In this document: positions 1 through 32,511 of the stretch, one piece after another
Numbering within the stretch: the stretch's first letter is position 1
Layout: every line of letters starts with the position of its first letter
NCBI GenBank assembly: GCA_031263985.1
Contig: JAISER010000086.1
Location: 1-32,511, forward strand
Length of the DNA stretch: 32,511 nucleotides
Origin: Clostridiales bacterium
GTDB taxonomy: Bacteria > Bacillota > Clostridia > Lachnospirales > JAISER01
Direction: 5' to 3'
Position numbers and translations under genes: made by a program
The notes under the pieces: model-generated
Seen by the model: the letters and a program-made list of their open reading frames with translations, nothing else
The model's database searches: none
Told to the model about the DNA's origin: nothing

Positions 1-87
1 CTGAAACAGCGCCTCAATTTTATACCGATCTTTTTCCGTAAGCTGTTTCCATTTCTTTGTCTTTGCGTTACTCTGTACTTGACTCAT
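1..87 (-). CDS. IS30-family transposase, N-terminal fragment
   Basis: The minus-strand frame starts at ATG 87-85 and runs off the window after 29 codons. A good Shine-Dalgarno site (GGAGGAA) lies about five bases upstream of the ATG. The peptide begins MSQVQSNAKTKKWKQL and continues with TEKDRYKIEALFQ. That second part is the start of the IS30-family helix-turn-helix region, where L(T/S)xxERYxIE is typical. The DDE catalytic core would lie beyond position 1 and cannot be seen, so intactness is unknown. The family call rests on this short N-terminal signature only. Confidence 0.7.
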   Translation of the reverse strand, partial: MSQVQSNAKTKKWKQLTEKDRYKIEALFQ

Positions 88-192
88 CGCGGTTCCTCCA
101 GTCACGTTGTTGTCTCCAATTTCATTGTAACTGGTTTGGATCCCCGATGGGTCTTTTTTTATGGGCCTGGGCAATTCATTTTACAACTTGCC
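1..192 (-). mobile_element. IS30-family insertion sequence, 5' end only (partial)
   Basis: This is the left part of an insertion sequence cut by the window edge. It contains the first 29 codons of an IS30-type transposase (1-87) and about 100 bp of leader. The likely terminal inverted repeat lies near 171-192, read on the minus strand as GGCAAGTTGTAAAATGAATT; a related motif, CCAATTTCATTGTAAC, occurs at 115-130. The outer boundary is inferred because the other end is outside the window. Confidence 0.55.
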
Positions 193-803
193 TTTTTTTC
201 GCCAAACGATATCAATGTCGGATCAGCCGATATCGCCTCTCCGCGCATCGCGGCGGTTCTCTCGCGAAATTAAATCTTTCCGCCGTCATTTATTATTAAT
301 TTCACCGCGCCGCATAATCATTTTACAAATAAACGTTCGCCGAAAAGACCATAATATATTAAATGACTATCCAGACAAGTCATAAAGACCTTGGGACTCC
401 GCCCCAAACCTCGCCGGGGTCTTCGACCCCGGACCCCACGCCGCGCATTTGCGCGGCTTTATGAAACGATTGGATAGTCATAATATATTATGATCTCTTA
501 TCATCTCAAAGGTTTTTTTGAAATTAAGACTCGTCAAACAATATCTTGATGTTTTTCACTTGCCCTTTCGCCGTCAGGCCGCGTTATCGTCGGTCGCCAT
601 GCCGCCCCAGGTATGTCTCCCTCCTCCGCCTTGCCTGACTACGAAATCGCGGCGTGAAATTCCATCAATTTATCATTTGACGGATCCTAATAACGAAACC
701 GAGAGCGAAAATTAAATCATCGCTGAACGAAACGCGTCGCGCCGCATCTAAAATATGGCGCTTCCCCGTTTATCCAGCGCCTACAAGAGGGTGAAAAAAT
801 ATT
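88..803. other. Gene-free region with IS30 end and repeat A1
   Basis: This 716-bp stretch holds the IS30 leader and end (to about 192) and the 120-bp repeat A1 with its 9-bp duplications (353-490). I see no convincing gene in the rest. Short open frames here lack a ribosome binding site and recognisable protein composition. No clear promoter for the following lipoprotein gene was found; TTGACG at 676-681 has no matching -10 box. Confidence 0.6.
362..481 (+). repeat. Family A inverted-repeat element, copy A1 (120 bp)
   Basis: The element runs from AATGACTATCCAG to TGGATAGTCAT. Its ends form a 25-bp imperfect terminal inverted repeat: ATGACTATCCA, six unpaired bases, then TCATAAAG, mirrored at the right end. 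It is flanked by a perfect 9-bp direct repeat AATATATTA (353-361 and 482-490), the mark of a transposition event. Inside are three successive hairpins: TTGGGAC/GCCCCAA, CCGGGGTC-TTC-GACCCCGG and GCCGCGC-ATTT-GCGCGGC. It has no coding capacity, so it is MITE-like. Confidence 0.85.
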
Positions 804-1448
804 ATGAAACCTTTGACAGCAATATCCTTTATAACCGTTTTCTCGATTTGCGCCGCGTGCGGCTCTCCCGGAACGCCGGCTGGCGACCAGTCCGTTGAAT
901 CTTCGGACGACGAGCGATCCGTCAGCGAACAAAACTCAAGCGACCTGGCATCTGACGGCGCCGTAACGGACGGCGACGAACATCCCGAATTCGCGATCTC
1001 TGATAAATTAAGCGATAACCTATCAGCCGTAACGAACGCTTATATTGACGACATGTCTATGAGCGACGAAGAGTACTTAAAACAGGCGGAAATCATCAAA
1101 AGCGAATGCCTTAACAATGTGGAGACGATTACCGTCATGAATGAGATAGATACCCTGGTCGCCCAATCGATCAACGACAAAATGAAAAAGTATATCGACG
1201 CCGTTTTCAAATCAACGGCCGATATAGCGAGCACCTTAAAAGAAGTCGAACAAAATGAAATGAGCCGCGAAAATTTTCAAACCGATGTCGCCGCCCCTGC
1301 GCTTGAGTCCGTCAAGAATAGCCGATTCATGGTCAAAAAGATGCAGGACGACTACTCTTATCTGTTTGGGGAATATAACTATCTGTTTAACCTAACAGGC
1401 GATTATGAGACGAATATAAACGCGTTGATTGAACGCGCCTCGAAGTAA
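804..1448 (+). CDS. Putative lipoprotein of unknown function
   Basis: The gene encodes 214 residues. Residues 1-18 form a short signal peptide (one Lys, then a hydrophobic run) ending in CAAC, so Cys19 is the probable lipidated residue. The lipobox is imperfect because position -3 is Cys rather than Leu. The mature part starts with a Ser/Asp/Glu-rich linker (about 20-65) followed by an acidic region predicted to be helical with many Lys, Glu and Asp (about 70-214). GAGGG at 788-792 is the likely Shine-Dalgarno site for the ATG. I recognise no known family. It stands alone between repeats A1 and B3 with no operon partner. Surface location is inferred from the signal; the function is unknown. 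Confidence 0.7.
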   Translation: MKPLTAISFITVFSICAACGSPGTPAGDQSVESSDDERSVSEQNSSDLASDGAVTDGDEHPEFAISDKLSDNLSAVTNAYIDDMSMSDEEYLKQAEIIKSECLNNVETITVMNEIDTLVAQSINDKMKKYIDAVFKSTADIASTLKEVEQNEMSRENFQTDVAAPALESVKNSRFMVKKMQDDYSYLFGEYNYLFNLTGDYETNINALIERASK

Positions 1449-1461
1449 AAACCGTACGCTT

Positions 1462-1672
1462 AAAAGTCTGTTCAATATCTCGCTTTCGGCGGATTTCCGC
1501 GCTCACTTTTTTACCAGACGCGAACGCCGCGCATTCTAATGCTGGACTCGGTCTGAAACATAACCATCCGAACGGTCTTTTTCATGCCCAGTTCGGCTAT
1601 GTTTCAGACTGAGTTCAGTATAAAGAATATACGCGATGAGCGCTGGCGAAGCGGAGATTTTAAACAGGCTCT
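1462..1672. repeat. Family B inverted-repeat element, copy B3, interrupted by C1
   Basis: The left end AAAGTCTGTTCAATATC and right end GATTTTAAACAGGCTCT match the family B ends (AGAGCCTGTTCAAGATC and its complement) with a few changes. The left arm shares the 'GCGGATTT' segment with B1 and B2. Repeat C1 lies inside it at about 1540-1622, so C1 inserted into an existing B copy. It lies 14 bp beyond the lipoprotein stop codon, between two convergent genes. Confidence 0.7.
1540..1622. repeat. Family C inverted-repeat element, copy C1
   Basis: The element has near-perfect inverted ends: TGCTGGACTCGGTCTGAAAC on the left and GTTTCAGACTGAGTTCAGTA on the right. Its middle has CATCCGAACGGTCTTTTTCA, which is also seen in the fragment C4. 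TA dinucleotides border both ends, which suggests TA-targeted (Tc1/mariner or IS630-like) mobilisation. It has no coding capacity. Confidence 0.75.
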
Positions 1673-1699
1673 AAGCGCCTTATCTTTAGTTATGTTTCT

Positions 1700-3028
1700 T
1701 TAACTGTATTTTTCCGGATGCCACGTTTTTAACCTTTCCCTGATTTCCTTTTCGGCGCCGTTTCCATCGGGGTCATAGTATACTCTGTCGGCCAGCTCGT
1801 CAGGCAGATATTGCTGTTTCACAAACGCGCCCGGAAAATCATGGGCATACAAATATCCTACGCCGCGTCCAAGATCCTTCGCGCCTGAATAATGAGCGTC
1901 CTTCAAATGAGACGGAACGCCTGAAACGCGTTTTTCCGCCACGTCGCGCCAAGCGGATGTAACGCTCATGACAGAGGCGGCGCTTTTCGGCGCGCACGCG
2001 ACATAGACCGCCGCCTGAGACAATATTATTTTACATTCAGGCATACCGATGAAATCCGTCGCGTACGCGGCCGCCGCGGCGACTTGCAACGCTTTCGGGT
2101 CGGCGTTGCCCACGTCTTCAGAAGCGCAAATGACTATCCTTCGCGCTATAAATTTCGGATCTTCGCCGAAATAAAGCATCTTGGCGAGATAGTACGCGGC
2201 GGCGTTAGGATCTGAGCCGCGCATGCTTTTTATAAACGCTGAAGTGGAGTCATAATGATTGTCGCCGTCTTTATCGTAGTTTATCGCGCGCTTTTGTATA
2301 CATTGCTCAGCGACGGAAAGATCTATGGCTATTACGCCGCGTTTGTCCGGGTCTGTGGTAATGGCGGCTAGCTCAAGCCCGTTCAGCGCGGCGCGCGCGT
2401 CGCCGTTGGCCATATCGGCCAAAAACTCGAGCGCGTCTTCGGCGACTTCCAGATTCAGCGCCCCAAGCCCGATTTCATTGTCGCTGACGGCGCGTTTTAT
2501 AATTTCTTTGACGTCTTCGCAAGACAGACCTTTAAGTTCAAAGATGATTGAACGCGACGCGAGCGCCTTATTTACTTCAAAATACGGATTTTCGGTCGTC
2601 GCGCCTATAAGTGTCAGAGTGCCGTCCTCTACATGAGGCAGAAGAGCGTCTTGCTGACTTTTGTTAAAGCGATGTATCTCGTCTATAAAAAGAATGGTTC
2701 TTTTGCCGGAAGAACCTAACGCGAATTTCGCGTCGTCCACAACGGCTTTTATATCTTTCACGCCGGACGCGGTGGCGTTAAGCTGAGTGAAAAAGCTCTT
2801 AGTCGTGTTGGCGATTATCTTGGCCAGCGTCGTCTTACCGGAACCCGGCGGCCCGTAAAGCAAAATATTAGAAAGCCGGTCAGCTATTATAGCTCTGTAC
2901 AAAAGAGCGCCTTTGCCGACTATATGCTTTTGGCCAACGAAATCATCAAGCGTTTTCGGTCTCATTCGCGACGCGAGCGGAGCCTCTTTCTTCATATTCT
3001 TCTCTCGTTGATAATCGAATAAATCCAC
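1700..3028 (-). CDS. rarA: Replication-associated recombination protein A (AAA+ ATPase)
   Basis: RarA (also called MgsA, YcaJ or YrvN) is a cytoplasmic clamp-loader-like AAA+ ATPase acting at stalled replication forks. From the chosen start the protein has 442 residues. Walker A GPPGSGKT is at 59-66, Walker B with DEIH at 116-119 and the sensor 1 region ATTENP near 143-148. The C-terminal part carries the RarA tetramerisation region (GDARAALNGLE, then MPECKIILSQAAVYVA). I choose the GTG at 3028 because GAGGTG stands six bases upstream and the protein then begins MDLFDYQREKN, as homologues do. A GTG three codons earlier overlaps that ribosome site. Repeat D1 lies about ten bases upstream of the ribosome site, so the promoter must be within or beyond it. 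Identification is firm. Confidence 0.95.
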   Translation of the reverse strand: MDLFDYQREKNMKKEAPLASRMRPKTLDDFVGQKHIVGKGALLYRAIIADRLSNILLYGPPGSGKTTLAKIIANTTKSFFTQLNATASGVKDIKAVVDDAKFALGSSGKRTILFIDEIHRFNKSQQDALLPHVEDGTLTLIGATTENPYFEVNKALASRSIIFELKGLSCEDVKEIIKRAVSDNEIGLGALNLEVAEDALEFLADMANGDARAALNGLELAAITTDPDKRGVIAIDLSVAEQCIQKRAINYDKDGDNHYDSTSAFIKSMRGSDPNAAAYYLAKMLYFGEDPKFIARRIVICASEDVGNADPKALQVAAAAAYATDFIGMPECKIILSQAAVYVACAPKSAASVMSVTSAWRDVAEKRVSGVPSHLKDAHYSGAKDLGRGVGYLYAHDFPGAFVKQQYLPDELADRVYYDPDGNGAEKEIRERLKTWHPEKYS

Positions 3029-3050
3029 AGCAAACACCTCGTTGAACTAT

Positions 3051-3112
3051 AGACCTGTCCTGAAACCTGACTCCGGCGTCCGCGCGGCGAAGTCAATTTA
3101 CAGGACAGGTCT
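3051..3112. repeat. Family D inverted-repeat element, copy D1 (62 bp)
   Basis: The ends AGACCTGTCCTG and CAGGACAGGTCT are a perfect 12-bp inverted repeat. TAT flanks both sides and may be a short target duplication. It sits in the 5' leader of rarA and would form a hairpin in the transcript. The same unit occurs inside family B copies. Confidence 0.75.
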
Positions 3113-3245
3113 TATATTTAAACATCGAATGGCGCTTGTTGTCAAGCCGCTGAACCGCCCGCGGTCTTCCCACAAAAAAATGATGTCTTGAAGTGATCCG
3201 GCATAAAAAAAGTTACAGCTAATCTTTCCGCGAAGTAATTAAGTC

Positions 3246-3473
3246 AGAGACTGTTCAAGGTCCCGCTTTTAGCGGATTTTTTTGTGATGAGTTTTCGCCA
3301 AACGCGGAAGCGTGAACGCCGCGTATATACGCAACGACCGCTGACAAAGCGTGGCGGAAAATAGACACGTCCCAGAACCGCTTCGACGGATTCACGATCG
3401 GACGCCGAAGTCAGGTTTCGGGACAGGTCTAATAAGCCGAAAAGACGCGAAATGGAGATCTTAAACAGGCTCT
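3246..3473. repeat. Family B inverted-repeat element, copy B2 (228 bp), containing D3
   Basis: The left end is AGAGACTGTTCAAGGTC and the right end GATCTTAAACAGGCTCT. Both arms match copy B1 when B1 is inverted, over roughly 60 bp each. Within it, 3363-3430 is a family D segment ending CGGGACAGGTCT. The element ends 21 bp beyond the murA stop codon and could act in transcript ending by forming a long hairpin; that role is inferred. Confidence 0.75.
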
Positions 3474-3494
3474 AAGGCAATATGATCGCTTTCG

Positions 3495-4766
3495 TCATTC
3501 GTTCACCCTTTTAATGTTCGCGCCAAGTTTTTTGAGCTTTTCCTCAAAGTCACAGTAACCTCTGTCAACATGGAAGATATCGCCTATTTCCGTCTCGCCC
3601 TCCGCGCGAAGACCCGATAATATTAGCGCGGCGCCGGCGCGCAAATCAGTCGCTTTGACTTTGCAGCCGGTCAGTTTTCTGACGCCTTCTATTATCGCCG
3701 AATGACTCTCTATTTTTATGTCCGCGCCCATTCGTCTTAGCTCGCCGACATGCATGAAGCGGTTTTCAAACACCGTTTCCGTGACAACGCTTGTTCCTTC
3801 AGAAAGACAGAGCAAGCTCATAAACTGCGCCTGCAAGTCGGTCGGAAACCCAGGATATGGCATTGTTTTTATATCTACGCCTTTGATGGAATGCGATTCG
3901 ACGCAACGCGCCCGCGCGCCGTTTTCGGTCTGTTCAACGCGCGCGATATTCGTTTCGTTCAATTTCGCGACTATCGGTTTCAAATGATCCCATACTACGT
4001 TTTCGATCTCTATGTCGCCTTTCGTCATTACGGAAGCTATCATGAACGTACCCGCCTCTATACGATCGGGTATTATAGTATGTTCGCATCCGTCCAATCG
4101 TTCGACGCCTTTTACGCGCACGCCGCCTGTTCCCGCTCCGCGAACGTCCGCCCCCATCGCGTTTAAAAAATTCGCTAAATCCACTATTTCAGGCTCTACC
4201 GCGCAGTTTTCAATTACAGTGACGCCGTCGGCCAGCGAAGCCGCCATAATGATATTTTCCGTCGCGCCGACGCTTGGGAAGTCAAGATATATTCGTCCGC
4301 CCTTCAAACCGTTCTTCGCCGTAAGCGTGATAGAGCCGTGTTCCTGCTCGATCCGCGCGCCAAGCGCCGTAAAACCTTTCAGATGCAGTTCAACCGGGCG
4401 CGAACCTATGGCGCAGCCGCCCGGAAGCGGCGCTTTTACCACGCCTTTGCGCGCCAAAAGCGCGCCGGCTATCAAAAAAGAGGCGCGCATCTTGCTAGCC
4501 AGCTCGTAAGGTATCTCTTCGTCGGAGATATCGTCCGCCGTCACGCTGAACCAACCGTTTTCCGCGTCGCGTTTAGTTCGCGCGCCCAATGCGTTTAATA
4601 TTTCCTCCATAACGCGCACATCGCTTAACGCGGGCGCGTCTTTCACAACGCAAGTCTGTCGCGTAAGCAGCGTAGCGGCCAATATCGGCAAAACGGCGTT
4701 CTTAGAGCCGCCTATCCTCACTGTGCCGGAAAGCGGCTGACTTTTGGCGACTACGAACTTTTCCAA
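3495..4766 (-). CDS. murA: UDP-N-acetylglucosamine 1-carboxyvinyltransferase
   Basis: MurA transfers enolpyruvate from phosphoenolpyruvate to UDP-GlcNAc, the first committed step of peptidoglycan synthesis, in the cytoplasm. The 423-residue length is normal. The N-terminal SGTVRIGGSKNA holds the substrate-binding Lys22-Asn23, and Cys118 in PLPGGCAIGSRP is the catalytic Cys attacked by fosfomycin (Cys115 in E. coli). The Cys form, rather than Asp, predicts fosfomycin susceptibility at the target level. The start is TTG at 4766-4764, preceded by AGGGGGG at suitable spacing. The gene stands alone, divergent from pcrA and followed by repeat B2. Whether another murA paralogue exists elsewhere cannot be seen. 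Confidence 0.97.
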   Translation of the reverse strand: MEKFVVAKSQPLSGTVRIGGSKNAVLPILAATLLTRQTCVVKDAPALSDVRVMEEILNALGARTKRDAENGWFSVTADDISDEEIPYELASKMRASFLIAGALLARKGVVKAPLPGGCAIGSRPVELHLKGFTALGARIEQEHGSITLTAKNGLKGGRIYLDFPSVGATENIIMAASLADGVTVIENCAVEPEIVDLANFLNAMGADVRGAGTGGVRVKGVERLDGCEHTIIPDRIEAGTFMIASVMTKGDIEIENVVWDHLKPIVAKLNETNIARVEQTENGARARCVESHSIKGVDIKTMPYPGFPTDLQAQFMSLLCLSEGTSVVTETVFENRFMHVGELRRMGADIKIESHSAIIEGVRKLTGCKVKATDLRAGAALILSGLRAEGETEIGDIFHVDRGYCDFEEKLKKLGANIKRVNE

Positions 4767-4935
4767 ACGAGCGCCCCCCTTGTTTATGTAATTTCGCTAT
4801 CATTATGCCCAATACGCTCGTTTTTAAATCTTAGCCTAAGAAAATATTTCCATAACCGCGGCCTAAAACCTCCGGCTTTCACTTGTGAGCTTAAAGCGGG
4901 ACGTTGACACAGGGCGAACGCTCCCAAATTTTGCA

Positions 4936-4964
4936 TTTACTTTACATAGAAAAAATAGTATAAT
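4936..4964 (+). promoter_or_regulatory. Sigma-A type promoter
   Basis: TTTACT (4936-4941) and TATAAT (4959-4964) are separated by exactly 17 bp in an AT-rich setting. Transcription would start near 4971 and run into the terminator at 5129-5175, or through it to pcrA. Confidence 0.6.
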
Positions 4965-4970
4965 ATAGCT

Positions 4971-5175
4971 ATAAGGATAGGTATCGCGTTTTCATCATTT
5001 TTCACAATAACCGCGCCGCATCGCGAAAAAGCGTCTGACGGCGTTATATTTATTCTAAAGCGTTCGTAGAAGCGTCATTTTTGCGCCAAGGCTTCGGAAG
5101 CGAACATGATCTAAGCCAAAAATTCAAAGCGTTCGCGGATATCTGAAAGAACCGCGAACGCGTTCACTTTTTTTT
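4971..5175 (+). ncRNA. Candidate small RNA or attenuated leader of pcrA
   Basis: The interval is bounded by a canonical promoter and an intrinsic terminator with a 10-bp perfect stem and a T run, giving an RNA of about 205 nt. It has no open frame with a ribosome site. I could not match it to 6S RNA, tmRNA, SRP RNA, a T-box or a known riboswitch. It may be an independent small RNA, or a pcrA leader with premature termination. Confidence 0.35.
5129..5175 (+). terminator. Intrinsic terminator
   Basis: A perfect 10-bp stem GCGTTCGCGG / CCGCGAACGC (5129-5138 and 5152-5161) has a 13-base loop and is followed by GTTCAC and a run of nine T. It lies 130 bp before pcrA and after the promoter at 4936-4964. 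Confidence 0.75.
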
Positions 5176-5221
5176 GAGGGAATATAGGAGTTTTATTATA
5201 GAAGACAGCGCTGTAAATGGG

Positions 5222-5270
5222 TAAACCGCTCGGTTTATCTCGGTTCCTCAAGCTTTATACAAGCTTGAGG
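5222..5270 (+). promoter_or_regulatory. Two adjacent palindromes upstream of pcrA
   Basis: TAAACCG-CT-CGGTTTA (5222-5237) is followed after eight bases by CCTCAAGCTT-TATAC-AAGCTTGAGG (5246-5270, 10-bp perfect stem). Neither has a T run, so they are not terminators. They could be protein-binding operators or leader hairpins close to the pcrA ribosome site. Neither matches the Gram-positive LexA box (GAAC, four bases, GTTC). Confidence 0.45.
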
Positions 5271-5303
5271 GCGATAAAAATGCGGACAAGGAATGAATGA
5301 CGC

Positions 5304-7556
5304 ATGGATTTAATGGAAATGCTAAACCCGATGCAAAAAAAAGCCGTCTCTCATACGGAAGGGCCGGCGCTGGTGATAGCGGGAGCGGGTTCGGGCAAAA
5401 CAAACGTTTTGACACGGCGCGTCGCTTATTTAATTTCGCTGAAAAAGCCGTCCTTCAACATTCTCGCCATAACGTTCACAAACAAAGCGGCTAAGGAGAT
5501 GCGCGGCAGAATCGATGAGCTTATCGGAAACAACGACGTTTGGGTCAGCACGTTTCATTCTCTTTGCGTCAGAATACTGCGTCGTCATATCAGTGAAATA
5601 GGTTTTGACAACAGCTTCACGATATACGACGCCGATGACTCGCTGCGGCTTATCAAACAATGCCTTAAAGACCTGGATGTGAACGAAAAGCAGTTTCCGC
5701 CGAAAAGCGCGGCGTATGCCATAGGCGCTTGGAAAGACGCTTTAATCCCTCCAGAGTTGGCAAGTTCCGAATTCGCCGGAGATTACCGTCAAAAACAGTT
5801 CGCGGACACGTATGAGCTGTATCAGCGGAAGCTTCGGCTAAATAACGCGCTTGATTTTGACGACCTTATTTTCAAAACGATAGATTTGTTCCGCGCGAGT
5901 CCCGCTACGCTTCAAAAATATCGCGACCGTTTTCGCTACATATTGGTGGACGAATATCAAGACACAAACGCGGCGCAATATCACGTCGTAAACCTTTTGG
6001 CGGGCGAAACGGCCAATCTGTTTGTCGTGGGCGACGATGACCAAAGCATTTACGGGTGGCGCGGCGCCGATATACGTAATATTTTGGATTTTCAAAAAGA
6101 CTATGAAAACGCCGAGATGATTAAGCTTGAACAAAATTACCGTTCGACGCAGATGATACTTGACGCTGCGAACGCCGTAATTAAAAACAATAAAAGACGG
6201 CGTCCGAAACTGCTTTGGACGCATAAGCCGGGCGGTTCGCCCATATGCTATTTTAGAGCTGAGAACGAGCGCGATGAAGCGGCGTTTGTAGCGCGAACCA
6301 TATTAAGCGGCGTTAAAGACGAAGGGAAGAATTTTTCCGACTTCGCCGCGCTGTATAGAAACAACGCGCAGTCACGCGCGATAGAGGACGCGTTTATGAC
6401 GCGTAGCGTGCCGTATAGGATATACGGAGGCGTGCGATTCTATGAACGCGCCGAAATTAAAGACGTGATAGCCTACTTACGCGTCGTGAACAACCCGCGC
6501 GACAGCGTGTCGCTCGCAAGGATAATAAACGCGCCGCGCCGCGGCGTAGGCGACGCCACGATCGACCGTCTTTCGCTTTACGCCGCGCGAAACGACGTTC
6601 CTTTATATGAGGCGTTTGAAAACCTGGACGATGTGGAAGGACTTGGCGCGCGGGCGGCGAAATTGGTTAAATTTAAAACCCTTATGGACTCGTTCATCAC
6701 ACTGGCCAAAAGCGGGTCCGTGACCGAAGTGATGGAAGCGATAATCGACCAAACCGGTTATAAGCGGGAGCTTTTGGCCGAAAATACGCCGGAATCGCTT
6801 AGCCGCGCCGAAAATATAGACGAGTTTTTTTCAAAGGCGGCGGATTTTGAAAATACGTCCGGCGACAAAAGCCTTTCTTCTTTTCTGGAAGAATTGTCGC
6901 TTATCGCCGATATAGACGGGTATGAAAGGGATGCAAACGTTGTGTCGTTGATGACCCTCCACAGCTCCAAAGGCCTGGAGTTTCCGCGCGTGTTTCTTGT
7001 AGGTTTGGAAGAGGGGCTTTTCCCAAGCTACAGAAGCGTCGTATCGGACGACATAAACAGCGTGGAGGAAGAGCGGCGTCTATGCTATGTGGGCATTACG
7101 CGCGCGAGGGAACAATTGTTCATATCCTCCGCCTTTTCACGGCGTCAGCATGGACAAGTGGCGTTCAATTCCCCAAGCAGATTTTTAAAAGAGATACCGG
7201 AGGGACTTATACAAAAAATGGATAATGCAAACAATTTCGAAAACTCCGAACCTAGCGATGTTGATGAAAAAAAGACAAGCCGCACGGGCATTTCGCAATA
7301 CGCCGAAATCAATAAAGTGCGCAACTCCATAGATATCAGCTTTGGAGGCAAAAATTACGCGTCAGCTATCCCCGCGCCCAATCAAAAACCGGATTTCGCG
7401 GTTGGCGACAGCGTGCGCTTGATGAAATACGGCGTCGGGACCGTTAAGAACATCGCCGCCGCCGGAGCCGATTACGAGGTTACCGTGGAGTTCGACGGCC
7501 TAGGCGAGAAAAAATTTATGTCGGGTCTTTCTAAGATTAAAAAAATCGCCAAATGA
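5304..7556 (+). CDS. pcrA: ATP-dependent DNA helicase PcrA (UvrD/Rep family)
   Basis: PcrA is a 3'-5' superfamily 1A helicase used in repair, rolling-circle replication and removal of RecA or stalled polymerase from DNA. At 750 residues it has normal length. The helicase motifs are present in order: Walker A GAGSGKT (27-33), Ia TFTNKAAKEM, II VDEYQDTN, III GDDDQSIYGWRGAD, IV QNYRS, V TLHSSKGLEFP and VI CYVGITRAR. The C-terminus (about 700-750) has the Tudor-like domain typical of PcrA that contacts RNA polymerase (VGDSVRLMKYGVGTV). AAGGA lies about ten bases before the ATG. It is transcribed alone and divergent from murA. All motifs are intact. Confidence 0.97.
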   Translation: MDLMEMLNPMQKKAVSHTEGPALVIAGAGSGKTNVLTRRVAYLISLKKPSFNILAITFTNKAAKEMRGRIDELIGNNDVWVSTFHSLCVRILRRHISEIGFDNSFTIYDADDSLRLIKQCLKDLDVNEKQFPPKSAAYAIGAWKDALIPPELASSEFAGDYRQKQFADTYELYQRKLRLNNALDFDDLIFKTIDLFRASPATLQKYRDRFRYILVDEYQDTNAAQYHVVNLLAGETANLFVVGDDDQSIYGWRGADIRNILDFQKDYENAEMIKLEQNYRSTQMILDAANAVIKNNKRRRPKLLWTHKPGGSPICYFRAENERDEAAFVARTILSGVKDEGKNFSDFAALYRNNAQSRAIEDAFMTRSVPYRIYGGVRFYERAEIKDVIAYLRVVNNPRDSVSLARIINAPRRGVGDATIDRLSLYAARNDVPLYEAFENLDDVEGLGARAAKLVKFKTLMDSFITLAKSGSVTEVMEAIIDQTGYKRELLAENTPESLSRAENIDEFFSKAADFENTSGDKSLSSFLEELSLIADIDGYERDANVVSLMTLHSSKGLEFPRVFLVGLEEGLFPSYRSVVSDDINSVEEERRLCYVGITRAREQLFISSAFSRRQHGQVAFNSPSRFLKEIPEGLIQKMDNANNFENSEPSDVDEKKTSRTGISQYAEINKVRNSIDISFGGKNYASAIPAPNQKPDFAVGDSVRLMKYGVGTVKNIAAAGADYEVTVEFDGLGEKKFMSGLSKIKKIAK

Positions 7557-7631
7557 GCGAGTCGAGAAGGCCGACGTCGTTCAGACCGGCCCTTTAAAAA
7601 ACTTTTTGGCGGATTTGCGCGAAAACGCGTG

Positions 7632-7661
7632 TTGACAACGTTCCGATCTGAATGATAAGAT
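7632..7661 (+). promoter_or_regulatory. Sigma-A type promoter
   Basis: TTGACA (7632-7637) and TAAGAT (7656-7661) have an 18-bp spacer. Transcription is expected from about 7668, directly into the hairpins ending at 7735. Confidence 0.55.
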
Positions 7662-7667
7662 TATATC

Positions 7668-7735
7668 AGACGACATAAGTCGTATTTTTCGCTGAATCGC
7701 GTTTGTCGCGGGTTTGACGCTAAACGCGATTTTTT
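7668..7735 (+). ncRNA. Candidate ~70-nt small RNA or attenuator before asd
   Basis: Between the promoter at 7632-7661 and the terminator at 7695-7735 lies room only for a 65-70 nt RNA. It folds into a small hairpin (ACGAC-ATAA-GTCGT, followed by ATTTTT) and the terminator hairpin. No start codon with a ribosome site is present. It could be a small RNA, or the remains of an attenuation control for the lysine operon. Confidence 0.4.
7695..7735 (+). terminator. Intrinsic terminator
   Basis: AATCGCGTTT (7695-7704) pairs perfectly with AAACGCGATT (7722-7731) across a 17-base loop, followed by a T run. It lies between the TTGACA promoter and asd. Confidence 0.75.
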
Positions 7736-7760
7736 AATTATCGTTAAAAACTACGCTGTC

Positions 7761-7922
7761 AGAGCCTGTTCAAGATCCCCATTTCGCGTCTTTTCGGCTT
7801 ATTAGACCTGTCCCGGAATCTGACTCCGGGCGGATTTTCCACAACGCGGCTTTTTCACTTTTTCGTTTGGCGAAAAATCATCACAAAAAAATCCGCTAAA
7901 AAAGAGATCTTGAACAGGCTCT
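7761..7922. repeat. Family B inverted-repeat element, copy B1 (162 bp)
   Basis: The ends AGAGCCTGTTCAAGATC and GATCTTGAACAGGCTCT form a perfect 17-bp inverted repeat. Relative to B2 it is inverted and lacks about 66 bp in the middle. A fragment of family D (AGACCTGTCCCGGAATC, from 7804) is embedded in its left arm. It is the best preserved pair of B ends in the window. Confidence 0.85.
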
Positions 7923-7926
7923 TAGC

Positions 7927-8031
7927 AATGCTGAACTGAGTCTAAAACATAACCAACCAGGCGAGGCTTGGCGACAAAACCCGGCGTTAAAAAACCGTTC
8001 GGCTGGCTATGGTTTAAACTACGTTCAGTAT
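7927..8031. repeat. Family C inverted-repeat element, copy C2
   Basis: The left end GCTGAACTGAGTCTAAAACA and the right end TGGTTTAAACTACGTTCAGT are inverted copies with mismatches. It starts five bases after the end of B1. The internal CCGTTCGGCTGG resembles C1 and C3. Confidence 0.75.
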
Positions 8032-8119
8032 AAAGCGGCGCTTTTGGGAAGAGCTTTTCTGGACGCGAGAAATAACATCGCGCGGATAAAGCGAATATAA
8101 TGCTTGGAGGTGCATGAAA

Positions 8120-9106
8120 ATGAAAGCGGTAAACGTCGCTGTCGTTGGCGTTACAGGCATGGTTGGCCGTATGTTTTTGAAAGTGCTGGAGGAACGTGAT
8201 TTTCCCGTCGATAAATTTTACGCCTTCGCGTCATCGCGTTCCGCGGGCGGCGAGATAGAGTTCAAAGGAAAGAAGCGCGTCGTGATCGAGCTGACCGAAA
8301 GCTCGTTCGACGGGCAAGGCATAGACATCGCTTTGTTCTCCGCCGGCGGCGCCGTAAGCGGTCGCTTCGCGCCGTTCGCGGCGAAAAGCGGTTGCGTGGT
8401 GATCGACAACAGCTCGCATTGGCGCATGAACGACGACGTGCCTCTTGTAGTTCCGGAAGTAAACCCTGAAGACGCGTTTTTGAACAAGGGCATCATAGCG
8501 AACCCGAATTGCTCCACCATACAGGCGGTCGTGGCGCTGAAACCGCTTCACGACGCGTACAAGATAAAGCGCGTCGTTTACTCGACTTACCAAGCTGTTT
8601 CCGGCGCGGGCATGGGCGGCCTGACGGATTTGACGGAAGGACTCAAGGGCGCCCCGCCGAAAAAATTTCCGCGCCCGATAGCGGGCAATTGTCTGCCGCA
8701 TATAGACGTTTTCACTGAAAGCGGCTATACTAAGGAAGAGATTAAAATGATCGAGGAAACGCGCAAGATTTTGCATGAACCTGCGCTTCGGGTCACGGCC
8801 ACCGCCGTAAGGACGCCAGTCATCACAGGTCATAGCGAATCTATAAACGTGGAGTTTGAAAAGCCGTTTGAACTGGAGAAGGTCATTGAAACGCTGAAGT
8901 CGGCGCCGGGCGTCGTCGTGAAATCGAAATCGGACGAGTATCCCACGCCGCTTGAAATCGCCGGCTCCGACGAGGTATATGTCGGCAGGATACGCCGTGA
9001 CGAAAGCGTTGAAAACGGCGTGAATCTTTGGGTTGTCGCGGACAACTTGCGAAAGGGAGCCGCCACGAACGCCGTTCAGATAGCTCAGTCGTTACTTGCG
9101 CGCTAG
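8120..9106 (+). CDS. asd: Aspartate-semialdehyde dehydrogenase
   Basis: Asd reduces aspartyl-4-phosphate to aspartate-4-semialdehyde with NADPH, the branch point to lysine/diaminopimelate, threonine and methionine. The protein has 328 residues from this start. The N-terminal Rossmann motif is VGVTGMVGR, and Cys131 in ANPNCSTIQ is the catalytic nucleophile. The substrate-binding QAVSGAGMGG loop follows. GGAGG (8106-8110) is nine bases from the ATG at 8120 and only three from the in-frame ATG at 8114, so I prefer 8120. It is the first gene of asd-dapA-dapB, with 23 bp to dapA. No lysine riboswitch is visible upstream; two repeats and a terminator are there instead. Confidence 0.97.
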   Translation: MKAVNVAVVGVTGMVGRMFLKVLEERDFPVDKFYAFASSRSAGGEIEFKGKKRVVIELTESSFDGQGIDIALFSAGGAVSGRFAPFAAKSGCVVIDNSSHWRMNDDVPLVVPEVNPEDAFLNKGIIANPNCSTIQAVVALKPLHDAYKIKRVVYSTYQAVSGAGMGGLTDLTEGLKGAPPKKFPRPIAGNCLPHIDVFTESGYTKEEIKMIEETRKILHEPALRVTATAVRTPVITGHSESINVEFEKPFELEKVIETLKSAPGVVVKSKSDEYPTPLEIAGSDEVYVGRIRRDESVENGVNLWVVADNLRKGAATNAVQIAQSLLAR

Positions 9107-9129
9107 GTTTTTAAGGTGGGGGGATATTT

Positions 9130-10026
9130 ATGTCAATATTCATCGGATGCGGCGTCGCCGCCGCCACGCCGTTTGACAACGAAGGAAAAGTCAACTATAA
9201 CGAGTATGAAAAATTTATAGACTATTTGATAAAAAACGGAGCGGACGCCATAATATCTTGCGGAACTACGGGCGAATCGGCTACGCTTGAAGGCGCCGAG
9301 GATATGGACGTAATAAGATGCGCCGTAACCGCCGCTTCCGGACGCGTTCCCGTAATCGCGGGAACGGGTAGCAACAACACCGAGTTCGGCGTACGCATGA
9401 CGCGCGACGCGCGAAAAACCGGCGCTGACGCGTGTCTTATCGTTACGCCGTACTATAATAAGACTACGCAAAGAGGGCTTGTAAGGCATTTTACGACGCT
9501 CGCTTCCGCGACCGAACTGCCGGTCATACTGTATAACGTGCCGTCGCGCACCGGGCTTAATATAGCGCCATCCACGGCGCGCGAACTGTCTAAGGTCGAT
9601 AATATCGTCGCGCTGAAAGAGGCTAGCGGCGATATCTCGCAAATAGCCGAGGTAGCGGAGTTATGCGGCGACGCTTTGGACATCTATTCCGGCAACGATG
9701 ACCAGATCATCCCTATTCTGTCGCTTGGCGGCAAGGGCGTAATATCCGTTTTGGCGAATGTGGCGCCGCGCCGCGCGCACGACATATGCGCGAAATTTTT
9801 CGCCGGCGACGCGGCCGGCGGTCTTAAAGAGCAGCTCGCCGCGCTGGACCTTGTGCGCGCGCTGTTTTGCGAGACTAGCCCCATACCGGTCAAAGAAGCG
9901 CTTAATACGCTGGGCTGGAATTTTGGAAAATGCCGTATGCCTTTAATCGATATGGAAGATAAAAACCGCGAAAGACTTGTCAAGGCTATGGAAAACTATG
10001 GGCTTTTGCCGAAAAGCGAAGGATAA
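9130..10026 (+). CDS. dapA: 4-hydroxy-tetrahydrodipicolinate synthase
   Basis: DapA condenses pyruvate with aspartate semialdehyde, the first step specific to diaminopimelate and lysine. The 298 residues form a single TIM barrel. GTTGES (45-50) binds pyruvate, TPYYN (106-110) and YNVPSRTG (135-142) carry the catalytic Tyr and the Arg that binds the substrate carboxylate, and Lys163 in ALKEASGD is the Schiff-base residue. GGTGGGGGG lies upstream of the ATG at good spacing. It lies 23 bp after asd and five bp before dapB, so the three are likely cotranscribed. All key residues are present. Confidence 0.97.
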   Translation: MSIFIGCGVAAATPFDNEGKVNYNEYEKFIDYLIKNGADAIISCGTTGESATLEGAEDMDVIRCAVTAASGRVPVIAGTGSNNTEFGVRMTRDARKTGADACLIVTPYYNKTTQRGLVRHFTTLASATELPVILYNVPSRTGLNIAPSTARELSKVDNIVALKEASGDISQIAEVAELCGDALDIYSGNDDQIIPILSLGGKGVISVLANVAPRRAHDICAKFFAGDAAGGLKEQLAALDLVRALFCETSPIPVKEALNTLGWNFGKCRMPLIDMEDKNRERLVKAMENYGLLPKSEG

Positions 10027-10031
10027 AAACG

Positions 10032-10784
10032 ATGTTTAAAATGATATTAAACGGATATTTGGGCGTTATGGGCGGCGTAATACGCGCCATTCAGACCGGC
10101 GAGCATGAGATTGTCGCCGGGGCGGACGTTATGCCGCCCGGTTCAGCTATGCCGTTTCCCACATACGTGAATATATCCGACTGCGATATGCCGGCCGACG
10201 TTATATTGGACTTTTCGACGGCGTCGGCTGTGCCGAATGTGTTGCGCTACGCCGAAAAGAGACGCGTGCCTGTCGTGATTTGCACGACGGGGCTTTCGGA
10301 CGCGACTGTAGAACAGTTGAACGAATGCGCGAAAAGCGTGGCGGTTTTTCATTCCGCTAACATGTCGCTGGGTATAAACCTGCTTGCGTCGGTCGTACGA
10401 AAGGCCGCGCTCGCGCTGTCCGGGTTCGACGTCGAAATCGTGGAAAAGCATCATAACAAAAAAATCGACGCGCCCAGCGGAACAGCTATGTTACTCGCGG
10501 AATCCATAAATGACGCGCTGGATGAAAAACTGTCTTACGTTTACGACCGCACCGCGTCACGCGAAAGACGGGGCGAAAATCAAATAGGCATACACTCCGT
10601 GCGCTGCGGTTCCGTCGTGGGCGAGCATACGGTCATCTTCGCCGGAGCGAATGAAGTCCTGGAGTTTACTCATATCGCTCAGTCGAAAGAAGTGTTCGCG
10701 CGTGGCGCTCTGCGCGCCGCCAAATACGTCAAAGACAAGCCTCCCGGCTTATACGCCATGCGCGACATAATAGAAGAGCTATAA
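10032..10784 (+). CDS. dapB: 4-hydroxy-tetrahydrodipicolinate reductase
   Basis: DapB reduces the DapA product to tetrahydrodipicolinate with NAD(P)H. The 250 residues show the N-terminal dinucleotide motif NGYLGVMG (7-14), the central CTTG, and the catalytic segment EKHHNKKIDAPSGTA (138-152) with His140-His141 and Lys144. The protein ends with the expected GLYAMRDII. AAGGA (10018-10022) sits nine bases before the ATG. The glycine-rich loop is slightly unusual (a Tyr instead of a small residue after Asn-Gly), but the family call is clear. Repeat A2 is inserted at the stop codon, and its 9-bp target duplication includes the TAA, so the protein end is preserved. Confidence 0.95.
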   Translation: MFKMILNGYLGVMGGVIRAIQTGEHEIVAGADVMPPGSAMPFPTYVNISDCDMPADVILDFSTASAVPNVLRYAEKRRVPVVICTTGLSDATVEQLNECAKSVAVFHSANMSLGINLLASVVRKAALALSGFDVEIVEKHHNKKIDAPSGTAMLLAESINDALDEKLSYVYDRTASRERRGENQIGIHSVRCGSVVGEHTVIFAGANEVLEFTHIAQSKEVFARGALRAAKYVKDKPPGLYAMRDIIEEL

Positions 10785-10789
10785 ATTAT

Positions 10790-10909
10790 AATGACTATCC
10801 AAACAAGTCATAAAGACCTTGGGACTCCGCCCCAAACCCCGCCGGGGTCTTCGACCCCGGACCCCGCGCCGCGCATTTGCGCGGCTTCATGAAGCGATTG
10901 AATAGTCAT
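10790..10909 (+). repeat. Family A inverted-repeat element, copy A2 (120 bp)
   Basis: It is the same length and has the same ends as A1 (one mismatch in the right end, GAATAGTCAT). The 9-bp direct repeat ATAAATTAT flanks it (10781-10789 and 10910-10918). The left copy of this duplication contains the dapB stop codon TAA (10782-10784). The three internal hairpins are conserved. It lies between dapB and the probable operon terminator. Confidence 0.85.
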
Positions 10910-11026
10910 ATAAATTATAGAATAGCTGTAGATCGACATGTGATATATACGGAGCTTTTAAGAAGAAAAACTTACCTCAAAGGAATAAGCTTTCTCACCT
11001 TTAACTTTTAACTGGACAATTTATCG

Positions 11027-11052
11027 AAACCGGCGAATTCGGCCGGTTTTTT
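11027..11052 (+). terminator. Intrinsic terminator, probably of asd-dapA-dapB
   Basis: AAACCGGC (11027-11034) pairs with GCCGGTTT (11042-11049) over a 7-base loop, followed by TTTC and TT. It is the first good terminator after dapB; repeat A2 has pushed it 120 bp further away. Confidence 0.7.
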
Positions 11053-11083
11053 CTTGCTATTTTCCCGCGCTGACAGTATAGTT

Positions 11084-11308
11084 AATACTTAACTCAATCT
11101 AAGCGCCATAATCATCCGAACGGTCTTTTTCACGCCGGACTTTTGTCGCGAAGACTCGCCGAACCCCGTTGGTTCGCCCGCGTTCCGCGCCTGGCCCAAC
11201 GCGAAAAATCCGCTCGTGAATCCGTCGAAATCAGGTTCCGTGGCAGGTCTAGTATAACAAAATACGGCGCCGAAAATACGCGAAACGGAACTTTTGAACA
11301 GGTTTTTA
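11084..11308. repeat. Decayed repeat cluster (C4 fragment, then B4 with D4)
   Basis: Positions 11084-11140 resemble the left half of family C (CATCCGAACGGTCTTTTTCA shared with C1). Positions 11226-11252 end in TCCGTGGCAGGTCT like the right end of family D, and 11275-11308 (TACGCGAAACGGAACTTTTG, then AACAGG) resembles the right arm of family B. The left ends are missing, so these are old, degenerate copies. Confidence 0.5.
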
Positions 11309-11360
11309 TGGACCGGTGCGAGCCGTCCGTTTAACGATTGGTCGCGATTGGAGAATAATT

Positions 11361-12086
11361 ATGAAGGATAGATATACGTTCGAGGAATTTTGCGGCATAA
11401 TAGACCAGCTTTTAGGAGAAAACGGATGTCCGTGGGATAAAGAGCAAACGCATGAATCGCTTGCGCCGAACTTCTTGGAAGAGTGTTACGAGGTCATTGA
11501 CGCCGCGCTTAACGGCGACGGGACCGCGCTGTGCGAAGAGTTGGGCGACGTGCTTTTGCATGTAGTGATTAACTCTAAAATGTCAGAGATCGACGGTGGT
11601 TTTTCGCTCGCGGACGTGGTGAGCGGCGTAAGCCGTAAGATGATAGGACGCCATCCGCATATCTTTAAGACTCCGACCGCGCTTACATCCGCGGATGTAC
11701 TGAATAATTGGGATGATATAAAGAAAAAGGAAAAGGGCTATGCATCGGACGCCGACGCGCTGAAACGCATTCCGCGCGCCGCGCCGGCGCTCGTTCGCGC
11801 GGCTAAAGCGTTGTCTAAAGCCGGTAAAACCAGCGTGGACGCGCCTCCGGCCAGCATGTCGGCAGAAGACGCGCTGGCCGAGATGGGGCGGCTGTTGGAT
11901 GAACTAAGGGCCGTTTACTCGACAAATAACGACAAGATCGCGGCCCTTATAGGAGAATCTCTGCTGACTTTAACGGCGTTTTCAACAAAAATGCAAATAA
12001 ACGCCGAATTCGCCTTGACAAACGCTATTGAACAGTTTATAAATAGATTTGAAATTGTTGAGAAAAGAACCTTTTTATTGGAATAA
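11361..12086 (+). CDS. mazG: Nucleoside triphosphate pyrophosphohydrolase MazG
   Basis: MazG hydrolyses nucleoside triphosphates to monophosphates and pyrophosphate, cleansing the pool of abnormal nucleotides. From the ATG at 11361, with TTGGAGA just upstream, the protein has 241 residues. An in-frame start 45 bp earlier has no ribosome site. The first MazG domain is intact: GCPWDKEQTHESL (22-34), EECYE (40-44) and EELGD (59-63). The second domain has lost the usual EELGDLL pattern and reads ALIGESL near 205-211, so it may not bind metal. It is followed 210 bp later by hup, as in many Clostridia. The family identification is secure. Confidence 0.93.
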   Translation: MKDRYTFEEFCGIIDQLLGENGCPWDKEQTHESLAPNFLEECYEVIDAALNGDGTALCEELGDVLLHVVINSKMSEIDGGFSLADVVSGVSRKMIGRHPHIFKTPTALTSADVLNNWDDIKKKEKGYASDADALKRIPRAAPALVRAAKALSKAGKTSVDAPPASMSAEDALAEMGRLLDELRAVYSTNNDKIAALIGESLLTLTAFSTKMQINAEFALTNAIEQFINRFEIVEKRTFLLE

Positions 12087-12296
12087 CTTCATAGGTGAGC
12101 GATGATTGACCGGCGCCCCGCCATCTCCGAAGCTTCTGAATTTTGACCAAAACAAGCTTTTGGAGCGAAGCGAACCATGCGCGGGACCTCCCCCGCTTGT
12201 TTAATTCTCCGCTCATATAGTTTTGTCCGGCGAATATCCAATGATTAGGCGCGCTAACTCGAATTAATTTCTTAAACTTTAAGGAGGAGTAACATA

Positions 12297-12575
12297 ATGA
12301 ACAAAAACGAGTTAATTGCCGCTATGTCTGAAAAATCTGGGTTTACAAAAAAAGACGCGGAAAAGTTTTTGAAGACTTTTGAGGACGTCATAGTGGATGA
12401 ACTTGTCAAAGGCGATAAAGTTCAACTAGTCGGCTTCGGCACTTTTGACGTGGCCGAGCGTTCCGCCCGCGAAGGCAGAAACCCGCAAACCGGCGACCCT
12501 ATGCCCATACCCGCCTCAAAAGCCCCCAGATTTAAGGTCGGCAAGGCGTTTAAAGACGCTGTAAACGGCAAGTAA
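12297..12575 (+). CDS. hup: DNA-binding protein HU
   Basis: HU is the small nucleoid protein that bends DNA as a dimer. The 92 residues match the family along their length: MNKNELIAAMSEKSGFTKKD, then GFGTF (47-51), the DNA-gripping arm with RNPQTG and the end KAPRFKVGKAFKDAVN. AAGGAGGAG lies seven bases before the ATG, as expected for an abundant protein. The position after mazG and before rqcP is a conserved clostridial arrangement. A terminator follows at 12601, so some transcripts end here. No clear promoter was found in the 210-bp gap before it. Confidence 0.97.
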   Translation: MNKNELIAAMSEKSGFTKKDAEKFLKTFEDVIVDELVKGDKVQLVGFGTFDVAERSAREGRNPQTGDPMPIPASKAPRFKVGKAFKDAVNGK

Positions 12576-12600
12576 CGCGTACATCCCATTACATTCAAGA

Positions 12601-12634
12601 AAGGCTGTTTCTGTAGACAGCCTTTTGTGTTTTT
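12601..12634 (+). terminator. Intrinsic terminator after hup
   Basis: AAGGCTGT (12601-12608) pairs with ACAGCCTT (12617-12624) over an 8-base loop, followed by TTGTGTTTTT. It lies between hup and rqcP and probably limits read-through. Confidence 0.75.
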
Positions 12635-12661
12635 AAATTTCCGCATATGAGGTACTACTCT

Positions 12662-12901
12662 ATGAGGCTTGACAAATTCTTAAAGGTATCTCGCGTTATA
12701 AAGCGCAGAACGGTCGCTAACGAAGCGTGCGACGCGGGCCGCGTAACTATTAACGGCAAACTCGCCAAAGCGTCGACGCCCGTTAGCGTAGGCGACGTAA
12801 TCGAGATAAGATTCGGACAAACCTATACCAAGATAGAAGCGCTGAACGTAAATGAAAAGGCTAAAAAAGAAGAAGCCGCGGACATGTACCGCAGCCTTTG
12901 A
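12662..12901 (+). CDS. rqcP: RNA-binding S4-domain protein RqcP
   Basis: RqcP (YabO type) works with RqcH in ribosome-associated quality control, where stalled peptides on 50S subunits receive alanine tails. The 79 residues are a single S4 domain: MRLDKFLKVSRVIKRRTVAN, then ACDAGRVTINGK, ending with a Lys/Glu-rich tail. The ATG at 12662 is favoured because TGAGGT (12648-12653) is eight bases upstream and the protein then begins in the family manner. An ATG at 12647 overlaps that ribosome site. In spore formers, yabP and yabQ usually come next; here obg follows. The function is inferred from the family. Confidence 0.88.
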   Translation: MRLDKFLKVSRVIKRRTVANEACDAGRVTINGKLAKASTPVSVGDVIEIRFGQTYTKIEALNVNEKAKKEEAADMYRSL

Positions 12902-12936
12902 CAACCTTGGATTTAACAGTTTTGGAGATGAATTTA

Positions 12937-14214
12937 TTGTTTATAGACAAAGCCGCGATCAACGTCAAAAGCGGTAAAGGCGGCGATGGCTGCGTGTCGT
13001 TTTACCGCGCTAAATATATAGTGAGCGGCGGGCCTGACGGCGGCGACGGCGGCAGGGGCGGCGACGTAATATTCGAAGCGAGCGACGGTATGGTCACGCT
13101 GATGGACTTTCGCTATAAACGCAAGTTCGCCGCGCGGGACGGCGAAAACGGTCAAAAATGTAACCGTTCCGGCAAAAGCGGCGAGGACGTGACGATAAAG
13201 ACGCCCGTCGGCACAATCATACGTGAGACGAAATCCGGCAAGATAATGGCTGACATGACGACGCCGGGAGAAAGAATAACGCTACTGAAAGGCGGCCGCG
13301 GCGGCCGCGGCAATCAGCGCTTCGCCACGCCGACCAGGCAGGCTCCGCGTTACGCCGAGCCTGGCAAACCGTCAAAGTCTTATGATATTACGCTGGAGCT
13401 TAAGCTTATAGCCGACGTCGGCGTCATAGGCTTTCCAAACGTCGGGAAATCTACGCTCTTGTCAATGGCTACGAACGCTAACCCCAAAATAGCCAATTAT
13501 CATTTCACTACGCTGTCGCCTAATTTAGGCGTTGTAAGAGACGCTTACGGCGAAGATTTCGTATTGGCGGACATACCGGGGCTTATAGAGGGCGCCGGAA
13601 CCGGGGCGGGGCTTGGATATGATTTTTTACGCCATATAGAGCGTACGCGCGCGCTCATTCACGTCGTTGACGCGTCCGGCATGGAAGGAACCGATCCTGT
13701 CGAAAGCGTATACAAAATAAACGCCGAACTTAAGAGTTACAACGAAAAACTTACCGAACTTCCGCAAGTCATAGCCGCCAACAAAATGGATCTTTGCGAG
13801 ACGCGCGAAAATTTTGAACGCCTTAAAGACGAGTTTGAAAAACAGGGAATAGACGTGTTCGCTATTTCCGCCGCCTCCAACGACGGCATAACTCCGCTTA
13901 TAAGCCACATGGCGCGCGTTTTAAAGGATAACCCCGATCGCGTGGCGTTTCATGCGTCATTCGACTTTTTTGAAGAGCCGCCCGACGATGAAGAGCCTGT
14001 AATCGTTGAAAAAACGGGCGAAAGAAATTTTTCCGTGCGCGGCTCCACCGTTGAAAAGATGCTTGGGCGGACGAATCTGGATACGGAAAAAGGGTTCGCT
14101 TTCTTTCAGAAGTTTTTAAAAGACGTCGGCATAACAAGACAGCTTGACGAATTAGGCGTGAAAGACGGGGACACGGTCTCGGTATGCGGGTTTGAGTTTG
14201 AAAACTGGAGCTGA
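12937..14214 (+). CDS. obg: GTPase Obg (CgtA)
   Basis: Obg is an essential GTPase bound to the 50S subunit, linked to ribosome maturation and the stringent response. From the TTG at 12937 it has 425 residues. The glycine-rich Obg fold occupies about 1-158 (GPDGGDGGRGGDV and GGRGGRGNQRFA), the G domain begins with GFPNVGKST (165-173), has DIPG (212-215) and NKMD, and a C-terminal OCT domain follows from about 345. I choose TTG because GGAG (12924-12927) is nine bases before it and the protein then starts MFIDKAAINV as homologues do. The ATG at 12928 directly follows the GGAG. It lies 35 bp after rqcP and is followed by cinA at four bp. Confidence 0.95.
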   Translation: MFIDKAAINVKSGKGGDGCVSFYRAKYIVSGGPDGGDGGRGGDVIFEASDGMVTLMDFRYKRKFAARDGENGQKCNRSGKSGEDVTIKTPVGTIIRETKSGKIMADMTTPGERITLLKGGRGGRGNQRFATPTRQAPRYAEPGKPSKSYDITLELKLIADVGVIGFPNVGKSTLLSMATNANPKIANYHFTTLSPNLGVVRDAYGEDFVLADIPGLIEGAGTGAGLGYDFLRHIERTRALIHVVDASGMEGTDPVESVYKINAELKSYNEKLTELPQVIAANKMDLCETRENFERLKDEFEKQGIDVFAISAASNDGITPLISHMARVLKDNPDRVAFHASFDFFEEPPDDEEPVIVEKTGERNFSVRGSTVEKMLGRTNLDTEKGFAFFQKFLKDVGITRQLDELGVKDGDTVSVCGFEFENWS

Positions 14215-14218
14215 TGCT

Positions 14219-15457
14219 ATGAACGCTGAAATTATCGCCGTCGGCACGGAACTGCTGCTTGGCGACATAGTGAATACAAACGCAAGCTTTTTGGCTCAGA
14301 AGCTTGCGTCGCTGGGCATAAGCGTTTTTTTTCATACCGTAGTCGGGGACAACGCCGAACGCATCGAAACGGCGTATAGAAACGCTTTTGAACGCGCGGA
14401 CATGGTCGTGACGACGGGAGGACTTGGCCCGACGGATGATGACATAACTAAAGAAGTCGCGGCGAAATATTTTGGCCGCGAACTTGTTTTGCATGAAGCT
14501 TCGCTGAAAAACATCGAAGACTATTTTAAAGCTCAGAGCTTTACGTTTACCGACCAAAATAAAAAGCAGGCTTATATATTAGAAGGCGCGCGCGCGGTAC
14601 AAAATGACAACGGCACGGCGCCTGGCGTAATTTACGAGCAAGACGGCAAGACGATCATTATGCTGCCAGGACCTCCGAACGAAAATATACCCATGTTCGA
14701 AAATTACGTCGCGCCGTTTTTGGCCGAACGCTCGGGGGCCATGTTCGTTTCGAGGCGGTTTCGCATATGCGGCGTGGGCGAAAGCGCGGCCGAAAACATG
14801 CTTAAAGACATCATAGACGCGCAGACTAACCCGACTATAGCGCCCTACGCCAAAACGTCGGAAGTGCACATAAGGGTTACGGCGTCCGCGAAGGACCAGG
14901 CGGAGGCCGAAACGATGATAAACCCCATCGCGGAAAAGATATACGCGATACTGGGTGATAACGTGTACGCCGAAAACGATACGACGCTTGAGGCGTGCGT
15001 TATGCAGTCGCTTATAGATAACGGACTCACAATAGCCGTCGCGGAGTCTTGCACCGGCGGGGCTCTCGCCGCGCGGCTTATAAATTTCCCCGGCGCGTCG
15101 AAGGCGTTTTTAGAAGGCGCGGTCACTTACTCGAACGAAGCGAAAGTAAAGCGTGTCAGCGTAAAACAAGAGACATTGGATACGTTCGGCGCAGTGAGCG
15201 AACAAACCGCGGCCGAAATGGCGCAAGGCGTCGCGAAGGCGTCCGGCGCGGACATAGGCGTAGGCATAACCGGAATAGCCGGTCCTGACGGCGGTTCTGA
15301 CGAAAAGCCGGTCGGTCTTGTATATATAGCCATATGGCGTGAAAGCGCCGGTTCAAGAGTAAAGAGATACACGTTTTTAGGCGATAGGGAACGCATACGC
15401 GCGCGAACGGTCGTCGTGGCGCTTGATCTAACGCGTCGATTTATAAAATCATCATAA
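14219..15457 (+). CDS. cinA: Competence/damage-inducible protein CinA
   Basis: CinA has an N-terminal MoCF-like domain (about 1-170; VGTELLLGDIVNTN and GGLGPTDDDITKE), often with ADP-ribose pyrophosphatase activity. Its C-terminal PncC domain (about 255-412; ESCTGG and GITGIAGPDGG) deamidates nicotinamide mononucleotide. The 412 residues are full length. TGGAG (14206-14210) lies eight bases before the ATG at 14219, favouring it over an upstream in-frame ATG inside obg. The gene follows obg by four bp and precedes the glycosylase gene by five bp, so the three probably share a transcript. Role here: NMN recycling, by family. Confidence 0.94.
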   Translation: MNAEIIAVGTELLLGDIVNTNASFLAQKLASLGISVFFHTVVGDNAERIETAYRNAFERADMVVTTGGLGPTDDDITKEVAAKYFGRELVLHEASLKNIEDYFKAQSFTFTDQNKKQAYILEGARAVQNDNGTAPGVIYEQDGKTIIMLPGPPNENIPMFENYVAPFLAERSGAMFVSRRFRICGVGESAAENMLKDIIDAQTNPTIAPYAKTSEVHIRVTASAKDQAEAETMINPIAEKIYAILGDNVYAENDTTLEACVMQSLIDNGLTIAVAESCTGGALAARLINFPGASKAFLEGAVTYSNEAKVKRVSVKQETLDTFGAVSEQTAAEMAQGVAKASGADIGVGITGIAGPDGGSDEKPVGLVYIAIWRESAGSRVKRYTFLGDRERIRARTVVVALDLTRRFIKSS

Positions 15458-15462
15458 CCGGC

Positions 15463-15960
15463 ATGGATACCGTTATTCATAGCATAGCGCCTGTGTTCGA
15501 CCGGCGCTCAAAAATAATCATACTCGGATCTATGCCGTCGCCAAAATCACGGGAAATCGGTTTTTATTACGGACATCCGCGCAATATGTTTTGGCCTGTC
15601 ATGGAACGCGTCTTCAATGAAAAGATACCGCCGTCGACCGAAGGCAAAACGGCTTTTTTGCTTGAACGCCGCGTGGCGCTGTGGGACGCGCTTAAAAGCT
15701 GCGACATAAACGGAGCCGCTGACAGCAGCGTAAAAAATCCTGTCGCAAACGATATAGCGTGGCTTTTGACGGAAAACGGGCATAATATATCAGCGGCGTT
15801 TACAACGGGCCTTGTCGCGACGCGTCTGTACAACCGGCTTTGTTTGCCTCAAACGAACCTTGCCGCTACAAGACTGCCATCCACAAGCCCGGCGAACGCG
15901 GCGCGGAATACGCTTGAAACGCTGGCGGAGGCTTACAGCGTTATATTGACATTTTTATAG
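15463..15960 (+). CDS. DNA-deoxyinosine glycosylase (UDG superfamily)
   Basis: The 165-residue protein matches the hypoxanthine-DNA glycosylase branch of the uracil-DNA glycosylase superfamily. These enzymes excise the deaminated adenine base hypoxanthine from DNA. Visible motifs are ILGSMPSPKSR (20-30), FYYGHPRNMFWPV (34-46), the central LWDALKSCDINGAADSS, and LPSTSPAN (138-145), which corresponds to the second active-site motif. The ribosome site is weak, but the start is five bp after cinA, so translation may be coupled. It sits in the same gene group as mazG, which would remove deoxyinosine triphosphate-like nucleotides before incorporation; that link is inference. The promoter of the next gene overlaps its 3' end. 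Confidence 0.88.
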   Translation: MDTVIHSIAPVFDRRSKIIILGSMPSPKSREIGFYYGHPRNMFWPVMERVFNEKIPPSTEGKTAFLLERRVALWDALKSCDINGAADSSVKNPVANDIAWLLTENGHNISAAFTTGLVATRLYNRLCLPQTNLAATRLPSTSPANAARNTLETLAEAYSVILTFL

Positions 15961-15974
15961 CTGTAACCTATAAT
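15946..15974 (+). promoter_or_regulatory. Strong sigma-A type promoter
   Basis: TTGACA (15946-15951) and TATAAT (15969-15974) are perfect consensus boxes with a 17-bp spacer. The promoter overlaps the last codons of the glycosylase gene and drives the YbjQ-type gene, with a leader of about 50 nt. Confidence 0.85.
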
Positions 15975-16032
15975 AATAATATTGAAGACGCCGCGTTTAT
16001 AAATTATAAGCGGAAGAATAGGAAGATGGCGC

Positions 16033-16344
16033 ATGATATTAGCGAGTACGGATCGCATAGAGGGCAAAGAAGCGCAAACGCTGGGTATGGTCAAGGGCGG
16101 GTCAGTGCAATCGCGGCATATAGGCAAAGACATTAGCCAAAGCTTTAAGACGCTTATCGGCGGCGAACTGAAGTCCTATACGGAGATGATGAATAACGCG
16201 CGTGAATTGGCTATGCAGCGTATGGTAAAAGAAGCTGAGGCGCTGGGCGCGGACGCCATTGTGGGCGTGCGCTTTTGCTCAGCCTCGATTATGCAGGGGG
16301 CCGCTGAAGTAATGGGCTACGGTACAGCGATAAAATTCATATAA
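16033..16344 (+). CDS. YbjQ/UPF0145 family protein
   Basis: The 103-residue protein belongs to the YbjQ (UPF0145) family of small cytoplasmic oligomers, often labelled heavy-metal-binding although the role is not settled. Typical segments are MILASTDRIEG at the start, GMVKGGSVQSRHIGKDI, then ARELAMQRMVKEAEALGADA followed by IVGVRF. A single Cys lies near the end (FCSAS). GGAAG about eight bases upstream serves the ATG. It has its own consensus promoter and terminator, so it is a one-gene transcription unit, probably well expressed. Confidence 0.88.
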   Translation: MILASTDRIEGKEAQTLGMVKGGSVQSRHIGKDISQSFKTLIGGELKSYTEMMNNARELAMQRMVKEAEALGADAIVGVRFCSASIMQGAAEVMGYGTAIKFI

Positions 16345-16365
16345 TAACTTCACATCTTAAAAATG

Positions 16366-16413
16366 GAGACGCTTCGCGGCTTTTTCACCGCATGGATAAG
16401 CGTCTCTTTTTTT
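16366..16413 (+). terminator. Intrinsic terminator of the ybjQ-type gene
   Basis: GAGACGCTT (16366-16374) pairs with AAGCGTCTC (16398-16406), with an inner GCGG/CCGC pairing, followed by a run of seven or more T. It is a strong terminator about 20 bp after the stop codon. Confidence 0.88.
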
Positions 16414-16527
16414 ATTCCGAATGGAGTCTTAATTCGAATGAGAGAATTCTTTTGAAAACATTCTTTATCATACGGTCTTAGGAAATATCACTTCCTTCCG
16501 TTTCTCAGAATAAAGCTTTTTCTTTAA

Positions 16528-16647
16528 AGTGACTGTCCAGACAAGTCATAAAGACCTTGGGGCTCCGCCCCAAACCCCGCCGGGGTCTTCGACCCCGGAC
16601 CCCGGCTCCGCGCATTCGCGCGGCTTAATGAAACGATTGGATATCAT
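16528..16647 (+). repeat. Family A inverted-repeat element, copy A3
   Basis: It is 120 bp and similar to A1, with AGTGACTGTCCAG at the left end and TGGATATCAT (one base lost) at the right. The flanks TTTCTTTAA and ATTCTTTAA match in eight of nine bases, consistent with an old target duplication. Here the first hairpin TTGGGGC-TCC-GCCCCAA is perfect. Confidence 0.8.
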
Positions 16648-16727
16648 ATTCTTTAATTCCAAACGAATGCATCATCGGAAATACCACTTCTTTTCTCTTC
16701 CAAGGATAAAGCTTCCCTTTTCTTTAA

Positions 16728-16823
16728 AATGATTATCCAGGCAAAGTTATAAAGACCTTGGGACTCCGCCCCAACCCCCGCTCCGCGCATTCGCGCGGCT
16801 TTAATGAAACGATTGGATATCAT
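16728..16823 (+). repeat. Family A element, copy A4 (96 bp, internal deletion)
   Basis: It has the same ends and flanks as A3 but lacks about 24 bp in the middle, including the CCGGGGTC hairpin. The deletion followed, or accompanied, the tandem duplication. Confidence 0.8.
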
Positions 16824-16902
16824 ATTCTTTAATTCCAAACGAATGCATCATCGGAAATACCGCTTCTTTCCTCTTCCAAGGATAAAGCTTTCTGAAAGGG
16901 AA

Positions 16903-16945
16903 GCGGGAAAACTTTTTCTCGAAAAAGTTTTCCCGCGGTCTTTTT
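16903..16945 (+). terminator. Long perfect hairpin, terminator-like on the plus strand
   Basis: GCGGGAAAACTTTTTC (16903-16918) and its exact complement (16921-16936) are separated by two bases, then GGTCTTTTTCTTT follows. On the minus strand it lies about 70 bp beyond the hndD stop, but the T run on that side is weak. It may be a bidirectional terminator or another mobile palindrome. Confidence 0.5.
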
Positions 16946-17007
16946 CTTTAATCCCAAACGAATATACCCTTGGAAATGGACATAACGAAGCTCTTCGCAG
17001 AGGAATA

Positions 17008-18744
17008 TTAAACAAGCTCGCGCTTTGAAAATTCGGTGTGCAAAAGTTCATGAGCGATATGACTGCCGGGTTTTTCAAGAAATTCGGCGTACAACTTCTT
17101 GATCTCTTCATTTTCGTGAGACAGTCGTACGGGTTTACCTTTGTCTTCGGCGTAGATAGCTTCGGCGCGTTTTTTGATGATTTCTCTATCATTGCCGTAA
17201 TACGGCTGTCCGCCGCCCGCGACGCAACCGCCAGGACACGCCATAATCTCTATGGCGTGATAGTCCGCTTTGCCGTCCCGTATGTTTTCCAAAAGCGTGC
17301 GGGCATTGCCCAGGCCGCTCGCTATACCTATTTTAAGCTCAAGATCGCCTATCTTCACGGTGGCTTCGCGCAAACCTTTCATACCGCGCAGTTGCGTAAA
17401 ATCCACGTCAGTTATGTTTTCGCCCGTTAACCATGACGCCGCCGTTCTAACAGCGGCTTCGATAACGCCGCCCGTAGCGCCGAAAATAACGCCGGCTCCG
17501 GAGGAATCGCCCATTATCGGGTCAAAATCTTCGTCAGGCAAGTTGACAAAGCGAATGCCAGCCTCACGTATCATGGACGCCAGTTCGCGAGTGCTTAATA
17601 CGTAGTCTACATTAGCCAAACTATCTTTCGCAAGTTCTTCGCGCGCGGCTTCGTATTTCTTAGCGACGCAGGGCATGATGGAGACAACGACCATCTTTCG
17701 CGGGTCAACGTTCAATTTTTTAGCTAAATAAGTTTTGGCTATGGCGCCGAACATTTCGTGCGGCGACTTGCATGACGACGGTATGTCCAATAATTCCGGA
17801 AATTGGTGTTCGATGAATTTAACCCAGGCGGGACAACAGCTTGTCAGTATAGGTAACGGACCGCCTTCGGTAACCCTCTTTATAAGCTCGTTAGCCTCTT
17901 CCATTATGGTAAGGTCGGCGGCGAAATCCGTGTCATACACATGGTCGCAGCCTATGCGGCGGAGAGCGGCTACCATTTTTCCGGTGACTCTCTCGCCGGG
18001 CGGCAAGCCGAACTCCTCGCCCAGCGCGGCGCGAACCGCCGGAGCCGTCTGAACGATTACGACTTTTTCCTTGTCGCTAATGGCTTGCCACACATGTGAC
18101 ATGTCGCTCACCTGCGTAAGAGCGGCCGTGGGGCATACGGACACGCATTGCCCGCAAAACGTGCATACGGTTTCGGACATGGGCATGTCGTAAGCGGCGC
18201 CCATAATAGTTTCAAATCCGCGGTGAACGGTGGAGTAGACGCCGACTGTCTGCACGACGTTGCACATCGTTTCGCATCTGCGGCAAAGCACGCACTTGTC
18301 CAAATTGCGTATCAGCGAACGGCTCGAGTCATCAATGGGCGTTTGGCGTTTGCGTCCTTCGTATTTGTTTTCCCTGACGTTTAGATCGGCAGCCAAGCTT
18401 TGCAGTTCGCATTTCCGGTTGCGTTCGCATACGAGGCAATCTTTGGGATGATTCGACAGCAGCAGCTCGACTACTTTGCGACGCGCCATTATGGAGCGCG
18501 GCGTATTAGTTCTAATCACCATGCCCTCCGTGACGACAGTGGAGCAGGCCGGCGCCAGGTTGCGCCGCCCATCGATTTCAACGACGCATACGCGGCATGT
18601 CCCGACTTGGTTTACCATGCCTATGTCGTGCAAGTTAAGGTAACACAACGTAGGGATATGCACTTCGCTTTTACGCGCGGCGTCTAAGATGGTGCTGCCT
18701 TCCTCCACTTCCACAACGGCGTTGTTTAAAGTAACGGTAATCAT
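17008..18744 (-). CDS. hndD: [FeFe] hydrogenase catalytic subunit (HndD/HydA type)
   Basis: This subunit makes or oxidises H2 at the H-cluster. The 578 residues comprise an N-terminal [2Fe-2S] domain (Cys34, 50, 53, 67), a His-ligated [4Fe-4S] site (His99, Cys103, 106, 112), two [4Fe-4S] ferredoxin sites (Cys151-161 and Cys194-204) and the H domain. The H-cluster signatures are TSCCPAW (Cys303 proton relay, Cys304 ligand), MPCVAKK (Cys359) and MACPGGCVAGGGQP (Cys503, 507). The short small-subunit-like C-terminus is fused. AGGAGG lies ten bases before the ATG at 18744; an ATG 45 bp upstream overlaps the hndC end and lacks a site. It is the last gene of hndABCD, 14 bp after hndC. All ligands are intact. 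Maturases HydEFG are not in the window. Confidence 0.95.
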   Translation of the reverse strand: MITVTLNNAVVEVEEGSTILDAARKSEVHIPTLCYLNLHDIGMVNQVGTCRVCVVEIDGRRNLAPACSTVVTEGMVIRTNTPRSIMARRKVVELLLSNHPKDCLVCERNRKCELQSLAADLNVRENKYEGRKRQTPIDDSSRSLIRNLDKCVLCRRCETMCNVVQTVGVYSTVHRGFETIMGAAYDMPMSETVCTFCGQCVSVCPTAALTQVSDMSHVWQAISDKEKVVIVQTAPAVRAALGEEFGLPPGERVTGKMVAALRRIGCDHVYDTDFAADLTIMEEANELIKRVTEGGPLPILTSCCPAWVKFIEHQFPELLDIPSSCKSPHEMFGAIAKTYLAKKLNVDPRKMVVVSIMPCVAKKYEAAREELAKDSLANVDYVLSTRELASMIREAGIRFVNLPDEDFDPIMGDSSGAGVIFGATGGVIEAAVRTAASWLTGENITDVDFTQLRGMKGLREATVKIGDLELKIGIASGLGNARTLLENIRDGKADYHAIEIMACPGGCVAGGGQPYYGNDREIIKKRAEAIYAEDKGKPVRLSHENEEIKKLYAEFLEKPGSHIAHELLHTEFSKRELV

Positions 18745-18758
18745 GTATAAAATTCCTC

Positions 18759-20552
18759 CTATTCGCGCGCAATAGCCTCTTTCGGGCATTTTTCAAAACA
18801 TTCGCCGCATTTTATACAGCGGCTCTGGTCAATTTCATGCACTACTTTTCTGTCGCCCGAAATGCAAGATACAGGGCAGTTGCGCGCGCAAAGCGTACAG
18901 CCTATGCACTTTTCCGGAATGACGAAAAAGCGCAACAGGTCTTTGCAGGCTTTGGCGGGGCATCTTTTATGCAAAATATGCTCTTCATACTCGTCACGGA
19001 AGTACTTCAAAGTGGAAAGAACGGGGTTAGGCGCGGTCTGTCCAAGCCCGCACAGTGAGCAGTCTTTTATGACCTCGCCCAGTTGTTCCAGCTCGTCTAA
19101 ATACTCCATCTTGCCGCGTCCTTTGGTTATATCATCAAGCATTTCATAAAGACGCGTGTTGCCCACGCGGCACGGCGTGCATTTGCCGCAGCTTTCCTCC
19201 AGCGTAAAATCCAGGTAATATTTCGCGATGTTCACCATACAGTCGTCTTCGTCCATGACTATCATACCGCCGGAACCCATCATAGATCCGACGGATTGCA
19301 GCGTTTCGTAAGTGATCTCTATGTCGAGGTTCTCGGTGGATATGCATCCGCCGGACGGACCGCCCGTCTGCAGAGATTTGAATTTTTTGGCGTTTCTTAT
19401 TCCGCCGCCTATTTTATATACGATATCGCTCAATTTAATGCCCATAGGCACTTCGACAAGCCCTACGTTGTTGATCTTGCCCGCTAAAGCGAACACCTTG
19501 GTGCCCGGGCATTTATCCGTGCCGGTTTTTCTGAACCACTCCGCGCCGTTGTTTATAATCGGACAGACGTTGGCGTAGGTTTCGACATTGTTTATGACGG
19601 TGGGCTTATCCCACAAGCCCTTTTGAGCGGGAAAAGGCGGTTTTACGCGCGGCTCGCCCCGCGTCCCTTGTATAGAGTTTAACAAGGCGGTTTCCTCGCC
19701 GCACACGAACGCGCCCGCGCCAAGGTTAAGCCTTATTTTAAACGAAAAGCCGGTTCCTAATATGTCTTCGCCCAAAAGGCCGTATTCTTCAGCCTGGCTT
19801 ATGGCTATGTTAAGGCGCTCAACCGCTAAAGGGTATTCAGCACGTATATATATGACGCCTTCGTTCGCGCCTATGGCGTATCCGGCTATGGCCATAGCCT
19901 CAAGCACGCTATGCGGGTCGCCCTCTAATATGGAGCGGTCCATGAACGCGCCGGGATCCCCTTCGTCAGCGTTGCACACCACGTATTTTTTGTCGTCTTG
20001 AGCTTTACGCGTAGTTTCCCACTTCACGCCTGTGGGAAAGCCCGCGCCGCCGCGGCCGCGAAGGCCGCTGTCGATTATCTCTTTCGTCGTTTCTTCCGGC
20101 GTCATCTCCGTCAAGACTTTAGCCAGCGCCTGGTATCCGTCCAGCGCTATATAATCGTCTATTTTTTCAGGGTCAATTATGCCGCAGTTGCGAAGCGCTA
20201 TACGCACCTGGCTTTGATAAAACGGCATGCTTCTGTGTTCGCTTATGGACGCGCCGTCGTTCGCGTCATGAAACATCAGCGATTCCACAGGGCGTCCTTT
20301 CACGACATGTTCCTTTACGATCAAGTCAGCGTCTTTCTCTGTGACATGGACGTAGAAAACATTATCCGGATAAACCTTGACTATAGGCCCTTGCTCACAA
20401 AACCCGAAACAGCCTGTAGTAACTACCTGCGCTTCTCTCGACATGCCGTTTTTTTCAATTGACAGACGAAGCGCGGCCTTTACGCCGTCCGCTTCTGAAG
20501 CTTTGCATCCCGTTCCGCCGCAGATTAAAATATGCATCCTGAATCTATCCAT
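18759..20552 (-). CDS. hndC: NAD(P)H-binding hydrogenase subunit, NuoF-like (HndC/HydB type)
   Basis: This flavoprotein passes electrons between NAD(P)H and the hydrogenase. Its 597 residues contain an N-terminal thioredoxin-like [2Fe-2S] domain (Cys11, 16, 48, 52), the NuoF core with GRGGAGFPTG (166-175) and NADEGDPGAF for FMN and NAD, the [4Fe-4S] motif ESCGKCTPCR (453-462), and two C-terminal [4Fe-4S] ferredoxin motifs (Cys549-559 and Cys579-589). This is the layout of HydB/HndC from electron-bifurcating hydrogenases, which couple NADH and reduced ferredoxin oxidation to H2. The start ATG overlaps the hndB stop (TAATG) and has GGAGG four bases upstream. Whether it bifurcates or uses NADP cannot be told from sequence alone. 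Confidence 0.94.
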   Translation of the reverse strand: MDRFRMHILICGGTGCKASEADGVKAALRLSIEKNGMSREAQVVTTGCFGFCEQGPIVKVYPDNVFYVHVTEKDADLIVKEHVVKGRPVESLMFHDANDGASISEHRSMPFYQSQVRIALRNCGIIDPEKIDDYIALDGYQALAKVLTEMTPEETTKEIIDSGLRGRGGAGFPTGVKWETTRKAQDDKKYVVCNADEGDPGAFMDRSILEGDPHSVLEAMAIAGYAIGANEGVIYIRAEYPLAVERLNIAISQAEEYGLLGEDILGTGFSFKIRLNLGAGAFVCGEETALLNSIQGTRGEPRVKPPFPAQKGLWDKPTVINNVETYANVCPIINNGAEWFRKTGTDKCPGTKVFALAGKINNVGLVEVPMGIKLSDIVYKIGGGIRNAKKFKSLQTGGPSGGCISTENLDIEITYETLQSVGSMMGSGGMIVMDEDDCMVNIAKYYLDFTLEESCGKCTPCRVGNTRLYEMLDDITKGRGKMEYLDELEQLGEVIKDCSLCGLGQTAPNPVLSTLKYFRDEYEEHILHKRCPAKACKDLLRFFVIPEKCIGCTLCARNCPVSCISGDRKVVHEIDQSRCIKCGECFEKCPKEAIARE

Positions 20553-20935
20553 TACGCCTCCCTGCCGACTATAACGTCTTCTAACAATTCGCCCGCCACG
20601 ATGTGCTTTTCTATAATATCTCTCGCCAGTTTTTCAGAAACGTTGCCATATCTTATAACGCCGCGTCCGGGCGTATGCACTTCCACTATAGGTTCCGCGT
20701 AACACATGCCGACGCAGCCCGTCGCCATCACGCTTACGTTTTCCAACTGAAGCCGCGCGATCTCGTCTATAAGCGCGCCCATCACGACGCGCGCGCCCGC
20801 AGCTATGCCGCACGTAGCCATGCCGACCTTTATAACGACACGGTCAGGGTTTTCGCCGGTAGTTCTCAGGCTCGTTGAGTTTTTCGCTTCTTCTCTAATC
20901 TTTTTAAGCTCGTCAAGAGACTTGATCTTACTCAT
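20552..20935 (-). CDS. hndB: Hydrogenase accessory [2Fe-2S] subunit (HndB type)
   Basis: The 127-residue protein is like HndB of NADP-reducing [FeFe] hydrogenases, with a thioredoxin-like ferredoxin fold. Visible signature segments are MATCGIAAGARV (Cys42) and ATGCVGMCYAEPIVEV (Cys74, Cys78). Only three cysteines are seen in these motifs, which seems usual for this subunit but leaves cluster binding open. The ATG overlaps the end of hndA by four bases (ATGA), and its TAA overlaps the hndC ATG by one base, indicating tight translational coupling. Presence of this fourth subunit favours the Hnd type over the three-subunit HydABC type. Confidence 0.88.
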   Translation of the reverse strand: MSKIKSLDELKKIREEAKNSTSLRTTGENPDRVVIKVGMATCGIAAGARVVMGALIDEIARLQLENVSVMATGCVGMCYAEPIVEVHTPGRGVIRYGNVSEKLARDIIEKHIVAGELLEDVIVGREA

Positions 20936-21459
20936 CGTCTTTCACCGTCTTTCACCATTTGCTCTTCGACAATGCTTTTCACGTCATCTTCCGTCACGCG
21001 TCCGTACACCTTCCCGTTGACCGACACGACCGGAGCCAGGCCGCACGCGCCCACGCACCGCAGCGCGTCCAGTGAAAAAAGACCGTCTTCGGACACTTCG
21101 CCTACTTTTATGTTGAGTTCACGGCAAAGCGCGTCCGCTATCTTTTGGGCGCCTCGCACGAAGCAAGCCGTTCCGAGACAGATATCCACCTTGTATTCAC
21201 CCTTTTTCTTCATTGTGAAAAAGGAGTAGAACGTAACGACGCCAAAAACTTTCGCCGATGGAATGTCCAGTTTCAGCGCGATATGACTTTGAACCTCGAC
21301 CGGCAAATAACCGAACAGACTCTGGGCTTTGTGTAAAACGGGTATCAGCGCTCCTCGCTTGTCCGTAAGACTGTCGATGTACCGGTCAAGCGAAGCGTAG
21401 TCGAACTCATCCGTCGGGCGGTCGTTTGACCCGTCGGCGGATTGTAGCGTTTGCAGCAT
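20932..21459 (-). CDS. hndA: [2Fe-2S] hydrogenase subunit, NuoE-like (HndA/HydC type)
   Basis: The 175-residue subunit belongs to the 24-kDa NuoE family and joins the flavoprotein. After a helical N-terminal part (LIPVLHKAQSLFGYLP) comes a thioredoxin-like domain with the [2Fe-2S] ligands Cys94, Cys99 (CLGTACFVRGA), Cys135 and Cys139 (RCVGACGLAPV). GAGGAGG lies ten bases upstream of the ATG. It is the first gene of hndABCD, overlapping hndB by four bases. The promoter should lie in the 320 bp upstream; a TGCTATAGT extended -10 is one candidate. Confidence 0.93.
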   Translation of the reverse strand: MLQTLQSADGSNDRPTDEFDYASLDRYIDSLTDKRGALIPVLHKAQSLFGYLPVEVQSHIALKLDIPSAKVFGVVTFYSFFTMKKKGEYKVDICLGTACFVRGAQKIADALCRELNIKVGEVSEDGLFSLDALRCVGACGLAPVVSVNGKVYGRVTEDDVKSIVEEQMVKDGERR

Positions 21460-21578
21460 TTGTTAACCGCCTCCTCGTTTATAGTTCCCTCTTAAAAAGA
21501 CAGACGCGATAGCGTTAATCGCGCGGAGCGGGAAGAGCAAACGATCCCGCGCCCATACAATTTTATATTCTTTTGCGG

Positions 21579-21610
21579 ACTATAGCAAGAGCCGGCGACA
21601 AAATTGTCAA
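21579..21610 (-). promoter_or_regulatory. Possible hndABCD promoter (weak)
   Basis: On the minus strand TTGACA (21610-21605) and the extended -10 box TGCTATAGT (TATAGT at 21584-21579) are present, but the spacer is 20 bp, so the extended -10 may be the main element. No Rex-type operator is obvious. Confidence 0.3.
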
Positions 21611-21786
21611 ATGATTTACGTTAACCGACCTGCAAACGGAACTTGATATTATAATATAGCGTTAAAACCTGCCGTCGGACTCTTTTTTTTATAGCTACCG
21701 CGCTTTTTTGCGGGCGGACTTCCGCGAATCTAGAATACGACAGCTCATAGCTCTATTTATTCCCGGTTCAGGTAAAAAAATACCGC

Positions 21787-21835
21787 AAAAAAAGACATTA
21801 AAGCTACAAAACAAAACAGTAGCGTTAATGTCTTT
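21787..21835 (-). terminator. Intrinsic terminator of the lipoprotein cluster
   Basis: On the minus strand AAAGACATTAACGCTAC pairs with GTAGCTTTAATGTCTTT with one bulge or mismatch, followed by a run of seven T. It lies about 45 bp after the last small lipoprotein gene. Confidence 0.85.
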
Positions 21836-21881
21836 TGATCGAATTCGGTCACATTATGTAAAACCAAAAGCTTATGAGAGA

Positions 21882-22085
21882 TTATTTATTAGAATAGTCA
21901 AAGTAAAAACGGCTATCGTGTGTCCCTTGGTAACCAGTCACATCGTCGGTATAAGGCATCGAACTCGAACCGCTTACATTTTCAACGCGCGGCGCCGCCG
22001 TTGCGGACGAACCTCCAAGCAATGTACAACCAGTAGTGGAAATGGCAATGACAGCGATTAAAGATAAAGAAATAATTTTCTTCAT
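21882..22085 (-). CDS. Small lipoprotein LP4, unknown function
   Basis: The 67-residue product starts MKKIISLSLIAVIAISTTGC: a basic N-terminus, a hydrophobic core and a lipobox with Cys20 as lipidated residue. The mature part of 48 residues begins CTLLGG, is Ser/Thr/Gly-rich and ends with an aromatic tail, RFYFDYSNK. AAAGGAG lies 15 bases before the ATG, a long spacing; a TTG four codons upstream is closer and is an alternative. It is the last of four related genes, 66 bp after LP3 and just before a strong terminator. I recognise no named family; expected location is the outer face of the membrane. Confidence 0.7.
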   Translation of the reverse strand: MKKIISLSLIAVIAISTTGCTLLGGSSATAAPRVENVSGSSSMPYTDDVTGYQGTHDSRFYFDYSNK

Positions 22086-22151
22086 ATATTTACGCAAGCT
22101 CTCCTTTCAAAATAAACCATCTTCTTCAGAAAATATTATATATAGTATTAA

Positions 22152-22349
22152 TTATTTATACCAATAGCTAATCTCAGTTCTGTTGCCGTTGCCAAACTCA
22201 TCTTCAGAGGATATGTACGCGGAGCCGGACTTCGTCGTATCAACTGGCTCAGTCGCCGTTTTACCCGTAAGCGAACCCAACATCGAGCAACCCGATAGCG
22301 CGATTGAAAAAGCCGCGGCGATAACGGATGTCATAACTATTTTCTTCAT
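22152..22349 (-). CDS. Small lipoprotein LP3, unknown function
   Basis: The 65-residue protein has a signal peptide (MKKIVMTSVIAAAFSIALSG) and a clear LSGC lipobox with Cys21. The mature part starts CSMLGSLTG and ends EFGNGNRTEISYWYK. The start CSMLGSL resembles CTMIGSLLG of LP1, and the tail (EFG, then RTEI-Y-Y) resembles EFGDRSELGYTY of LP1, so the two are paralogues. AGGAG is 11 bases before the ATG; a GTG four codons upstream overlaps the ribosome site and is unlikely. No function can be assigned. Confidence 0.75.
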   Translation of the reverse strand: MKKIVMTSVIAAAFSIALSGCSMLGSLTGKTATEPVDTTKSGSAYISSEDEFGNGNRTEISYWYK

Positions 22350-22457
22350 TATACTATTCACTCCTAGTAATTTAATGATGTAGACTTTATTCTTTAATTA
22401 AAGATAATAATAAGCTGCGGCGCTTTATTATATATTATCAAGACACGCCAATTTTTA

Positions 22458-22622
22458 TTAGGCGTTCTTAATGGTCAATTCAGTTTTTTGTCCCAGAGGA
22501 AGTTCCGCGCCCATCTCAATGACATCAGGGCGGTTATCGCTGACGGCCTTAGACGTTATCTGGCCGCACCCGGTCATGGAAGCCATAGCTATTACTAAAG
22601 CTAACGCAATTAATTTTTTCAT
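22458..22622 (-). CDS. Small lipoprotein LP2 (54 aa), unknown function
   Basis: This short gene encodes 54 residues: MKKLIALALVIAMASMTGCG, followed by a mature part with AELPLGQKTELTIKNA at the end. The signal peptide ends in MTGC with Cys19 as lipidated residue. AAAGGAG lies 14 bases before the ATG, as long a spacing as in LP4. The tail KTELTI matches RSELGY of LP1 and RTEISY of LP3, although the rest diverges. It lies 47 bp after LP1 and 108 bp before LP3 in the same direction. It is short enough to be missed by usual length cut-offs. The function is unknown. Confidence 0.7.
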   Translation of the reverse strand: MKKLIALALVIAMASMTGCGQITSKAVSDNRPDVIEMGAELPLGQKTELTIKNA

Positions 22623-22669
22623 ATTCTGTCGATACGCTCCTTTATTTTTTCAATTTTATATCGTCGTTA

Positions 22670-22855
22670 CTAATGCTCGTAAGTATAGCCGAGTTCCGAT
22701 CTATCTCCGAACTCACTCGTATCCACTACGCTTACTGAACCGCCATACGTAGGGCCTTTGTCGCCGCCGCCCAGCAAGGAACCAATCATAGTGCAACCGG
22801 ATAAAAACATAGAAACAACAACGACGCTTAACATAACAGCCGCTAATTTTTTCAT
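22670..22855 (-). CDS. Small lipoprotein LP1, unknown function
   Basis: The 61-residue protein begins MKKLAAVMLSVVVVSMFLSG with lipidated Cys21 in LSGC. The mature part starts CTMIGSLLGGGDKG and ends SEFGDRSELGYTYEH. I choose the ATG at 22855 because AAGGGGTG stands seven to nine bases before it and the MKK signal start matches the other three genes; the same frame is open for 43 more codons upstream but those residues look non-coding. It is the first of four clustered genes, with a promoter about 240 bp upstream. Confidence 0.75.
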   Translation of the reverse strand: MKKLAAVMLSVVVVSMFLSGCTMIGSLLGGGDKGPTYGGSVSVVDTSEFGDRSELGYTYEH

Positions 22856-23276
22856 TAACTTACACCCCTTAAGTTTAAAATTAATATTTATTACAGAACT
22901 ATAAAGTAAAAAAAAGAACGCCGCATCTGTTCGCAAGTACAAAAAATAACTCTTTGCGCGCGTTACGCCGCGCGCGCTTAACATCTACGCTTATGTAAGT
23001 CCAGTAATATAGCCGACTAACGGTATTTACCTAAAATTAGTTTAATTTTTCTAAGTTTAGTCACCACCGCCCATCTTTATTAATATTTCTCTTGCTTAAC
23101 TGAGTATACAATATTTTTAGATAAAAATCAATATATTTTTTAAGAATGGCGCATTTTTGGTAAACAAGCTGAAAAATAAAAATTTATAAGACGGAATTAT
23201 AGCTTTTTCAGACGTTGTTTTTTACATTTTTCAAGCATTTTCCATAATGACCGTTTATTTATGGCATAAAGCGCCG
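22856..23276. other. Leader region of the lipoprotein cluster
   Basis: The 421-bp AT-rich spacer carries the minus-strand promoter at 23103-23131 and a leader of about 240 nt. Within the leader, a GC-rich hairpin (GCGCGCG-GCGTAA-CGCGCGC on the minus strand, about 22960-22980) is followed after ten bases by a T run and could act as an attenuator. No gene was found; thiN ends at the other side without a clear terminator. Confidence 0.5.
23103..23131 (-). promoter_or_regulatory. Promoter of the lipoprotein cluster
   Basis: On the minus strand TTGATT (23131-23126) and TATACT (23108-23103) are 17 bp apart in AT-rich DNA. Transcription would start near 23096 and run to LP1. Confidence 0.65.
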
Positions 23277-23924
23277 CTAGACCATTTTATTTTCAATTAT
23301 AACTAATATGCCTTCTTTAACGCTGATCTCCGCTTTGTCTTCGGTCAGAACGTTACTTAAGCCGCGCGCCGACCCTATAGTGAGCGCGCCGTCGTTTAAG
23401 GGATATTCAAAACCGCGCGTCGTAACGCCTAAAACCGCCGACGTCAGCGGAAACATCGAGATGATCGTCCCCTTGCGCGCCGAAACAGCGCTTATGCCGT
23501 CAGTCAGCGTCACGCGTTCATTTTCCCCTTCCAGAACAGCCGGCGTTTTCGCCGACAGCGCGGGGACAAGCGCGTGAATACTGCCTAAAACATGATCCAG
23601 CCGGCCGTTCAAAGCGCCGAAAACGGTTATGCCGGACACGTTTTTGTCCAGAGCCAGCTTTACGGCGATTTCCAAGTCCGTCATATCCTTTTTCGCGGAA
23701 TAGCGCATAACCGGCACGCCTCGCGATTCGTAAAAATTTAGCGTGTCCGGGTCAACGGAATCCATATCGCCCACGATGTAGTCCGGAGTCAGCCCTAGCG
23801 CTCGGGCGTGACGCAAACCGGAGTCACAGCAGATGATCAGTTCCGTCCCGATATTCACTTTACCGTTAAAGTCCGCGCCCGCGAAAATAATCGCGTTACG
23901 CGCGGCGCCGCTTGAACATGTCAT
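23277..23924 (-). CDS. thiN: Thiamine pyrophosphokinase
   Basis: ThiN transfers pyrophosphate from ATP to thiamine to give the cofactor thiamine diphosphate. The 215-residue protein shows CDSGLRHA, GDMDSVDP, the metal and ATP motif KDMTDLEIAV, and GALNGRLDH, where a Gly is more common than Asn. The C-terminal beta domain (SMFPLTSAVLGVTTRGFEYPL) binds thiamine. I chose the ATG at 23924; a GTG three codons upstream is possible, and both overlap the end of rpe. It is the last gene of the rsmB-to-thiN operon, as in Bacillus. No clear terminator follows. Confidence 0.92.
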   Translation of the reverse strand: MTCSSGAARNAIIFAGADFNGKVNIGTELIICCDSGLRHARALGLTPDYIVGDMDSVDPDTLNFYESRGVPVMRYSAKKDMTDLEIAVKLALDKNVSGITVFGALNGRLDHVLGSIHALVPALSAKTPAVLEGENERVTLTDGISAVSARKGTIISMFPLTSAVLGVTTRGFEYPLNDGALTIGSARGLSNVLTEDKAEISVKEGILVIIENKMV

Positions 23925-24561
23925 AAAACTCACGCACCGCCTGACCTATATCTTTCCGGCCGAATATGGCCGACCCGGCGACTATGACGTTAGCGCCGGC
24001 GTTTATGATGTCCTTTACATTTTCAAGGCGCGCGCCGCCGTCGATCTCTATGTCTATGTCTATGCCTTCACGCGCCGCGAATGATGCCAGTTTTTCGACT
24101 TTCTTAAGCGTCTCGAGCTTGAGCGTCTGTCCCGCGAAACCGGGTTCGACGCTCATAATAAGCGCCATGCCTATGCGGTCCGCCAGGCCAAAGAGCCGCT
24201 CAACGTCAGTGTTCGGCTTTATAGTGACAGCCGGAATCTTATTGAGCTTTTTAACGGATTCTATGTCGGCGCGCAAATTTTCGCTCGCTTCCGCGTGTAT
24301 GTTAATGATGTCGGCGCCGGCGCGCGCAAACGGCTCTATAAATTTCCCCGGATTTTCAACCATTAAATGGATGTCGAAAGTCAAAGACGTAATCTTGCGA
24401 AGCGCTTCGACGACAGGAGGGCCGAACGTTATGTTCGGCGCGAAATGCCCGTCCATAACGTCAACGTGTATGTAATGCGCGCCCGCGCTTTCAACAGCTT
24501 GAACGGCGTCCGCCAGATGTGTAAAATCCGCTGATAATAGGCTTACGGAGAGCTTGATCAT
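23896..24561 (-). CDS. rpe: Ribulose-phosphate 3-epimerase
   Basis: Rpe interconverts ribulose 5-phosphate and xylulose 5-phosphate in the pentose phosphate pathway. The 221-residue TIM barrel shows Ser10 in SLLSADF, the metal site HVDVMDGHFAPN (His32, Asp34) and DIHLMVENP, the phosphate-related VEPGFAGQ and EIDGGA with the second catalytic Asp. AGGGGGA is nine bases before the ATG. The gene follows rsgA by 55 bp and overlaps thiN. Linkage with rsgA and thiN is conserved in Firmicutes. Confidence 0.95.
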   Translation of the reverse strand: MIKLSVSLLSADFTHLADAVQAVESAGAHYIHVDVMDGHFAPNITFGPPVVEALRKITSLTFDIHLMVENPGKFIEPFARAGADIINIHAEASENLRADIESVKKLNKIPAVTIKPNTDVERLFGLADRIGMALIMSVEPGFAGQTLKLETLKKVEKLASFAAREGIDIDIEIDGGARLENVKDIINAGANVIVAGSAIFGRKDIGQAVREFYDMFKRRRA

Positions 24562-24616
24562 ATTTCGCTGTCCCCCTGGTTTTTCTCATATATGAAGCGG
24601 CGGGCCGTTCGGCCGG

Positions 24617-25480
24617 TCAGCGCGTCATAAACTCAACGTAACGGTCGTAGCGTTCGGGCGATATATCCGCGCCGACGCGCCTTTTGACGGCGCAGTCCGG
24701 TTCATTCAGGTGTTTGCAATCGTTGAAGCGGCAGAGTCCGGCGTAAGGAGAGAACTCCGGAAAAAACGCGCTCATGTTTTTTTTGGCCGCGTCGCTTATG
24801 TCTATCGCCGCGAAGCCCGGCGTATCGACTATAAACCCGCCGTTATCCAGAGCTAAAAGTTCCGCGTGGCGCGTCGTGTGTTTGCCGCGCTGAATTTTCT
24901 CGCTTAATCCGCCCGTTTCCATCGCGTAACGCGATACCAGCGCGTTTATAATCGATGACTTTCCCACGCCGGACGGACCGGAACATACGGTAGTTTCGCC
25001 GGCGAAGGCCGCTCCAAGCTCCGCCAGGCCCGCGCCGGTTTCCGCCGAAACCAGCTCCACTCTGTACCCCGCGTTTTTGTAGATGTCCGTCATGGCGTCA
25101 AACGCCGGCTTTTCGCGTTCTTTGAGTAAATCCAACTTGTTAAAGCAGATGATCGCGGGCACATTGTAGAAAGCCGCCGAGATAAGGAACCTGTCAAGCA
25201 GCGAAGCGTTAAACTTCGGGTTCTTTATCGCGAAAACAATAAGCGCCGCGTCTATGTTCGCTACTCTTGGCCGTTCCAGAAAGCTGCGTCGCGGTTTTAT
25301 AGCGGTTATGGCGCCTTCTTTCAAGCCGTCGCCGGATGGCCGCACCGTCACGTCATCACCTATCGTCGGCGTCACGCCTCTTCTGCGCAATATGCCGCGA
25401 GCGACGCATTTGTACGCCCCGTCGCTCGTGGACACTTCATACAGACCGCCTACGCCTTTTATGATTTTCCCGTCTAGCAT
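24617..25480 (-). CDS. rsgA: Ribosome small subunit-dependent GTPase RsgA
   Basis: RsgA is a circularly permuted GTPase that checks late 30S maturation. The 287 residues have an N-terminal OB fold, then G4 NKLD (114-117) ahead of G1 GPSGVGKSS (168-176) and G3 DTPGF (219-223), the permuted order that defines the family. The C-terminal zinc finger has Cys250, Cys255, His257 and Cys263. GGAG lies seven bases before the ATG. In many Firmicutes it follows prkC almost directly. Here repeat C3 and an IS630 copy (together about 1.3 kb) lie between, so it may need its own promoter; none is obvious. In B. subtilis the homologue is a PrkC substrate, by published work. Confidence 0.95.
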   Translation of the reverse strand: MLDGKIIKGVGGLYEVSTSDGAYKCVARGILRRRGVTPTIGDDVTVRPSGDGLKEGAITAIKPRRSFLERPRVANIDAALIVFAIKNPKFNASLLDRFLISAAFYNVPAIICFNKLDLLKEREKPAFDAMTDIYKNAGYRVELVSAETGAGLAELGAAFAGETTVCSGPSGVGKSSIINALVSRYAMETGGLSEKIQRGKHTTRHAELLALDNGGFIVDTPGFAAIDISDAAKKNMSAFFPEFSPYAGLCRFNDCKHLNEPDCAVKRRVGADISPERYDRYVEFMTR

Positions 25481-25601
25481 TGACTCACTCCGTTTTTTTA
25501 AGAACTGATGAAGACGTTGAATGCCGAAGGCTTCGTTTAGAGAAGGCGCTGACCACAGGTTTTCATCACGCCGCTTACGCCGCCAAAAACACGCGTTTCA
25601 T

Positions 25602-25686
25602 TAGCGCTGAACTCAGTTTGAAACATAGCCGAAACCGGGCGCGAAAAAAGGCCGTTCGGATGATCATGGTTTAGACTGAGAAAAGT
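25602..25686. repeat. Family C inverted-repeat element, copy C3
   Basis: The left end AGCGCTGAACTCAGTTTGAA matches C1 and C2; the right part CATGGTTTAGACTGAG is complementary to it, but the outermost bases have diverged. The middle has GGCCGTTCGGATGATCATGG. It lies right after the original prkC stop and adjoins the IS630 copy. Confidence 0.65.
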
Positions 25687-25688
25687 TA

Positions 25689-26918
25689 GCGCTCTATAAA
25701 TACTAAAAGTTATAAAATGATTGGGTATAGCCTTTTCAGTTTTGTTCTGGCCTCTGCGGCAGTAAAATGCCATTCGACCCCTTTTTGCGTACTGTTCCGC
25801 CGCGTGCGCCAAACTTCAAGCTCCGCGTTAAGCGCTTCAATCTCAGCGATTCGCCTGCTTCCGAGCCATTGCGCCGCGAGTGGGAACAACTCGCATTCAG
25901 CTATATTTAACCAACTGCCATGTTTCGGCGTGAAATGGATTTCAAGACGTTGCGCGAGGCGGAAAGCTTCCTCCGGCGTAAAGGCTTCGTAAAGCGAAGA
26001 AATTGTATGCGTGTTCAAGTTATCCATCACAAGAACGACTTTTTCGGCATCAGGGTATTACTCATCAAGCAACCATTTTACTTGGCCAGCCCAATCCCGT
26101 TTTGTTCTGTGCGGTAACGCTTCCGCTTTTCGCCAGCCGGCAAGTCGCTCAGTAAAGATTAAAGATGCTACAGGAGCCATTACGTATATACTCGTTATCG
26201 ACCTTTTCTGTAGATCCCGGGCGCGCGGGCAATGGATCCCGCGCGTGATCCAGTAATTGATAAGGTTTTTCGTCCATACGCACAATGGGCTTCCGCCGGT
26301 TATATGAGTGGGCATAGGCAGCTAGGACATCTTCCATAGCCGCGACAAAAGCGCTGTTTTTCTCCGGAGGAATGCGCCAACAGGTTTTCAAGTGAGGCTT
26401 AAACTGTGTTTTTTTAAAAGGTTGTGTACCGACATATGAGACAAAGAATCAATCAAGTTAAGCTCAATGCTCTTTTCCGCTATAAGGCGCACTGTCCATC
26501 TCGCGCAACCATCAGGCGCCGGACCGCAGGCAAGCGCGATGATACGGGCTTCCACTTCGCCGGTTATCTTCGGCTCTACCGGCGGCTTGTCACGCTTCTT
26601 TCTTCGCAAAAACGCGGAGACGTCCTCCGCTTCTAAAAAAGCGGCCTTTACCTTTGTGATTGTGGTCAAGCCGACATTTAATCGTCGCGCTATCTCACTG
26701 AATGTCACCGCTTTTACGTTTTTTGATGTGTCCAACAATAATATGATTTGCGCCCATTTGATTAATTTTGCGCTGTGTACGCCGGTTTCGCTGAACTTTT
26801 CTAATTCCTTTCGTTGCTCCGCGCTCAACTTTATTTCATTTTTTTTCATGCGGTATCACCTCGCGCATAGGATACCACATATCAGAAATTATTGCGACTT
26901 TTAGTATTTACTGCGCGC
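25689..26918 (-). mobile_element. IS630-family insertion sequence (1230 bp), in the prkC stop codon
   Basis: The element has 22-bp inverted ends that agree in 19 positions, sharing TAAATACTAAAAGT (25689-25710 and 26897-26918). TA flanks both sides (25687-25688 and 26919-26920), the TA duplication expected for IS630. The prkC stop is now TAG, with TA from the target and G from the element; removing the element restores TAA. Its transposase is broken, so it can no longer move by itself. Confidence 0.85.
25710..26849 (-). pseudogene. IS630-family transposase, disrupted
   Basis: Three frames together make one IS630-type DDE transposase of about 380 residues. Part one (26849-26388, 153 residues) has the helix-turn-helix region with FSEIARRLNVGLTTITKVKA. 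Part two starts at a seven-A run (26409-26415), a possible A_AAA_AAA -1 slippery site, and continues FKPHLKTCWRIPPEKN to MDEKPYQLL with the first Asp. One extra base near 26160 then breaks the frame (SIF / IFTERLAGW). Part three has an in-frame TAA at 26058-26060 before [18 protein letters not shown] (second Asp) and ends with [11 protein letters not shown] (the Glu). The first shift may be programmed, as reported for some IS630 members; the other two lesions are inactivating. Confidence 0.88.
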
Positions 26919-29011
26919 TAGCTAACCGCATCACGGCTCTTTATCGCAGGTTCGTCGCGATAGTATATCTGTCCCGTATCTACGTCGCTTACAAGCGCTT
27001 GATACGTGACGCCGGATTCGGAAACATATATATTAATCGGAAAAGAGCTCGCGGCGGAATCCTGAGAATAAAAGCGGCTTGACCCATCCGGCGATATCTT
27101 GATGATTTCAACGTGGACGGAGGTCACCCCGTTCGGTATGTTCCCCGTCGGATCCACTGTTATATAGGCCGGCGATTTAATCGGGACTATAACTTCCGCG
27201 CTCTGCGGTTCACCTTGCGATTCCGCCGGCGTTTCCGATTCAGGCGGCTGTTCAGGCGCGGTTTCCGAAGGCGTTGTTCCCGAAGGCGTTGTTCCAGAAG
27301 ACGCGGTTCCCGAGCTGATTACGAGCGTTATTATGGCGTTGACCGGCACTTCGGCGTCTTTTTCAAGTGACTGAGATAGAACCGCTCCTACCGGCATATC
27401 GCTGGGCGACGTGGAGTTATGACCTATTTGCAGACCAGCCTCTTGAAGACGGCGCACCGCGATGCTTTCAGGCAAGCCCACGACGTTCGGCGTCTTTACG
27501 GTAGTCGTTTCAGGCCCTTTGCTTATATAAATCTTTATTGTGGCGTTGGGACTCGCGAGCGCGTCGGCCGGCGGTTTTTGATCCACCACGACCTGGAACG
27601 GGTATGTGTCGCTGCTGACCCATTCGCTGTCGTCCATGTGAAAATCCGACCCGCGAAACATTTCGCGCGCTTCGTCGTAAGACTTGCCGACGAAATTCGG
27701 CACGCGAACCTTGGTTGTGCCTTCGCTGACGACTATATCTATGGAATCTCCGGCGTAGATCAAGCTTCCGGAAACCGTGCCTTGGCTTATTACGATCCCT
27801 TTCGCGAAGTTGTCGTCCGGCGCGTATTCTATAGTAAGCGTAACGCCTTCATCGGAAGCTATGTCTTGAGCTTCGTCAAGCGTCTTGCCGACCAATTCGG
27901 GCGCGTTCAACTGTTCAGGCGCGGACGGAGGCATTATGTCGCATCCGCGTAAAACGGCGCCGCCTATTGCGATTATAACCGCTATTATCACAACGCTTGT
28001 CGCGATAGCCGCGATTATAACTTTGCGTTCGGACGACTTATCAACGGCGTATTCGTCATCGTCGCCGTAATCGTCGCTGAAATCGTCTATTACGCCGCCT
28101 TTTCGGATCTCGTCTATATCCTCCGCGCTCATGCGGATAGTCGGCGAGTCAAAATCTTCGGGCGATTTCACGAAGTTACCCGAAGAATTCGTAAGCGCGC
28201 GCTTAAGGTCATTTACAAGCTCTTCCGTAGATTGATAGCGCTTCGCGGACTGTTTCTCCGTACATTTACGTATAATTTTATCAATACTTTCAGATATATT
28301 TTCGTTATACGGCTTTATCTCCGGGAATTCGTCATTTATATGCATAAGCGCCACTGAAACGGGAGTTTCGGAGTTAAACGGCAAAACGCCGGTGGCCATC
28401 TCGTACATTACTATGCCAAGCGAATATATATCGCTTTTAAAGTCAATATATCCGCCGCGCGCCTGCTCCGGCGAAAAATAGTGTACGGAACCCATAGCGC
28501 CGCCGTTTGTAGCCATAGTGACGCCTGTCGCGGCGCGCGCTATGCCAAAGTCAGTCACTTTAATGGCGCCCGTCGTCGTAACGAGTATATTTTGCGGTTT
28601 TATATCTCGGTGTATGATGCCGTTAGCGTGGGCGTGCGCCAGCGCCACGGCTATTTGCGTCGCGACGCCTAATATTTCGTCGTTTTCGAATGGGGCGCGT
28701 CTTTCTATAAGGTCTTTAAGCGTGACGCCGTTTATATATTCCATTACGATGTAATGGATGTTTTTTTCTTGACCTACGTCATAGACGCTTACGATGTTAT
28801 GGTTTGAAAGGCTGGCGGCCGAACGGGCCTCCGTTTTAAAACGAGCGCGGAATTCGTCGTCGTTCACGAATTCCTCACGCATTACTTTAAATGACACGAA
28901 ACGGTCAAGCTTACTGTCTTTAGCCCTATAAACGTTCGCCATGCCGCCGGAACCTATTTTTTCGATGATTTCATAGCGCGAGGCGACTACGGCTCCGGGG
29001 TTTAATATCAT
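26918..29011 (-). CDS. prkC: Serine/threonine protein kinase with PASTA domains
   Basis: PrkC (Stk/PknB type) is a membrane kinase that senses peptidoglycan fragments and phosphorylates cell-wall, translation and metabolic proteins. Of 697 residues, 13-275 form the kinase: GSGGMANVY, Lys42, Glu61, HRDIKPQN (134-141), DFG (154-156) and SPEQA. An acidic linker leads to a single membrane segment (about 330-352). Three extracellular PASTA domains follow (about 368-431, 435-499, 505-567), then a Thr/Pro/Glu-rich linker with a GTTPS repeat and a C-terminal beta domain (606-697). The start overlaps prpC by four bases. An IS630 copy is inserted in the stop codon but leaves the coding sequence unchanged. 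The kinase appears active by its residues. Confidence 0.96.
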   Translation of the reverse strand: MILNPGAVVASRYEIIEKIGSGGMANVYRAKDSKLDRFVSFKVMREEFVNDDEFRARFKTEARSAASLSNHNIVSVYDVGQEKNIHYIVMEYINGVTLKDLIERRAPFENDEILGVATQIAVALAHAHANGIIHRDIKPQNILVTTTGAIKVTDFGIARAATGVTMATNGGAMGSVHYFSPEQARGGYIDFKSDIYSLGIVMYEMATGVLPFNSETPVSVALMHINDEFPEIKPYNENISESIDKIIRKCTEKQSAKRYQSTEELVNDLKRALTNSSGNFVKSPEDFDSPTIRMSAEDIDEIRKGGVIDDFSDDYGDDDEYAVDKSSERKVIIAAIATSVVIIAVIIAIGGAVLRGCDIMPPSAPEQLNAPELVGKTLDEAQDIASDEGVTLTIEYAPDDNFAKGIVISQGTVSGSLIYAGDSIDIVVSEGTTKVRVPNFVGKSYDEAREMFRGSDFHMDDSEWVSSDTYPFQVVVDQKPPADALASPNATIKIYISKGPETTTVKTPNVVGLPESIAVRRLQEAGLQIGHNSTSPSDMPVGAVLSQSLEKDAEVPVNAIITLVISSGTASSGTTPSGTTPSETAPEQPPESETPAESQGEPQSAEVIVPIKSPAYITVDPTGNIPNGVTSVHVEIIKISPDGSSRFYSQDSAASSFPINIYVSESGVTYQALVSDVDTGQIYYRDEPAIKSRDAVS

Positions 29012-29760
29012 ACGCTCACCTCGCTTACTTCTATAAGCACAACGGAGATGTTATCCTCTCCGCCGTTTTCATTCGCAAGACCGAGCAATCTTTCGCACTT
29101 TTCATTAAGGCCTGAACTTTCGCAAATTATACCGGAAATCATATCGTCTTGCACCATGTTTGACAGTCCGTCGGAACATATGAGGGCAAAATCGCCCGAT
29201 GAGACATCCTTCACAATACGGTCTATCTTTAGCGTTTCCTCCGTGCCGAGCGCGCGCGTAATCAAATGGCGCTGAGGATGGCTGCGCGCCTCGTTTTCCG
29301 TTATTTCGCCCGCTTTTACCATCTCGTTGACATAAGTGTGATCTGTCGAAAGCCGCTCTATACCGCCGTCTTTTTTAATCAAGTAAATCCTGCTGTCACC
29401 TATGTGCGCCGCGTACAGCTTACCCCTATCGAGCACGCACAGCGAAAAAGTCGCGCCCATGCCGCTGAAAGCGTGGTCGGTCATAGATATTTCAAAGACC
29501 TTTTCGTTCGCATAGCTCGCGCCGCGCGCTAACTCCTCCATAATGTCAACGTCGCCGTCCATAGACGCCATATGTTCAATATAATCACGAAAAAAAGCGA
29601 TGCCCTTCTGGCTCGCGACTTCGCCGGCGTTATGGCCGCCCATACCGTCAGACACAATGTATAGGTTCGGCAAGGCGCCTACCGGCTCGTTGGACACGAA
29701 TATAGAGTCTTCATTATTATGCCTGACTTTTCCAACGTCAGTCATCCCTGAACCGTTCAA
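29008..29760 (-). CDS. prpC: PP2C-type protein phosphatase
   Basis: PrpC (Stp) removes phosphates placed by PrkC. The 250-residue protein has the PP2C metal-binding motifs: TDVGKVRHNNED (7-18), SDGMGGHNAGEVAS (37-50), the central HIGDSRIYL, SDGLSN and GGEDNISVVLIE near the end. The start is TTG at 29760; GGGAG lies about 12 bases upstream, somewhat far, and an ATG five codons downstream is less likely by homology. It overlaps prkC by four bases (ATGA), so the pair is translationally coupled. A GC-rich 212-bp gap separates it from rlmN. Confidence 0.94.
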   Translation of the reverse strand: MNGSGMTDVGKVRHNNEDSIFVSNEPVGALPNLYIVSDGMGGHNAGEVASQKGIAFFRDYIEHMASMDGDVDIMEELARGASYANEKVFEISMTDHAFSGMGATFSLCVLDRGKLYAAHIGDSRIYLIKKDGGIERLSTDHTYVNEMVKAGEITENEARSHPQRHLITRALGTEETLKIDRIVKDVSSGDFALICSDGLSNMVQDDMISGIICESSGLNEKCERLLGLANENGGEDNISVVLIEVSEVSV

Positions 29761-29972
29761 AAAAACATCACCGCTCCCACTGGCAAAGCTCGATTTTTAT
29801 GCAGTTTAAGACCGCGGGCGGCGCTCGCGCCTGAAGATCGCGGGCGCTGCCCGCACCCGCCGAAAAAAGTCGGACAAAAACTTTCGCCGGAAACTACGTT
29901 TCCGAGAAGATCGCAGGTTTTTTTAACTAGGCGAAATTTTTCGTTAGAAATCGCGTTAACGATTAAACATCG

Positions 29973-31007
29973 TTATAATTTCGCCGCCCGCAATTGTCCG
30001 CAAGCGGCGTTTATATCCGCTCCGGCGCTCTTCCGTATCGTGACCGGGACGCCATAGCGTTCCAAAACGCTCACAAACCGTTTTTCGACGTTTTTATCCG
30101 ACGGCTTATAGTCGTTACCCGCGTCGTTCAGTTTTAATATGTTTACGTGACATAATGAACCCCGAAGTTTAAGCGCAAGTTCGCGCGCGTGTTCATTGCC
30201 GTCGTTCAAATCCTTTATAAGAACGTATTCGTATGTTACACGTCTGCCGGTCATTATGGAGTAACGTTTGCAGGCGTCCAAAAGTCTGTTCATTGGGTAA
30301 CGCGCGGCGACAGGCATAATCATGCGGCGCACGCCGTCATTTGGAGCGTGGAGCGATACCGCTAAATTGGTCTGGCTTCGATTTTCAGCGAATTCGATTA
30401 TTTTGTCGGTCAGCCCGCACGTAGATACGGTTACATGTCTCGCGCCAAGCCCCATGCCGCGTTTGTCGTTTATGACGTCTAAGAAGCGCGTCGTCGCGCC
30501 ATAGTTGTCAAACGGCTCGCCCATTCCCATTACTATCACGGTTGACACGCGCTCAAAGGCGTAGACTTGGGCCGCGATCTCTCCGGCGGTGAGATTGGCC
30601 GACAATCCGCTTTTAGCCGACGCGCAAAAACGGCAGCCCATTTTGCACCCAGACTGGCTTGATACGCACACAGCCGCGCCGTATCCGCGATTAATACGCA
30701 CGCTTTCCGCGAAAAAGCCGTCCGCTGTTTTAAACAGCAGTTTTTCAGAGTCTTTCGCGGCAATGCGTTTAATGGGGGTCAGAAACCTTATTTCGGCCGC
30801 TTCAGCTAATTTTTGGCGAAAGTCCGCGGGCAGGTTCGTCATGTCGCTAAAGCGGATCGCTCCGCGCTTATGAAGCCACTGAAAAATCTGACCGCCGCGA
30901 TAACTCTCTTCGCCTAACGTTTCGGCGAACGCCTCGAGTTCTGACGCCGTCATGGAGCATATGTCTTCTTTTTTCATTATATCATGACTTAGCTGTTCAT
31001 TAAACAT
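29973..31007 (-). CDS. rlmN: 23S rRNA (adenine2503-C2)-methyltransferase RlmN
   Basis: RlmN is a radical SAM enzyme that methylates A2503 of 23S rRNA and also A37 of some tRNAs. The 344 residues include the radical SAM motif CKMGCRFC (Cys121, 125, 128), Cys114 in VCVSSQ, GMGEP, SLHAPND, and Cys336 in DINAACGQL, which is the methyl-carrying Cys in the known mechanism. The ATG at 31007 has GGCGG eight bases upstream; an ATG ten codons later lacks a site. It lies 73 bp after rsmB and 212 bp before prpC, the standard Firmicute order. Confidence 0.96.
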   Translation of the reverse strand: MFNEQLSHDIMKKEDICSMTASELEAFAETLGEESYRGGQIFQWLHKRGAIRFSDMTNLPADFRQKLAEAAEIRFLTPIKRIAAKDSEKLLFKTADGFFAESVRINRGYGAAVCVSSQSGCKMGCRFCASAKSGLSANLTAGEIAAQVYAFERVSTVIVMGMGEPFDNYGATTRFLDVINDKRGMGLGARHVTVSTCGLTDKIIEFAENRSQTNLAVSLHAPNDGVRRMIMPVAARYPMNRLLDACKRYSIMTGRRVTYEYVLIKDLNDGNEHARELALKLRGSLCHVNILKLNDAGNDYKPSDKNVEKRFVSVLERYGVPVTIRKSAGADINAACGQLRAAKL

Positions 31008-31080
31008 GACTTTCGCCGCCTTTATAATGCGCGCCGCGAGCGGAGCTTACGCGCGCATGAATTCCACGGATGAAATTGCG

Positions 31081-32454
31081 TTACGCCTTACGAAATTTCG
31101 CTATAAAAAAACCGTCTCCGTCATATTGATGAGGTAAAAGAGCGACGCATTTATCACTATAGCTAAACGTATTAAATACTAACATATCATCATAATTTTC
31201 TTCAATAGTTTCTTGCCGTATTTCGGACGAATTTATAAAATTTTCCGCTTGAATGTTTTCAAGCTCAAAGTTAAAATTTTGCGCGAACCAATCCGCTATA
31301 TCGCGCGTTTCAGCCCGCGACACGGTACAAACGCTGTAAGTAAGCGTCCCGCCAGGCTTCACGCGGCTCGCGCACGCCGACAAAAGAGCGCGTTGAGTTT
31401 CGGCGAGCGCGATTACGTCGTCCATAGTTTTATTATATTTTATATCGGGTTTTTTACGCAAAACGCCAAGACCGGAACACGGAGCGTCTAAAAGCAGCGC
31501 GTCCGCGGAGTTTTCAAGGCTGGGATCAACCGCGGCGGAGTCGGCCGTTCGCGCCTCTATTATATTTATACCCAATGTGTCCGCCGATTTCAACAGCATA
31601 TCGATTTTGCGCGGATATTTGTCAATCGCGATAATCCGTCCCGTGTTTTTCATTTTTTCCGCGCAATAAAAAGATTTACCGCCAGGAGCGGCGCAAGCGT
31701 CAATAATCGTGTCTCCAGGTTTAGGATCCATTATATCGACCGCCGCCATAGCGCCGGAGTCCATTACATGAAAAAGACCGTCTTTATACACTGTCATTTT
31801 GGATATATCTTGCGTTTTAGTCATGATTACGGCATTCGGAAAGCCGCGAAGCGGAGCGCCCGAAACGCCTTCGTCAGCCAAAATCTTTATAAGCGACAGC
31901 CTGTCCGTTTTAAGCGCGTTCACGCACACGGTAACGGCGGGTTTCGTTAAGTTAGCCGCGCACATGCTTTCAACCTCGTCGAACGACATATCGTTAAGCC
32001 AATATTCAACGATCCATTCGGGGCACGAATATTTAATCGATAAATATCGCGCCGTCCCTTTTTCCGGCAGCGGCATGTCGTTCTTCGTTCGCTCGATGTT
32101 TCGCAAGACGCCGTTTATGAATGCGGACAGATCGCCGAAGCCTCTTTTTTTAACGATATTAACGCTTTCATTTACGACAGCCGCCGAGCGCGCGTCCATA
32201 AACAAAAGCTGATACGCTCCGGCGCGCAAAACGTTGGTTATAAACGGACGCTTCACGCCAGATTTTACGAACACGCTCAGCGTGTAGTCTATATATATCA
32301 AATTGCGAATAACGCCGTTCACAAGCTCCGTCACAAAGGACCGCGACACCGACTTGTCAGCGCCGCGAAGAATTTTTCGCAGCGCTATGTTATTATAGGA
32401 GCCTGACGTTATGTCGGTCAGCGCGACGACCGCCAGCTCTCTTTCGTTAATCAT
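31081..32454 (-). CDS. rsmB: 16S rRNA (cytosine967-C5)-methyltransferase RsmB
   Basis: RsmB (Sun) methylates C967 of 16S rRNA using S-adenosylmethionine. The 457-residue protein has an N-terminal NusB-like helical domain (about 1-135; ERELAVVALTDI and FINGVLRN) and a Rossmann methyltransferase domain with ACAAPGGK (253-260), DAPCSGLG (323-330, Cys326) and the nucleophile Cys376 in YSVCTV. AAAGGA is ten bases before the ATG. The start overlaps a TGA in another frame (ATGA), suggesting coupling to an upstream gene cut by the window edge. It begins the visible part of the rsmB-rlmN-prpC-prkC-rsgA-rpe-thiN operon. Confidence 0.95.
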   Translation of the reverse strand: MINERELAVVALTDITSGSYNNIALRKILRGADKSVSRSFVTELVNGVIRNLIYIDYTLSVFVKSGVKRPFITNVLRAGAYQLLFMDARSAAVVNESVNIVKKRGFGDLSAFINGVLRNIERTKNDMPLPEKGTARYLSIKYSCPEWIVEYWLNDMSFDEVESMCAANLTKPAVTVCVNALKTDRLSLIKILADEGVSGAPLRGFPNAVIMTKTQDISKMTVYKDGLFHVMDSGAMAAVDIMDPKPGDTIIDACAAPGGKSFYCAEKMKNTGRIIAIDKYPRKIDMLLKSADTLGINIIEARTADSAAVDPSLENSADALLLDAPCSGLGVLRKKPDIKYNKTMDDVIALAETQRALLSACASRVKPGGTLTYSVCTVSRAETRDIADWFAQNFNFELENIQAENFINSSEIRQETIEENYDDMLVFNTFSYSDKCVALLPHQYDGDGFFIAKFRKA

Positions 32455-32511
32455 CCGGTCAGTGTCCTTTCCAGCGGAAACCTCGGTCTTACGTAGCCAG
32501 CTTCCGGTCGC
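32451..32511 (-). CDS. C-terminal end of an upstream gene (partial, unidentified)
   Basis: A minus-strand frame is open from the window edge to a TGA at 32453-32451 that overlaps the rsmB start as ATGA. The 19 visible residues read RPEAGYVRPRFPLERTLTG. In related operons fmt or a small metallopeptidase gene lies here, but these residues do not allow a choice. The evidence is only the overlap and the conserved operon layout. Confidence 0.35.
   Translation of the reverse strand, partial: RPEAGYVRPRFPLERTLTG

Follow-up and report, generated by a model that had tools for sequence, protein, structure and literature searches.

An IS630-family remnant and a C3 repeat between prkC and rsgA in a Clostridiales bacterium

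Gene order and features of the locus

The window, a stretch of 32,511 nucleotides, is one contig of an assembly of 2.1 Mb in 124 contigs that is 89.8% complete. It carries the genes of a PP2C phosphatase of the Stp1/PrpC type, the kinase PrkC, RsgA, Rpe and ThiN, together with two mobile elements that lie between prkC and rsgA (Table 1). In genes, order and strand this cluster is like that of Firmicutes, in which rpe and thiN come after prpC-prkC-rsgA(cpgA), but it is unlike the latter in the break of 1,437 nt between prkC and rsgA (PMC6449344). The genes prpC, prkC and cpgA (rsgA) are transcribed together in Bacillus subtilis, where the CpgA protein is also a target of PrkC (PMC6449344), so that the separation of the two genes could matter for regulation.

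The arrangement stp1(PP2C)-prkC-rsgA-rpe is conserved in the comparison set of 27 prkC-rsgA loci, which come from 26 other genomes of the same taxonomic order (one contig is present twice). The gap between prkC and rsgA in these loci ranges from -14 to +33 nt with a median of about 5, against 1,437 nt in the window. This agrees with a preliminary description of the DNA, in which the two genes were said to be normally adjacent and here separated. The same description put the foreign sequence at about 1.3 kb. The insertion sequence (IS) of 1,230 nt and the C3 repeat of about 85 nt account for this figure, but 120 nt of further spacer remain when both are taken out. A search of the genome contigs for an empty site yielded just one prkC, of 48% identity.

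Table 1. Coordinates of the genes and inserted elements in the window
Feature	Position	Strand	Basis or remark
thiN, thiamine pyrophosphokinase, intact	23277..23933	-	TIGR01378
rpe, intact	23896..24561	-	TIGR01163
rsgA (cpgA), 287 aa, intact	24617..25480	-	TIGR00157, PF03193
Residual spacer 5' of rsgA	25481..25601	-	no second copy found in a search across the genome; GGAG (Shine-Dalgarno-like) ahead of rsgA ATG
TAG, putative left target duplicate of C3	25602..25604	.	at the TNA position of the family; partner TAG is 25687-25688 + 26921 with the IS set aside
C3 MITE copy (77-nt class)	25605..25686	.	79-nt core 25607-25685 between inverted ends
TA on rsgA side of IS	25687..25688	.	putative target duplicate; also within right-hand TAG of C3
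IS630-family insertion sequence, single copy, decayed, 1,230 bp	25689..26918	-	NF033545; PF13358 and PF13565 on pieces
IS left terminal inverted repeat, 22 bp	25689..25710	+	19/22 identical to right end
Transposase C-terminal piece (DDE)	25713..26174	-	second frameshift ~26140-26165; in-frame TAA ~26058-26060
Transposase N-terminal piece (HTH)	26388..26849	-	first frameshift at A7 run ~26404-26419
IS right terminal inverted repeat, 22 bp	26897..26918	-	19/22 identical to left end
TA on prkC side of IS	26919..26920	.	putative target duplicate; first two bases of prkC TAG stop
prkC, Stk1-family PASTA Ser/Thr kinase, 697 aa, complete	26918..29011	-	NF033483 562.5 bits; C-terminal alignment
Stp1/PrpC-type PP2C phosphatase, intact	29008..29760	-	NF033484

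The IS630-family element

The transposase of the element shares the reading direction of prkC and rsgA. When it is read through its breaks, it matches NF033545 with E = 6.5e-48 and 163.7 bits (cut-off 100), which is far beyond chance, and its separate pieces match PF13565 (HTH) and PF13358 (DDE_3). The terminal inverted repeats (TIRs), GCGCTCTATAAATACTAAAAGT and GCGCGCAGTAAATACTAAAAGT, are the best among the TA-flanked pairs found. TA is present on both sides of the element, a putative 2-bp target duplicate which alone carries little weight. The transposase match, the TIRs and the two TA dinucleotides bear out the earlier assignment to the IS630 family. The element is like the members of this family (IS630-Tc1-mariner superfamily; NF033545) in its HTH and DDE transposase, its TIRs, its flanking TA and its length of about 1.2 kb; it is unlike the live members in that it is a dead copy.

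The element is a decayed IS630 family member with no intact transposase. Set against an intact relative of 413 aa that is 45% identical and comes from the same taxonomic order, the transposase proves to be a pseudogene with two frameshifts and one TAA; the nearest intact relatives found in the taxonomic order are 45-47% identical. Programmed -1 frameshifting at the A7 run was considered and rejected: the frame of the relative is continuous and the window copy is broken at further places, so that decay is the simpler reading.

Further copies of the IS were sought throughout the genome and none was found. A genome search with the IS ends returned just the two ends of this copy, the weaker matches staying below the control. 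The transposase is a pseudogene and the element is present as a single copy in the MAG, and the insertion is therefore considered old. TIRs were also sought in distant relatives of the IS in other genomes, and none could be pinned down; among plasmids, the IS had a single weak match, an IS630 transposase of Paenibacillus. The genome as a whole contains 34 DDE_3 matches, many of them broken.

The preliminary description looked to other copies of this IS for duplication of TA. The genome holds no such copies, but in another IS630 group of the same genome TA precedes about 19 of 22 ends, which fits the TA target of the family.

The C3 repeat family

The second element between prkC and rsgA belongs to C3, an independent and lineage-specific MITE. 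The C3 end CTGAACTCAGTnTnAAnCATAnC has 168 occurrences in the genome at no more than 3 mismatches, while the reversed control has 0. The copies are of three sizes (77, 100 and about 155 nt), with inverted ends and no coding capacity, and the flanks outside the core have the form TNA-YR...YR-TNA. In 20 of 30 copies the triplet on the left is the same as that on the right, against a mean of 7.6 and a maximum of 15 in 10,000 shuffles; C3 therefore duplicates a 3-bp TNA target.

A group of the IS5 family duplicates a TNA target. The search for an IS5-type source of C3 yielded, in the loci read, a few broken DDE_Tnp_1 pieces, none bearing C3 ends. No transposase gene that could mark an autonomous parent was found between C3-like ends in these loci, including the PF01609 and PF13586 loci, and the window has no Rfam matches. 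C3 is like the bacterial MITEs RUP of pneumococcus and Correia/NEMIS of Neisseria in its size (about 80-155 bp), high copy number, inverted ends, target duplication and mostly intergenic position (PMC2229807). It is unlike them in that the TNA triplet is duplicated, not TA (PMC2229807). It also differs in that no parent IS with C3 ends was found and in that C3 is carried by none of the 294 other genomes of the taxonomic order in which it was sought.

The window contains three copies of C3, at 1539-1618, 7931-8035 and 25607-25685, and further copies are found at loci L112-L151. At L133 (G000:C96:4926-5556) three C3 copies have the same orientation and near-identical flanks, which suggests that a unit holding C3 was duplicated in tandem. 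An intrinsic-terminator-like stem, ACCGT-NNNN-ACGGT-CTTTTT, is present in six copies (L112, L118, L119, L120, L124 and L134) and not in the copy at 25607.

Other repeats were also observed. A second repeat with the end AGAGCCTGTTCAAGATCTC, which may be another MITE, occurs in inverted pairs at 1646-1675, 3246-3476 and 7761-7925 of the window and at L063-L082, often beside C3 copies and IS630 remnants. A third family (AAGTCATAAAGACCTTGGGACTCCGCCCCAAACCCCGC ... TTAATGAAACGATTGGATA) is located at 362-482, 10790-10910, 16528-16648 and 16744-16890, with two tandem copies at 16528-16890. An IS630 group at L064 (G000:C30) and L065-L081 has the ends TAGTAAGATGTTCTTGAAAAAGTAAC and TAGTTAAATGCTATTGAAACAGTAAC; many of its copies are broken, and nearly all of its ends are preceded by TA.

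Probable nested insertion at the prkC stop codon and its possible consequences

The present stop codon of prkC, TAG at 26918-26920 on the minus strand, consists of TA derived from the target and a G contributed by the end of the IS. When the IS is taken out, the joined flanks read AGTTAGCTAACC and the stop becomes TAA (minus strand AGCTAACT), so that PrkC is unchanged. This is what the preliminary description had claimed, including the identity of the upstream TA with the first two bases of the TAG. When both the IS and C3 are taken out, prkC would end in AGC TAA TGA at 120 nt from rsgA, with PrkC still unchanged. In the C-terminal alignment the end of PrkC coincides with that of its relatives within alignment uncertainty, which indicates that the protein is not truncated. 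The preliminary description had named a longer PrkC in relatives as evidence against its view; in this alignment none of the relatives, which range from 641 to 727 aa, clearly runs past the present end.

The right end of the window copy of C3 is degenerate, reading CTGAGAAAAGT instead of the usual CTGAGTTCAGYR. With the IS set aside, this end is followed by TAG, and C3 is thus bounded by TAG on both sides. To read this TAG as a duplicate, one base must be assumed lost from the C3 end, and the match could be a coincidence. For this reason the landing of the IS in the TA of the prkC-side target duplicate of C3 is regarded as likely rather than proved. The reconstructed empty-site words are GACTGAGAAAAGTTAGCTAACCGC with C3 only and TTTCATTAGCTAACCGCATC with neither element.

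It is very probable that two transposons entered the gap between prkC and rsgA one after the other, first C3 and then the IS630-family element, and left every protein intact. In the first step, C3 would have entered a TNA-type target, the TAG overlapping the prkC stop, with duplication of the triplet and regeneration of TAA. In the second step, the IS would have entered the TA inside the prkC-side duplicate of C3, and duplication of this TA would have produced the present TAG stop. The IS would then have decayed to a pseudogene. The end of PrkC would be kept at every step since both elements duplicate an A/T-rich target within the stop codon. The separate, nested origin of IS and C3 and the death of the IS are points absent from the preliminary description.

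The 205-nt spacer offers just about 8 TA sites, and TAA and TAG stop codons inherently contain TA. An insertion at a stop codon is neutral because such a hit regenerates a stop, and special targeting of the stop codon need not be assumed. The genes neighbouring C3 copies lie at mixed distances and in mixed orientations, with no clear preference of C3 for stop codons.

The genes rsgA, rpe and thiN are intact beside a decayed IS, which suggests that they continue to be used by some route. They are probably still transcribed, either by read-through along the sense strand of the transposase or from a promoter invisible to sequence scans. A polar insertion, which would have severed these genes from the stp1-prkC promoter and lowered their expression, is unlikely. 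In its favour, genes with co-transcribed counterparts in Bacillus subtilis (PMC6449344) here lie 1,437 nt apart, one terminator-like stem lies on the operon strand at 26614-26630, and Rho action could be invited by the untranslated RNA of the frameshifted transposase. However, the terminator-like sites number 2 where 2.8 are expected by chance, the window C3 copy has no terminator-like hairpin, and the downstream genes are intact though the IS is old enough for decay. Terminator-like stems are found in 8 of 33 C3 copies, against 1.6 expected from simple shuffles, the copy at 25607 being among those that lack them. The C3 RNA on the operon strand folds no better than shuffles (z 0.48); the value for the other strand is z -2.2.

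IS elements often supply new promoters for adjoining genes. A promoter from the IS or C3 that drives rsgA-rpe-thiN separately from the kinase would accord with the intact state of the three genes, but it must be considered unlikely: a scan of 25300-27100 for consensus-like promoters gave no sigma-70-like match scoring 9/12 or more on the operon strand. The 1.44-kb spacer has three 8/12 promoter-like sites on the operon strand, which are rarer there than the window average of 4.7 per kb. With promoter-like sites sparse, terminators at chance and C3 without a stem, polarity and a new promoter are possible effects that these findings do not support, although the preliminary description had called one or the other likely.

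Arrival of IS and C3 as one composite unit, with C3 a part of the IS, is hardly credible: the two abut within a few bases, but C3 is found many dozens of times without the IS, the IS is bounded by TIRs of its own and by flanking TA, with C3 lying outside, and IS ends and C3 ends show no resemblance, so that this reading is already contradicted. A wrong joining of the IS into the contig, conceivable in a 124-contig genome with many repeats, is extremely improbable, since an IS present only once offers no obvious place for a mis-join and the flanking genes on both sides follow the conserved gene order of the taxonomic order.

As two successive insertions, the locus is a clean but ordinary example of nested insertion in an intergenic gap. 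A conserved signalling and ribosome-biogenesis operon was opened by about 1.3 kb with no protein touched, and this was harmless to the proteins because the targets that both elements pick and duplicate are present in stop codons. Of more use is a by-product of the analysis, the high-copy MITE family C3, which targets TNA and has no known parent. It may be suggested, as a speculation of low probability, that C3 forms a MITE family which is undescribed and restricted to its lineage, that its TNA target makes it harmless in stop codons and that its edges serve as landing pads for transposons, so that nested insertions would accumulate where operon genes meet and conserved operons would gradually be split.
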